Origin: Desmonostoc muscorum FACHB-395
GTDB lineage: Bacteria; Cyanobacteriota; Cyanobacteriia; Cyanobacteriales; Nostocaceae
Length of the DNA: 64,000 nt
NCBI RefSeq assembly: GCF_014698035.1
Contig: NZ_JACJSF010000002.1
Span: 1-64,000 of the forward strand
Direction of reading: 5' to 3'
A program made the translations under genes and the position numbers. This document shows positions 1-64,000 of this stretch, piece by piece. Position 1 is the first letter of the stretch. Each line of letters begins with the position of its first letter. The notes under the pieces were generated by a model. The model had not been told where the DNA came from and made no database searches. It was given only the letters and a program-made list of their open reading frames with translations.

Positions 1-68
1 TTTACCTCATTTAGTCTTGTCTTTATTGCTACTAGATATTGAACGGCTTCGACCCTTAGCACTTAGTC

Positions 69-2783
69 ATGGAATTGACATTACTATTTCCAGGTGCAAG
101 ATATGAGGAGCGCAAACAGACTGAAATAGCACTCCAGCAGCGTGAAAATCAGTGGAAAGCTCTTTTTGATCATGCTCTTGATGCGATCGCTATTACCGAT
201 GACGAGGGGCGCTATATAGAGGTCAATCCAGCAGCCTGTAAGCTGTTTGGTGTATCGAAGGAAGAACTGTTAGGTTCCACAATCGCGGATTTTGCAGCCC
301 CCGAATTTGATTTTACCCAAGCTTGGCAAGAGTTCTACAAACAAGGACAAATGTTTGGTGAGTTTGACTTATATTGTCCCGATGGCACAGTGCGAGAAAC
401 TGAATTTGCGGCGGTTGCCAATTTTATACCACATCGTCATCTTTCAATACTGCGGGATGTGAGCGATCGCCAAGCCGCACTACGCGATCATAAACAAGCT
501 GAGGAAACCCTCAGAGAAAGCGAGCAACGGTTACAACTGGCACTTAGTGTTGGTAAAATTGGCCCTTGGGAATGGAATCTAAAAACCAATCAGGTTATCT
601 GGTCTGAGAGTTTGTTTACTTTATTTGGTCTAACTCCTGATAACTTTGATGTCAGCTATGAAAATTTTTTAAATCTCATTGTCCATCCTGAAGACCGCGA
701 ATTGCTGCATGAATCTGTTTTGCGAGCAATTGACCAGCAAGTACCCCATAATCTCGAATTCCGGTTTATTTACCCAGATGGCACAGTTGGTTGGTCAGTA
801 TGCAAGGGTCAAGTATTGTATGATGACACCACCAATGAGCCACTCCAGATGATCGGGGTGAATATAGATATTACTGAGCGCAAACAAGCGGAACTTGAAA
901 TCCGTAAATTTGTTTCTCTGACCGATAACAGCACAGAATTTATCGGTATGTGTGATATGAATTTTGTGCCATTCTATTTGAACCCGGCGGGTATGCAACT
1001 AGTCGGGCTGAATGACACTCAGCAATATAGCGAAACGCCAGTCAGGGAATTTTTCTTTCCCGAAGATCAGGACTTTATCATCAATGAATTTTTCCCGCGT
1101 GTTTTGCGTGAGGGACGGGCGGAAGTAGAAATTCGTTTCCGTCATTTCCAGACGGGAGAAGCATTATGGATGGTTTACAGCGTTTCTTGCGTCAAAGACA
1201 TCAACGACCAGCTAATTGGTCTGGCAGCCGTCAGCCGTAATATTAGCGATCGCAAGCTGGCCGAACAGAAAATTGCCGAACAAGCAGCTTTAATTGATAT
1301 TGCTACCGATGCCATTTTTGTCCGCGATTTAGAAAACCGCATTCTGTTCTGGAGTCGAGGTGCTGAAAACTTATACGGTTGGACAGCAGAGGAAAGCATG
1401 GGGAAATTAGCCCATGAACTTTTCCAGGTAGAATCCTTGTCTCAACTAGCAGCAGGTTTAAAAACCACTCTCGAACAAGGTTCTTGGCAAGGGGAGTTAG
1501 AAAAAACCACCAAAACTGGGAGAAAAATTATCGTTGCTAGTCGGTGGACACTGGTACACAATCAATTCGGACAAAGCCAATCTATCCTATCAGTCAACAC
1601 CGACATCACCGAGAAAAAACAACTAGAGCAACAATTTTACCGCGCTCAACGCTTGGAGAGTGTAGGAATTCTAGCCAGTGGCATTGCTCACGACCTCAAC
1701 AACGTCTTTGCTCCCATAATCATGATTGCCCAATTGCTGCCTTTGAGATGCAAAAATGTGGATGCGCGGACTCAAGAACTGTTCAAAACACTAGAAAATA
1801 GCTCGCAGCGTGGAGCGAACTTAGTTAAACAAATTCTCGCCTTTACCCGTGGTACAGAAGGGAAGCGCATCTTGTTGCAACCTGGGCATTTGCTCCAAGA
1901 ATTGGTCAAAGTCATCAAACAGACATTTCCTAAATCTATTGAAATTGTTAATGACATTCCCATAAACACATTATGGATGGTGCAAGCCGATCCCACCCAA
2001 CTAGAACAGGTATTTATGAACTTGGCAGTCAATGCCCGTGACGCTATGCCTAATGACGGTATGCTCACAATTAATGCCGAAAACCGGATGCTTGACGAAA
2101 CAAACGCCCGAATGCACCTGGACGCGAAAGCCGGAGGCTACATCGTTGTTACCGTCTCAGATACAGGGACGGGAATCCCTCCAGAATTCTTAGAGCGCAT
2201 ATTTGATCCCTTTTTTACAACTAAAGAAGTTGGTAAAGGTACAGGGCTAGGACTGTCAACAGTTTTAGGTATCATCAAAAACCACGGTGGTTTTGTGGAA
2301 GTATTAACTCAGGTAGGTAAAGGGACACAATTTCAGGTATTTTTGCCCAGAGGAGAAGGCAAAGCAACCGAGACAATAACAAAGGCAGAATTACCTGAAG
2401 GTAATGGCGAATTGATTTTAGTTGTTGATGATGAAGACTTAGTAAAACAAACCAATCAGGAAACTTTAGAAGATTATAACTACAAAACCCTTGTAGCTAA
2501 CGATGGCATTGAGGCGATCGCTTTGTATGCCCAGTATAAGGAGCGAATTAGTGTAGTTTTGCTAGATATGTCCATGCCCAACATGGACGGATTAACAACT
2601 ATCTCCATCCTGCGAACGTTCAACCCCAATATTAAGATTATTGCCACCAGTGGTTTACCCGCTAACGAGCAAAAGGCTATTGCCGTTGGTGCTGAGAAGT
2701 TTCTTTCTAAGCCTTACACAGCGACAGATTTATTGACTACTTTATCTGCTGTAATCGGGTATCCTGGGGAGCCTCAATCATAG
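69..2783 (+). CDS. Multi-PAS hybrid histidine kinase with C-terminal receiver
   Basis: A 904-residue soluble hybrid sensor kinase. Four PAS-type sensor modules run from about residues 30 to 525, with PAS/PAC ends such as DITERKQAELE and NISDRKLAEQ. A HisKA domain follows with H-box GIAHDLNN (H541), then a HATPase domain with DTGTGIPPEFLERIFDPFFTTK and GTGLGLS. A receiver domain (about 780-900) has the acidic pair VVDDED and phospho-acceptor D833 in LLDMSMPNMDG. I see no membrane segment, so the signal is probably cytosolic (redox, light or a ligand), but which one cannot be told. An in-frame TAG shortly before the ATG supports this start. It converges with the hyp genes and shows no operon link to them. 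Confidence 0.9.
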   Translation: MELTLLFPGARYEERKQTEIALQQRENQWKALFDHALDAIAITDDEGRYIEVNPAACKLFGVSKEELLGSTIADFAAPEFDFTQAWQEFYKQGQMFGEFDLYCPDGTVRETEFAAVANFIPHRHLSILRDVSDRQAALRDHKQAEETLRESEQRLQLALSVGKIGPWEWNLKTNQVIWSESLFTLFGLTPDNFDVSYENFLNLIVHPEDRELLHESVLRAIDQQVPHNLEFRFIYPDGTVGWSVCKGQVLYDDTTNEPLQMIGVNIDITERKQAELEIRKFVSLTDNSTEFIGMCDMNFVPFYLNPAGMQLVGLNDTQQYSETPVREFFFPEDQDFIINEFFPRVLREGRAEVEIRFRHFQTGEALWMVYSVSCVKDINDQLIGLAAVSRNISDRKLAEQKIAEQAALIDIATDAIFVRDLENRILFWSRGAENLYGWTAEESMGKLAHELFQVESLSQLAAGLKTTLEQGSWQGELEKTTKTGRKIIVASRWTLVHNQFGQSQSILSVNTDITEKKQLEQQFYRAQRLESVGILASGIAHDLNNVFAPIIMIAQLLPLRCKNVDARTQELFKTLENSSQRGANLVKQILAFTRGTEGKRILLQPGHLLQELVKVIKQTFPKSIEIVNDIPINTLWMVQADPTQLEQVFMNLAVNARDAMPNDGMLTINAENRMLDETNARMHLDAKAGGYIVVTVSDTGTGIPPEFLERIFDPFFTTKEVGKGTGLGLSTVLGIIKNHGGFVEVLTQVGKGTQFQVFLPRGEGKATETITKAELPEGNGELILVVDDEDLVKQTNQETLEDYNYKTLVANDGIEAIALYAQYKERISVVLLDMSMPNMDGLTTISILRTFNPNIKIIATSGLPANEQKAIAVGAEKFLSKPYTATDLLTTLSAVIGYPGEPQS

Positions 2784-2895
2784 GCAAATTACACTCAAAT
2801 CTGACCACTGAATTTCGATTTACGCTGCCACTAATTCCGCTTTTTCCAGCAGTCATGGTGCGATCGCTAATAGTTAAACATGATAATCAAGTTAA

Positions 2896-3717
2896 TTAAT
2901 TTACTACCTTTTCAGTTACCCATTTATACCAATTATCTAATCCTACACCAGTAGTTGCAGAAACCTGAAAAATCTGAATTTGGGGATTCACTTCCATAGC
3001 ATAAGCTATGCACTTCTGAACATCAAATTGCACATAAGGCAGTAAATCAATTTTGGTGAGAATCATTACATCACTAGCACGGAATATATGCGGGTATTTT
3101 ATCGGCTTATCTTCTCCCTCTGTGACAGAAAGAATCACGACTTTTGCCTGTTCTCCTAAATCAAATAAGGCTGGACAAACCAAATTTCCGACATTTTCAA
3201 TCATCACAACTGAATTTAGTGGCGGATTCAGTTGTTTTAAACCCCTATCTATCATTGATGCATCTAAATGACAGCCTGTTCCAGTATTGATTTGGATAAC
3301 TTTAGAACCTGTTTCTTTAATTTTTTTGGCATCATTAGCAGTTTCTTGGTCGCCTTCAATGACACTAATAGATAATTGATGTTTTAAATCATTGATGGTT
3401 CGCGTTAAAAGAGTTGTTTTCCCAGCACCAGGAGAACTCATTAAATTTAAAGCGAGAATATTTCGACCTTTAAACCATCCTCGATTTTGAGCAGCTAGTA
3501 GGTTATTTTTTGCTAATATATCTTGTTCTAAAGATATCGTTGTATTATGTATTTTGGCATGGATTTGAGGTGCTTCTATATGAGTGTCATGACTGTGGGA
3601 GTGAGTGATGACAGTTCCATCTGGTAAAGTGTGAGTATGATTATGTTCCGCTTTATCTGTTTCTAAATTTGTAATTTTTATTTCGCCATCATCAGAACAA
3701 CCGCAGGTTACACACAT
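2896..3717 (-). CDS. hypB: Hydrogenase nickel-incorporation GTPase HypB
   Basis: This GTPase delivers nickel to the hydrogenase large subunit together with HypA. The 273-residue protein starts with MCVTCGC, followed by a histidine-rich stretch (HNHTHTLPDG, HSHSHDTH) suited to nickel storage. The P-loop is SSPGAGKTTLLTR, with downstream G motifs ENVGNLVCPA and LTKIDLLPY. Its ATG lies inside the last codons of hypA (a 10-base overlap, ATGTGTGTAA), so the two are translationally coupled. It is the last gene of the hyp run. Confidence 0.95.
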   Translation of the reverse strand: MCVTCGCSDDGEIKITNLETDKAEHNHTHTLPDGTVITHSHSHDTHIEAPQIHAKIHNTTISLEQDILAKNNLLAAQNRGWFKGRNILALNLMSSPGAGKTTLLTRTINDLKHQLSISVIEGDQETANDAKKIKETGSKVIQINTGTGCHLDASMIDRGLKQLNPPLNSVVMIENVGNLVCPALFDLGEQAKVVILSVTEGEDKPIKYPHIFRASDVMILTKIDLLPYVQFDVQKCIAYAMEVNPQIQIFQVSATTGVGLDNWYKWVTEKVVN

Positions 3718-4049
3718 AATTCCTCGATTTCTATTTCTTTAATTTTCAGTTCTTCACCAGTAATTAAATCTAATTGCACGCTACCGCAGTTACATCTTCC
3801 AAACGGTTTATCTAAATAAATTTCTGCACCGCATTGGCTACATCGCCCTAAGCCTGGGATTTCCAAAATTTCTAATGTCGCCCCTTCTAAAACTGTGCCT
3901 TGAGTGCAAATATCAAAACAAAATCGAATAGCATCGGGCATAATGGCTGAAAGTTTGCCGATTTCTAATAAAACTCGTTGTACTTTTGCGCCTTTGGCAT
4001 GTTCAGTCACAATTGCCACAATATTTTGGGTAATTCCAAATTCGTGCAT
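3708..4049 (-). CDS. hypA: Hydrogenase nickel-insertion protein HypA
   Basis: A small nickel-binding partner of HypB, acting in insertion of Ni into the HupL precursor. The start chosen is the ATG giving MHEFGITQNIV, because His2 of the family's MHE start is the nickel ligand; an upstream extension of the frame would hide it. This gives 113 residues, the normal family length. The zinc site is formed by CSQCG and CNCG (a CxxC pair with CxC near the C-terminus). It overlaps hypB and follows hypE closely. Confidence 0.95.
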   Translation of the reverse strand: MHEFGITQNIVAIVTEHAKGAKVQRVLLEIGKLSAIMPDAIRFCFDICTQGTVLEGATLEILEIPGLGRCSQCGAEIYLDKPFGRCNCGSVQLDLITGEELKIKEIEIEELCV

Positions 4050-4069
4050 ACTATAAAATCTATTAAAGA

Positions 4070-5173
4070 TTAACAAATTCGTGGCAATTGGTCGCCTACT
4101 AACATATCAACAATCCTTTCAGCACCAAAAACTGTTTTTAACAATACGATACCTGGGGGTGAAGAAAGAACTTCGCCAATAATACAAGCATCTTTCCCTG
4201 CTGGGTGAGATTTCATAGCAGATAAAACGTTGTCAGCATTCTTTTTTGGAGCCACTACAACTAACTTACCTTCATTAGCTAAATATAATGGGTCTAAACC
4301 GAGAATTTCGCAAACTCCATTTACTTCTTCACGCACAGGAATAGATTCTTCAAAAAGACGAATTCCCACATTGGAACTGAGGGCAAATTCATTTAATACT
4401 GTAGCTAAACCACCGCGTGTAGCATCTCGCATAGCATGAACTTGTGGACATACATGGAGAATAGTTTCTACTAAACTATGCAACGGCTGACAATCACTTT
4501 CAATATTAGTATCTAAAGCTAACTCGCCACGGGCAATTAAAATTGCTGTCCCATGATTGCCTATTTCACCATTAATTATTACGGCATCTCCAGGTTTAAT
4601 ATTGTGAGCGGAAATGTTAACTCCCTGTGGGATGATACCAATACCAGCAGTATTAATAAAGAGTTTATCGGCTGCACCACGATGTACAACTTTTGTGTCA
4701 CCAGTGACAACTTGAATACCCGCTTTTTCTGCGGCTGCTTTCATACTGTTCGCGACACGGCGTAAGGTTTCTACAGGTAATCCTTCTTCTAAAATTACGC
4801 TGCAAGTTAGGTATAAAGGTTTCGCACCACTGACAGCTAAATCATTAACTGTACCGTTTATGGCTAATTCTCCTATATCACTACCGGGGAAAAATAACGG
4901 GTCTACAACATAAGAATCTGTTGTAAATGCGAGTCTGTCTCCTTGTTGCATGAGACTGGCTAAATTAAAGCTAGCTTGGTCTTCTAATTGGGAAAGAATT
5001 GGATTATCAAAATTGCTGACAAAAATATCATCTATTAAATCGCGCATGGCTTTACCACCGCTACCATGTGCGAGAGTTATATGAGTGTCTTGTACTTTAC
5101 TTTGGCGGCGGCGGACTTGTTCTATTTTTTGGAATAGGGGATTTTGGATTGGGTTTGTGGGGGAAATATTCAT
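4070..5173 (-). CDS. hypE: Hydrogenase maturation protein HypE (carbamoyl dehydratase)
   Basis: HypE turns the carbamoyl group received from HypF into the cyanide ligand of the NiFe centre. The C-terminus ends in PRIC, carrying the thiol that is carbamoylated. The ATP-binding AIRS/PurM-type fold is seen in HGSGGKAMRDLI, TDSYVVDPLFFPG and VTGDTKVV. I chose the start MNISPTNPIQ (367 residues); the open frame runs further upstream, but only into repeat sequence. It lies between hypD and hypA in the same direction. Confidence 0.93.
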   Translation of the reverse strand: MNISPTNPIQNPLFQKIEQVRRRQSKVQDTHITLAHGSGGKAMRDLIDDIFVSNFDNPILSQLEDQASFNLASLMQQGDRLAFTTDSYVVDPLFFPGSDIGELAINGTVNDLAVSGAKPLYLTCSVILEEGLPVETLRRVANSMKAAAEKAGIQVVTGDTKVVHRGAADKLFINTAGIGIIPQGVNISAHNIKPGDAVIINGEIGNHGTAILIARGELALDTNIESDCQPLHSLVETILHVCPQVHAMRDATRGGLATVLNEFALSSNVGIRLFEESIPVREEVNGVCEILGLDPLYLANEGKLVVVAPKKNADNVLSAMKSHPAGKDACIIGEVLSSPPGIVLLKTVFGAERIVDMLVGDQLPRIC

Positions 5174-5232
5174 ATTAAAATTTTTTTTAAACGCAAAGGA
5201 ACGCAAAAGGAAGCGCAGAGGTACGCTGAGTA

Positions 5233-6411
5233 TTATTCTGAGGAGAAGCCGCAGGCGGGGAGAGGTTCTTGAGTTATTTTTGGTTTTTGGGTGATTGTTC
5301 TTTTGGCAATGGTGGAGAGTCGTCCGTATTTGTAATAGGCTGCACAAGCGCCTTCGGAAGATACCATGCAAGTACCGATTGGTGTTTCTGGTGTGCAAGC
5401 TGTACCGAATACTTTACACTCCCAAGGCTTTAAGACTCCTTTGAGGATTTCTCCACATTTACAAGCTTTATGGTCGGCTACTTTGAGATTAGGAATGGTA
5501 AATTTAAGTTCGGCATCAAATTGGGCATATTCTGGTTTAATTTGTAATCCTGAATAGGGGATGTCACCTAAGCCGCGCCAATCAAAACTATCTCGCACGG
5601 CGAAAACTTTGTTTATGGCTTCTAGGGCTACTGTGTTTCCGCTTTTTTGGACAATTCGGTTATATTGATTTTCGACTTCGCAACGATTTTCTACTAACTG
5701 TTGCAATAGCATCCAAATTGATTGGAGAATATCTAACGGTTCAAATCCTGAAACAACTATTGGCTTATTATATTGTTGGGAAATAAATTGGTATGGGTCA
5801 CTGCCAATTACCATACTGACATGACCAGGGCCAACAAATCCATCCAGTTGTAAGTCGGGATTATCTAATAGTGCTTTGAGGGCGGGAATCACGAGGACGT
5901 GATTGCTAAACATACTAAAGTTATGAATTTCTTCGGCTGCTGCTTGCAGGATGGTGAAGGCGGTGCTGGGGGCTGTGGTTTCAAAGCCTAATGCGAAGAA
6001 GACTACTTCTTTGTCGGGGTTATCTCTGGCAATTTGCAGACTGTCTAAGGGAGAGTACACCATACGGATGTCTGCACCTTGTGCCCTAGCTTGCAGTAAA
6101 CTCGTTTTGGAACCGGGAACTCGCATCGCATCGCCAAAGGTGGCAAAAATGACGTTATGATTTTGAGAGATTGCGATCGCATCATCTAATCTCCCTTTTG
6201 GCATAACGCATACTGGACAACCAGGCCCATGAATCAGTTCAATGGTTTGGGGTAATATTTCTTCGATACCGTATTTAAATATGGAGTGGGTATGTCCGCC
6301 GCATACTTCCATGATTTTGATGGGTTTTTCTAGCTGGTGGCTTAATTTGATGATTTCGCGGCGGATGGCTTCAGCTTTTTCTGGTTCGCGGAATTCGTCA
6401 ACATATTTCAT
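5233..6411 (-). CDS. hypD: Hydrogenase Fe-CN-CO scaffold protein HypD
   Basis: HypD is the Fe-S scaffold on which the Fe(CN)2CO unit is assembled with HypC. Conserved cysteine motifs are MEVCGGHTH, GPGCPVCVMP and the C-terminal CKCGE, CKVFGTACTPETP and GTCMVSSEGACAAYY set that binds the [4Fe-4S] cluster. The start at MKYVDEFREPEK gives 392 residues; earlier in-frame codons lie in an intergenic repeat. The last 15 or so residues (after YGRLSTIAKRT) look like a non-conserved tail. Confidence 0.93.
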   Translation of the reverse strand: MKYVDEFREPEKAEAIRREIIKLSHQLEKPIKIMEVCGGHTHSIFKYGIEEILPQTIELIHGPGCPVCVMPKGRLDDAIAISQNHNVIFATFGDAMRVPGSKTSLLQARAQGADIRMVYSPLDSLQIARDNPDKEVVFFALGFETTAPSTAFTILQAAAEEIHNFSMFSNHVLVIPALKALLDNPDLQLDGFVGPGHVSMVIGSDPYQFISQQYNKPIVVSGFEPLDILQSIWMLLQQLVENRCEVENQYNRIVQKSGNTVALEAINKVFAVRDSFDWRGLGDIPYSGLQIKPEYAQFDAELKFTIPNLKVADHKACKCGEILKGVLKPWECKVFGTACTPETPIGTCMVSSEGACAAYYKYGRLSTIAKRTITQKPKITQEPLPACGFSSE

Positions 6412-6557
6412 AGGGATTGGGGAATAGTTAATTTCGCTTTTGTGGTAGGGAATTTTTTTAACGAACCGCAAAGGACGCAAAGAGCGCGAAGGAAGAAAGA
6501 GAAAGGAAGAAAGAGAGATGTTTTAAAGTCTTTGCTCTGCGTGAGAAAAAATATTAT

Positions 6558-6818
6558 TTAAGTATTAATTCCTGATTGTGCTGCTGCTAATTCTTGAAGG
6601 AGTTGTAATGTTTCTGCTGCTTCTTGTTCGTTAATTCGATTCATAGCAAAGCCAACATGAACTAATACCCAATCGCCAATACAAGCTTCGGGCGGATGTT
6701 GTTCATCTACGATGCAGGCAATATTTACTTCGCGCTTCACACCACCAATGTTAACTAGGGCTAGTTTATGGTTAACGTTGGTAATTTCTATAATTTGTCC
6801 GGGGATTCCTAAACACAT
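6558..6818 (-). CDS. hypC: Hydrogenase maturation chaperone HypC
   Basis: HypC is a small chaperone that shuttles the Fe(CN)2CO group between HypD and the large-subunit precursor. The start MCLGIPGQI is diagnostic because Cys2 is the functional residue, so the longer upstream frame is not used. The protein has 86 residues and a GDWVLVHVGFAM signature in its second half. It lies between hypF and hypD. Confidence 0.95.
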   Translation of the reverse strand: MCLGIPGQIIEITNVNHKLALVNIGGVKREVNIACIVDEQHPPEACIGDWVLVHVGFAMNRINEQEAAETLQLLQELAAAQSGINT

Positions 6819-6892
6819 TTTTTTATTTTGAAGATAAACTAACCGCAGAGGCGCGGAGAACACAGAGAGAATTATTTGTCAGAAAAGGGTTG

Positions 6893-9244
6893 TCAAATAT
6901 CAAGACTCATGTATTTCGCGGCTGCAATCACTGCTTGTCCTAGAGATAATCCGCCGTCGTTAGCTGGAACTAAGCTATGAGTTAGTACTTTTATACCCAA
7001 TGTTTCTAATCGTTTGCTAACTTGCTGTAACAATATACAATTTTGAAAGACTCCTCCGGTTAAAGCTACCTGATTAATCAGATTTTCTTGACAAAGGTGC
7101 TTAACCATTTCCACAATTGCATTAGCTAAACCTTTGTGAAATTTGGCAGCTATAACTGGTTGGGGAATCTGCTGTTGCAAGTCATAGAGTAAGGCTTGCC
7201 ACATTGGGCGTGAGTCTATACAGTAAATACTATCTGAAAAGCTAAAACTAAAAGGATATATTAGCGCTTCTTTATCATTATTTAAGCTGCTAACATCTAC
7301 TATAGCTTCCATTGCGATCGCAGCTTGTCCTTCATAACTACATTCTTCAGGGCAAATACCGATAGCCGCCGCTACTGCATCGAACAACCGCCCCACTGAA
7401 GAAGCTGGAGGAGAGTTAATTTTTTTCTCTATAAGTTGATTGAGTAGTTTTAGTGGTTTTTTATTCAGCAATCTTACAATTTCTAAATCAGCATACTGTT
7501 GTTGGCAATCATCCCAAAGGTTAGCAGCTATTAATTGGGCGTAGGTATTACGCCAAGGCTGATAAATAGCTTGTTCAGCACCAATCATTGGAACTGGTTT
7601 AAATGTTGCTAGTCGCTGAAATTTCCGATAATCCGCTAAAAGAAATTCTCCGCCCCAGAGTGTACTATCATCACCGTAACCTAAACCATCTAAAGCAATA
7701 CCTAATACTGGAGGTGAATTTAAAGGAATCCCATTTTCTGCCATACAAGCAGCAACATGGGCGTGATGATGTTGGATTTGATGAATTGGAATTTGATTTG
7801 TATCCGCTAGTTCTTTACCAAGTTTGCTGGAAAGATATTCAGGATGTTTATCAATGGCGATTACTTCTGGTGTATGTTCAAATAAATTCAAGTATAAGTT
7901 TAAAGTCTCTTGGTAAGCATTGAAAGCCGCAGCATTTTCTAAATCCCCTAGATGTTGAGATAGAATCGCTTCTCCTTCACGCAATAAGCAAAAAGTATTT
8001 TTTAACTCACTACCCATTGCTAAAATTTGCGGCAAATTGTCAAATCCCGGTGGTAAGCTAATTGATGCTGGTGCATATCCTCTAGCACGGCGAATTGTTT
8101 GGACTTTATCACCGATAACACGCACAACAGAATCATCTACCCGATTAATAATCTCTCGATTGTGAAAGAGAAAATAATCAGCGATTGTCCCTAATTTTTC
8201 TCTTGTTTCGTCATTATTAATACATTGTGGTTCATCGGCAAGATTACCACTTGTTAAAATAATTGGGCGATTCATCCGTCGCAGAATTAAATGATGTAAG
8301 GGCGTATAAGGTAGCATGAAGCCAAGCGTATTTTGCCCCAATGCTACCGATGGTGCTACTAGTTTTTTACCTGTCGCTTGTAGTAAAACAATTGGTGCAG
8401 CAGAACTTGTCAATAATTTTTTTTCTTTGGCGTTAACAGTACAATATTGTTCAATTATTTCAATATCTCGCGCCATTAAAGCAAATGGTTTGTGATAGCG
8501 CCTTTTGCGCTGACGCAGTTTTTGTACAACAGTTTCCTGAGTTGCATCGCAAGCTAAATGAATACCACTTAATCCTTTAATTGCGACAATCTCACCCTTT
8601 TGCAACAAGGTACAAACAGCATCCACATCATCCAGCATAGAAAACATGGAAGCAGTAACCGATTTACCATCAGCGCGTTCTAACCAAGCTGAAGGGCCAC
8701 AAACATGACAAGCTACAGGTTGGGCGTGAAAACGGCGGTTTTCAATATCATGGTATTCCTTTGCACATTCGGGACATATAACAAACGCAGACATACTGGT
8801 ATTGCATCTGTCATAAGGAATTGCACGAATAATACTCAGGCGAGGGCCGCAATGAGTGCAGTTAGTAAAGGGGTAACGATAAAAGCGGCTAAAAGGGTCA
8901 AATATTTCTTTTTGACATTGTGGACAAGTAGCTGCGTCAGGGACAATTTCTGTTTTAATGGCATTACTGACACTAGTAGAAATCACAAAATTATCAAATT
9001 TAAATTCACCTTCATAAGGAGTTCTAATTAGTTGATTAATTTTTGCCAACGGTGGACATTCTGTTTGCAATCTGGCAATAAATTTGTTTATTGTTTCCTC
9101 ACTACCAGATACCCGAATTAATACACCTTGCCCATCATTACAAACATCTCCATACAAACCGCAAGCTTTAGCAAGACGATATACAGTAGGGCGAAATCCT
9201 ACTCCCTGAACAGTACCGCGAACTCTAATTTCTTCAATCGGCAT
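6893..9244 (-). CDS. hypF: Carbamoyltransferase HypF
   Basis: HypF makes carbamoyl-adenylate and transfers the carbamoyl group to HypE, the first step in CN ligand synthesis. Domains in order: acylphosphatase-like (RVRGTVQGVGFRPTVYRLA, about 5-90), two zinc fingers (CPQCQKE, CTHCG, CPECA, CHVCG, about 105-190), YrdC-like (about 205-390) and the Kae1-like transferase domain with HHHAHVAACMAE and VALTGGVFQNCIL. I chose the ATG at MPIEEIRV (783 residues), which has GGAAG-like GGAAGT upstream; a TTG four codons earlier is the alternative. Confidence 0.94.
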   Translation of the reverse strand: MPIEEIRVRGTVQGVGFRPTVYRLAKACGLYGDVCNDGQGVLIRVSGSEETINKFIARLQTECPPLAKINQLIRTPYEGEFKFDNFVISTSVSNAIKTEIVPDAATCPQCQKEIFDPFSRFYRYPFTNCTHCGPRLSIIRAIPYDRCNTSMSAFVICPECAKEYHDIENRRFHAQPVACHVCGPSAWLERADGKSVTASMFSMLDDVDAVCTLLQKGEIVAIKGLSGIHLACDATQETVVQKLRQRKRRYHKPFALMARDIEIIEQYCTVNAKEKKLLTSSAAPIVLLQATGKKLVAPSVALGQNTLGFMLPYTPLHHLILRRMNRPIILTSGNLADEPQCINNDETREKLGTIADYFLFHNREIINRVDDSVVRVIGDKVQTIRRARGYAPASISLPPGFDNLPQILAMGSELKNTFCLLREGEAILSQHLGDLENAAAFNAYQETLNLYLNLFEHTPEVIAIDKHPEYLSSKLGKELADTNQIPIHQIQHHHAHVAACMAENGIPLNSPPVLGIALDGLGYGDDSTLWGGEFLLADYRKFQRLATFKPVPMIGAEQAIYQPWRNTYAQLIAANLWDDCQQQYADLEIVRLLNKKPLKLLNQLIEKKINSPPASSVGRLFDAVAAAIGICPEECSYEGQAAIAMEAIVDVSSLNNDKEALIYPFSFSFSDSIYCIDSRPMWQALLYDLQQQIPQPVIAAKFHKGLANAIVEMVKHLCQENLINQVALTGGVFQNCILLQQVSKRLETLGIKVLTHSLVPANDGGLSLGQAVIAAAKYMSLDI

Positions 9245-9323
9245 AGAGACTTCCAAATAAAAAAATACCTAAAAAACTCTCTTCTCCTCATTCCTCTGTG
9301 TTCTCTGTGTCTCTGTGGTTCGT

Positions 9324-18252: not shown

Positions 18253-18330
18253 GAGTTGCGCGATCGCGTAGCGTGCCGGAGGCAATCGCATTTGCTATTT
18301 CAGCGTTTGCATTTGCTATTTCGGCGTTCG
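18253..18330. repeat. Interspersed repeat and short tandem copies
   Basis: A GCGATCGCGTAGCGTGCCGG palindrome-type repeat is followed by three tandem copies of GCATTTGCTATTTC(A/G)GCGTT-like sequence. No gene is supported up to about 18513. Confidence 0.5.
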
Positions 18331-18513
18331 CTGCTGCTTATTGCGTTCATCCACTTGACAAAATGTTGATTGCAGAGACTTCAGATAGAAGAAATGACGC
18401 TTGCGATCGCCGATTCAATGTTTAATAAGTACGACATTTCCCTACTTTGGGCAGCAAAATCGCAAGACTTCACCATCTTAAAACTTACTAGATTGCTCAT
18501 TGACTTGACTCAA

Positions 18514-19188
18514 TTAACCTCTAGAAGCAATAGTAAAAAACAAATTTATCAACGCCTTACCAAAAAATAGCCAATCTAACCAAAATACGATGTGAAGAAT
18601 TGCTATCACCCAAAATACAACTTGATAAGAAACTTTGCTGCTTTTGTGATGTAGCTTCTGTTGAGCAACAAATGCACCTAACCAACCACCCATAAATTCG
18701 CATAGATGTAAAGTATTTTCTTGCGTTCTCCATCGTCCTTGTTGTGCGCGAGACTTATCATCGGCATATAGCCTAAAGGTAATGAAACTCATGACAGGAT
18801 AAAGAATTAGCGGAATTGGGTTGCCAGTTGTTAGTGCAAGATGGATTGAACCTAACCCCGGTAGTAAAGATAGAAGTAATGTCTTTAATGCTAATGATGT
18901 AGATTTGTCTACAGTTCTGGATGTAGACTTCTTTGGTGCAGCAGAAGGTGAGGACTTTGATGTAACTCCTTTGATTGAAGCATTAAAAGCGCGTACCTTG
19001 CCATCTTTACTAGCTGTCAGTTGATAACAAATAAAATCACCAACTTGGGGACGACGGTTAACGTCTTTCAATGCTGTAATGTGTAGAAAGACTTCTTGAC
19101 TACCATCATCGGGTTGTATGAAACCAAAGCCGCGATCGTCCTTCCATGTGATTAGTTGCCCTTTATGTAAAGCAGGTTTCATGAACAA
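18514..19188 (-). CDS. Cold-shock domain and DUF1294 membrane protein
   Basis: A 224-residue two-part protein. The N-terminal cold-shock OB fold has KGQLITWKDDRGFGFIQPD (about 8-70), a nucleic-acid-binding fold. The C-terminal DUF1294 region has hydrophobic segments and the motif ADDKSRAQQGRWRTQENTLH followed by GGWLGAFVAQQ. The pairing is common in bacteria but its role is unknown. The start could also be the third codon (MKPALHKG). Confidence 0.88.
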   Translation of the reverse strand: MFMKPALHKGQLITWKDDRGFGFIQPDDGSQEVFLHITALKDVNRRPQVGDFICYQLTASKDGKVRAFNASIKGVTSKSSPSAAPKKSTSRTVDKSTSLALKTLLLSLLPGLGSIHLALTTGNPIPLILYPVMSFITFRLYADDKSRAQQGRWRTQENTLHLCEFMGGWLGAFVAQQKLHHKSSKVSYQVVFWVIAILHIVFWLDWLFFGKALINLFFTIASRG

Positions 19189-19254
19189 ATCATATATTTA
19201 TATTTATCTTATAGTGTGCCCTTATTTACACAAATAAACAACATCAAAAATGCG

Positions 19255-19295
19255 TAGGCGTAGCCCGTCGGAGACATCGCTCCACCAACTATTTT
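19255..19295. repeat. Nostoc interspersed palindromic repeat (GCGTAGGCGTAGCCCGTCG)
   Basis: GCGTAGGCGTAGCCCGTCG followed by GAGACATCGC. The same sequence recurs at about 55247, 56160, 56211, 57104, 57306 and 57594 in this window. Confidence 0.7.
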
Positions 19296-19444
19296 AACTT
19301 AGTAAAAATCTGGTGATAACTAATGGACTATTCCCAATGCCTGATATTCAAAACTCGTAGCGTACCACACTAAAACTTATAGAAACAGTGCGTTAGGCTT
19401 GCGTTAATGCATTTGCATAAAACAGCAATTTACACGGTAAGCTT

Positions 19445-19867
19445 GTGTCTGATTTAGCGCTACATAATTATCTCCCTCGCGTTCCCGATGCAGCATTGCA
19501 AGAATACATAGAATGGTGTGTTTTAGAGCAAGCTCAAGCCGCAGAATGTAACTTTACTCCTGATAGAAGTAAGTTAGATAATTTGCCACCAGAAGACTAC
19601 GTTCCGAAACTTATCGAGCAGTTCATGAAAGTTAAACCAGACCCAATTAAAGCAGGTTTGGTAGCTGCGATCGCAGGTAAGGAAGCTGACAAACACGCTT
19701 TATCTGGTTTAGCGATCGCTGCTGATTTTGTATCTCTTTATGTCAAGTATTTAATTCCTAAAGAAGGAAGTACTAAAGAACAGGCTGAAGAGATATTAAC
19801 TCAAGCATCACAACACCAGTATGAGAAACTGACTGAAGTTGCAAAGAAACATGGTGTAGATTTATAG
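19445..19867 (+). CDS. Conserved hypothetical protein near hup
   Basis: A 140-residue, helical, mildly acidic protein beginning MSDLALHNYLPRVPDAALQEY from a GTG codon. I recognise no motif, no signal peptide and no membrane span. It sits between hupL and hupW. Codon use and the hairpin after its stop support a real gene; no function can be assigned. Confidence 0.6.
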   Translation: MSDLALHNYLPRVPDAALQEYIEWCVLEQAQAAECNFTPDRSKLDNLPPEDYVPKLIEQFMKVKPDPIKAGLVAAIAGKEADKHALSGLAIAADFVSLYVKYLIPKEGSTKEQAEEILTQASQHQYEKLTEVAKKHGVDL

Positions 19868-19892
19868 TTTCCTGCTGATAAATTATTTTTCA

Positions 19893-19924
19893 GAGGCTTT
19901 GTCTGTCTCATAAGTCAGAGCCTC
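19893..19924 (+). terminator. Hairpin after the 140-residue gene
   Basis: GAGGCTTTG and CAGAGCCTC pair with one mismatch, followed by CTATTTTG. It is a weak terminator lying 25 bases after the stop. Confidence 0.5.
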
Positions 19925-19936
19925 CTATTTTGCAGA

Positions 19937-20260
19937 TTATGGCAATAACTCGAAGTAATCACAGTGTCTCGGACGAACAAAACCAAAGTCACGACCATCT
20001 GCTTTAAGACCCCAACCACGTACAGAATCAATCTCGTTTTTTAATATATCTTCATCTTGTTCTGAGACATCAGTTTCCGCAGAAGCTCCTAATCCTGCAA
20101 TAGACATTAGAAAAGAAGACCCATGATTGTTTACTTCTTTTTGCCTTGTCGATTTGTATTGAAGATATTCAACAAAGCTTGCTAGCTCCATTAATTTTTC
20201 ATCTGGGAGAGCATTAATTGCCTCAATTAATGTCTGTCTATTTGTAGTCAAAGTATCCAT
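19937..20260 (-). CDS. DUF2281-like antitoxin-type protein
   Basis: A 107-residue protein starting MDTLTTNRQTLIEAINALPD; the helix LPDEKLMELASFVEYLQYKS and the later DILKNEIDSVRGWGLK resemble the DUF2281 family of putative antitoxins. The open frame extends upstream across the hupW start on the other strand; I rejected that extension. No partner toxin is adjacent. Confidence 0.6.
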   Translation of the reverse strand: MDTLTTNRQTLIEAINALPDEKLMELASFVEYLQYKSTRQKEVNNHGSSFLMSIAGLGASAETDVSEQDEDILKNEIDSVRGWGLKADGRDFGFVRPRHCDYFELLP

Positions 20261-20347
20261 ACGCTTGACAAAAGGAAAGAATTGCTTTGACTTATTGTAC
20301 TTTATGCGATCGCGCTGGTGACGGCTGAAGACATTGGCGTACAAAAA

Positions 20348-20821
20348 ATGCTCACTATTATTGGTTGCGGAAATCTCAATCGCAGTGACGACGCAGTAGG
20401 CGTAATCATTGCCCAACGGTTACAAAAATATCTAGCTGAAAACCCTCATCCTCATGTGCGAGTTTATGACTGTGGCACCGCAGGGATGGAAGTAATGTTT
20501 CAAGCTAGAAGTAGTAAACAATTAGTAATTATTGATGCAAGTTCAACAGGTTCTGAACCGGGTGCTGTGTTTAAAGTTCCAGGAAAAGAACTGGAAGCTT
20601 TGCCAGAACCTAGTTATAACTTGCACGATTTTCGTTGGGATAATGCTTTAGCCGCCGGACGGAAAATTTTTCAAAATGACTTTCCCGAAGATGTAACAGT
20701 TTATTTAATTGAGGCGGCAAATCTTGGTTTGGGACTAGAGTTAAGTCCTGTTGTCAAACATTCTGCTGATTTAGTTTTTGAAGAGGTAGCTGCACTTATC
20801 AAACAGAATATCAACTTTTAA
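20348..20821 (+). CDS. hupW: Hydrogenase large-subunit maturation protease HupW
   Basis: The endopeptidase that trims the C-terminus of HupL once nickel is in place. The protein starts at MLTIIGCGNLNRSDDAVG (157 residues); the Asp in RSDD and His in NLHDFRWDNALAA fit the nickel-sensing residues of the HycI/HupW family, with DCGTAGMEV between. It is transcribed like hupSL but lies about 2.8 kb downstream. Which hydrogenase it serves is inferred from the neighbourhood; no bidirectional hox genes are seen here. Confidence 0.88.
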   Translation: MLTIIGCGNLNRSDDAVGVIIAQRLQKYLAENPHPHVRVYDCGTAGMEVMFQARSSKQLVIIDASSTGSEPGAVFKVPGKELEALPEPSYNLHDFRWDNALAAGRKIFQNDFPEDVTVYLIEAANLGLGLELSPVVKHSADLVFEEVAALIKQNINF

Positions 20822-20840
20822 TTAACAATCCAAAATTGAA

Positions 20841-21215
20841 TCAAGCCCAATCCCGATAAACAGAAAGTTCATCTACCCTCATTTCAAAAGGTATGCCTTG
20901 ACTTTCTGGCGGACAAACACGGATTTTAGCACTGTTAACAATTCCATATAGCAATGTCCCCATTGGCACAATTTTTTGTAAAACACGCCAATTAATAACT
21001 TGATCGGGACATTCAATTACCAATGTCAGAGCATTGGCGTGGGTTGTGACATACCACCGGCAATCAGACAACAGATTTTGAATATTGCGATCGCAAGCGT
21101 CATAAAAGTATCTACTAATAGAATCCTCTAATTGCTGTCGCAGTATAATATCCGCAGATGTCGGTTGCATAGGATGCGAATCATCACTATTAAAGTAATA
21201 CATATTTCTAGCCAT
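20841..21215 (-). CDS. Hypothetical protein upstream-coupled to the nitroreductase gene
   Basis: A 124-residue soluble protein (MARNMYYFNSDDSHPMQPTS). It has no motif I recognise. It follows the SagB-like gene by about 18 bases on the same strand, so the two are probably co-transcribed with the ankyrin gene. Confidence 0.6.
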   Translation of the reverse strand: MARNMYYFNSDDSHPMQPTSADIILRQQLEDSISRYFYDACDRNIQNLLSDCRWYVTTHANALTLVIECPDQVINWRVLQKIVPMGTLLYGIVNSAKIRVCPPESQGIPFEMRVDELSVYRDWA

Positions 21216-21233
21216 CTCTCTTTAGCTTCCTAC

Positions 21234-22520
21234 TTATCTTCCAATCACCATTCCATAAAGTACATCTTTATTTGTTTCTAATAATTCCTGGGTTTCATCA
21301 TCATAATAAGCACCTATTCCACTACACTGAATCCCCAAATAATTACTAGTTAAATAAAGTCTCTGTCCCAAAAAACCAGCTATTTGCATAGCAGTTTGGT
21401 AGTTTAAATAATCTGACACAAAAAATAAAGTTACAGCGCTATCTTTAGCAATAGCCTGATTAATACATAAGTAACCTGTCTTTTCACTAAAATTACCTGT
21501 CTTAACCAGATACGTACCTTTATATAACCCAGGTGTCATTCCCTCTACTCGATGCACGACTGAGTAAATTTCTATTTCCTCATAGTTTTCTGTCGGTATT
21601 GACTGTTGAAGTTGTTGCACTACATATAAATAATCTTCTTGAGAAATAAACTCTTTCCGGAAACGTCTAATAGAACGTCTATCCCAAACAACTTGAGAAA
21701 ATTTCTCTTTGTCGAAGTCAAATTGAGGATATTCTAATTGCTGCTGGCGGCTATTTTGTAGAGTAGTTGCTTGATAGCCATCTTCAATAAATTGATTGGA
21801 TTCAAAATAATCAGTACCAGAGACAAAAGGAACTTTCAGCCTGAATCGTCTGATTTTTTTATCTTGTACTTCTCCTGACATCGCACAAGCAGTAATAAAC
21901 TCTTTATTCTCAAATCCCAAATCTGAATTGAGAGCAAGTTTATCAAAGTCGAAAATTAGTTGTATATCTCGGTTGTGGAGAAAAGCTGAAGCTGCGATCG
22001 CACCTAAATGGTGTCCGCTATCTAAAAAGCAATATCTTATGCTTCTATTTTGATATTTCCAGCTAGACCTATAATAAACACAACTAATTAAAAAGATGAA
22101 TCCGTTGATACATTTACCCGGTATAATATAATTCTCTAACCCATCATCGATTAATTCATAGATGAGAGTTAGACAATTATTCTCAACTTCTAGATGGTAT
22201 ATACCATCTATCATTCCCTCAATCCCACGAACCTGTACGTAAACTTCTGTAGGATACAGAGCGCCTGCTGATGGATTCACTCGCAGTTTATAAGGGCCAT
22301 CTTTATATACTTTTTCTAGTGTTATCGCACTGGTTAACGAGATAAAAGAGTGAACAGGATTATTGAGATTTAATTTTACTCTCCGATAAAACTTTGGATA
22401 AACTTTAAATGAAGATGGCTGTGTTGAAGCATCTACATAATTTGGATCGATTTGTACCGATAAGTAAGAATGCTTGGTAGCTTCATGATAAGCTTTACCC
22501 GATATCTGACTTGATGGCAT
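21234..22520 (-). CDS. SagB-type nitroreductase-family oxidoreductase
   Basis: A 428-residue protein with two nitroreductase-like halves. The first has INPSAGALYPTE-type RVNPSAGALYPTEVYV and DSGHHLGAIAASA; the second begins WDRRSIRRFRKEFI and has a C-terminal LGIQCSGIGAYYDDE. Tandem FMN-binding halves of this kind occur in SagB/ThcOx azoline dehydrogenases, but no RiPP cyclase gene is adjacent. The first codons overlap the end of the ankyrin gene. Confidence 0.82.
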   Translation of the reverse strand: MPSSQISGKAYHEATKHSYLSVQIDPNYVDASTQPSSFKVYPKFYRRVKLNLNNPVHSFISLTSAITLEKVYKDGPYKLRVNPSAGALYPTEVYVQVRGIEGMIDGIYHLEVENNCLTLIYELIDDGLENYIIPGKCINGFIFLISCVYYRSSWKYQNRSIRYCFLDSGHHLGAIAASAFLHNRDIQLIFDFDKLALNSDLGFENKEFITACAMSGEVQDKKIRRFRLKVPFVSGTDYFESNQFIEDGYQATTLQNSRQQQLEYPQFDFDKEKFSQVVWDRRSIRRFRKEFISQEDYLYVVQQLQQSIPTENYEEIEIYSVVHRVEGMTPGLYKGTYLVKTGNFSEKTGYLCINQAIAKDSAVTLFFVSDYLNYQTAMQIAGFLGQRLYLTSNYLGIQCSGIGAYYDDETQELLETNKDVLYGMVIGR

Positions 22521-22971
22521 TTTTAAGTATCCTTAAAACTTCTACATTGCTGGCAAAATCTATAGCTTTATAGTCGTCTAAGTTTTTCAAGTATAAGTTA
22601 GGATGATGTTGTAAAAGTAACTTGACGACTTCTGTTTTTCCGGCTGATGCTGCATACATTAAAACGGTTGCACCGTTATCATTTTGGTTATCAATATTAA
22701 TGTTGACAGCCAACAATAAATTAATTAACTCGTAGTGATTACCAAAACAAGCAAACCATAAAGCATTGTTGCGATCGCTATTTCGAGCGTTGATATCCGC
22801 ACCTGCATCAATTAATTCTTTGACGACTGCATACACTCCCTCTCTTGTGGCTTTCATCAAAGCTGTATCGCCATTTTCCCCTAGCTGATTTAAATCCCCA
22901 GGGTTATAGCCTTTTGCTATTAGCCATTGAGTTGTTGCTTCACTCAAATCTTGTCTGTTTAATTGACTCAT
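22495..22971 (-). CDS. Ankyrin-repeat protein
   Basis: A 158-residue protein with three to four ankyrin repeats (NGDTALMKATREGVYAVVKELIDAGADIN, then NALWFACFGNHYELINLLL and NGATVLMYAASAGKTEVVKLLL). Ankyrin repeats bind proteins; no target is visible. Its stop overlaps the start of the nitroreductase gene by 26 bases. Confidence 0.88.
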   Translation of the reverse strand: MSQLNRQDLSEATTQWLIAKGYNPGDLNQLGENGDTALMKATREGVYAVVKELIDAGADINARNSDRNNALWFACFGNHYELINLLLAVNINIDNQNDNGATVLMYAASAGKTEVVKLLLQHHPNLYLKNLDDYKAIDFASNVEVLRILKNAIKSDIG

Positions 22972-23033
22972 AATTATTCTTTCAACGTCACACGATTAAG
23001 TATTTTCTAAGCATAAAATTGCTTGGAAAACTT

Positions 23034-23056
23034 AATGGTGGGCATTACCCACCATT
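23034..23056. terminator. Strong 9-bp hairpin in the ankyrin-mop spacer
   Basis: AATGGTGGG and CCCACCATT pair perfectly around CATTA, with CTTTTAAAATTTTA on the plus side. No gene reads into it on the plus strand, so it may be a repeat hairpin. The rest of 22972-23630 is A/T-rich and shows no coding sequence. Confidence 0.4.
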
Positions 23057-23630
23057 CTTTTAAAATTTTATACGAGTAGCTAAAGTCTAGTTGTTTGCCA
23101 AAGCAACTTTGCTAAGTATTTAAAAGTTTGGTAAAACGAAAAAATCTTTCCCCACTCACTACTCTCCGCCCTCACCCAGCAATTTTATTTTGGTTTGCTT
23201 TAGTACTAAGTTAACTAGCAACAATTTAGCTTAGTTATATATTATCACTCTGATAAGTTTGAATTATGAATCATTTATAAAGATCCCTAGATATATCTAG
23301 AAAAAATATTTAATAACAATTAAAATGCAGTATTTTTTACAATGTTATTTCAGAATATAGACTAATAGCAAATAGACTTTTTGCGTAAATAGTCAGTCAC
23401 TAGTACACTGTTGCGTAAGTTTGCCTAGTTTTATTTAACAATTTGCTCAAGCCTATAGTCTTGTCTTGCTTAAATTTGATGTCAATTTTTTGTGTTTAAT
23501 AAAACAGAGATATTACGCTGAGATTTACTTTGATACCCCTGAAGGTTATTAAGAAATCTCAAATAACTTCCTTTTTCAAACCAAGTTTGCTAGTTTATTT
23601 AAGTATAAATAAGTAAAACACAAACGGAAC

Positions 23631-23840
23631 ATGGAAATTAGCGCTCGTAATTCTCTCAAAGGTACTGTAAGAAAAGTTGTGCCTGGTACAGTTAACACTG
23701 AGGTAATTTTAGAAATTGCACCAGGAGTAGAGTTAGTGTCAATAATCACAAAATCATCAGCAGAAAAGCTGGGACTTACAGAAGGCAAGGAGGCTTATGC
23801 CGTGATTAAATCATCAGATGTGATAGTTGCTGTTGAGTAA
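23631..23840 (+). CDS. mop: Molybdenum-binding Mop domain protein
   Basis: A 69-residue single Mop/TOBE domain: MEISARNSLKGTVRKVVPG, NTEVILEIAPGVELVSIITK and SAEKLGLTEGKEAYAVIKSS. Such molbindins bind molybdate or a Mo cofactor in oligomers and store molybdenum. Its place at the end of the nif cluster, near fdxH and feoA, fits Mo supply for FeMo-co. Confidence 0.92.
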   Translation: MEISARNSLKGTVRKVVPGTVNTEVILEIAPGVELVSIITKSSAEKLGLTEGKEAYAVIKSSDVIVAVE

Positions 23841-23914
23841 AAATAGGCAAATTGCCTTTTATTGCAAGCGGCTCTATCACTAATATCGAATTGCATTTAT
23901 ATCTCTCAATTTAA

Positions 23915-23955
23915 TGACCTCACTCCTGAAATTAATTAATACAGGAGTGAGGTCA
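23915..23955. terminator. Bidirectional terminator between mop and feoA
   Basis: TGACCTCACTCCTG (23915-23928) and CAGGAGTGAGGTCA (23942-23955) form a perfect 14-bp stem around an A/T-rich 13-base loop. It lies between the converging mop and feoA genes and can serve both. Confidence 0.75.
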
Positions 23956-24080
23956 ATTTAATTCGTAATGACGCTCGCGGACTCGCTACCGCTACGCTAA
24001 CGTAATTCGTAATTGCTATGTATGGTCTTAATTACGAAGTCAAAAATTTTGGTTCAAGAAAACATTATTTATTATATATG

Positions 24081-24341
24081 TTAATTAATTAAATTATCAA
24101 TAATGCGGACATAAATAGCTTGGATGCTTTCTGTATCTAGTGCTAAAGAGGTATTTTCTATATTAATAAGGAATGATGGAAAGTTTTGTTCTAAAGTAAT
24201 AGTGGCTCCTGGTGTTACCCCTATTGATATCAGTTCGTTTAAGATGCTTTCATCCTGACTTTTACAGAAGGTGACGATTCCTCGCTCTCCTGTTCTCAAT
24301 AATTCTAATGAACAGCCAGTTACACTAAAGGGGGTAAACAT
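24081..24341 (-). CDS. feoA: FeoA-like protein
   Basis: An 86-residue SH3-like FeoA protein (MFTPFSVTGCSLELLRTGERG, LISIGVTPGATITLEQN). FeoA proteins assist ferrous iron uptake through FeoB. No feoB is in the window. A feoA gene next to fdxH is known in other heterocystous nif clusters, and its job here is probably iron for nitrogenase. Confidence 0.82.
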   Translation of the reverse strand: MFTPFSVTGCSLELLRTGERGIVTFCKSQDESILNELISIGVTPGATITLEQNFPSFLINIENTSLALDTESIQAIYVRIIDNLIN

Positions 24342-24444
24342 TTGAATTATAAATTAAGAATTTTGAAGGAAAGAAGGAAGTATATTTTCATCCTTCATCC
24401 TTCATTTTTCTTTGGTCGCTAAAGGCAGAAACCAAAGTAATACT

Positions 24445-24744
24445 TTATACGAGATACGCTTCTTGATGTGTTTTGATTGTGCAATTAGAACGAGGATAAG
24501 TTACACAAAGTAGAGCGTATCCTTTAGAAACCTGATCATCATCTAAAAAGTTTTGATCGTCTTGATTAACTTCACCTTCGACAACTTTACCAACACAGCT
24601 AGAGCAGGAACCTGCATGACATGAAAAGGGCAACTCAATACCATTCTCTTCTGCTGCTTCCAAGATTGTCGTCTCTTCGTCAACTTCAATTGTGGTGTCG
24701 ATGTCTTCTTTTTTGTTGATTAATCTAACTTGGTAGGAAGCCAT
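24445..24744 (-). CDS. fdxH: Heterocyst [2Fe-2S] ferredoxin FdxH
   Basis: A 99-residue plant-type ferredoxin that passes electrons to nitrogenase reductase in heterocysts. The cluster ligands are in [13 protein letters not shown] and the last Cys in [11 protein letters not shown]. Unlike vegetative ferredoxin it begins [19 protein letters not shown]. Its linkage to hesB, hesA and nifW makes FdxH, not PetF, the right call. Confidence 0.94.
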
Positions 24745-24859
24745 TTTCCGATTCTCCTCAAACGTTATACAGTTGGTTTAATTTCCGAAGTTTTTGAGCA
24801 ACCTATCCTACTTTTTGCTTCCCTCTTTCTTACGGAGATGCAAAGTTTAGTCGGCTTCT

Positions 24860-24965
24860 CTATAGAGGTAAGGGATGCAATGCGAACGAGAAGCTACCTC
24901 AAGGCAAGGCGATAAGCCTGCGGCATGGCAACTCTTAGAGACGCTCCGCGAACGCTTACCGCATC
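24860..24965. repeat. Interspersed repeat in the fdxH-hesB gap
   Basis: Nostoc-type palindromic repeat sequence (GAGAAGCTACCTCAAGGCAA, ACGCTCCGCGAACGCTTACC). It separates hesB from fdxH by about 265 bp. No gene is supported here. Confidence 0.5.
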
Positions 24966-25009
24966 TATGGAAAGCCTCTACAATCAGACTTAGCACTAAC
25001 GGAATGATG

Positions 25010-25381
25010 TTAGCTGCAAGGTACACCAGTAGGCGTGCCATCGTCTGTTTTGAAGGACTTTCCACAACCGCAGGTATCAGTTGCATTGGGGTTGATGAAT
25101 TTAAAACCGCTTTCCATCACTCCCTCAACGAAGTCAACGATAACTCCGTCTAATAACGGCGCACTTTTGGCATCAACGTAAACTACTACTTTGCCTTGGT
25201 GACTTACCAAATCATCTGGTTGGGGTTTGCTGGTGATATCGATCGCATATTCATAGCCACTGCAACCACCATCTTTTACCGAGATGCGGACACCTTTCGT
25301 TGCGCCATCAGCGTCGGGTGCTGAACCTTTGAGAAATGCTCGCAGATGGAATTCTGCTTTTTCTGATAAGATAACGGCCAT
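25010..25381 (-). CDS. hesB: HesB, IscA-like Fe-S scaffold
   Basis: A 123-residue A-type Fe-S carrier with conserved cysteines in KDGGCSGYEYAI and TDTCGCGKSF. It is expressed with nif genes in heterocysts in related strains and probably carries Fe-S clusters to nitrogenase-related apoproteins. It lies between hesA and fdxH. Confidence 0.93.
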   Translation of the reverse strand: MAVILSEKAEFHLRAFLKGSAPDADGATKGVRISVKDGGCSGYEYAIDITSKPQPDDLVSHQGKVVVYVDAKSAPLLDGVIVDFVEGVMESGFKFINPNATDTCGCGKSFKTDDGTPTGVPCS

Positions 25382-25429
25382 GAAGTCTCCTGATTTGTAG
25401 CGATTAGTTGTTCTGATTTCAGGTGTAGG

Positions 25430-25543
25430 TTGTCATTTGTCAGTTGTCCTTTGTCCTTTGTTATTCACTAATGACCAATACTTCTCTACGAGAGGCTGCG
25501 CCAACGGCTTCGCTCAGTACAAGTGACTAATGACTAATGACAA
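25430..25543. repeat. STRR run plus interspersed palindrome between hesB and hesA
   Basis: TTGTCAGTTGTCCTTTGTCC heptamers, a CTACGAGAGGCTGCGCCAAC-type palindrome and further ACTAATGACTAATGAC heptamers fill the gap. Confidence 0.65.
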
Positions 25544-25544
25544 A

Positions 25545-26354
25545 TTAAGTATTTTGTGCAATACCCGTGGCTGTAGGTTCCATCGAATTAGATTGCGCGT
25601 GTCTCCAAGGCGCACTGTTACCGCATACTGGACAAGAGCGATCGCGGTGAGAACGGCGTTTAGCAAATTCCATCCGATTTAGGTCGATTGTCAGCAATTG
25701 CGACAACAGAGGCTGACTAAACCCGGTGATCAACTTGATAGCTTCCAAAGCGGTTAAACAAGCTAGGGTTCCAGAAACAGCGCCTAGAACTGAAAAGCCG
25801 CGCTGATCCCACTCAGGCTTTTCTGGAAACAGACAAGATAAGCAAGGAGTCACACCAGGAATAATCGTTGTCAGGTAAGCCTCCATCCCATTCATTGCAG
25901 CTTCCACCATTGGCTTACGCGATCGCACACAGGCTTCATTTAACAAATTGCGCTCTGTAAAGTTGTGGGCGCAATCAAGAGCCATATCAGCCGACTGCAC
26001 TAACGAATCTACATTTTCCGGGGTGATGTAATCATGAACAATTTCCACTTGGACATCAGGATTAATCGCATCCAGAGTTTCTTTAGCTTTGAATACCCTT
26101 GGCTTACCTACCCAATCATCAGTCATAAGAACCTGACGATTCATATCATCTAGCCGCAAGTCACCACCCCGGACTAGGATTAGCCGCCCAACGCCCGCTA
26201 CTGCTAAGTAAAGCGCCGCCGTACCGCCTAATCCCCCCACACCTGTAACCAAAACTGTCGCTGACTTCAGGCGTTTCTGTGCTGTTTCGCCAAAGTTCGG
26301 AAGCATCATTTGGCGACGATAGCGTTCTAATTCGGTAGGCGTTAGGTTAACCAA
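25545..26354 (-). CDS. hesA: HesA, ThiF/MoeB-like adenylating protein
   Basis: A 269-residue E1-like enzyme. The nucleotide motif is VTGVGGLGGTAALYLA (about 35-50), and zinc is bound by CLSCLF and CPVCGN. The family adenylates the C-terminus of small sulphur carriers. HesA is kept in nif clusters of heterocystous strains, where it is thought to help Mo or sulphur cofactor processing. The catalytic reaction here is not known. Confidence 0.93.
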   Translation of the reverse strand: MVNLTPTELERYRRQMMLPNFGETAQKRLKSATVLVTGVGGLGGTAALYLAVAGVGRLILVRGGDLRLDDMNRQVLMTDDWVGKPRVFKAKETLDAINPDVQVEIVHDYITPENVDSLVQSADMALDCAHNFTERNLLNEACVRSRKPMVEAAMNGMEAYLTTIIPGVTPCLSCLFPEKPEWDQRGFSVLGAVSGTLACLTALEAIKLITGFSQPLLSQLLTIDLNRMEFAKRRSHRDRSCPVCGNSAPWRHAQSNSMEPTATGIAQNT

Positions 26355-26364
26355 TTTATACCTC

Positions 26365-26682
26365 CTAATCAGAAGTGATTTCTGTCAGTGTGACTACATT
26401 TTTCGGCTTGTCGTTAAACACTTTGAACAGCTTTTGTTCATAAGCTGTCGATTCGATAAATAGCTGATAAGCTTTTTGCAAAGCCAAAGAATATTGATTT
26501 AATTTCTCTTCTTGGCTTAAGTCAGGAGAATTATCATCAATTTCCTGCATGTGTTGAGAAAACTTTTTCAGAATATGTAGACGATGTACATTCACCACTT
26601 CTAAGTCGTAGGACATATTAAAGAATTGAAAAAATTCTTCTGCATCTACGAGCTTCTTGAATTCATCAATAGTTCCAGTCAT
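26365..26682 (-). CDS. nifW: Nitrogenase-stabilising protein NifW
   Basis: A 105-residue protein of the NifW family: FKKLVDAEEFFQFFNMSYD, VVNVHRLHILKKFSQHM. NifW binds MoFe protein and protects it from oxygen damage. Its ATG overlaps the stop of the small DUF683 gene by four bases. Confidence 0.94.
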   Translation of the reverse strand: MTGTIDEFKKLVDAEEFFQFFNMSYDLEVVNVHRLHILKKFSQHMQEIDDNSPDLSQEEKLNQYSLALQKAYQLFIESTAYEQKLFKVFNDKPKNVVTLTEITSD

Positions 26683-26879
26683 TTAGCATTCTCCAATTGT
26701 TTCAGATGTTGCTTAAGTTCATCTAACTGGCGATAGATTTCATAAGTTGCGGCGGCAACATCCATAAGTTGTGTGTAATCTGTTGGCAGACCTTCAGCTA
26801 AATCATGCAGATCCATTTTCATTTGACCTGCTTTGCTGTTCAGCCGTCTGATTTTTGCTTGTATTTCCTCAATTGTCAT
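26679..26879 (-). CDS. NifX-associated small protein (DUF683)
   Basis: A 66-residue helical protein (MTIEEIQAKIRRLNSKAGQ, KMDLHDLAEGLP) of the family regularly found between nifX-associated genes and nifW. The function is unresolved. It is translationally coupled to nifW. Confidence 0.9.
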   Translation of the reverse strand: MTIEEIQAKIRRLNSKAGQMKMDLHDLAEGLPTDYTQLMDVAAATYEIYRQLDELKQHLKQLENAK

Positions 26880-26956
26880 TTGTCCTTTGTCCTTCGTCTG
26901 TTGTCATTAGCCATTTGTCTTTTACTAATGACCAATGACCAATGACTAATGACTAA
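26880..26956. repeat. STRR heptamers between nif genes
   Basis: TTGTCCTTTGTCCTTCGTCTG followed by ACTAATGACCAATGACCAAT units. They separate two otherwise tightly packed nif genes. Confidence 0.7.
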
Positions 26957-27433
26957 TTAAATTTTGCCAACTTCAGGAAAGCGCTTCGCCAAATCAAGAC
27001 CTTTTTTGACGTAGTTTTCTCCCTCTTCTGCCAATTTTTCTAGCGAGTCAAAGCCAAAGCGATGAGCATCTCGCAGGGTTTTCACGGTTAGCAAAAGACG
27101 ACCAGAAAAAACTAGCGCCCAGCCAAATCCTTCATGACTCAAATCAACTACAACCTGGGATATCAAACCTGTTTCTTGTTCAATCCCAGCCGCAACAGCT
27201 CGGAAAAATGCCATAATCCGGGCTTGAGTTACCGCATCAACTTCGCCCTCAACGGAGATTTCCCGTTTCTTTTGTTTGGTAACAATAAAGGGTTTGAGAA
27301 TCAACTCATCCGACCAAGTACGATAAACTCCATAACTGTCTTGACCACGGATTTGTTTGATTAATACCTTAAGAAAAGGTGAGTTCAAGACTTCTGTTGT
27401 AGCGGTTCCGTTCACACTATTATTTGCGGTCAT
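26957..27433 (-). CDS. NifX-associated nitrogen fixation protein (DUF269)
   Basis: A 158-residue protein with SPFLKVLIKQIRGQDSYGVYR and FSGRLLLTVKTLRDAHRFGFDS, typical of the NifX-associated family. It overlaps the end of nifX by four bases (ATGA) and is co-translated. A role in FeMo-co handling is inferred from the constant linkage. Confidence 0.92.
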   Translation of the reverse strand: MTANNSVNGTATTEVLNSPFLKVLIKQIRGQDSYGVYRTWSDELILKPFIVTKQKKREISVEGEVDAVTQARIMAFFRAVAAGIEQETGLISQVVVDLSHEGFGWALVFSGRLLLTVKTLRDAHRFGFDSLEKLAEEGENYVKKGLDLAKRFPEVGKI

Positions 27434-27843
27434 ACTGTTGCTTCGTCTTCAATTTCATCAGCAAAGTTTGTGGTTTTTGGCTGTAAAGCTTTACGCAACC
27501 AAGGTGGAGGATTACCTTTGAGCGTTTTCACTAGCTTGTTTAGCACTTCACTAATTTCTTCTTCTTCCGATCGCGCCTTCACTGGGGTGACACCTTTCTT
27601 GATTAACCGAGCGGCGGCACTACCACCAATTGCTGTTACATAAACAATCGTACAGTCGCCTATTGCCTGAAGTTTTGGGTTGATTTTGTCTTCGTTACCA
27701 TCTTCTTTGAGTTCGCCTTCAAAATTGAGGGTTTCTACGAAGTGATATCCCTCATCGGAAATTTCGTAAACATCAATCATTTTTGCCCATCCGAAGTGGG
27801 CATTAATATGAACTCGGTCGCTCGTCGTGAAGGCTATTTTCAT
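27430..27843 (-). CDS. nifX: FeMo-cofactor carrier protein NifX
   Basis: A 137-residue NifX: MKIAFTTSDRVHINAHFGWA with DVYEISDEGYHFVETL and TAIGGSAAARLIKKGV. NifX binds NifB-co and the VK cluster during FeMo-co synthesis. It follows nifN after about 275 bp of repeats. Confidence 0.94.
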   Translation of the reverse strand: MKIAFTTSDRVHINAHFGWAKMIDVYEISDEGYHFVETLNFEGELKEDGNEDKINPKLQAIGDCTIVYVTAIGGSAAARLIKKGVTPVKARSEEEEISEVLNKLVKTLKGNPPPWLRKALQPKTTNFADEIEDEATV

Positions 27844-27889
27844 CGTAATTCTCCTCTCTACAGTTTTGAATTTTGAATTGGAAAGAAGG

Positions 27890-28045
27890 AATTCAGGAGT
27901 CAGGAGTCAGGAGTCAGAATTCAGGAGTAATTAGAGTTTGACTGGCAAAACTAAATCTGCATATTTCTACCAGTCCTGAATCATTTGTGAAAATTTCTAT
28001 TGATTCTTTTCTCTGTGTTCTCTGCGCCTCTGCGGTTCGTTAAAA
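27890..28045. repeat. CAGGAGT heptamers and an ACCGCAGAG-family repeat before nifX
   Basis: TCAGGAGTCAGGAGTCAGGAG heptamers are followed by a copy (28010-28043) of the CTCTGCGCCTCTGCGGTTCG repeat. It fills the nifN-nifX spacer. Confidence 0.65.
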
Positions 28046-28118
28046 CAGTCATTTTCACAACTTAGATAGAAAGCATTCTGAATTCTGGATTCTGACTCCT
28101 GAATTCTTGAAGAAGAAC

Positions 28119-29456
28119 TCAAAACTCAGCGCTCACAATTCCGAACTCTTGGAACTGTTTAACTCTCGCTTCTTCTGCCTCTAAAAATAGGTTGCCAATG
28201 CCAAACAAAAGTTCCATCGTGCCTCGATAGCCAACTTTGGTAAATTGACCATTACCTAAGCGGTCATAAATGGGCAATCCTAGACGATAAAGAGGAATCG
28301 ACAGGCGTTTTGCGATCGCACCCACATTTGAGTTACCAATCAACAAATCAGAACCGCCCGCTAGACTCTCAAAGTCTTCTAAGTCGCCGATGGTGATGCT
28401 TTTTATCGGGAGTTTTTCTAGTAATGGAGATCGCGTGGTTGTCACCACTGCATGAATTTGCGCTCCCATCGATTGCAGGAAATGCACTGTTGACCACAAC
28501 AAATCTGGTTCCAGCGCTAAGGAAACTCGTTTTGCACCAAAATAAAAATGAGTGTCCAGCATCGCATCTTGCAACTGACGACGTTGGCGGCGGTATTTTT
28601 CGGGTACGCTGTTACCGCTCAGAATCGCCAATGCTTGGATAAATTCATCTACTGGTTCTAATCCTGTCACTTCGCCAAACACCTCATAAGGTGTACCAAA
28701 GCGTTCTTCGAGAATCTTGGCAGCCCCCCGCATACTTTCGCCTAATGCCAGGGTAAAGGCAGAACTACCTACTTCTCGTAGCTGTTTTAAGGTAGTTCCA
28801 CTGACTGTAACCGCACTATAATTATCCTCTAAATGTCCATCTAGAGAAGCGCCAAGGTCAGGTACAAAGATCGGCACTAATCCAAATGATGTGACTATCT
28901 CTTTGATTTCCTGTACATCCCCAGGTGTGAAAGCAGAACCCGCCAAAATCGTGACTTGTTCAGTTCTGAGTCCACCCGCGCGAGGAATTTCCTTAACTAT
29001 GCTTTCCACAGCAACAGCAAAACCATCTTGCAACGCACCTTTAAAATCTGGGGTAGGTGCAAAAACGATCGCTAAATCATTCAATTCAGGATGGCGATCG
29101 CGGATTTCCTTAAGAAAACCCTCGATATCATCTCCTCTAGTTTCCGTTAACCCAGTACTACATAAACCAATAATTTCCGGGTTAGCCTTTTCCACCAGAG
29201 TCAGAATTGCTTGCTCCACATTCTCTTCACCACCCAAAATAGTAGTGACTTCCGTCATCGCTGTGGTAGCAAGGGGAATCGCTTCCCGGAAATGCCGCAC
29301 CAGGACAACTTTAGCGAAAGCAGTACAACCTTGGGAACCGTGGAATAAAGGCATTGTCCCTTTCAATCCCAAAAAGGCTAAGGTTGCGCCCAAAGCTTGA
29401 CTTTGCTTGAGGGGATTAACTGTCAGTGCTTTGTTAGAAGCGGTAACGATCGCCAT
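28119..29456 (-). CDS. nifN: FeMo-co scaffold subunit NifN
   Basis: The 445-residue partner of NifE in the scaffold where FeMo-co is completed. It resembles NifK: VNPLKQSQALGATLAFLGLKG, HGSQGCTAFAKVVLVRHF and GLCSTGLTETRGDD. It starts at an ATG preceded by GAGGAGGTAGTTTA, a very strong ribosome binding site that is duplicated at the end of nifE. Confidence 0.95.
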   Translation of the reverse strand: MAIVTASNKALTVNPLKQSQALGATLAFLGLKGTMPLFHGSQGCTAFAKVVLVRHFREAIPLATTAMTEVTTILGGEENVEQAILTLVEKANPEIIGLCSTGLTETRGDDIEGFLKEIRDRHPELNDLAIVFAPTPDFKGALQDGFAVAVESIVKEIPRAGGLRTEQVTILAGSAFTPGDVQEIKEIVTSFGLVPIFVPDLGASLDGHLEDNYSAVTVSGTTLKQLREVGSSAFTLALGESMRGAAKILEERFGTPYEVFGEVTGLEPVDEFIQALAILSGNSVPEKYRRQRRQLQDAMLDTHFYFGAKRVSLALEPDLLWSTVHFLQSMGAQIHAVVTTTRSPLLEKLPIKSITIGDLEDFESLAGGSDLLIGNSNVGAIAKRLSIPLYRLGLPIYDRLGNGQFTKVGYRGTMELLFGIGNLFLEAEEARVKQFQEFGIVSAEF

Positions 29457-29470
29457 TAAACTACCTCCTC

Positions 29471-29607
29471 ATTTGCAAGCTCTTTACTCTGCGTTCTCTG
29501 CGCCTCTGCGGTTGAAAAATGATTTTTTTGAACCACAGAGTACGCAGAGGGCACAGAGAGAAAAAGATGAGAATTTGGTGTTGTCACCAAGGGATCTAGG
29601 AACGTTG
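29471..29607. mobile_element. Small palindromic insert at the nifE-nifN junction
   Basis: About 137 bp made of inverted CTCTGCGCCTCTGCGGTT and AACCACAGAGTACGCAGAGG sequences. It is flanked by direct copies (24 bases, one mismatch) of CGATCGCCATTAAAC.TCCTCCTC at 29447-29470 and 29608-29631, so it looks like an insertion with target duplication. Both copies contain the strong ribosome binding site and ATG of nifN. Confidence 0.7.
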
Positions 29608-29616
29608 CGATCGCCA

Positions 29617-30999
29617 TTAAACTTCCTCCTCTTCTTCCCAAGGAGCGGGTTTGCGTATTTGTTCCCAAATCGGGCTATACAGAGCTTCGTACAATTCCCG
29701 CGCCATTTCAATCATTCCCACATAACCTGCATAAGGATGATGGCGTTCTTGGTTGATATCAAGGAAAGGAATTCGAGCTTTCAAAGCTGTGTATTGGTTA
29801 CGTCCACCAGCAATCAGCATATCTGCGCGAGTGTCTTTAACCAGTTGTAGCAATTCTTGAGCGTTGCCTTTCTCCAGCATGATGCCGTCGTTGCCAATCA
29901 ACTTCTTGATTTTGGCTTTATCTTCTTCAGTACTTTTCCGAGTACTGGTAGCAACAACTTCAATGCCTAAATCTCTAGCTGCCGAAATAATCGACCAACT
30001 CTTGACACCACCTGTATACAACACAACTCGCTTACCTTTAAGTCGAGCGCGATAAGGAGCCAGTGCCAAATCTAAAGCAGCCGTTTCTTCTGCAATGAGC
30101 TTTTCTGTCCGCTCTTGTAAATCAGCGTCGCCTAATTTAGCGGCGATGTTTCGCAGACAGCGATTCATATCATCGATGCCGTAGAAAGACTCTTCAATGT
30201 AAGGGATGTTGTAACGCTCCTCCATCTTTCTCGCCATATTCAGCAACGCTCGTGAGCAGATCATGACGTTGAGCTTGGCGCGGTGGGCGTAGCGAATTTC
30301 ATTGTAGCGAGCATCGCCCGTAATTTTAGACAAAATACGGATGCCTAACTTTTCTAACAGTGGTGTTACTCCCCACATTTCACCGGCGATGTTGTATTCA
30401 CCGATTAAGTTAATATCATAGGGCGTTGTATGTTCCGGTTCTGCTGTTCCGACAACATATTCTAATAAAGCTTCACCGCCAAAACGGTTGCCGAGATTTT
30501 TACTGCCAATGAATCCTGGGGCAATGACGGGAACAACAGGAATACCAATTTTCTCAGCCGCCGCTTTGCAGACAGCATCCATATCATCGCCAATTAAGGC
30601 TGTAACGCAAGTGGCGTAGACAAATATTGCTGCTGGTTGGTAGCGCTCTTTGAGTTCCAGAATCGCTTTGTAGAGTTTCTTTTCGCCACCGAAGATGACA
30701 TCATTTTCACCCAAGTCAGTCGTAAAGCCCATTTTGTAGAGTTGCGGGCCAGACGACAGACTACCACGACTGCCCCAGGAATTACCAGCACAGGCGATCG
30801 GCCCGTGGACTAGATGCGCTGCATCTGCGATCGGCACTAGGGCAATCATTGCACCATCAAAGGCACAGCCCCCTTGAGCCGCGCCAGGTTGTGCCTGTTG
30901 AGCGCATGATTTGTTTTTCTTTTCAGTTTGTTTGTGCTGATTATGTTCGCATCCTGTCTCAGTCAGCAGCTCGTTGATTTTGCCTTGGGTGCTTTTCAT
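29617..30999 (-). CDS. nifE: FeMo-co scaffold subunit NifE
   Basis: The 460-residue NifD-like subunit of the NifEN scaffold. Cluster ligands are in [27 protein letters not shown] and [15 protein letters not shown]. The N-terminal 40 residues are hydrophilic with three cysteines (ETGCEHN, KSCAQQ, GGCAF). It ends in an acidic EEEEEV tail whose codons also form a GAGGAGGAA ribosome binding site. Confidence 0.96.
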
Positions 31000-31017
31000 C
31001 TCTCTTCTCTTAATTGT

Positions 31018-31134
31018 TAATTGTCCTTTGTCATTTGTCCTTTGTCATTTGTCCTTTGAATAATTAACAACTAATGACCAATGACCAATGACCAATGACT
31101 AATGACTAATGACCAATGACCAATGACTAACAAA
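31018..31134. repeat. Long STRR block between nifE and the Mo-nitrogenase-associated gene
   Basis: TTGTCCTTTGTCATTTGTCC units on one side and more than eight ACCAATGACCAATGACTAAT heptamers on the other. This is the longest heptamer run in the window. Confidence 0.8.
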
Positions 31135-31474
31135 TGTATCTTGTGACATCCTCTCCACATACATCAGCGAGGTAAGATAGAGCGCGGAAACGCAATCCTA
31201 CAAATTCGTCATATAAAGGATTGAGTTTACATAGTGGTGGGATATCAATAGTCTTCCCAAATAATTTAATTTGTCGCTCAAAGGGACAACAACAAGGAAT
31301 TGTTTGGCAAATTAGATGAGCGAAGCGATTATTTTTAACCTGAATTCCATCTACCACACGGCGCAACGGATTAAGAAGATTGTGGAACCATCCTGGTTTT
31401 TTCTGGTTAGGTGGATGGTAATTAGGATGAGGATGAGTGTGAGTATGTTCGTGAGTGTGATTGATGGTTTCCAT
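31127..31474 (-). CDS. Mo-dependent nitrogenase C-terminal-domain protein
   Basis: A 115-residue protein found between nifK and nifE in heterocystous strains. The N-terminus is histidine-rich (HTHEHTHTHPHPNYH), and the C-terminal part has CQTIPCCCPFERQIK and IPPLCKLNPLYDEFVGLRFR. The family name comes from this linkage; the function is unknown. The His and Cys clusters suggest metal binding. Confidence 0.85.
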   Translation of the reverse strand: METINHTHEHTHTHPHPNYHPPNQKKPGWFHNLLNPLRRVVDGIQVKNNRFAHLICQTIPCCCPFERQIKLFGKTIDIPPLCKLNPLYDEFVGLRFRALSYLADVCGEDVTRYIC

Positions 31475-31632
31475 TGATCAATTCCTTGGGTAAATGCTAT
31501 CAAGAAAAAGGGGAGTTGGGGATGGGAATTGGGGATTGGGTATTGGGTTTGGATATTTCCCTATTCCCTATTCCCTATTCCCTACTCCCCTTCTTTACCC
31601 TTTAATTAACACGTTGTGTTTCTACGCAATTT

Positions 31633-33168
31633 CTAACGAATCAAGTCGTAGGAAATATCTGTCTTAGAAGGAATGTTGGTGTTGCGATCGATTTCTTCAA
31701 ACAGGGTGTTTACAGTCCAGTTGAGGAGGTTGATCACACCTTGATAACCAATGGTGGCATAGCGGTGTAGGTGGTGGCGATCCATGATGGGGTAGCCGAT
31801 TCTCACGAGGGGAATCTTGGTGTCGCGCCACAGGTACTTACCGTATGTGTTACCAACTAAGAAGTCTACTGGTTCGGTGAACAACAATGAACGCATGTGC
31901 CACAAGTCCTTACCAGGCCAAACAGTTGCATGTTGACCGAAGGGGCTAGAAGCAAGCAGTTCTTTCATTTCTGCTTCAAATACTTCGTTGCTGTTGTGAA
32001 CCAAGATATGCACAGGTTCAGCACCCATTTCTAGCATAAAGCCAACTACGCTGTATACTAAATCTGGTTCGCCGTAGATAGCGAAGCGCTTGCCGTGAAT
32101 CCATGAGTGAGAGTCAGTCATGGCATCAACTGCACGACCGCGTTCGATTTCCAATTCTTCAGGAATGGGGATACCACTCAATTCGCTGAGTTTCATCAAG
32201 AACTCATCAGTACCCTTAATGCCCCAAGGACGGGAAACTGAGGTTGGTTGCTTCCATTCTTTTTCGATGTACTCGCGGGTTTTGGGTGTAGAGTGTGCTT
32301 GCAGTGCGATCGTAGCTTTCGCATTGATTGAATCTGCTGCATCTTCTAGCTTTGTTCCACCTGGGTACATATCGAATTCACCTGTGTTTGGTGAATCGAG
32401 GTAGTCGCTGTTGTCGGCTAGAATTGTGTAGTCAAAGCCGAACAAAGAAGCAATCCGCTTGATTTCGCGGTTGTTACCTACGTAGGTGTCAAAACCTGGG
32501 ATGAAGTTGATTTTACCATTGCTGGTTTCTTTCTTATGACCTGCGGTCAAGTTAGAAAGAATTCCCTTCATCATGTTGTCGTAACCAGTGATATGGGAAC
32601 CGACAAAGCTAGGGGTGTGAGCGTAGGGTACTGGGAAATCTTGAGGAACTGAACCAGCTTGCTTAGAGTTGTTGATGAAGGCTTGTAAGTCATCACCAAT
32701 TACTTCTGCCATACAGGTGGTGCAGACAGCAATCATCTTAGGCTTGTACAGTTGGTAAGAGTTCGCCAACCCGTCAATCATGTTTTGCAGACCACCAAAC
32801 ACGGCTGCATCTTCAGTCATTGAAGAAGATACACCAGAGAATGGTTCTTTGTAGTGACGGGTTAAGTGGGTGCGGAAGTAAGCAACGCAACCTTGAGAAC
32901 CTTGAACGAAAGGTAGAGTACCTTCAAAACCAACAGCAGCAAAAATTGCTCCTAGTGGTTGACAGCCTTTAGCAGGGTTAACGGTTAAAGCTTCACGAGC
33001 GAAGTTCTTTTCACGATAATCCCAACCCTTTGTCCACTCTGAAACCCGTTTTACTTCTTCGGGATCGTGACCATTTTCAAACTGCTTTTTGTTTTCAAAT
33101 AGCTGTTGGTACTCAGGTTGGTGGAATAACTCGACGTGATCTTGAATTTTTTCTGGATTCTGAGGCAT
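31633..33168 (-). CDS. nifK: Nitrogenase MoFe protein beta subunit NifK
   Basis: The 511-residue beta subunit, which shares the P-cluster with NifD. P-cluster ligands are in NPAKGCQPLGA, GSQGCVAYFRTH and AVCTTCMAEVIGDD. A start at MPQNPEKIQDHVELFHQ matches cyanobacterial NifK. The gene follows the nifD 3' piece by about 200 bp and would be transcribed with nifHD only after excision of the element. Confidence 0.97.
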   Translation of the reverse strand: MPQNPEKIQDHVELFHQPEYQQLFENKKQFENGHDPEEVKRVSEWTKGWDYREKNFAREALTVNPAKGCQPLGAIFAAVGFEGTLPFVQGSQGCVAYFRTHLTRHYKEPFSGVSSSMTEDAAVFGGLQNMIDGLANSYQLYKPKMIAVCTTCMAEVIGDDLQAFINNSKQAGSVPQDFPVPYAHTPSFVGSHITGYDNMMKGILSNLTAGHKKETSNGKINFIPGFDTYVGNNREIKRIASLFGFDYTILADNSDYLDSPNTGEFDMYPGGTKLEDAADSINAKATIALQAHSTPKTREYIEKEWKQPTSVSRPWGIKGTDEFLMKLSELSGIPIPEELEIERGRAVDAMTDSHSWIHGKRFAIYGEPDLVYSVVGFMLEMGAEPVHILVHNSNEVFEAEMKELLASSPFGQHATVWPGKDLWHMRSLLFTEPVDFLVGNTYGKYLWRDTKIPLVRIGYPIMDRHHLHRYATIGYQGVINLLNWTVNTLFEEIDRNTNIPSKTDISYDLIR

Positions 33169-33318
33169 TTCTTCTGGACTCCAAGGTTACTGAATTCTTT
33201 TACTGATTGAGGCGCGAGTGGGGAGTAGGGAGGTGGGAATATGATTCAAAATTCAAAATGCAAAAATCAAAATAAATTTTTAATCTTTCAATTTTGAATT
33301 TTGGATTCCCAACTTCCC

Positions 33319-33338
33319 CCTGGGGTTTTAGCCCCAGG
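33319..33338. repeat. CCTGGGG hairpin in the nifD-nifK spacer
   Basis: CCTGGGG and CCCCAGG form a 7-bp stem with a short loop, beside AATTCAAAAT-type inverted sequence (33245-33306). In the nifHDK transcript it would be an intergenic stem. Confidence 0.5.
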
Positions 33339-33369
33339 TTATCCTTACTTATCTCACTCTCCCATTTCC

Positions 33370-33529
33370 CTAAACGGCAGCCTTAGCCTTAGCTTCAGCC
33401 TTCTTAGCCTGAGCTTTTTCATTCCAAGGAGCGCCAATTAATCCCCAGGTTGGGCTGTTGAGTGCTAAGTCCATGTCACGTGCAAAGATGGCAAAGCCGT
33501 CATAACCGTGATAAGGGCCGGAGTAATCC
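33370..33529 (-). CDS. nifD: 3' part of nifD (49 C-terminal codons), separated by the element
   Basis: After the 11-bp core the frame reads [20 protein letters not shown] and on to [15 protein letters not shown], then TAG at 33372-33370. This is the missing C-terminus of NifD. It has no start of its own and is meaningful only after recombination with the core at 59588-59598, which restores [12 protein letters not shown] in frame. Confidence 0.95.
33519..33529. other. Element attachment core, nifK side (11 bp)
   Basis: CGGAGTAATCC, complement GGATTACTCCG, the known XisA core of the nifD element. The identical 11 bases occur at 59588-59598; the bases just outside differ, so the repeat is exactly 11 bp. 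Confidence 0.95.
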
Positions 33530-33647
33530 TTTTTGTGGTTTAATTCTTTTCAATAGCCTAATGTTTGCAGTAAACAGTGTCTGTTCTAAACATTGTTCGC
33601 TGATAACACATTTATTTTTAGGCTAAATATAGGCTAAAAACACAGCG

Positions 33648-35066
33648 ATGCATAATCAGGGTCAAGACAAGTATCAACAAGCTTTTGCAGACTTAGAGCC
33701 TGTTTCATCTACCGATGGCAGTTTTCTTGGCTCAAGTCTGCAAGCACAGCAGCAAAAAGAACACATGAGAACGAAAGTACTACTAGAATTAGAGAAAGTT
33801 AATCTGCGTTTGAAGTCTGCAAAGGCAAAGGTGACAATTAGAGAATCGAATGGAAGTCTGCAATTACGGGCGACGTTACCAATTAAACCTGGAGACAAAG
33901 ATAGTAATGGTACTGGGAGAAAGCAATACAATCTCAGTTTAAATATTCCCTCTAACTTAGATGGACTCAAAACGGCTGAGGAAGAAGCCTATGAATTAGG
34001 GAAGTTAATCGCTCGTAAAACGTTTGAATGGAATGATAAATATTTAGGTAATGAGGCAATTAAAAAAGAATTTAAGACTATAGGAGAATTACTCGAACAA
34101 TTTGAGAGTGAGTATTTTAAAACTCATAAACGAACTACTAAAAGCGAACATACTTTTTTTTATTACTTTTCCCGAACTAAACGATTTACGAATCCTAAAG
34201 ATTTAGCGATCGCTGGAAATCTAATAAGTTCAATTGAACAAATCGATAAGGAATGGGCTAAGTATAATGCAGCTAGAGCGATCGCAGCATTTTGCATGAC
34301 ATTCAATATCGAAATTGATTTATCTAAATATTCCAAAATGCCGGAGAATAATTCCCGCAATATACCTACAGATGCGGAAATATATGATGGAATTGTCAAG
34401 TTTGAAGATTACCTAAATAATAGAGGTAATCAAGTTAATCAAAATCTTCAAGATAGCTGGCAACTTTGGCGCTGGACGTATGGAATGTTAGCAGTTTTTG
34501 GTTTACGTCCACGAGAACTTTTTATTAATCCTGATATTGATTGGTGGTTGAGTCAAGAAAATATAGATTTGACATGGAAAGTTCATAAGGATTCTAAGAC
34601 TGGTGAGAGACAAGCATTGCCATTACATCGGCAATGGATTGAGGATTTTGATTTGAGAAATCCGAAGTATTTAGAGATGTTGGGGAGTGCGATCGCTAAA
34701 AAAGATAACACTAATCATGCGGAGATAACGGCGTTAACACAGCGAGTTAGTTGGTGGTTTCGCAAGATAGGATTGGATTTTAAACCTTATGATTTACGTC
34801 ACGCTTGGGCAATTCGGGCGCATATTTTGGGAATACCAATTAAAGCGGCGGCGGATAATTTAGGGCATAGTGTGCAGGTTCATACCCAAACTTATCAGCG
34901 TTGGTTTTCACTAGATATGCGGAAGTTGGCAATTAATCAAGCTTTGAGTAAGAGGAATGAAGTTGAGTTGATTAGGGAGGAGAATGCTAAGTTAAGGATG
35001 GAGAATGATAAGTTGAGATTGGAGATTGAGAAGTTGAAGATGGAAATAGTTTATAAGCAAAGTTGA
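33648..35066 (+). CDS. xisA: nifD-element site-specific recombinase XisA
   Basis: A 472-residue tyrosine recombinase that excises the element in differentiating heterocysts. The catalytic region is seen in FGLRPRELF, PYDLRHAWAIRAH, NLGHSVQ and the nucleophile Tyr416 in THTQTYQRWF-like HTQTYQRWF. The C-terminus is a coiled coil (ENAKLRMENDKLRLEIEKLK). The ATG lies 119 bp inside the nearby core, facing into the element. Length equals that of known XisA. Confidence 0.96.
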   Translation: MHNQGQDKYQQAFADLEPVSSTDGSFLGSSLQAQQQKEHMRTKVLLELEKVNLRLKSAKAKVTIRESNGSLQLRATLPIKPGDKDSNGTGRKQYNLSLNIPSNLDGLKTAEEEAYELGKLIARKTFEWNDKYLGNEAIKKEFKTIGELLEQFESEYFKTHKRTTKSEHTFFYYFSRTKRFTNPKDLAIAGNLISSIEQIDKEWAKYNAARAIAAFCMTFNIEIDLSKYSKMPENNSRNIPTDAEIYDGIVKFEDYLNNRGNQVNQNLQDSWQLWRWTYGMLAVFGLRPRELFINPDIDWWLSQENIDLTWKVHKDSKTGERQALPLHRQWIEDFDLRNPKYLEMLGSAIAKKDNTNHAEITALTQRVSWWFRKIGLDFKPYDLRHAWAIRAHILGIPIKAAADNLGHSVQVHTQTYQRWFSLDMRKLAINQALSKRNEVELIREENAKLRMENDKLRLEIEKLKMEIVYKQS

Positions 35067-35139
35067 ATTTACTGACAAATAATACCAGCTTTAGATAATT
35101 TGCTATGATTTATAGGTGAGAAATCATCAGTTAAAAGCT

Positions 35140-35403
35140 ATGGCATTAGAAATTCTGAACCAAATACTTAAGCAGATTGAAACACTTGAACTAAAAGAGC
35201 TTCAGCAGCTTAATCAGACAATTGAAAAGTATCTTGCTGATAATGAAGAAACTCTTAAGCAAGCAGCATTTCATCAAGCCCTGATCGATTCTGGGTTAGT
35301 AAAACAGATTAAACATCCTACTTACGAGTCATTAACTGAGCGACGACTAATTCATGCTGAAGGAAAGCCTATTTCTGAAAGTATCATTGAGGAACGTCGT
35401 TAG
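35140..35403 (+). CDS. Antitoxin-like protein paired with a PIN toxin
   Basis: An 87-residue helical protein starting MALEILNQILKQIETLE, ending in SESIIEERR. It ends one base before the toxin ATG (TAGATG), so the two are translated together. The family is not clear, but size, acidity and pairing suggest an antitoxin. A GTG eight codons upstream is an alternative start. Confidence 0.72.
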   Translation: MALEILNQILKQIETLELKELQQLNQTIEKYLADNEETLKQAAFHQALIDSGLVKQIKHPTYESLTERRLIHAEGKPISESIIEERR

Positions 35404-35868
35404 ATGGCAGTTTATTTTCTAGACAGTAGCGCATTAGTTAAACGTTATATTAGCGAAACTGGATCAGTTTGGGTTTTGGGGCTATTTGATCCGGCTCTGA
35501 ACAATGAGGTATTTATTGCTGCAATAACTGGTGTGGAAATTATAGCGGCAATTACCAGGCGATCGCGCAGTGGAAGTATTAGCATTACAGATGCGACAAT
35601 AACACGCAATCTGTTCAAAAAAGATTTACAGAAAGACTATCAAATTGTTGAAATCACAGAAAATATTATTAATTCTGGAATGATATTATCTGAAACTTAT
35701 GGTTTAAGAGGTTATGATGCTATCCAACTAGCAGTAGGTCGTGTAGTCAACACCATTTCCATTGCTAATGGATTACCTTCTATTACCTTTGTGTCCGCAG
35801 ATAATGAGTTGAATGCAGCAGTTGTAAGTGAGGGATTAATGATTGAAAACCCTAATAGTCATCCATAA
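35404..35868 (+). CDS. PIN-domain toxin (VapC-like)
   Basis: A 154-residue PIN protein: MAVYFLDSSALVKRYISETG, an internal ITGVEIIAAITRR and LRGYDAIQLAVG, FVSADNELNAAV near the end. These are the four acidic positions of the nuclease. It forms a toxin-antitoxin pair with the preceding gene and may help retain the element in vegetative cells. Confidence 0.87.
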   Translation: MAVYFLDSSALVKRYISETGSVWVLGLFDPALNNEVFIAAITGVEIIAAITRRSRSGSISITDATITRNLFKKDLQKDYQIVEITENIINSGMILSETYGLRGYDAIQLAVGRVVNTISIANGLPSITFVSADNELNAAVVSEGLMIENPNSHP

Positions 35869-36031
35869 TGCAGACTCACTTGTGATATTTACTACTGAGG
35901 ATGTAGTGCATTGCACTGTGCGACAATGCGCCATACTAGCTAAGTGCATTTGACTAGGTTTGATATAATTACTGATGCCAGTCAGCTATCTTAAGTTTAA
36001 GCTTTAATAAATTCCAACAAAATTATAAACT

Positions 36032-36454
36032 ATGCAAGAAGATGATTTAGAAGAATTACGTAAAGGATTTCTTGAAGCTATTGCTGCTCATAAGTTCATA
36101 GAGTTAAAGCTTGGCAGTGACCGAAGTAATGAAATTAATAAGCTGAAGCAACAGTGGAGAAGAATCAAACAAATCTTTACTTATATTCCAAATTTGGATA
36201 TGGAACCAAATCCCATTAGCTCTAAATACCAAGATGTTGAGTTGCAATTACTCAAACTTCAAAGGGAATTAGAATCTACCACAACCCAACTTCTGGAGCA
36301 GCAGAAAATAACCAACAATCTTATTAAGCAAAATTCTATGGCTTTAAAATAAATTAAAGAATTAACTAATTTTGTTAATATACCTTCTAATTTAGAGCAG
36401 ATAGATTATTCAGATTTAGACATTTTAAAAAACCTGATTAATGAATTATATTGA
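36032..36454 (+). pseudogene. Small coiled-coil protein with an in-frame TAA
   Basis: The first open part (36032-36352) codes for 106 residues rich in coiled coil (LELKLGS, QLLKLQRELESTTTQLLEQQ). The TAA at 36350-36352 is followed in the same frame by 33 more codons (IKELTNFVNIPSNLEQIDYS...) before TGA at 36452-36454. The frame continues in the same style, so the stop may be a nonsense mutation. Function unknown. Confidence 0.5.
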
Positions 36455-36468
36455 TTTTCAATACAAAG

Positions 36469-37143
36469 ATGAGTGATGATGAACTGATCAAAGCACTGGA
36501 GGCTGCGAATGGTGGAAGAAAGCCTTCACCATTTGGCTCACTTGAATTTAAAATTCTAGGATCTCCGGTGTCTATTCAAGCAAAAAAAGCGGCAAGGGAC
36601 GAGTACGTTACTCGCATAAAGTCTTCATTTGGAAAAATTGATTACTTCTTGATTGGTGATATTCATTTAGAGTTTTGCTGGTACATATCAGCCAAGAGTC
36701 GTTACGAGACTGATGCAAACTCTGATCTTGATAATGCTTTGAAGCCAACGATAGATGCGCTAACTGGTCTTGACGGACTATTCATCGACGATTGCCAAGT
36801 TAGAAGTCTTCATGTCGCTTGGTCACACTCGATGTCTGGGACTGAATATATTAATGTCAGAATAGATTTTACGCCAGACGAGTGGTGTTGCCGTGATGAT
36901 ATCATATTCATCGATATCGGACAGGGGCTGTGTGTATTAGCACCTAAACTTTTGCCAACAGAAGGAAAACAGCTATGGACAAGTATGTTGAAGACTATGG
37001 CTATTTCAAAAGACGCATTGCTTTCTTTTGGAGTATCTTATCCAAGCGTTGCCAGCTTGCTTGGAGTACCAAGACCTTTTCATAGAACTAGGGTTAGAGG
37101 GTTTGAGGTCGTAACTCTAAATGAGTATGCAAATAACAGCTAA
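36469..37143 (+). CDS. RusA-like endonuclease-fold protein
   Basis: A 224-residue protein from MSDDELIKALEAANGG. The middle has DANSDLDNALKPTIDALTGL and GLFIDDCQVRSLHVAW, the DLDN...KP..DAL and DD.QV pattern of RusA Holliday-junction resolvases. The C-terminal 90 residues are unrelated to RusA and unrecognised. RusA proteins cut four-way junctions and are common in prophages, so this may be a phage relic in the element. Confidence 0.75.
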   Translation: MSDDELIKALEAANGGRKPSPFGSLEFKILGSPVSIQAKKAARDEYVTRIKSSFGKIDYFLIGDIHLEFCWYISAKSRYETDANSDLDNALKPTIDALTGLDGLFIDDCQVRSLHVAWSHSMSGTEYINVRIDFTPDEWCCRDDIIFIDIGQGLCVLAPKLLPTEGKQLWTSMLKTMAISKDALLSFGVSYPSVASLLGVPRPFHRTRVRGFEVVTLNEYANNS

Positions 37144-37203
37144 CAAGTAATTGCGATCACATCCCTCCTATAAAATGCGTTATTGCAAAAAGCCAAAGCT
37201 ATT

Positions 37204-37800
37204 TTACTCAAAAACAACGCCACGATAGATTTCCGCCATCGGCAATTCAATACTAACTGAATCTAAAGAAATAGATAACTCTAAACCGCTAAAATCACTG
37301 AGCAACCAACCTTGAGCTTGCTTGCTATAGCGTTCTACAAAAGGTTCATCCTGTTCGACTAATAAATATTCGCTAAAACTCTCAATTGAGCGATACATCC
37401 GAAATTTACTGAGTCGGTCGTAATCTGCGGTGGAAGGGGATAGAACTTCAACAATCAGCACGGGATTTAATACTTCATCTAAACGTAGACGCTCCTGCGG
37501 CTTGTCGTAGACATCGCCATTTAGTTGCGGTTCGCCGTCAAAAACCATTACATCTGGGTATACTCCGCGTCGATGTTCAGGAATCCATAGTCGCAAATCA
37601 CTGTTAATTGGCTCGAATTGAGTATCGCGCATCACAGAAGTAAAATAGGTCAAAATGTTTCGACCGATGCGGCTATGTTTGAGCGTTCCTCCAGGCATCG
37701 GTACAATTTCTCCATCTCGATATTCGCTGCGTCCTTCGGCTTTTTCTTCGATCGCACGATATTCATCCAAGCTGTAGCGGCGCGAGATGGTAGAAATCAT
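37204..37800 (-). CDS. Uma2-family putative restriction-like endonuclease
   Basis: A 198-residue DUF820/Uma2 protein, very common in cyanobacteria. Typical motifs are SLDEYRAIEEKAEGRSEYRDGEI, VYPDVMVFDG and NPVLIVEVLSPSTADYDR with the PD-(D/E)xK nuclease core (PDVMV, VEVLS). The biological role is not known. Confidence 0.9.
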   Translation of the reverse strand: MISTISRRYSLDEYRAIEEKAEGRSEYRDGEIVPMPGGTLKHSRIGRNILTYFTSVMRDTQFEPINSDLRLWIPEHRRGVYPDVMVFDGEPQLNGDVYDKPQERLRLDEVLNPVLIVEVLSPSTADYDRLSKFRMYRSIESFSEYLLVEQDEPFVERYSKQAQGWLLSDFSGLELSISLDSVSIELPMAEIYRGVVFE

Positions 37801-37913
37801 AAGTTGTGAGCGATCGCTAATGGTTGGGAATTAATCAATCTATTATAAAGATATAGAAAGCCTGTTTGCGATCGCTACCCGCAAACAGACTTAACTTTTT
37901 CTAACTTTCTAAT

Positions 37914-38453
37914 TTAAGCTTGCTCCCAAAGCTCACGGATACGGTCAGGAAGCCAGCCAGCAATTTCCTGAATCCGCTCTTGGGAAAGTTCGTCTTTGGT
38001 AGCAGAAAATACCGCTTTAACTGCCTGTTCTGCGTCAACTGTTCCTGGAATCCCTCCTTCATTAGCAACCCGCCGCAGAAATAGATTGGAATCAATTCCA
38101 ATGGGAGCCGGGCCTCTTAAAGGTTGACGGATTCGACTTAAAAATCTCACAATCGGATTGGTGTCTTTCCAGAGTTCAGCCACTTCAAACTGGAGTGCTT
38201 TTTCATCTGTAGGCACAGCCTCTGTATGCAGTTCTGACTCCACGCGATCACTTGCTTCTGTGGTCATTAAGTCGCGCATGACGCGAAACACAACTTCGGT
38301 AAAGTCTCTTGCATCATACAAATCCGCAAATCCGCTTTTAACCATAACCTTTTCAAGAAAGGAGTGATGTTCATCAGCGATCGCAGTTCGAGTATCTTCA
38401 ATCTCTGTTGGGTCAACTTCTGGAATATTTGTTCTAAAACTTTGATCTGGCAT
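37914..38453 (-). CDS. DUF2267-family protein
   Basis: A 179-residue soluble helical protein with ADLYDARDFTEVVFRVMRDLM and a C-terminal HTH-like helix pair (SQERIQEIAGWLPDRIRELWEQ). It resembles the DUF2267 family, whose function is unknown. The following 296 bp to 38749 contain no clear gene. Confidence 0.7.
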   Translation of the reverse strand: MPDQSFRTNIPEVDPTEIEDTRTAIADEHHSFLEKVMVKSGFADLYDARDFTEVVFRVMRDLMTTEASDRVESELHTEAVPTDEKALQFEVAELWKDTNPIVRFLSRIRQPLRGPAPIGIDSNLFLRRVANEGGIPGTVDAEQAVKAVFSATKDELSQERIQEIAGWLPDRIRELWEQA

Positions 38454-38749
38454 TGTTTTTCTTGGGGTTATTAATTTTGAGTGTTTATGCTGACTTTATA
38501 TGTAAGGTCGCACAAATCAAAAAGCCTTGGAATCTTCCAGAAGTTTGAGATGACATCTATTCAAAAGTTAGAAATTTTTCTAATCTGTATTTAGATACGT
38601 AGCACTGTTATGTCTCTACAAAGGTTCTGGATAACGCATATTTGATTTAACCCGATGCTTATTAAGTAGAGCAATACTTGTAGACATCGCCCATTGGTGT
38701 CAAAAAACGTCAGAATAAATGAGTTGGTATAAAAGCAGGCGAAACAAAT

Positions 38750-39547
38750 ATGATAGAAACAACAAACATCGAAATTAATACTGCAAAAGTCAAAGTACCT
38801 AACAATGACTTAGAAATCGATGCTTACTTAGCTCAACCAGCAGAAAATGGAACTTTTGGAGCGGTTATAGTTTTTCCAGAAATTTTTGGAATCAATAGTA
38901 ATATTCGAGATATCACCGAACTAATCGCTAAACAAGGTTATGTAGCAATCGCCCCGGCGATGTATCAACGTATTGCTCCTGGTTTTGAGGCTGATTTTAG
39001 CGCTGAAGATGTTGGGTTTAGTCCAGAAAGCTATAGGCTGGGGTTGGAATACTATCAACAAGTAAAGTATCAAGATATTTTAAGTGATATTCAAGCTACC
39101 ATTACTTACCTTAAAACTTTACCCAATGTCAAAGATGATGCGATCGGTGTCATTGGTTTCTGTTTTGGCGGTCATGTTGCTTACATCGCTGCGACTTTCC
39201 CTGATATCAAAGCAACAGCTTCGTTTTACGGTGCTGGGATTACCACGTCTAGTTATGGCGAAGAGACTCCAACTATTAATCGCATCTCGGAAATTCAAGG
39301 TACTATTTATGCATTTTTTGGTACAAGAGATACATTAATTTCCCAGGAGGAAACCGAGCAAATTGAGGCAGAATTAAAGAAATATCAAATAAATCATCGT
39401 GTATTTCGATACGATGCCGGACATGGCTTCTTTGCCGGATTTTTCAAAGACAAGTACCCATTTATGGAACAACACCCAAGTTACAATCCTGAAGCTGCTC
39501 CTGATGCTTGGCAACATGTTATAGAACTGTTTCAAAATCACTTGTGA
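38750..39547 (+). CDS. Dienelactone-hydrolase-family alpha/beta hydrolase
   Basis: A 265-residue cytosolic hydrolase. The nucleophile elbow is GFCFGGH (Cys in place of Ser, as in dienelactone hydrolase), with the acid in FFGTRDTLIS and the His in YDAGHGFF. The start of the domain is VKVPNNDLEIDAYLAQP. Substrate unknown. Confidence 0.9.
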   Translation: MIETTNIEINTAKVKVPNNDLEIDAYLAQPAENGTFGAVIVFPEIFGINSNIRDITELIAKQGYVAIAPAMYQRIAPGFEADFSAEDVGFSPESYRLGLEYYQQVKYQDILSDIQATITYLKTLPNVKDDAIGVIGFCFGGHVAYIAATFPDIKATASFYGAGITTSSYGEETPTINRISEIQGTIYAFFGTRDTLISQEETEQIEAELKKYQINHRVFRYDAGHGFFAGFFKDKYPFMEQHPSYNPEAAPDAWQHVIELFQNHL

Positions 39548-39582
39548 TATGGTTACAAGCTAATCAATCTTCCTTTAAAAAT

Positions 39583-39660
39583 GTTCGTAGTCGGGACTTT
39601 AGTCCTGATTTTGTTCGTATAGCGTCTCGTAGAGAGGACTAAAGTCCTCACTACAAAATT
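39583..39660. repeat. Inverted-repeat element (GGACTTTAGTCC type)
   Basis: GTAGTCGGGACTTTAGTCCTGA on one side and GAGGACTAAAGTCCTCACTA on the other make a small palindromic repeat between two converging genes, where it may act as a terminator. Confidence 0.6.
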
Positions 39661-39683
39661 ACAAGACTGCGATTCTATTGCTT

Positions 39684-40331
39684 TTAACCTTTTAAGTTTT
39701 TCAGCAGTAATTGACAACCACATAAAAACGGATTTGGATTTTCGATGCGATCGTCTACAAGCACTTCAATAGGAAGCTTGCTATTGTAAATCAATTCGTC
39801 ATAATCCATCAATGCATCCCACTTAATTTTGCCAGTGGGAAAACCTAGCTGTGAAGCACCATCGGCTATTAACTCTTGCCATTTTTGAATCTCTGGATCT
39901 TGCGATTTGCAGTAATCGAGAATGGCAATCAATGCACCAGGTTTAGTAACTCGTAGGATTTCTTTAAGAGCAAGAACTGGATCTTCAACGACACAGAGGG
40001 TAAATCCCGATGCTGCTGCATCAAAGCTATTATCAGGAAAATCAAGATTGCAGAGATCCGATACCTTGAAGGTGATGTCTGCGGATACGCGTTTTTTACG
40101 TGCTTCATCCATCATCTTCTCAGAAAAATCAATACCCACAACATTTACCTCTTCCGGATAAGCTGAAAGATTAAGACCTGTTCCTACCGCAGCATCTAGC
40201 ACGGTTTGTCCTGGCTGAAGCTGCAAAGAAGCAATTAAGGGTTCACGTTCAATGTGCCAATAACGCTTCATAATTGCGTCATAATCTACCGCCCCGCGAT
40301 CGTAGGTTTCAATTACCTGATTTATCTGCAT
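39684..40331 (-). CDS. Class I SAM-dependent methyltransferase
   Basis: A 215-residue methyltransferase starting MQINQVIETYDRGAVDYDAI, preceded by AAGGAACC. Motif I is VLDAAVGTGLNLSAYP and motif II VVGIDFSEKM, with SFDAAASGFTLCVVEDP. It resembles the UbiE/ArsM-like class, with no substrate call. Its start region abuts the C-terminus of the sensor kinase, upstream on the same strand. Confidence 0.85.
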   Translation of the reverse strand: MQINQVIETYDRGAVDYDAIMKRYWHIEREPLIASLQLQPGQTVLDAAVGTGLNLSAYPEEVNVVGIDFSEKMMDEARKKRVSADITFKVSDLCNLDFPDNSFDAAASGFTLCVVEDPVLALKEILRVTKPGALIAILDYCKSQDPEIQKWQELIADGASQLGFPTGKIKWDALMDYDELIYNSKLPIEVLVDDRIENPNPFLCGCQLLLKNLKG

Positions 40332-40446
40332 AGGTTCCTTAATAAATAGAACTACTGACTTCAACCATCTATCTGATGTATCATAATATTTATAAAGCTT
40401 GACTACCGTAATTGTCACTAAGTAACTTGGTAATTCCAAATTAGTG

Positions 40447-42663
40447 TTAAACCACTTCATTAACGTTTAGCTGGAGAGGAATCTGAATGATAAACTCAGT
40501 TCCTTTTCCAGGAGTTGAGAAACACTCTAGTTTGCCGCCATGTTTTTCTGTGATGATTTGGTAGCTGATAGACATACCCATTCCAGTTCCTTTGCCAATG
40601 GGTTTGGTAGTGAAAAAAGGATCGAATATTCGTTGCTGAAATTCTTTAGATATACCGACTCCGTTATCAGCGATCGCTATTTCTAACCACGTTGAATTAA
40701 TTACAGATGTGCGAATCTTAATTCGGCTGGGATTTTCCTCAATCTCCTTATAGGTATGCTTAGTATTATTTTCTTCCAACGCATCAATCGCATTTACTAA
40801 AATATTCATAAACACCTGGTTGAGTTGTCCGGCATAGCATTCGACTAGGGGTATAGTGCCGTAGTCTTTAATCACCTCAATTTCAGGTTGTTCTGGTTTA
40901 GCTTTGAGGCGGTGCTGCAAAATCATCAAGGTACTGTCGATGCCTTCATGAATATCAACACTTTTGAATTCTGCTTCATCGATACGCGAGAAGTTTCGCA
41001 GCGACAGTACAATTTGGCGAATGCGATCGGTGCCTACTTTCATGGAAGACAACATTTTTGGTAAGTCTTCCTGCAAAAACTCTAGTTCGATGTCTTCGGC
41101 AACGGTTTGAATTTCAGCCGCAGGGTTGGGATCGTGCTGCTGATACAATTGCACAAACGCTAATAAATCCTGGGTATATTCCTGCACATAGACGAGGTTG
41201 CCATGAATAAAGTTGACTGGATTATTAATTTCGTGTGCGACTCCAGCAACTAGTTGTCCCAGACTAGACATTTTTTCACTTTGAATAACTTGAGATTGAG
41301 TGCGCTGCAATTCCTCTAATGTATTTTTGAGTTCAGTAGTACGTTCTTCTACCCGATCTTCTAGTTTTTCTTTACTTTTCTCTAAAGCGGTAAACGATTC
41401 ATGTAGTTGCTCTGCCATGTAGTTGAAAGAGTTAGACAGGGTATTAAGTTCTTGAATAACGCCAGTTTCTACTGTCTGAGCTAAATTGCCTGATGCCATT
41501 GCCTTGCTTGCCAAATTTAGGCGCAGAATCGGGTGTACAATCCAATGGGAGGTAAATACGCTCATCACAGAGGCAACGACTAATGCACCAAAACAAAGTG
41601 CGATCGTGATGCCAGTATTGGCGTTAATTTGCGCCATAAATGCGTTTTCTGGCACACTCACTACCATCAGCCAATTCAAGCCGTACTTGTCACGCCAAGG
41701 TATAACATCGACAAAATGCCGTTTTCCTTGTACCTCAAGTTGAAAATCTGTGTCTTGGGTGATAGATGCAAACCCAGAGCTTTGGAGGTGTTTGGCAATA
41801 TTTTGTATGATTGGGTCAGAACTGTCGATCGCTCGTAATCGCCGGATATCTTGATTGACGAGGACAAAAGGCTTTTCTGTACCAGAACTGGCGATTAATG
41901 TGCCATCTCGCTCTAAAAGGAATACCTGCCCAGACTTACTAATATCCAAATTGCGTAAAAAATCGCTGAGTTTTAACAAATGGATATCGCAGGCAATCAT
42001 GCCTAGTAAGCGATTTTGCGAATCATAAATGGGACGACTGGCAGAAGCAGCTATGTAAGGGCCAGTAGGATAATTTCCAGTTACAATCTTTGCCCAAATA
42101 GGTTTACCAGCAGCGATGGGTTGAGTATACCAAGATTCCTTGAAATTGTTCCAATCCCACCGAGCATTAACTTGAGTTCGATTACCTTGATTATCTGTGG
42201 CATAAGTGGAAGTATTATTGGGAGGCTTGGCAGTCCAATCATCAATGGTGATTGTCTTGCCGTCATAACGAGCGGCTCCAAGACCCTCACCTGTCGTTAG
42301 CCCGATACCAATATAAGTCAGGTCAGAGGCGTGCATCTGATCCCAGAAATACTTGCCAAGGGTTTGGCGATGCTTAAGGCGGGCTTCGCCTACGCGCACG
42401 TCTAATATTCCCCTGCGGATGGCATCTGCATTGATCTGATTAAGGGTTTGTGGAATGGCAAGATAAGACTTCAAATGTTCATCCACTACCTCGCTTGTGC
42501 GATCTATTAACTGTTCTGCTAGATCGTTAACAGCCCTTTGTCCATTTTTAAACGACAAATAACCCACTAAACTGACCGCTCCAAAAATTTGGATCAGGAA
42601 GGGAACAACAAGAACAATCTGTAAGGGGAACGCTTTACCTTTGCGGGGATAGGGAATCTTCAT
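40447..42663 (-). CDS. Membrane sensor histidine kinase (dCache, HAMP, HisKA, HATPase)
   Basis: A 738-residue kinase with an N-terminal membrane segment (LQIVLVVPFLIQIFGAVSLVGYL), a large double-Cache extracellular sensor (about 45-340), a second membrane segment (TGITIALCFGALVVASVMSVF), HAMP, a coiled coil and HisKA with GVAHEINNPVNF (H477). The ATPase has NLVNAIDALEE-type NILVNAIDALEEN, ADNGVGIS and GKGTGMGMS. No response regulator is adjacent. An interspersed repeat is embedded in frame near residues 92-100. Confidence 0.92.
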   Translation of the reverse strand: MKIPYPRKGKAFPLQIVLVVPFLIQIFGAVSLVGYLSFKNGQRAVNDLAEQLIDRTSEVVDEHLKSYLAIPQTLNQINADAIRRGILDVRVGEARLKHRQTLGKYFWDQMHASDLTYIGIGLTTGEGLGAARYDGKTITIDDWTAKPPNNTSTYATDNQGNRTQVNARWDWNNFKESWYTQPIAAGKPIWAKIVTGNYPTGPYIAASASRPIYDSQNRLLGMIACDIHLLKLSDFLRNLDISKSGQVFLLERDGTLIASSGTEKPFVLVNQDIRRLRAIDSSDPIIQNIAKHLQSSGFASITQDTDFQLEVQGKRHFVDVIPWRDKYGLNWLMVVSVPENAFMAQINANTGITIALCFGALVVASVMSVFTSHWIVHPILRLNLASKAMASGNLAQTVETGVIQELNTLSNSFNYMAEQLHESFTALEKSKEKLEDRVEERTTELKNTLEELQRTQSQVIQSEKMSSLGQLVAGVAHEINNPVNFIHGNLVYVQEYTQDLLAFVQLYQQHDPNPAAEIQTVAEDIELEFLQEDLPKMLSSMKVGTDRIRQIVLSLRNFSRIDEAEFKSVDIHEGIDSTLMILQHRLKAKPEQPEIEVIKDYGTIPLVECYAGQLNQVFMNILVNAIDALEENNTKHTYKEIEENPSRIKIRTSVINSTWLEIAIADNGVGISKEFQQRIFDPFFTTKPIGKGTGMGMSISYQIITEKHGGKLECFSTPGKGTEFIIQIPLQLNVNEVV

Positions 42664-43732
42664 TGCTGCAAACTGGAGGTTGTGCTAATTTGATTTGCTT
42701 CTATAATTCCCAAGATGCCCACATACTCACCTTTGTTTAGTTTTTTTAGTCTAGTTACCGGGTTAAGCGCTAGCTTTACCCAGATAGGACATGACACGCT
42801 GATTAATTCATAAGGATATAGAGGTTCAGTACATTTAGCGTAATTGTGAATGCGATCGCTTAGTAGCACTGCTACGTCTCTTTTTCAAAGAGTAATGTCT
42901 ACGACAAACTGCTTCTCTACATTCGCGCAGTGTGTCGCAGACAGAGGCTTTGCGTAGCTTGCTTTGACCTAAGAGTATGCATTTACACAATTATTTAAAC
43001 TAGACCAAATTTTGAGTAATAGCACACATACTAACTTGTTGCTGCTGTCTTTCCATTCTTGCTCTCCACACTGGCAACAAATGACGGTTGCTCATTACTA
43101 GGAGTTAGCGACTCGCCTCGCAATCCCTTACGACGCTGGCTTTTAGGGACTCCTCCCGCCATACCCTATTCTACACTGCTTTTGCTTGCGGAAAACACCA
43201 AAATCAGAAATCAAACTGGGGTTTGAATAAGTAAAAGCTGCTTTTGCTTACTAAATTTGACTTTATCTATATTTTTGGGCTGCAATGACCAGTTATGATT
43301 ATCGTGATGGTAGTGCGATCGCAAAACATAGTGCCTAAAGGGAGCAATCCCAACAACTGCTAGAAATTGCTAAAACATGACTAAAGCTCGGTTTTAGGTG
43401 AACCGAGCATAGATTGAAATTTTATTTGATGATCGTCATGACGCTTAGAGGATGTTTGAAAAGTTCTTAAACCTCGTCTACCTTGAGAACTATAGTTTTG
43501 TAGGTTGGGTGCAGCGATAGCGTAACCCAACATAAATAAGGTGGTAATGTTGGGTTACGTTTCACTCCACCCAACCTACATATCGCAGTTCTGCATAGGT
43601 TAAAGACAACGCCAAACTAGGGTTTTAACTATGTAATAAGATGCAATGCTTTCCTAACAATGAGAGCAAAAAACCCTTTTACAACATCATCTTAAACAAT
43701 TACAATTGCTTTTGTATTAAGGCAAAGGAATT
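42664..43732. other. Non-coding stretch with repeats, no supported gene
   Basis: About 1.07 kb. Contents: a HIP1 site and a palindromic interspersed repeat (42880-42960), one TTGCGGAAAACACCAAAATC unit (about 43183-43250), one end of the MITE seen at hupSL (43446 on), and the GTAGGTTGGGTG element (43499-43580). I see no open frame with a credible start. Confidence 0.6.
43499..43580. mobile_element. GTAGGTTGGGT-type MITE
   Basis: Ends TGTAGGTTGGGTG and its complement CACCCAACCTACA, with an inner inverted pair GCGTAACCCAACA and TGTTGGGTTACG. This is a very common cyanobacterial small palindromic element, about 82 bp here. Confidence 0.8.
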
Positions 43733-44689
43733 TTACTTGCGAGTTAGGTTAAGCAGTTCTTTAGGAGAAGCAAGTAAATCAATAGCCACGAAATAAATTT
43801 GACCTTGAGGATCGAGTAAAAATCGCCAAGCAATGTTCATCCCAACATTACCTCCAAACCAAGGAGTTTCGACCGTACCAGTAATTTTATGCTGTGTATA
43901 ACCATCTTCGATAGTTTCCGAAACGCCTTTAGTTGGCTTCATCACTAACCCTTGTCCCTCATCTCGTAGATAAGAAGTGATCGCTTCTCGACCAACAATT
44001 GGTTTTTGAAAAGGTGGTTGCAGCGCACCATTATTAGCAAATAAAGCAACAGCAGCTTCAAAGTTATCTGCATTCATAGCTTCAATGTATTTCAGCACTG
44101 TTGGTTCTGTAACTCCCTCAATAGTAAATTGAGGACTTAGAGATGTACGTGGGAACTTAAAGTTTATTTGTGCTTGCTTTTTATCAGCCAGAGACGGATC
44201 AAACCCCATATTTACTACAGTATTGCGTAGTACAGTAATTTGCTGACTCTGATCGATTTTCTGAACAGCTTCTAGCACTGCTTTAACTTGAGTTGACATT
44301 TGATAGCCAACTGGCATCGGAGCTACAATACCCTGTTTCATCCACTCTCCTAATTGCCACCAGAATCCCAGCTTGGCGTTGACACCAAAATATGCATAAG
44401 AACGACTAATAGGAGTGTCAGCATTACTCGCTAAATCTCTCATTAATTGCGTTTGCTCTTCATGAGACATCTGCTTAATTTCGTTGAATATACCTTCCAT
44501 TAATTGGAGATTTGCTTTTCCGGGAGCAGCTGGAGTAATTGTACGACCTAGTTCAGCGTAGGCATACCAGAGAAATGCCAACTGATCATCAATGTTGAGT
44601 TCAGCAAACATTGCTGTAGTGGCTGGAACAGCATCTGCCACTTGAGTGCTAGAGAAAATGTTGCGTGCAGACTCGATAGTATAATTCAT
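43733..44689 (-). CDS. ocp: Orange carotenoid protein (OCP)
   Basis: A full-length 318-residue OCP: N-terminal helical domain (MNYTIESARNIFSSTQVADA to about 165) and C-terminal NTF2-like domain. It keeps the carotenoid contacts WYAYAELG (Tyr), LGFWWQLG (Trp), TVLKYIEAMN (Tyr) and MNIAWRFLL (Trp). OCP binds a ketocarotenoid, is switched by blue-green light and quenches phycobilisome energy. The linker (about 165-190) differs from the common OCP1 type, so it may be OCP2 or OCPX. No FRP gene is adjacent. Confidence 0.93.
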   Translation of the reverse strand: MNYTIESARNIFSSTQVADAVPATTAMFAELNIDDQLAFLWYAYAELGRTITPAAPGKANLQLMEGIFNEIKQMSHEEQTQLMRDLASNADTPISRSYAYFGVNAKLGFWWQLGEWMKQGIVAPMPVGYQMSTQVKAVLEAVQKIDQSQQITVLRNTVVNMGFDPSLADKKQAQINFKFPRTSLSPQFTIEGVTEPTVLKYIEAMNADNFEAAVALFANNGALQPPFQKPIVGREAITSYLRDEGQGLVMKPTKGVSETIEDGYTQHKITGTVETPWFGGNVGMNIAWRFLLDPQGQIYFVAIDLLASPKELLNLTRK

Positions 44690-44972
44690 GCTTGTTACCT
44701 TAAAGATTTACCTGTTGAATAGTTACTTTCGGCTACATTTTGTAGCTTGGAAGATAAATCTAGGGCTTTTTTTTGAATGACATAATTATCCCTAGATATC
44801 TAAATCCAAATTATTATGATTCACTACTCTTGCATCATAGCTGGTAAACGTTAACAAAAGACTAAGATTTATCTAATGAATATCATTGAATTAAATGTAT
44901 ATACTATTATTTTTTAAATTTATAGGTTTATATTTTTTTTGAGGAAAGTATCTCCCTCTAAAGTAAGATATT

Positions 44973-45017
44973 AATGATTTAAGATTGCTATAGCATCTAT
45001 AGCAATCTTAAATCATT
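44973..45017. repeat. Perfect 21-bp palindrome with 3-base loop upstream of ocp
   Basis: AATGATTTAAGATTGCTATAG and its exact complement are separated by CAT. It lies between the traX-like stop and the ocp start, in a spacer of about 600 bp otherwise A/T-rich with no gene. It could end transcription of the TraX-like gene or be a small repeat. Confidence 0.65.
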
Positions 45018-45285
45018 GGCGAACATCCCTCTTTATTTTCTCTGCGTTCTCTACACCACTGTAGTAGCCAAGCGCAACCCAAAAAAGCCCCGGAAATGTT
45101 GAGTTTCGTTCCTCAAACGCCACTTGCTTCTCCCTTGGCGCTAGCTTCTCACGAATGGGAGAAGCGCAAGGGACACATATTTGATATTTGAAAAAATTAA
45201 GTACAGATCAAAGAGGTTTCTTGACTATTGCCTCTTGCCTCCTACGCAAATAATTATGGCTACGCTCCCGTGAGGGATACAAAAA

Positions 45286-45873
45286 TCAAAGCGGATTGCT
45301 ATATCTGGAATGTATTAAATAATTTATTATGCCTAAAATAATTAAATGAGCCGGGTAGAACAGATAAAACCATCTAGCTCGTGGGCCTTGTTTACCATTG
45401 AATTGAAAAACAATGAATCCTGCAAGAATTGCCCAATGTTGAAATATATTACCTATAAATAGAGTTAATAAAATAAAGTTAAAAATGCACCAGCAGAGCA
45501 ACCATACCCTAGGTTTGAGTTTGTCAGTTAGAGACATCAAGAAAATTACTCCAATCCCATAAGCTCCATATTCAACACCCAAACTCTCGGCAACTGCTGC
45601 ACTCAATCCAGTAATTATTAATTGCTGCCATAATTGTGAATAATGCCTTACTAAGCGTAACATCACAACTCCAAGAACAAGCGTGTAGAGAATATTAAGT
45701 GATAAACTCTGGAAAACAACACTATAGATAGGCTGAGATATAATTGCTGTAATTAATAGTCTGCTCCCATAGCGGTATACATTTTGGGTATGTTTTTCAC
45801 CTTTAGCCAAAAGCCATGCAAACAGGGGAAAATTCAATCGTCCAATAAAGTGCAAAATTCTAAACTCAGGCAT
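45286..45873 (-). CDS. TraX-family membrane protein
   Basis: A 195-residue membrane protein with about six hydrophobic segments. It carries HFIGRLNFPLFAWLLAKGEKHT and the terminal YLFYPAHLIILGIINYL, typical of the TraX/acyltransferase-like family. In F plasmid, TraX acetylates pilin; here no pilin or conjugation gene is nearby, so the substrate is unknown. Confidence 0.83.
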   Translation of the reverse strand: MPEFRILHFIGRLNFPLFAWLLAKGEKHTQNVYRYGSRLLITAIISQPIYSVVFQSLSLNILYTLVLGVVMLRLVRHYSQLWQQLIITGLSAAVAESLGVEYGAYGIGVIFLMSLTDKLKPRVWLLCWCIFNFILLTLFIGNIFQHWAILAGFIVFQFNGKQGPRARWFYLFYPAHLIILGIINYLIHSRYSNPL

Positions 45874-46117
45874 TAGTCAATAGCACACATGATCCATAAC
45901 CATGAATACTGCGGCTAAGATTTTAATGCTAAAAGCTGAAACTTTAATCACAACGTTACAGTTACCTTGGATTCCTTGATATAAAATCCCTAAAATCTTA
46001 TGAATTTAATATAATAGTTATTCAAAATCCTAGCAATTTGATAACATTAACAAAAAGAGCAATGTCTACAATGGGCTATTCCACATTGCTCTCTTTAGCA
46101 GGAAATGCAGAAACCCT

Positions 46118-46696
46118 ATGGCAAAGCGTAAAAAAAGCAATCTTCAGTGGATAAAAGAAACGCTTGAATTAAAACCTGACCATCGTTGGGAATCTCCATC
46201 AGGTTACAAAATATTTGTAGCAGATAGAGGCGCTGTTCGCTTCAATGTTCCCCAGGATTGGATTCTTGAGCCACAAGACAAATCTTTCAAATTCCTAGAT
46301 AAAAAACCGCCTAACGATGATTGCTGTCTAGAAGTATCTTTCAATCGTCTGCCACCCAATGACTGGAGCCAGTTTCCACTAAAATCTACATTAAAAAAAG
46401 TCCTGGAAGACGACAGTCGCAACGTCATTGCTAGGGGAGAAATTGTTACCATCAAGCGCCAAACTGCCAGAATTGTCTGGACAGAGATGAAGTTTATTGA
46501 TGTTCAAGAAGAACCACGGGAAGCTTTTTCGCGGACTTGCATTGGTTTGGGGTCAAATATTCAATGCTTGATTACATTCGATTATTGGGCAGATCAAGCA
46601 GAACAACTAATACCCATTTGGGATGAAGCGATGCGTAGTCTCACACTAGGGTTGTATATCCGTGACCCAATGACTGGTTTAGCTTTCCCAGACTGA
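46118..46696 (+). CDS. Conserved cyanobacterial hypothetical protein
   Basis: A 192-residue soluble protein (MAKRKKSNLQWIKETLELKP). It has the blocks FNVPQDWILEPQDKSFKFLD and CLITFDYWADQAEQLIPIWDE seen in small cyanobacterial proteins of the PsbP/DUF1795-like type. No signal peptide and no catalytic motif. No function assigned. Confidence 0.7.
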   Translation: MAKRKKSNLQWIKETLELKPDHRWESPSGYKIFVADRGAVRFNVPQDWILEPQDKSFKFLDKKPPNDDCCLEVSFNRLPPNDWSQFPLKSTLKKVLEDDSRNVIARGEIVTIKRQTARIVWTEMKFIDVQEEPREAFSRTCIGLGSNIQCLITFDYWADQAEQLIPIWDEAMRSLTLGLYIRDPMTGLAFPD

Positions 46697-47041
46697 GCTA
46701 CAGCAATAAATCGTGAGCATCTATTAAATTGATGCGTAGGCATAACCCAATGCAGACATTGTATTGGAGGTAATTTTTTTTGGGCGTTGTTGCATCAAGA
46801 GATGATTCTTATAGGGTGGGCATCTTGCCTGCCCCAAAAAACAAGGGACGAGTAAGATAAGCTTCATTCGTGATTCAAAGCTTAAAACCCTAACATTAGA
46901 GATTACTTAAGTCATAATTCAATAGTTACTTTTATCACTAGTTCATAGCTGTTTTAACTCATATCCTTATAAACATGAGACATCAACCAGATTAAGGTTT
47001 ACTGAACTTTAATCATGTAGTTTAACAAAGGAGATTTAGTG
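46697..47041. other. Intergenic, no gene seen
   Basis: About 345 bp, A/T-rich, with degenerate interspersed repeat at 46730-46770. The AAGGAG at about 47028 is the ribosome binding site of the next gene. Confidence 0.5.
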
Positions 47042-47299
47042 ATGAATATTAAACAAATTCTTGCTGGTGCAGCACTTCTTTTACCATTTGCTGTTACTTC
47101 TATTCCTTCACAAGCATCAGCATCACAGGTGATTGTTAATCCCCACTCTATTAATAGACCCGCTCAAATAATAGCAAAAAAACCACCACAAATTAAGCGT
47201 TATGCACCACCAGTGAAAAAGAAAGTGTTGGTTCCTGCACATTGGGAAAAAACAAATCATGGTCGCAAGTGGGTTGCGGCTCATTATATATACAAGTAA
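47042..47299 (+). CDS. Small secreted basic protein
   Basis: An 85-residue protein from the ATG after a good AAGGAG site. It has a signal peptide (MNIKQILAGAALLLPFAVTS, cut after about ASA) and a mature basic part, KKPPQIKRYAPPVKKKVLVP, ending HWEKTNHGRKWVAAHYIYK. Family unknown; probably periplasmic. Confidence 0.7.
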   Translation: MNIKQILAGAALLLPFAVTSIPSQASASQVIVNPHSINRPAQIIAKKPPQIKRYAPPVKKKVLVPAHWEKTNHGRKWVAAHYIYK

Positions 47300-47431
47300 A
47301 AACTTCTAAAATCTCAAGCAATTGGGATATAAGAAGTTAAATCTTGCGATCGTCTCCCTACTTCATTGAGTAGGGAGAATGCCAAATGCAAAGCAAATCA
47401 AAACTTTTTACTCAAGATTTGAGAGATACTC

Positions 47432-47926
47432 ATGAAATTGGCATTATTGACAAACGTTTTGGTTGCAGGTGCCATCGCTCTCGGTGCAACTGCAACCATC
47501 AATCAGCCAAGTCAAGCCGAAAGTAGGCGGGGATTTTATTGTGACACATCAGGAAACAAACCCGTGACGGTGTACACAAATTCTAGAGGTGTTTCTGAGC
47601 CTTGGATTCGCTGGACTTCCAATTACTTCAGAGATGTTGGCTACAATAAACTAACGCGCTGTCAACAGGTGAGCCAACGTTTAGAAACTTACCGCCGCGA
47701 CAGAGATTTGAGGTTTATTACTGTTGGCAAAATGAACGGACAAAATGTGGTTTGCACTGCAAATCAAGCCAATGGGCGCTGTGAAAGGTTAATATTGACC
47801 CTCAAACCCAATGAAGATGGCGTGCAAGCGCTAACTAATCTCCTGGCTTGGCACCAGCCCCTCAGTAAAAGCAATAGAACCCCTTACGTTGATTTGAGGG
47901 AACATCTAGGAATTCCCAAAGAATAA
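47432..47926 (+). CDS. COP23-domain secreted protein
   Basis: A 164-residue protein with a signal peptide (about 1-29, ending SQA) and the COP23 pattern FYCDTSGNKPVTVYTNSRGV, PWIRW, RCQQVSQRLETYRRD and VVCTANQANGRCERLILTL. COP23 is a circadian-regulated protein of Rippkaea/Cyanothece with unknown activity; many cyanobacteria have several members. The four cysteines suggest disulfides. Confidence 0.85.
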   Translation: MKLALLTNVLVAGAIALGATATINQPSQAESRRGFYCDTSGNKPVTVYTNSRGVSEPWIRWTSNYFRDVGYNKLTRCQQVSQRLETYRRDRDLRFITVGKMNGQNVVCTANQANGRCERLILTLKPNEDGVQALTNLLAWHQPLSKSNRTPYVDLREHLGIPKE

Positions 47927-48063
47927 ATTACAGCGTTTTCCCTGTGCTAGATTGGAAGCGGGATAGTAATAAAGTTACAAAGCTATAGTTTAGGGTCTAT
48001 ATGCCTAACTGGTGCGCTATCATGCGTGATGAGCGTATGCCGCCGAGTACTTTAAACTATATC

Positions 48064-48136
48064 GTTTGATTAGCTCAGTTGGAAGAGCGATCGACTCATA
48101 ATCGATTGGTCATAGGTTCGAGTCCTGTATCAAACC
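48064..48136 (+). tRNA. tRNA-Met-like gene (anticodon CAT), number 1
   Basis: A complete cloverleaf: acceptor GTTTGAT/ATCAAAC (7 bp), D arm GCTC/GAGC with GTTGG, anticodon stem ATCGA/TCGAT with loop CTCATAA (CAT at 48097-48099), T arm ATAGG-TTCGAGT-CCTGT. It resembles cyanobacterial elongator tRNA-Met in the D and anticodon arms. No CCA is encoded. It may be functional, or a relic of a tRNA array. Confidence 0.7.
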
Positions 48137-48140
48137 CCAG

Positions 48141-48212
48141 AGGAAGTTAGCTCAATTGGAAGAGCGATCGACTCATAATCGATGTGTTGTAGGTTCGATT
48201 CCTATACTTTCA
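48141..48212 (+). tRNA. tRNA-Met-like gene (anticodon CAT), number 2
   Basis: It follows the first by four bases. The D arm (GCTC/GAGC) and anticodon arm (ATCGA CTCATAA TCGAT) match it; the T arm is GTAGG-TTCGATT-CCTAT. The acceptor AGGAAGT/ACTTTCA has an A-A mismatch at its end and a G-U pair, so it may be degenerating. Confidence 0.6.
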
Positions 48213-48220
48213 CCCAAAAC

Positions 48221-48300
48221 CCTGTCCGGGTTAAAAGACACTACCCTGTAAAGGTAGCCAATATGGTACGGATCTTAACAGATTCGAGACCCCTCCTTTT
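48221..48300 (+). pseudogene. Degenerate class II tRNA-like element (Tyr-type anticodon GTA)
   Basis: An anticodon stem CTACC/GGTAG encloses CTGTAAA, the loop of tRNA-Tyr(GTA). A TTCGAGA follows 32 bases later, after a long variable stretch, but the acceptor and T stems do not pair well. It is probably a decayed tRNA. Confidence 0.4.
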
Positions 48301-48375
48301 CTCAACTCTGCGCTGTAAGTGTTTTGCTATCGGTCATTACTCGTAAGGGTGATGTTCGGTAGCCACAGTCAAGGA

Positions 48376-48592
48376 GCAAGCGCAACTGCATTTCTCCCTA
48401 ACTTGAGTATGTTTCTTCGTTTTCTACATCTAGTTTTTCTTCGAGATTCTAGATTAGCAACCGAACGGCATATTTGAGCGCGGTTCTCTTTTTGTAGATT
48501 GCTATTGAGCAGTCGAAGAAAAGTAACAGCAATCTTAATCCAGCTTTGGAGAAGCTTTTGCCCACACCTAAACTGTAAACACTTGCACTTGC
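48376..48592 (+). ncRNA. Candidate retron msr-msd RNA, copy 1
   Basis: 217 bases ending 23 bases before the reverse transcriptase ATG. The ends pair: GCAAGCGCA (48376-48384) with TGCACTTGC (48584-48592), 8 of 9 positions. Inside are AGATTGCT/AGCAATCT (about 48497-48535) and AGCTT-TGGAG-AAGCT. Position and design match the a1/a2 ends of retron RNAs. The priming guanosine and the msr/msd border cannot be fixed by eye. Confidence 0.6.
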
Positions 48593-48615
48593 AGAGTTAA
48601 AAAATATTTTGCATT

Positions 48616-49710
48616 ATGTACAGCAAAAATCTAACCACTACCCCATTAGCAACTGAAAGCAATCTAAAAAAGTTGCAAACTGATAATTTAGCACTTTTGC
48701 GATGGCTACGCCCGCCGCAGGCATCGTATGGTTTAGCTGAATACAATACTGCCGAAGAAATAGCCTTGGCGATGGGGATAAGCCTGGAAAAACTGCACTT
48801 TTTAACAACTAGTACATCCCAAACTAGACATTACCTCCCTTTCAAAATCTCAAAAAAGACAGGTGGAGACAGAATTATTTCTGCACCAAAGCCCAAACTG
48901 AAAGCTGCTCAAAGGTGGATTTTAGAGAATGTTTTAGATAAATTAGAAATTCATAATGCAGCGCACGGCTTTTGTAAAAATCGTTCGATAGTCACCAATG
49001 CTAAACCCCATGTTGGTGCAAATGTAATAGTCAATATTGATTTAAAGAATTTTTTTCAGTCAATTTCTTACAAACGTGTCAAAGAATTATTTTCTGGGTT
49101 TGGTTATTTAGAATCTACGGCAACAATTTTCGGGTTGATTTGTACAACTGCTGAAATAGCAATAAATGGACAAATTAACTATACAGCTTCAGAAAACCGC
49201 CATTTACCTCAAGGTTCGCCTGCAAGTCCCGCTATTTCTAATCTAGTTTGCCGTAATCTCGATAGTCATCTTACTGCGATCGCTGAAAATCTTGGGTTTT
49301 GTTATACGCGGTACACTGACGATTTAACATTTTCTGCTTCTGAAGATGTATCATCAAAAATATCTAATTTAATTAAAAATACTAAATTTATTATTACTAG
49401 TGAAGGTTTTACTGTTAATGAGAATAAAACTAAGATTTCCGGTAAATCAGTGCAGCAAGAAGTAACAGGTGTTATTGTAAATACACAATTAAATATATCT
49501 AAAAAGACATTAAAAGCCTTTCGTGCAACTCTATATCAAATTGAACAAGAAGGTTTATCAGGAAAAACTTGGGGTAAATCAACTAATTTAATTGCCGCAA
49601 TTACCGGGTTTGCAAGTTATGTAGCAATGATTAACCCGAACAAAGGTGCAGAATTTAAATCAAGCGTGGAACGCATCAAGCAGAAATATGGTGACTCTCA
49701 AACTGATTAA
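48616..49710 (+). CDS. Retron-type reverse transcriptase
   Basis: A 364-residue reverse transcriptase. Retron hallmarks: NAKPH at 128-132 (NAxxH) and VTG at 283-285. Catalytic motifs are LPQGSPASP at 197-205, IVNIDLKNFF at 138-147 and YTDD at 233-236. A retron RT copies the msd part of the adjacent RNA into ssDNA linked to RNA; most known retrons defend against phage with an effector. No fused effector domain is present. The N-terminus contains an in-frame interspersed repeat (WLRPPQAS). Confidence 0.9.
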   Translation: MYSKNLTTTPLATESNLKKLQTDNLALLRWLRPPQASYGLAEYNTAEEIALAMGISLEKLHFLTTSTSQTRHYLPFKISKKTGGDRIISAPKPKLKAAQRWILENVLDKLEIHNAAHGFCKNRSIVTNAKPHVGANVIVNIDLKNFFQSISYKRVKELFSGFGYLESTATIFGLICTTAEIAINGQINYTASENRHLPQGSPASPAISNLVCRNLDSHLTAIAENLGFCYTRYTDDLTFSASEDVSSKISNLIKNTKFIITSEGFTVNENKTKISGKSVQQEVTGVIVNTQLNISKKTLKAFRATLYQIEQEGLSGKTWGKSTNLIAAITGFASYVAMINPNKGAEFKSSVERIKQKYGDSQTD

Positions 49711-49938
49711 GTACCTTTTTAAAGCTGCTTATTTAGCTAGAAAATACTTATTTAGGTGTACCTCAGCCAAAAATAGCCAGTGCGAATGGAATTCACTCTT
49801 TTAACTTTTTTCCTGTGCTAGATTTGAACCGGGATAGTAACAAAGTCACAAAGCTGTAGTTTGGGTTCTGTATACCCGACTGGTACGCTAACCTCTGGTA
49901 ATAGCGTATACCGCTCAATACTTTCAACTATTTCACCA

Positions 49939-50010
49939 TGAAAGTTAGCTCATTTGGTAGAGCGGTCGGTGTATCGCCGATTGGTTATAGGTTCGATTCC
50001 TATACTTTCA
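49939..50010 (+). tRNA. tRNA-like gene with abnormal anticodon loop
   Basis: Acceptor TGAAAGT/ACTTTCA pairs perfectly; D arm GCTC/GAGC; T arm ATAGG-TTCGATT-CCTAT. The anticodon arm GTCGG/CCGAT encloses TGTATCG, with G in place of the invariant T33, so the nominal TAT anticodon is unlikely to decode. Probably a tRNA pseudogene or a tRNA-like structure with another use. Confidence 0.55.
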
Positions 50011-50086
50011 CCCAAAAACCCTCGCCCTGGGTACGGGCACCTTGTTAGGGACAAGGCAGCCTTATGGCTACACAAATGTATTGGGT
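50010..50086 (+). pseudogene. Class II tRNA-like fold with truncated T arm
   Basis: Acceptor ACCCAA/TTGGGT, D arm GCCC/GGGC, anticodon arm CCTTG-TTAGGGA-CAAGG, variable arm AGCC/GGCT. The T arm is only ACA-CAAA-TGT and lacks TTCGA. It looks Leu-derived. Unlikely to work as a normal tRNA. Confidence 0.4.
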
Positions 50087-50170
50087 GTTCAAAAAACCTC
50101 AATCAAAAAAACTTCTTGTTTTTTCTTGTTTTTCCTACTCTGTCATGCAGGTATTTATAACAGTAAAAGA

Positions 50171-50389
50171 GCTAGCGCAACTGTCTCTCTCCCTAACTTG
50201 AGTATGTTCCTTCCTTTTCCTACATCTGGTTTTCCTTTGGGAATTCTGGATTGGCAAAGCGAACGGCATATTTGAGCGCGGTTATCTTTTTTAGATTGCC
50301 ATTGAGCAATTTGGGAAAAGTAACAGCAATCTTAATCCAGCTTTGGAGAAGCTTTTGTCCGCACCGGAACTGTAAAAACCTGCACTGGC
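50171..50389 (+). ncRNA. Candidate retron msr-msd RNA, copy 2 (orphan)
   Basis: 219 bases like 48376-48592. Ends: GCTAGCGCA (50171-50179) with TGCACTGGC (50381-50389); an A-T pair of copy 1 is a T-G pair here, so pairing is kept despite changed bases. The AGATTGC/GCAATCT and AGCTT/AAGCT stems also remain. No reverse transcriptase follows; the one upstream could act on it in trans. Confidence 0.5.
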
Positions 50390-50626
50390 AGAGTAAATAA
50401 CTTTTTTGTAGTATATAGTAGTACGCACTGCTAAAACTAATCTTTTAGCTTTTGTTTAAAGGGTTGTAAAGCCTAAAGAACCTCAAAATGAATTTTGTCT
50501 ACTCTAGTACTTAAGCTGTGAGATACAGGTGGTATTTGAGTTCAAGCAAGGTTATAAATGTGTTGATCAAATCTTCTTAGCTAGTTGCAATCGTCTAGCT
50601 TACTTAAACTATCACACAAATTATTT

Positions 50627-52165
50627 ATGCAAATTACTATGTGGCAAACGTTTTATATCAAACCTAACGAAATGGGCATCTTATATCACCGCAGTGACTT
50701 TAAGAAAATTTTGCAGCCCGGTACACACACATATTTTGGTCGCCATTGGCAAGTAAAAATTTATGACCTGAATCAGCCATTAGCTCAAATTGAAAACCTA
50801 GAACTGTTGTTGCGAAATCATGAAGCCGAACTACAAGAACATTTATTGATTATCAGAACCGCATTCAACCAAGTTGCGTTAGTCCGCTATGGTCAGAATT
50901 GGGTAAGCGTTGCACCAAATAAATTGATTGCTTTTTGGCGTGGTTTTATTGAGGTAGAGTCTCATCTATTCAACTTAGAGGAAAGCTTAGAATTGCCTGT
51001 TTCCTTTGTACAGCAATTGCGCTCAGTTGCGTTGAATGGACTGAAAAAGTTCCAAATCTCGGAGTCTGAGATTGGTTTACTATATCTGCAAAACAATTTT
51101 GTGCGACCTCTAGAACCAGGAGAGTATGCTTTTTGGTCGGTAGATAGAGATGTTACAGTCCGAATTCTCAGCCGGATTATCCCTAATCCAGACTTTCCCC
51201 TAGAAGATGTACTCATTGAAAAACATCCCGACTTTATTGCTGCTTACTGTGAAACCGTGCAATTACAGACTTCGCAAGTTGCAATTGTGCGATATAGAGG
51301 GAAAGTGATTTCTATTTTGCCACCCACCAGCCGCAAGTTATTTTGGCAAGGTATTGCAGTAGAAATTCTCGACATCAGCGCAGATGCTCAGTTACAGCCT
51401 AACTTAGTGGCTGAATTAGTTGAAGGTTCAACAGAAGTTAAATTGCTCAGTCGCAACTGTTTGCATATTTGCCAAGTGCCAGCACAACACGTAGGACTAG
51501 TATACATTAATCAAGAATTTCAAGGACTGCGATCGCCAGGGGTACATGCTTGGTGGTTATTTGGCCGCTCTTTTCAAACTGAAACCATTGACCTGCGACT
51601 ACAAAATATGGAAGTATCCGGTCAAGACATCCTCTCTAAAGATAAAGTACCTCTGCGGTTGAATTTAACTGCTGGCTTCCGCATCCAAGACCCATTGAGA
51701 GCAAAAAACGGGTTGTCAGATATTTCCGGCTTCTTGTACAAAGAATTACAGTTTGCTTTGCGTGGTGCAGTCGGCGAACGCAACTTAGATGGTTTATTAG
51801 AAGATAAAGGTGCAATTGATAGAAGTATCTCTGAATACATTCGCCAGAAAGCCGCAGAATATGGAATTGAAGTTGATTCTGTAGGTGTCAAAGATATTAT
51901 TTTACCTGGTGAGATTAAGGCTATCTTGAGCAAAGTAGTGGAGGCAGAAAAAACCGCTCAAGCAAACGTAGTCAGACGTAGAGAAGAAACTGCTGCTACT
52001 CGCAGTATGTTAAACACAGCCAAAGTCATGGAGGATAACCCCGTTGCATTACGTCTAAAAGAACTCGAAGTATTAGAGCGGATTGCAGAGAAGATTGATC
52101 GAATTCAAGTTAACGGTAGGTTGGATAGTATTTTAACAGACTTGATTCGGATGAATCCGCAATGA
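50627..52165 (+). CDS. SPFH/slipin-family protein
   Basis: A protein of about 512 residues from MQITMWQTFYIKPNEMG. It has two or three repeated N-terminal blocks (NEMGILYHRSDFKKILQPG, SEIGLLYLQNNFVRPLEPG, QHVGLVYINQEFQGLRSPG), then an SPFH/band-7 domain (about 320-470) and a coiled coil (KVVEAEKTAQANVVRRREE). No membrane helix is obvious. SPFH proteins form oligomeric membrane-linked assemblies. It follows the retron module directly, but a link to it is only a guess. Confidence 0.8.
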   Translation: MQITMWQTFYIKPNEMGILYHRSDFKKILQPGTHTYFGRHWQVKIYDLNQPLAQIENLELLLRNHEAELQEHLLIIRTAFNQVALVRYGQNWVSVAPNKLIAFWRGFIEVESHLFNLEESLELPVSFVQQLRSVALNGLKKFQISESEIGLLYLQNNFVRPLEPGEYAFWSVDRDVTVRILSRIIPNPDFPLEDVLIEKHPDFIAAYCETVQLQTSQVAIVRYRGKVISILPPTSRKLFWQGIAVEILDISADAQLQPNLVAELVEGSTEVKLLSRNCLHICQVPAQHVGLVYINQEFQGLRSPGVHAWWLFGRSFQTETIDLRLQNMEVSGQDILSKDKVPLRLNLTAGFRIQDPLRAKNGLSDISGFLYKELQFALRGAVGERNLDGLLEDKGAIDRSISEYIRQKAAEYGIEVDSVGVKDIILPGEIKAILSKVVEAEKTAQANVVRRREETAATRSMLNTAKVMEDNPVALRLKELEVLERIAEKIDRIQVNGRLDSILTDLIRMNPQ

Positions 52166-52170
52166 TTTAG

Positions 52171-52269
52171 GGACTTCCAGTTAAAAAAATATCCCGTCGT
52201 AGGGGCGCAAGGCATTGCGCCTCTACAAATCTATAAATAATTTGGGATAATTTATTTTTTGGAAGTTCC
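52171..52269. mobile_element. GGACTTCCA-ended MITE with GCGCAAGGCATTGCGC core
   Basis: Outer inverted ends GGACTTCCA and TGGAAGTTCC, inner ATCCC/GGGAT, and a central hairpin GTAGGGGCGCAAGG/CATTGCGCCTCTAC (52199-52226). About 99 bp. It starts six bases after the SPFH stop and may work as its terminator. The rest of the gap to 52483 shows no gene. Confidence 0.75.
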
Positions 52270-52482
52270 TTAGTTATTAAAAGCGATCGCATAAACTAAG
52301 TGTTGAGTTATCTAGCGTTAATTACCGCGTTTATTAGATGTGCCGATTTATTATTTGCAATCGCTTTTCTCTATTGGCTATTTAAAACACAATGAAAACG
52401 CAGCTTTTGTTAGCATAATAATTTTGCTTCAATCGTTCTATTCCCGTGATAAAGTTATTAGATAATTTGTTCTTTATCTGAG

Positions 52483-53430
52483 ATGACTAGTCTCCCGCAT
52501 CCAATTCAATATCAAGGTAGTAAGAGAAATCTAGCTTCCGACATTCTCAGATTTCTACCCAATACAGTGGAAAGGCTGGTAGAGCCATTTTCAGGAACTG
52601 CTGCAATTAGTATCGCAGCATCTTCTAAAGGGATTTCTCAAAAATTTTGGATTAACGATCTAAATAAACCTTTAGTTGAACTAGTGAAATTGATTGTAGA
52701 GAAACCAGACGAAATATCAAATGCGTATGCAGAGATATGGAATGAACAGCATGAGGATTCTGTAAAACATTTTTATGAAGCTAGAGATAAATTTAATAAA
52801 AGTAACAATCCAAAAGTTTTTCTATATTTGTTGGCTAGATGTGTAAAAGGCGCTGTACGGTATAACTCTGAAGGGTTGTTTAATCAAAGTCCTGATAAAA
52901 GGCGAAAGGGAACCCAACCTGAGAAAATGAGGAAAAATATAGAAGGAGTTTCTAGGCTTCTTAAAGGTAAATGTAGATTTACATACTTGGATTATAGAGA
53001 CGTTCTGGCTGAAGTTAGAAATAGTGATTTTGTCTATATAGATCCCCCATATCAAGGTGTATGCGGTAATAAAGATTCAAGATATTATTCTGGGATTAAT
53101 TTTGATAATTTCGTTTTAGCTCTCAAAGAGTTAAATCAAAAAGGAACCTCGTTTGTAGTTAGTTATGATGGCAAACGAGGAAATAAAACCTTCGGTAACG
53201 AATTACCTGAAGAATTGGGGCTAAAAAAAATTGAAATTGAAGTCGGGCGATCGTCCCAAGCAACATTATTAGGTAGACAAGAAATTACAGTAGAGTCTTT
53301 GTACTTATCTCCAAGTCTATTGCGCGATCGCAATTTAGATTTGGAGAGCTATATTAGCAAGGCACATAAACAAATTACTCTTTTGAAACGGCATGGACAG
53401 TTCTCAACAGCAGCCTCTTCTACCCGATGA
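52483..53430 (+). CDS. Dam-type (D12 class) DNA adenine-N6 methyltransferase
   Basis: A 315-residue methylase. SAM motif I is VEPFSGTAAIS, with the N-terminal IQYQGSKRNLA block; the catalytic motif is DFVYIDPPYQG (DPPY). The D12 class methylates adenine, most often in GATC-like sites, but the site cannot be read from sequence. Its last 38 bases overlap the HNH gene in another frame, making a restriction-modification pair likely. Confidence 0.9.
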   Translation: MTSLPHPIQYQGSKRNLASDILRFLPNTVERLVEPFSGTAAISIAASSKGISQKFWINDLNKPLVELVKLIVEKPDEISNAYAEIWNEQHEDSVKHFYEARDKFNKSNNPKVFLYLLARCVKGAVRYNSEGLFNQSPDKRRKGTQPEKMRKNIEGVSRLLKGKCRFTYLDYRDVLAEVRNSDFVYIDPPYQGVCGNKDSRYYSGINFDNFVLALKELNQKGTSFVVSYDGKRGNKTFGNELPEELGLKKIEIEVGRSSQATLLGRQEITVESLYLSPSLLRDRNLDLESYISKAHKQITLLKRHGQFSTAASSTR

Positions 53431-54136
53431 TTTCATACAACTTTGTCAATTAGTAACCGCCAAAAGACCAAAAGCTGTAATCGATCATATCTTGCAATAT
53501 GGTTTTGTCACAACAGAAGAGTTGAAACAAAGGTACGGCTACAATCATCCTCCTAGAGCAGCTAGAGATGTTCGGGAACATGGAATTCCTTTAGAAACCT
53601 TCCGCGTTACAGGAAGTGATGGTAGAAGAATAGCCGCTTATAAATTTGGAGATATCAGCAAAGCTAGATTTTCTAGGCTATCGGGTAGAACGGGCTTGTC
53701 CAAGCAGTTGAAAGATGAATTGATCGATAAATATGGCTGTAAATGCTTCATCTACTTGGAGAAAGTTGATAAGCGCGAATTGCAAATTGATCACCGAGTT
53801 CCTTTTGAAGTTGATGGAGAGCCAGAACTAGAGGCTGAAAGCTTTATGTTACTTTGTGGTTCTGCTAATCGAGCAAAATCTTGGTCATGTGAGCATTGTG
53901 AAAATTGGAAAAGTATAAAAGACAAATCTATTTGCTTATCATGCTACTGGGCGTATCCAGAAAGCTACACGCATGTTGCGATGCAACAAGTTAGGAGGAT
54001 AGACCTTATGTGGCAAGGGGATAATATTGAAAGTTATGAAAAATTAAAACAACAAGCAGTAAGATTAAACAAAGAAATACCTGAATTTATTAAAGAGATT
54101 ATTGAACGAGAAATTAGGCAAAATAATGACAGCTAA
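53393..54136 (+). CDS. HNH endonuclease, probable type II restriction enzyme
   Basis: A 247-residue protein. The N-terminal half has a winged-helix-like region (YGFVTTEELKQRYGYNHPPR), and the C-terminal half an HNH nuclease: ELQIDHRVPFEVDGEPE with C-rich zinc parts CEHCENWKS and CLSCYW. It overlaps the methylase gene upstream and probably cuts the sequence that enzyme protects. The site is unknown. Confidence 0.82.
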   Translation: MDSSQQQPLLPDDFIQLCQLVTAKRPKAVIDHILQYGFVTTEELKQRYGYNHPPRAARDVREHGIPLETFRVTGSDGRRIAAYKFGDISKARFSRLSGRTGLSKQLKDELIDKYGCKCFIYLEKVDKRELQIDHRVPFEVDGEPELEAESFMLLCGSANRAKSWSCEHCENWKSIKDKSICLSCYWAYPESYTHVAMQQVRRIDLMWQGDNIESYEKLKQQAVRLNKEIPEFIKEIIEREIRQNNDS

Positions 54137-54242
54137 TACCATTTTCATTTTAAAGCCTCACTAATAAATAGCAGGTGAATAGGAGCAGAATAGAAAGAGA
54201 AAAATGCTTATCTAAGTTATACTTCATAGATAAACTTTAATT

Positions 54243-55196
54243 ATGCCGATTCAATGGCATGGAGTCAGTACAATGTCAATTGATGAAGTTGAAAACCAAC
54301 AAAATAATGATCTAGTTCAAACCTCTACAAACTTAGTAGAAAAACTAGTAAAGGCAAAAGATAAGAAAAAATCTAAAAAATCCCAACGAATTTTCGATGG
54401 TAGCACAGAAGCTTTTGCCAAGAAAATTCCCAAAAAGACTTTTGAAACTGAACTAAAGCAACTCCAGATTGAGCTAGTCAAAATGCAATATTGGATTAAG
54501 CACACTGGCTATCGGGTTGTCGTCATATTTGAAGGGCGCGACGCTGCCGGCAAAGGAGGAGTAATTAAACGCATTGCCGATCCACTCAATCCTCGTGGCT
54601 GTCGTGTAGTTGCTCTGGGAACTCCTTCTGATCGCGAGAAAACTCAATGGTATTTTCAGCGCTACGTGCAACATCTTCCGACAGCAGGCGAAATTGTTCT
54701 GTTCGATCGCAGTTGGTACAACCGAGCCGGAGTTGAAAAGGTGATGGGTTTTTGTACTGAAGCAGAATATCAAGAATTCATGCAATCTTGCCCGGAATTT
54801 GAACGAATGTTGGTGCGATCGGGCATTGTTTTAATCAAGTACTGGTTCTCCGTCAGCGATGATGAACAAGAGGAACGCTTTCTCTCTCGCAGTCACGATC
54901 CAGCAAGGCGCTGGAAACTTAGCCCAATGGATTTGGAATCACGCGATCGCTGGGTAGAATATTCCAAAGCCAAAGATACCATGTTTGCTTACACGAATAT
55001 TCCAGAAGCCCCCTGGTTTACGATTGAAGCAGATGATAAAAGACGGGCGCGGCTTAACTGTATTCATCATTTGTTGAGCAAAGTTCCTTACGAAGATATG
55101 ACACCTCCTCCCTTAGAGCTTCCCTCTAGACCTGTGGCTGAGGATTATGTCCGCGCTCCTCGTAATGAGCAGTTCTTTGTCCCTCAAGTGTATTGA
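54243..55196 (+). CDS. ppk2: Polyphosphate kinase 2 (PPK2)
   Basis: A 317-residue PPK2, which uses polyphosphate to phosphorylate nucleotides. Walker A is FEGRDAAGKGGVIKRI, the lid and base parts are DRSWYNRAGVEKVMGF and RSHDPARRWKLSPMDLESR. Full single-domain length. The start could be MSIDEVENQ (54273), ten codons in. It sits alone among element genes. Confidence 0.92.
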   Translation: MPIQWHGVSTMSIDEVENQQNNDLVQTSTNLVEKLVKAKDKKKSKKSQRIFDGSTEAFAKKIPKKTFETELKQLQIELVKMQYWIKHTGYRVVVIFEGRDAAGKGGVIKRIADPLNPRGCRVVALGTPSDREKTQWYFQRYVQHLPTAGEIVLFDRSWYNRAGVEKVMGFCTEAEYQEFMQSCPEFERMLVRSGIVLIKYWFSVSDDEQEERFLSRSHDPARRWKLSPMDLESRDRWVEYSKAKDTMFAYTNIPEAPWFTIEADDKRRARLNCIHHLLSKVPYEDMTPPPLELPSRPVAEDYVRAPRNEQFFVPQVY

Positions 55197-55505
55197 GCTA
55201 CAACTTCTCGCTAATAATTGAATATGGCAAACGTTATCTATAGGTGTTGCGTAGGCGTAGCCCGTCGTAGACATCCCCTATAGCTCTCCTCCAAACCAAT
55301 TTTGATTCTGGGGATAGTTCTGTCGAAAATTAGTCAATTACATAGCTTGGGAGCAATTGCTTTGAAAACAATACTAAGTACAGAACGCCGAAAGTGACAG
55401 AAGTTGATTGAAGTTGATCGAGCCTTATGGTTTTGATGTTATTGAAGGTAAGATTTAAGCCCTAAGTATGAGAGTTTGTGACAAATTACTGAAATCAAAG
55501 AGAGA

Positions 55506-55763
55506 CTAATTAAATTCGGGCATTTGGAACTCGGGCAGTTGAATCTGCGGTATTTGGAACTCGGGCAGTTGGAATTCAAATTGAGGCAGTTGAAATTCAA
55601 ATTGAGGAAGTTGGAACTGCGGCATTTGGAACTGTGGTACTTTAAACTGCGGCACTGAAGCCAACGATGCCCCTCCCATCACGCATTTCATCTCTGCATC
55701 AGAGAGTTCTTCAAGTTCAATTTGGCTGAAAGTTAGTTGTGCATTGTTTTTTATTTTTGCCAT
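55506..55763 (-). CDS. Double-glycine leader peptide with PQF-rich repetitive core
   Basis: An 85-residue peptide from MAKIKNNAQLTFSQIELEEL, with AAGGAAA upstream. The leader ends LSDAEMKCVMGG, as in bacteriocin/RiPP precursors cut by a C39 peptidase transporter. The core of about 50 residues is SVPQFKVPQFQMPQFQLPQF and then further (P)(Q/E)F units, with no Cys after the leader. No transporter or modifying enzyme is adjacent. It may be secreted through an unlinked system. Confidence 0.7.
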   Translation of the reverse strand: MAKIKNNAQLTFSQIELEELSDAEMKCVMGGASLASVPQFKVPQFQMPQFQLPQFEFQLPQFEFQLPEFQIPQIQLPEFQMPEFN

Positions 55764-56389
55764 GAGTTTCCTTCTAGGGTTAAAAAACACAATACATCAA
55801 TATTGTATCTCGAATGGGGTTAGTAGCGGGTCTTCCTATTTTTGCAAAGTTGCATTACAAAACGTGGGTTCGTAAGAGTTTCCAATCAAGCTGGTTGATA
55901 ATACAGGTTCAGTATTGGACGATCGCAATCGCCACTCAGAGGGATATCTAGATTCTGTGCATCGCACATATCATCTCCAAATATACAGTGGCATGTTGTC
56001 AAGTTGGGGCGATCGCTTAACTTCACCCAGTATAAATATACAGTGGCGTGTTGTCGAACTGGGGCGATCGCACTATCTCGTAAATTAGTTTTATTAACAC
56101 GCAATCATCGGGATTTGGGCAAAGTACCCGGATTGTTAATAGAGGATTGGATGGTTTAATGCGTAGGCGCAGCCCGTCGTAGACATCGCCTAGTTTATTG
56201 TTGAGTGAGGGCGTAGGCGTAGCCCGTCGGAGATATCGCTACAATGGTCTACTTCTTATCCATCTCACACACAATCTCTAAATATGCAGTAGTGTGTTGT
56301 TGAATAAAGGCAATGATTAAAATATAAGATTATCACGGAGAGGTGAATTATGTGCATTACAGAATTATTAAAACATCAGGGGTCTTCAG
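55764..56389. repeat. Repeat-filled spacer with first VapC-tail fragment
   Basis: It contains AAATATACAGTGGCGTGTTG units (about 55978, 56035, 56280), interspersed palindromes (56160-56190, 56211-56240) and a fragment (about 56063-56159) coding [20 protein letters not shown]...EDWMV-stop, the C-terminus of a PIN toxin. No complete gene is supported. Confidence 0.65.
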
Positions 56390-56677
56390 ATGCATGTTAT
56401 TACTCGTAAACGGCTGAATGAATTTGCTAAACTTCATCCAGATACAAATAACGCCTTGACTCAGTGGTATCAATTAGTCAAGGGAAATGAGTTTGTCTCA
56501 TTTGTAGAACTCCGTGAAATGTTTCCATCAGCAGATCAAGTTGGTAAATTGACAGTGTTTAATATTGGTGGTAATAAAGTTCGACTCATTGCCGCAATTC
56601 ACTACAACCGCCAAAAGGTCTACATTCGAGCTGTGTTAACGCATTCAGAATATGATGAAGGAAAGTGGAAGGAATAA
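56390..56677 (+). CDS. higB: HigB-type mRNA interferase toxin
   Basis: A 95-residue HigB: MHVITRKRLNEFAKLHPDT, EMFPSADQVGKLTVFNIGGN, VRLIAAIHYNRQKVYIRAVLTHSEYDEGKW. The family cleaves mRNA on ribosomes. It overlaps the partner gene by one base (TAATG). Confidence 0.9.
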   Translation: MHVITRKRLNEFAKLHPDTNNALTQWYQLVKGNEFVSFVELREMFPSADQVGKLTVFNIGGNKVRLIAAIHYNRQKVYIRAVLTHSEYDEGKWKE

Positions 56678-56910
56678 TGCAAAGCCTAAACTTAGATCAA
56701 ACCATTACTGCTTGGTCATCCATTGCCGAAAACGTCTTTGTTCCTCACACACAGGAGGAATATGAACGCTTGGTTGAGATCCTTGATTTTCTCATCGATC
56801 AAGTTGGTGAAGATGAGACGCATCCAGTCGCGTCTCTAATGGAAGTTATCGGTGTTTTAATTGAAAACTACGAAACTGAACATATTCCTGAGTTAGAGGC
56901 GATCGCTTAA
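56677..56910 (+). pseudogene. higA: HigA-type antitoxin, truncated before its HTH domain
   Basis: A 77-residue remnant from MQSLNLDQTITAWSSIAENV to ENYETEHIPELEAIA. Related HigA proteins go on into a helix-turn-helix (the part that binds DNA). Here the frame ends in GAGGCGATCGCTTAA followed at once by the CTTCACCCAGTAT repeat, so repeat insertion seems to have cut the gene. The N-terminal part may still bind HigB. Confidence 0.65.
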
Positions 56911-57720
56911 CTTCACCCAGTATGAATATACAATGATGTGTTGTTGAGTTAAAGTGATCGCAACAACAGTCTACTTCCTTTACTGCGATGTCTACGACGG
57001 GCTATTCGGCGTTGCACTATCTTGTAAATTAGTTTTATTAACACGCAATCATCGGGATTTCAGCAAGATACACAGATTGCTAATTGAGGATTGGACGGTT
57101 TAATGCGTAGGCGCAGCCCGTCGTAGACATCGCCTAGTTTATTATCAAGTGAGGGCGATCGCAACAACAGTCTACTTCTTTACTGCGATTTCTACGACAG
57201 GCTATTCGGCGATCGCACTATCTCGTAAATTAGTTTTATTAACACGCAATCATCGGGATTTCAGCAAGATACCCGGATTGCTAATTGAGGATTGGACGGT
57301 TTAATGCGTAGGCGCAGCCCGTCGTAGACATCGCCTTATTGTCGAGTGAGTGCGATCGCTAAAACAGTCTACTTCTTCTGCATTTCACACTCATTTCTGC
57401 GATGTTTACGACGGGCTGCGCCTAGTTTATTGTCGACTGAGGGCGATCGCAACAACAGTCTACTTCTTTTACTGTGATGTTTACGACGGGCTATTCAGCG
57501 TTGCACTATCTCGTAAATTAGTTTTATTAACGCGCAATCATCGAGATTTGGGCAAAGTAGCCGGACTGTTAATTGAGGATTGGACGGTTTAATGCGTAGG
57601 CGCAGCCCGTCGTAGACATCGCCTAGTTTATTGCCGAGTGAGTGCGATCGCTACAACGGTTTACTTGTCGTGCATCTCACACACAATCTCTAAATATGCA
57701 GTGGCGTGTTGTTGAGTTGG
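56911..57720. repeat. Array of decayed PIN-toxin 3' ends joined to palindromic repeats
   Basis: Three more copies of the same unit end at 57103, 57304 and 57592. Each has about 90 bp coding [11 protein letters not shown](L/F).K...LLIEDWTV-stop, then GCGTAGGCGCAGCCCGTCG and AGACATCGCC, then a TTTATTGTCGAGTGAGGGCG spacer. None has the 5' part of the gene. Confidence 0.75.
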
Positions 57721-57757
57721 GCTTTGGAGATATGCGGGTTTTAAAGTTAGCGCCAAC

Positions 57758-58801
57758 TTATTCACTCCTAATAATTCTCTTGCAACTTCCACATAAATCT
57801 AAATTTTCTGCTTTGGCTTCTTCAATAGTTTTGAAAAATAAAATTGTTTTTCGATGTTCAGGTTTTTCTACACGAGGGTAATGACTGCAACCATTAGGTA
57901 GATGATAACAATATCTTCCCCGTTTAGCTCTAACTGGATAATCTCTGTAAATGGGGTCTTCGCTAATATTCGTACTCAAGTTTCCAATATATGAGTAAAC
58001 CCAATTGAGTAGACGTGATGTTTGGTATAAAGTTTTGAGCCTTGGATTTTTTGCAATTTTTTCGTCCAAGACTTCCAGCATTTCCTGTATATTTTCCTTG
58101 GAAGATTCTTGATTTATATAAGAAACGATCAAATTTGTTAAAATTTTCTCAATTTTTCTGAAACTCTTTTCTCGTCTAATTGCTTCAAAAGTAAAAATTG
58201 CATAACATGAATGCCAAGTGTCTTGAATTTTACTTAACAAGCCATAATGTTTTTTCTTAAGAGGATCTAACCTATCAAGAATAAAATCTTTTTGTTCATC
58301 TAATTCACTTAATTTCCAATCAACTAAATCCCTATCAGAACTATTAATGCCTATTGTAAGTAACTCAATAGCTCTCAGGAGCAACCAATACTCTGAGTCA
58401 AGTCTGTTTAGTTTATTAGCTTCTCTCTTATCTGCTGTAGCAATTACTGACTCAGAGGTAGCAATATGATGAAGTTTTGCTCTAACTTCCTGCCATATTG
58501 AGTTAAGAGACTGATCTACTGCCTTATTCAACTGCCATTTATATATCTTAAACCCACTAAATAGGTAGTTGGTCAGAGATTGAACAAGGTTTATAGGAAA
58601 AGCATGGCTTGCAGTGAGTCCAAGAAAAAACCATGCGAAAAATACTACAAAAAAGAGTAGTAAAGTTGTTATGTAGTTCCAGAGCCTCCTCCAAAATGAC
58701 TTTAATCTTAAGTGTTTAGGAAGCTCTGTTGCTAATGATTCAGAATTTGAAGAGAAATGTAAGTGAAGTTCTTCAGCCCCGAAAGTACTGATTTCCTCCT
58801 G
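57758..58801 (-). CDS. Membrane-anchored hypothetical protein without a normal start
   Basis: The lower part (57758-58531) is a 257-residue open frame from TTG, ending with a possible zinc site: RYCYHLPNGCSHYP and LDLCGSCKRI. The same frame stays open up to 58801, encoding a hydrophobic helix (NYITTLLLFFVVFFAWFFLG, about 58655-58595). That part has no ATG, GTG or TTG. It abuts the upstream gene, so a nonstandard start or a frameshift from that gene is needed. Function unknown. Confidence 0.5.
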   Translation of the reverse strand, partial: QEEISTFGAEELHLHFSSNSESLATELPKHLRLKSFWRRLWNYITTLLLFFVVFFAWFFLGLTASHAFPINLVQSLTNYLFSGFKIYKWQLNKAVDQSLNSIWQEVRAKLHHIATSESVIATADKREANKLNRLDSEYWLLLRAIELLTIGINSSDRDLVDWKLSELDEQKDFILDRLDPLKKKHYGLLSKIQDTWHSCYAIFTFEAIRREKSFRKIEKILTNLIVSYINQESSKENIQEMLEVLDEKIAKNPRLKTLYQTSRLLNWVYSYIGNLSTNISEDPIYRDYPVRAKRGRYCYHLPNGCSHYPRVEKPEHRKTILFFKTIEEAKAENLDLCGSCKRIIRSE

Positions 58802-59156
58802 CTATATTTCCTGTATTTTGTGGAGCATTAATATTTGATCCAGAACCAGTAGAAACCTGATTAACAGTTCCACTATTTTGATTTCCCTTAATCTCGATCA
58901 GCTTGCTAACTACACTTTCCAGTTCTTCACGAAAAGCGACATTGTTCGGAGCCTCTTTAATGATTGCTGCTTTCAAAGCTGCTGGATTTTGTGTAGCTTC
59001 CTGAATTTCTTGTTTACCAGCAAAGTGAGAGTATATTACACCCACTAACTTTTGAAGGTAGTCTTTTGCATCCGCTCCCAACTTTTGCAAAGCACCACCT
59101 GTAACTTGCAGTGCAAAATACTCCACAGCCTTGGTTGCTAAAGTCTCTAAAAGCAT
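58773..59156 (-). CDS. Small hypothetical protein with Gly/Asn-rich C-terminus
   Basis: A 127-residue protein: MLLETLATKAVEYFALQVTG, helical to about 90, then a low-complexity tail STGSGSNINAPQNTGNIAGG. Such small proteins occur in several copies in cyanobacteria; the tail resembles repeats next to predicted effector-associated genes. It overlaps the open frame of the membrane protein by about 30 bases. Confidence 0.65.
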   Translation of the reverse strand: MLLETLATKAVEYFALQVTGGALQKLGADAKDYLQKLVGVIYSHFAGKQEIQEATQNPAALKAAIIKEAPNNVAFREELESVVSKLIEIKGNQNSGTVNQVSTGSGSNINAPQNTGNIAGGNQYFRG

Positions 59157-59507
59157 AGTTTGGGTAGATGTCTCAGATCATAGGTGAACAAGAGCATTGG
59201 TTTTGGTTATGCCTTACTCTTTGCGTGTAATATTGTTATTTTTATCACAGAGCCAGAAATATGGCAATATAGAATTCTTTAACCTTATGCGCTTTTAACA
59301 GATTTATTGGTTGCATCTCAAGCAAGTTAACAATTCTGCTGCAAGCAACGGCTATTTAATCTAAAAAATCGTCATTTAAAATAGTTTTTCATTTTACAGT
59401 TTTTCTTTGAGCAAAATGCAAGCAAATCCTAAAAGCCAGACTCCATAAGAGTTATACTGTCTAAAGCATCAAAACAGATTGTTCCTAAATAACCCTGCAA
59501 CTTACAT
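59157..59507. other. Element end spacer, no gene seen
   Basis: About 350 bp, A/T-rich, between the small gene and the element-side tail of nifD. I see no repeat, RNA or open frame I can support. Confidence 0.5.
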
Positions 59508-60950
59508 TTAGGCTAGAAATAGACTCTTTTTTCTCTCGCCGCCAAAAAACCTTGCATTATATGATGTTGAGGAGCGATCGCTAGGTTCGGAGTAATCCCA
59601 AGAGTGCATTTGACGGAAAGGTAGACCCATCTTTTGGAAGACGTACTTCTCTTTCACACCAGAAGCAACTAGGTCAGGCTTCAGCGCTTTGATAAATTCC
59701 TCGAATTCGTAAGCGGTAACGTCGTCATAAACGATGGTGCCGTTTTCGATGTAGTGAGTGGTACGTTTGTAGTCGTCATTATGAGCGAACTCATAACCTG
59801 TACCAATCATCTTCATGCCCAAGTCTTGGAAAGCTGGGACAACGTGGCGAGGACGTAGACCACCAACCATGATGGCTACAGTCTTACCATCCAAACGGGG
59901 GCGGTACTTAGCAACTACCGCATCCATTGTGGGCTGATATTTGGCGATAACTTTCTCAGCGTTTGCTTGGATTGTTTCGTCAAACTTAGAAGCGATTTCC
60001 CGTAAAGATTCAGCAATCTTGGTGGGGCCGAAGAAGTTGTATTCCAACCAGGGTATACCGTAAGCTTCTTCCATGTGACGGCTGATGTAGTTCATCGACC
60101 GGTAACAGTGGATGAGGTTCATCTTCACATTGGGGGTCATCAACATTTCGTTGATTGTGCCATCACCTGACCACTGAGCGACTACGCGCAAGCCGATTTC
60201 TTCTAACAGGATGCGGCTAGCCCAAGCATCTCCACCGATGTTGTAGTCACCAATGATGGCTACATCATAAGGAGTACCTTCAAACTTGAGTGTACCGTCT
60301 TTCTTAGCTTGGTCGGATCTGGTGAAAACCCAGTCACGAACCATGTCGTTAGCGATGTGGTGTCCCAAAGATTGGGAAACACCCCGGAAGCCTTCGCAAC
60401 GCACAGGTACAACTGGCTTGCCAATTTCTTTGGCTGTCTTCCGAGCAACAGCTTCGATGTCATCCCCAATTAGACCGATGGGGCATTCTGATTGAATGGA
60501 AACACCACGGTTGAGGGGGAAAAGTACATCAAGTTCTTGGATGAGCTTGGTAAGTTTCTTGTCACCACCAAACACGATATCTCTTTCTTGGAAGTCAGAG
60601 GTGAAGTGCATGGTACCAAAGGTATCAATACCTGTGGTGCCGATGTAGTAGTTACGACGACCAGACCAAGACCAGTAACCGCAACCTACAGGCCCGTGGC
60701 TGATGTGAATCATGTCCTTAATAGGACCCCAAACCACACCCTTAGAACCGGCGTAAGCACAACCACGAGCGGTCATTACACCAGGAAGGGATTTGATGTT
60801 AGACTTAACGCCGCAGTCGGACTTACCTTCTTCGTATACACTTAAGTGCTTTTCCCGTTTTTTCTTAGCTTTATCGGGGTAAGCCTCTAGAACTTCTTTA
60901 ATTAGTTCTTTTCTTTCTTCGATGATGTTTTGATTTTCTGGAGGTGTCAT
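59508..60950 (-). CDS. nifD: 5' part of nifD with 26 element-encoded codons
   Basis: The MoFe alpha subunit, split by the element. In the unexcised state it is a 480-residue frame: 454 NifD residues plus 26 from the element ([15 protein letters not shown]...). P-cluster ligands are in [21 protein letters not shown] and [12 protein letters not shown]. FeMo-co ligands are the Cys in [12 protein letters not shown] and His449 in QMHSWDYS. The core lies just after that histidine. After excision NifD has 503 residues. Confidence 0.96.
59588..59598. other. Element attachment core, nifH side (11 bp)
   Basis: CGGAGTAATCC in the same orientation as the core at 33519-33529. On the coding strand it reads W-D-Y-S (GGATTACTCC). 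Direct orientation predicts excision as a circle, not inversion. Confidence 0.95.
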
Positions 60951-60986
60951 ATTTAGCCTCTGTGACTCGTAAGGATCGGGGCATAG

Positions 60987-61003
60987 GGGGACTAGGAGTC
61001 CCC
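60987..61003 (-). promoter_or_regulatory. Hairpin in the nifH-nifD spacer
   Basis: GGGGACT and AGTCCCC pair perfectly around AGG. Stems here can stabilise or end the short nifH transcript; this would help give more NifH than NifDK. The effect is inferred. Confidence 0.55.
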
Positions 61004-61113
61004 TCTAAGATTAGGGGGGAGATTAGAGGGAAAGGTAAAAGGTAAAAGGTCAAATGTAAGATTCTTCCTTTTTCCTTTTTCCTTGTGCTAAAGCGTTATT
61101 TCTTAGCAGCGAC

Positions 61114-62356
<1,243 letters not shown>

Positions 62357-62713
62357 TTACTTGTTCAAAATAGCGCCCTTCATATTTGTGACGCGATCTA
62401 GTGCAGCTTTGGTGTCTTCTGCTGATACTCCACGCACAGCCATTGCTTCACCTAGATGCTTGGCGATCGCATCGAAGTGTTGTTGCTGTAGGTTCATTCC
62501 AGCGTGGGTTTTGTCCATTGGACGACCGCCGTATTGCTTTGGCCCTTCAAATATTTGACCTAAGAAAGCAACTAGATGATTGCGTTGCTTTGCCATGTCT
62601 GTACCAGCAAAAATGGGATTGAGGAGGCTGTCTGCGGCAATGCGTTTGTGGAGTTCATCTACTACTTGTTCAATAGCTGGTTGTCCACCAATGTTGTCGT
62701 ACAATGTGCTCAT
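62357..62713 (-). CDS. glbN: Cyanoglobin, truncated group I haemoglobin
   Basis: A 118-residue 2-on-2 globin: MSTLYDNIGGQPAIEQVVDE, proximal His in QQQHFDAIAKHLGEAM, distal KQRNHLVAFLGQIFEGP. In Nostoc commune, glbN also lies between nifU and nifH and is made under nitrogen-fixing, low-oxygen conditions. It may scavenge oxygen or support respiration near nitrogenase. Confidence 0.94.
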   Translation of the reverse strand: MSTLYDNIGGQPAIEQVVDELHKRIAADSLLNPIFAGTDMAKQRNHLVAFLGQIFEGPKQYGGRPMDKTHAGMNLQQQHFDAIAKHLGEAMAVRGVSAEDTKAALDRVTNMKGAILNK

Positions 62714-62935
62714 ATCCTGTTCCTTTGAAGCGAGTTGGATGATGAAATTTGCAAGTAGGCGCTTAATCTTTTTGCCTATATGCTGTTAGCCGTCATAGCT
62801 AATTTAGCTATCGGTTGTCGGTAGGATTGAAGCATTGATGTGGAGACAATTATATGGTTCAAATCCTACTTTCTGTTCCTGGCTGAATGCATATTAGAGC
62901 GTATTTGTAGAATACGTTAAGTCCTACAGCAATTC

Positions 62936-63835
62936 CTAAACTGCTTCGACTACAAGGCTCTTGCTGACACGATCTTGTAATCTGGCTTCGATCGCAATTT
63001 TCAGAGTTGCTGTACTACTAGAACAGGAACCGCAAGCACCTTGCAGTACAACTTTAACGCGATCGCCTTCTACATCATAGAGTTCTACATCTCCCCCGTC
63101 TGCAATGAGTACGGGTCTGACTTCTTCATCAAGAACCTTTTGAATTAGAGCAATCTTTTGGACGTTTGTTAGCGCTCGTTCCTTAGATGTAACAATTTCT
63201 GTGGCAACTTTTACGCCGTAATTGTTGAGAGCAGGTGAGGCGTATTCCTGTTGAACTGATCTAATAATATCATCAATATTCGCCAGACAGGAACCGCATC
63301 CGCCACCAGCTTTCACATAATTTGTTACTTGCTCGGCATCCGTGAGATGATTTTCTAGAATCACGCGACGAATTTTAGATTCGCTGATGCCAAAGCAACT
63401 GCAAACTAATGCACCTTCATCATCATCATCGTGGGTAGCTAGAGGTATGCCACGATAGTTGTAGATAGCGGCTTCTAGCGCTTCTTGTCCCATGACAGAG
63501 CAGTGCATCTTTGCTTCTGGCAAACCACCCAGGTAATCTGCAATGTCTTTATTGGACACTTTCAGTGCTTCATCTAAGGTTAAACCTTTAACCATTTCGG
63601 TTAATGCACTAGAAGATGCGATCGCACTAGTACAACCAAAGGTTTGAAAGCGAGCATCTAGAATCTTATCAGATTCTACTTCCACTTTCAGGTGCAATCT
63701 CAGAGCATCGCCGCAAGCAATACTGCCGATTTCGCCCGTTGCAACCTTAACTCCAGCTTCGCCCGTTTCTTCAATTTCTCCCTGATTCTTGGGATCGTAA
63801 AACAGTTCTAATACTTTATCGGTGTAGTCCCACAT
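62936..63835 (-). CDS. nifU: Fe-S cluster scaffold protein NifU
   Basis: A 299-residue three-part NifU, the main scaffold for nitrogenase Fe-S clusters. The IscU-like N-terminus has Cys in GSIACGDALR, FGCTSAIAS and MHCSVMG. The central ferredoxin part binds a permanent [2Fe-2S] (LVCSCFGISES, GGGCGSCLANID). The C-terminal Nfu domain has QGACGSCSSSTATLK. It begins MWDYTDKVLELFYDP. Confidence 0.97.
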   Translation of the reverse strand: MWDYTDKVLELFYDPKNQGEIEETGEAGVKVATGEIGSIACGDALRLHLKVEVESDKILDARFQTFGCTSAIASSSALTEMVKGLTLDEALKVSNKDIADYLGGLPEAKMHCSVMGQEALEAAIYNYRGIPLATHDDDDEGALVCSCFGISESKIRRVILENHLTDAEQVTNYVKAGGGCGSCLANIDDIIRSVQQEYASPALNNYGVKVATEIVTSKERALTNVQKIALIQKVLDEEVRPVLIADGGDVELYDVEGDRVKVVLQGACGSCSSSTATLKIAIEARLQDRVSKSLVVEAV

Positions 63836-63837
63836 AT

Positions 63838-63940
63838 TTAGTGCTGAGTAATGAGTGCTGAGTGCTGAGTGGGGGAGTGGGGAGTGGGGAGTAGTAAATT
63901 CTTTATTTCCTATTCCCTATTCCCTATTCCCTATTCCCTA
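63838..63940. repeat. Heptamer repeats between nifU and the upstream gene
   Basis: GAGTGCTGAGTGCTGAGTGG, GAGTGGGGAGTGGGGAGTAG and CTATTCCCTATTCCCTATTC runs. Typical Nostoc STRRs; no coding sequence. Confidence 0.75.
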
Positions 63941-63941
63941 A

Positions 63942-64000
63942 TTAACGATGCGCTAATGCTTGTTCTTGTCCTTGCAACCAACCTGCATCATCATTTTTGA
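63942..64000 (-). CDS. nifS: 3' end of a gene, probably nifS (partial)
   Basis: A minus-strand frame enters from the window edge and ends ...DDAGWLQGQEQALAHR before TAA at 63944-63942. Only 19 codons are present. Its place just upstream of nifU, in the same direction, is where nifS lies in heterocystous cyanobacteria, so it is likely the cysteine desulfurase C-terminus. The residues alone do not prove it. Confidence 0.6.
   Translation of the reverse strand, partial: KNDDAGWLQGQEQALAHR

Follow-up and report, generated by a model that had tools for sequence, protein, structure and literature searches.

The analysed stretch, hereafter the window, comprises positions 1-64,000 (64,000 nucleotides, forward strand) of contig NZ_JACJSF010000002.1 from Desmonostoc muscorum FACHB-395 (assembly GCF_014698035.1). 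All parts of the locus lie on the plus strand: two copies of a module of RNA elements, a reverse transcriptase (RT) gene between them and an SPFH/Band 7 (slipin) gene behind the second copy. The module is composed of a three-way-junction structured RNA (the Y element), tRNA-likes, a pseudoknot and an RNA of ~260-300 nt. Module 1 starts with the Y element at 47936-48063, followed by tRNA-like 1 at 48064-48139 (slot 1, acceptor stem GTTTGAT/ATCAAAC, 66.4 bits with RF00005) and tRNA-like 2 at 48141-48216 (slot 2, acceptor stem AGGAAGT/ACTTTCA with the first pair mismatched, 56.7 bits), each with a CAT anticodon loop of 7 nt in which U33 is present. Downstream of these are an H-type pseudoknot (48219-48239, ACCC/GGGT with GTC/GAC), which forms an element at 48219-48257 together with a hairpin, and copy 1 of the large RNA (48305-48603), a structure of 12 helices with a closing terminal helix of 18 pairs. 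The RT gene (48616-49710) encodes 364 residues with NAKPH, YTDD and VTG, of which we take the first and the last to be retron RT motifs. The protein belongs to the type XIII lineage (PADLOC RT_XIII, E 1.2e-147); its match spans profile positions 106-431 of 469, and it lacks the N-terminal extension of ~100 residues that its relatives have. Module 2 consists of a Y element (49807-49935, with 49807-49934 as the repeat unit), tRNA-like 3 (49939-50014), a pseudoknot (50018-50038, ACCC/GGGT with GCCC/GGGC) with a hairpin (together 50018-50056), and copy 2 of the large RNA (50137-50400), which is without the side hairpin. A TrcR-type promoter box, TGTAGTAT, at 50407-50414 stands before the slipin gene (50627-52165, start codon picked by eye; Pfam Band_7, 1.4e-29).

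Comparison of the two modules showed direct repeats. The Y element regions 47936-48063 and 49807-49934 are 79% alike with a spacing of 1871, the tRNA-likes recur too, and pieces of the large RNA within 48365-48620 and 50160-50417 are 84-94% alike with spacings of 1795-1798. A sequence-only reading of this DNA had placed a retron RT with NAKPH and VTG at 48616-49710, with two tRNA-like genes before it, one after it, a module recurring at 1,871 bp and no RT after the second copy. All of these observations were confirmed, with ARAGORN and RF00005 agreeing on the three tRNA-likes and the SPFH gene, not an RT, coming after copy 2. The same reading had also described a class II tRNA relic in the first module and a class II fold in the second. 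ARAGORN and Rfam call no tRNA at these places, and an H-type pseudoknot with a hairpin, read by eye in a 20-copy alignment (A3) rather than scored by a pseudoknot program, fits better. The frame of a retron joined to a tRNA-like module rests on a real observation; however, the constant partner of the module is the slipin gene, which lay beyond the part considered.

The Y element and the large RNA are real structured RNAs with strong covariation, and neither has a match in Rfam. In 44 copies of the large RNA (alignment A5), 99 pairs are 89.0% paired vs. at most 41.4% with slid partners, and 71 of them change on both sides; for the Y element (19 copies), pairing reaches 87.7% over 38 pairs vs. 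at most 41.3% when slid, and 18 of the pairs change on both sides, both sets of scores being favoured by the derivation of the structures from the alignments that scored them.

The module and the slipin gene

The upstream regions of slipin genes were surveyed at 42 loci where slipin identity was at least 57% and the upstream sequence was long enough. Left out of this count were a locus at a contig edge (L118), one with the module and an RT and no slipin (L076), one with a slipin fragment and an RT and no module (L144), and two with slipins of ~38-40% identity and no tRNA-like (L145/L146). One to four ARAGORN tRNA-likes precede slipin in all 42 loci, the Y element in 41 (two partial) and the large RNA in 37. 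A further 36 slipin loci showed the large RNA in 35 and a tRNA-like in 34, and 7 more showed the large RNA in every case. A pattern for the large RNA matched 13 times in 11 of 291 genomes, with no match for the reversed-pattern control, and coordinate comparison placed all 13 matches before a slipin gene. Only L076 has the module without slipin, and RT sequence is found in cis in 12 of the 42 loci and absent from 30. Judged from these neighbourhoods, the module is a feature of the slipin gene and the RT an optional part, because the module recurs at slipin loci that are mostly RT-less and the large-RNA matches all precede slipin. The sequence-only reading had pointed to other genomes as the place to look for the module; since the same parts stand in the same order in dozens of them, the arrangement is more than chance.

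The copy number of the large RNA differs between loci with and without the RT. Within the 42-locus set, two or more copies are found in 7 of the 12 RT loci vs. 1 of the 30 RT-less loci (L122), and thus duplication of the large RNA accompanies the presence of the RT. An additional RT-less locus with at least two copies, L233, occurs in the 36-locus set. These counts bear on a tandem retron duplication with loss of one RT, which had been one of three proposals of the sequence-only reading. In its favour, two module copies flank one RT and are 79-94% alike. However, duplication goes with the RT, and most module-bearing slipin loci lack an RT in cis; tandem duplication with RT loss is disfavoured and, in our estimate, very improbable.

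At slipin or module loci, ARAGORN made 148 tRNA-like calls on the plus strand, which were compared as a set. They fall mainly into two slots with fixed acceptor stems, 9 calls lying outside both. Their acceptor, D and T arms are conserved (the T loop starts with TTC in 147 of 148, and CCA is encoded in 98), and the anticodon arms vary, part of them being closed hairpins unable to decode. An anticodon arm of 5 bp with a 7-nt loop is present in 33 of 61 slot-1 and 76 of 78 slot-2 copies, with U33 in 54 of the latter 76. These 54 present 14 anticodons on one scaffold, CAT accounting for 32. Between close pairs, which are not independent of one another, the anticodon has ~three-fold more differences per site than the remainder of the tRNA-like (0.300 vs. 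0.090 in slot 2 and 0.183 vs. 0.056 in slot 1). Four loci (L075, L079, L122 and L202) have a third copy with a 6-nt loop, which is presumably initiator-tRNA-like, and in L075 the tRNA-like with the GGTG-KWT-CGCC hairpin described below has lost its normal T loop but kept that hairpin. In tRNA-like 3 of the window, a closed arm of eight pairs with a triloop replaces the anticodon arm; because of this closed arm and a G at position 33, in place of a 7-nt loop with U33, it does not qualify as an ordinary decoding tRNA.

Conserved acceptor, D and T arms around variable anticodon arms are also what would be expected if the tRNA-likes served as processing punctuation, with RNase P and RNase Z cutting at them to release either the structured RNAs or the leader of slipin, and the unneeded anticodon arms drifting. 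However, loop position 32 is invariant among the slot-2 U33 copies while positions 34-36 vary, contrary to what drift alone predicts, and drift alone does not predict that the closed GGTG-KWT-CGCC arm described below tracks the RT. Punctuation is a possible explanation of the tRNA-likes, although we hold it to be rather doubtful.

The box TGTAGTAT is that of the repressor TrcR (PMC10272220). In Anabaena, TrcR represses a 26-tRNA operon, rtcB and alr0739-alr0740; the products of the last two genes are YdeI and slipin homologues (PMC9938897). Of 47 large-RNA copies, 22 are followed by the box within 80 nt and 29 when one mismatch is allowed (0.9% and 13.6% in shuffled sequence), leaving 18 copies without it even at one mismatch. 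At the RT itself, an exact box occurs in 1 of 15 module rows. The trcR promoter motif has one exact occurrence in the genome of the window, ~30 nt before a short open reading frame whose product has a weak ribbon-helix-helix likeness (RHH_4, E 0.011, below its cut-off).

The reverse transcriptase and the hairpin of tRNA-like 3

The module adjoins 15 of 82 RT rows, leaving 67 without it. On a quick tree, the module label requires 3 changes, compared with a shuffled mean of 13.2, and none of 500 shuffles was as low. Of 14 module rows on this tree, 11 form one clade (support 97) made up of short RTs only and drawn from six families; the other three fall in family f33. The window RT belongs to the clade, and in all 11 sampled members the module adjoins the RT. 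The sequence-only reading had reasoned that homologues always lacking the module would point to chance neighbourhood; the outcome is mixed, since most RT rows lack it but the clade of the window RT has it throughout. A type XIII retron RT is present in the locus in the Nostoc of the window and in six other sampled families. RT relatives (E ≤ 1e-60) were found in 72 of the 291 genomes of the order, slipin in 43 and both in 26, and the two co-occur above expectation when adjacent pairs are excluded too (15/60 vs. 17/219, p 8e-4, kinship ignored). In several Nostoc, the RT was lost or cut, more than once in all (remnants in L214, L218, L223, L041 and L046), while slipin and the module persisted. 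As judged from dN/dS values of 0.12-0.36 in nine copies, the RT is under purifying selection; the values for slipin are 0.05-0.11 in six copies.

At ordinary type XIII loci, the RT is preceded by a conserved RNA that is closed by the arms CGCGCAC/GCGCGTG and contains the hairpin GGTG-KWT-CGCC. A profile of 13 such RNAs, which is a sequence profile rather than a covariance model and misses 35 of the 67 non-module rows, matched the other 32 (its 13 builders included) and 1 of the 15 module rows (L079), and gave no match beside the window RT. The sister clade (fork support 90) has the canonical RNA downstream of the RT instead. Within the main module clade, the hairpin is likewise found on the downstream side, at a comparable distance from the RT and in a tRNA-like arm, and it alone persists, no other motif of the canonical RNA being seen in that clade. 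In the window, this hairpin (49964-49982, core GGTGTATCGCC at 49968-49978) is the arm that replaces the anticodon arm of tRNA-like 3, and it occurs in module copy 2 only. The large RNA, with its covarying terminal helix of 18 pairs next to the RT, might itself be taken for the msr-msd of an ordinary retron, the helix being a1/a2-like. However, the same RNA and helix precede slipin genes without an RT, and by eye its sequence does not resemble that of the type XIII RNA, so we consider an ordinary retron improbable.

Of 77 Y-element loci, 25 have RT sequence in cis, and the paired hairpin is present in 20 of these vs. 3 of the 52 others (0.13% in shuffled regions). This pairing of hairpin and RT is not phylogenetically independent, Nostoc supplying 11 of the 20 positives, and it uses a pattern defined after cases had been seen. 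The five RT loci without it are L076, in which the first tRNA-like is deleted, L078, which has the variant GGTGAATCGCC, and three with RT remnants. The three positives without an RT in cis (L122, L125 and L131) each come from a genome with an RT elsewhere. The same hairpin is found beside 19 of the 67 ordinary type XIII rows and in no shuffles. A stricter chimera pattern matched 9 of the 291 genomes, all RT-positive, with no match for the reversed-pattern control. Eight of the matches lie beside an RT gene, which is broken in one genome (G197) that retains the hairpin, and the remaining genome (G101) has its RT elsewhere; with 72 of 291 genomes RT-positive, the chance of nine out of nine is 2.3e-6 (kinship ignored). 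In family f33 (L075, L076 and L079), a different conserved element is retained on the upstream side of the RT. The module may therefore be only a second partner there, and f33 is a weaker case for a hairpin graft.

The placement of this hairpin in the stead of an anticodon arm suggests that the RT works on the tRNA mimic. An RT that merely came to neighbour a slipin and tRNA-like locus, with no working link to the RNAs, would account for the RT rows without the module, the slipin loci without an RT in cis and the lost or cut RTs of Nostoc. However, mere neighbourhood sits poorly with the constancy of the module in a clade spread over six families, with the unequal distribution of the hairpin between loci with and without the RT and with the dN/dS of the RT, and we regard it as unlikely. 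On these comparisons, a functional link between RT and tRNA mimic is probable. Of the two other proposals of the sequence-only reading, a retron serving two RNAs is possible, but the modules differ and only copy 2 has the type XIII hairpin. A retron using the tRNA-like RNAs fares best of the three and is supported by the hairpin, but the roles it assigned to them (primer, sensor or decoy) are conjectural.

A model of the locus and its relation to known systems

The AlphaFold2 model of the slipin (pLDDT 85.2, pTM 0.61) shows, on our own reading, five beta repeats, an SPFH domain and a helix, and hydropathy indicated no membrane segment. The model matches stomatins and, at a low TM-score, the major vault protein; the repeats by themselves do not single out the latter. 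We hypothesize from this model that the slipin could form a vault-like particle.

Taken together, the gene content and the RNA elements lead us to favour an RNA-repair or tRNA-damage locus in which a slipin stands together with tRNA mimics; a retron RT would be wired into this locus through the hairpin-tRNA chimera. The locus would be one of translation stress or RNA repair, combining the slipin with dedicated RNAs that include tRNA mimics with a variable or closed anticodon arm. The mimics may bait or sense enzymes that cleave tRNA, and the slipin may form an assembly in which the module RNAs are housed or acted upon. The main RT clade would have lost its canonical flanking RNA while the hairpin of that RNA became an arm of the mimic behind the RT gene. 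Because of this presumed loss and transfer, the RT most likely docks on the hairpin-bearing mimic and makes cDNA from a module RNA. Whether the mimic is intact or cut could then control the cDNA and, through it, the slipin. We infer the RNA binding of the RT, the cDNA synthesis, the sensing of tRNA damage and the effector role of the slipin. A damage-sensing role, drawn from association, is tentative. The full scheme, in which the RT docks by a transplanted msr hairpin and cleavage or integrity of the mimic sets a cDNA signal that switches a vault-like slipin RNP whose decoys, with their variable anticodons, counter toxins or phage defences that cut tRNA, is rather unlikely to hold in all its parts.

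Three fields meet in the locus, namely retrons, SPFH proteins and operons of tRNA damage and RNA repair. What slipins do in such operons can be tested directly with it. It also provides a natural tRNA mimic whose arm can be swapped, a candidate example of an RT shifted to a new RNA partner by hairpin transfer, and two families of structured RNA that covary strongly and are new to Rfam.

Comparisons with known systems showed likeness and difference in each case. RtcR-controlled RNA-repair operons (rtcR, rtcB, RlaP and slipin) share the slipin family. Burkholderia and enterobacteria, including Citrobacter, encode relatives that are 40-47% identical. In B. stagnalis, the gene order is rtcR (divergent), tRNA-like, slipin, rtcB and RlaP, and a tRNA-like stands ahead of slipin in all four Burkholderia loci fetched, with a closed arm in both that were examined. 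In Citrobacter, slipin is flanked by rtcR and RlaP, and ARAGORN called no tRNA-like at the slipin of the Citrobacter or E. coli loci. RtcR binds tRNA fragments (PMC7790460). A slipin-RtcB link is also given by the Anabaena TrcR regulon (PMC10272220). However, a Pfam scan of seven window proteins (46118-54136) found no rtcB, RlaP or rtcR, and the window differs further in its TrcR box, extra RNAs and RT. The TrcR regulon of Anabaena PCC 7120 (alr0739-alr0740, rtcB and the trn tRNA operon) resembles the window in the box at slipin and in the YdeI-slipin gene pair, which recurs in L075 (Pfam OmdA) and L204 (by sequence likeness); the accessible parts of its published descriptions do not mention tRNA-likes or structured RNAs. 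YrlA and the Y RNAs of rsr-yrlBA-rtcBA operons likewise are tRNA-mimicking RNAs in an RNA-repair setting, and a decoy role has been suggested for YrlA (PMC7790460), whereas the window has complete cloverleaves and other RNAs, and the YrlA model of Rfam reached 28.5 bits in it against a cut-off of 69. Type XIII retrons (PADLOC RT_XIII with SWIM_XIII) share the RT family and the GGTG-KWT-CGCC hairpin of their flanking RNA. The window differs from them in that it has no msr-msd match, an RT without the N-terminal extension, the hairpin within a tRNA-like and no SWIM_XIII partner among the six window proteins scanned with PADLOC; SWIM lies near 1 of 15 module RT rows vs. 11 of 67 other RT rows. 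We set the locus apart as a new category because the profile search gave no msr-msd beside the RT, because no RtcB was found among the scanned neighbours, and because the tRNA-like of copy 2 is not a normal decoding tRNA. Each half of the locus is nevertheless built from known parts.

RNA adjoining ordinary type XIII RTs

A structured, conserved RNA adjoins ordinary type XIII RTs of cyanobacteria. The RNA lies 5' of the RT in the loci L077, L022, L028, L015, L153, L175, L164, L182, L151, L173, L180, L170 and L025; in the sister clade (L086, L162, L177, L181 and L184) it is located downstream of the RT. The adjoining RNA is a candidate msr-msd.

Variants of the module in other cyanobacteria

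The order module, RT, module is present in locus L202 (genome G557), in which the slipin gene is positioned ~2.6 kb downstream of where the second large RNA begins. Module 2 of L078 (G021) is split directly after the tRNA-like by a 562-aa ORF, presumably a group II intron RT/maturase, which separates the tRNA-like from the remaining module. The RT of L082 (G197) is broken into two frames, and the slipin gene, the GGTG-KWT-CGCC hairpin and the module are all retained.

Leaders of slipin genes outside cyanobacteria

Upstream of the Burkholderia slipin genes are tRNA-like genes at L255:5670-5742, L256:5678-5747, L257:3674-3746 and L258:3675-3747, the first two of which have closed anticodon arms. 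Inspection by eye of the leaders 5' of the enterobacterial slipin genes in L253 and L254 showed a T-arm-like GGGTTCGATTCCC and long hairpins downstream of a sigma-54-like promoter. These features perhaps represent a degenerate tRNA-like.

Other genes in the window

The gene of the circadian oscillating protein COP23 (47432-47926) lies directly 5' of the module, and a Type II pair of DNA methyltransferase and restriction endonuclease is located at 52483-54136. A small ORF at 55506-55790 displays, by eye, a leader of the double-glycine type (CVMGG) as well as proline-glutamine repeats; judged from its sequence, the putative product resembles a bacteriocin precursor.
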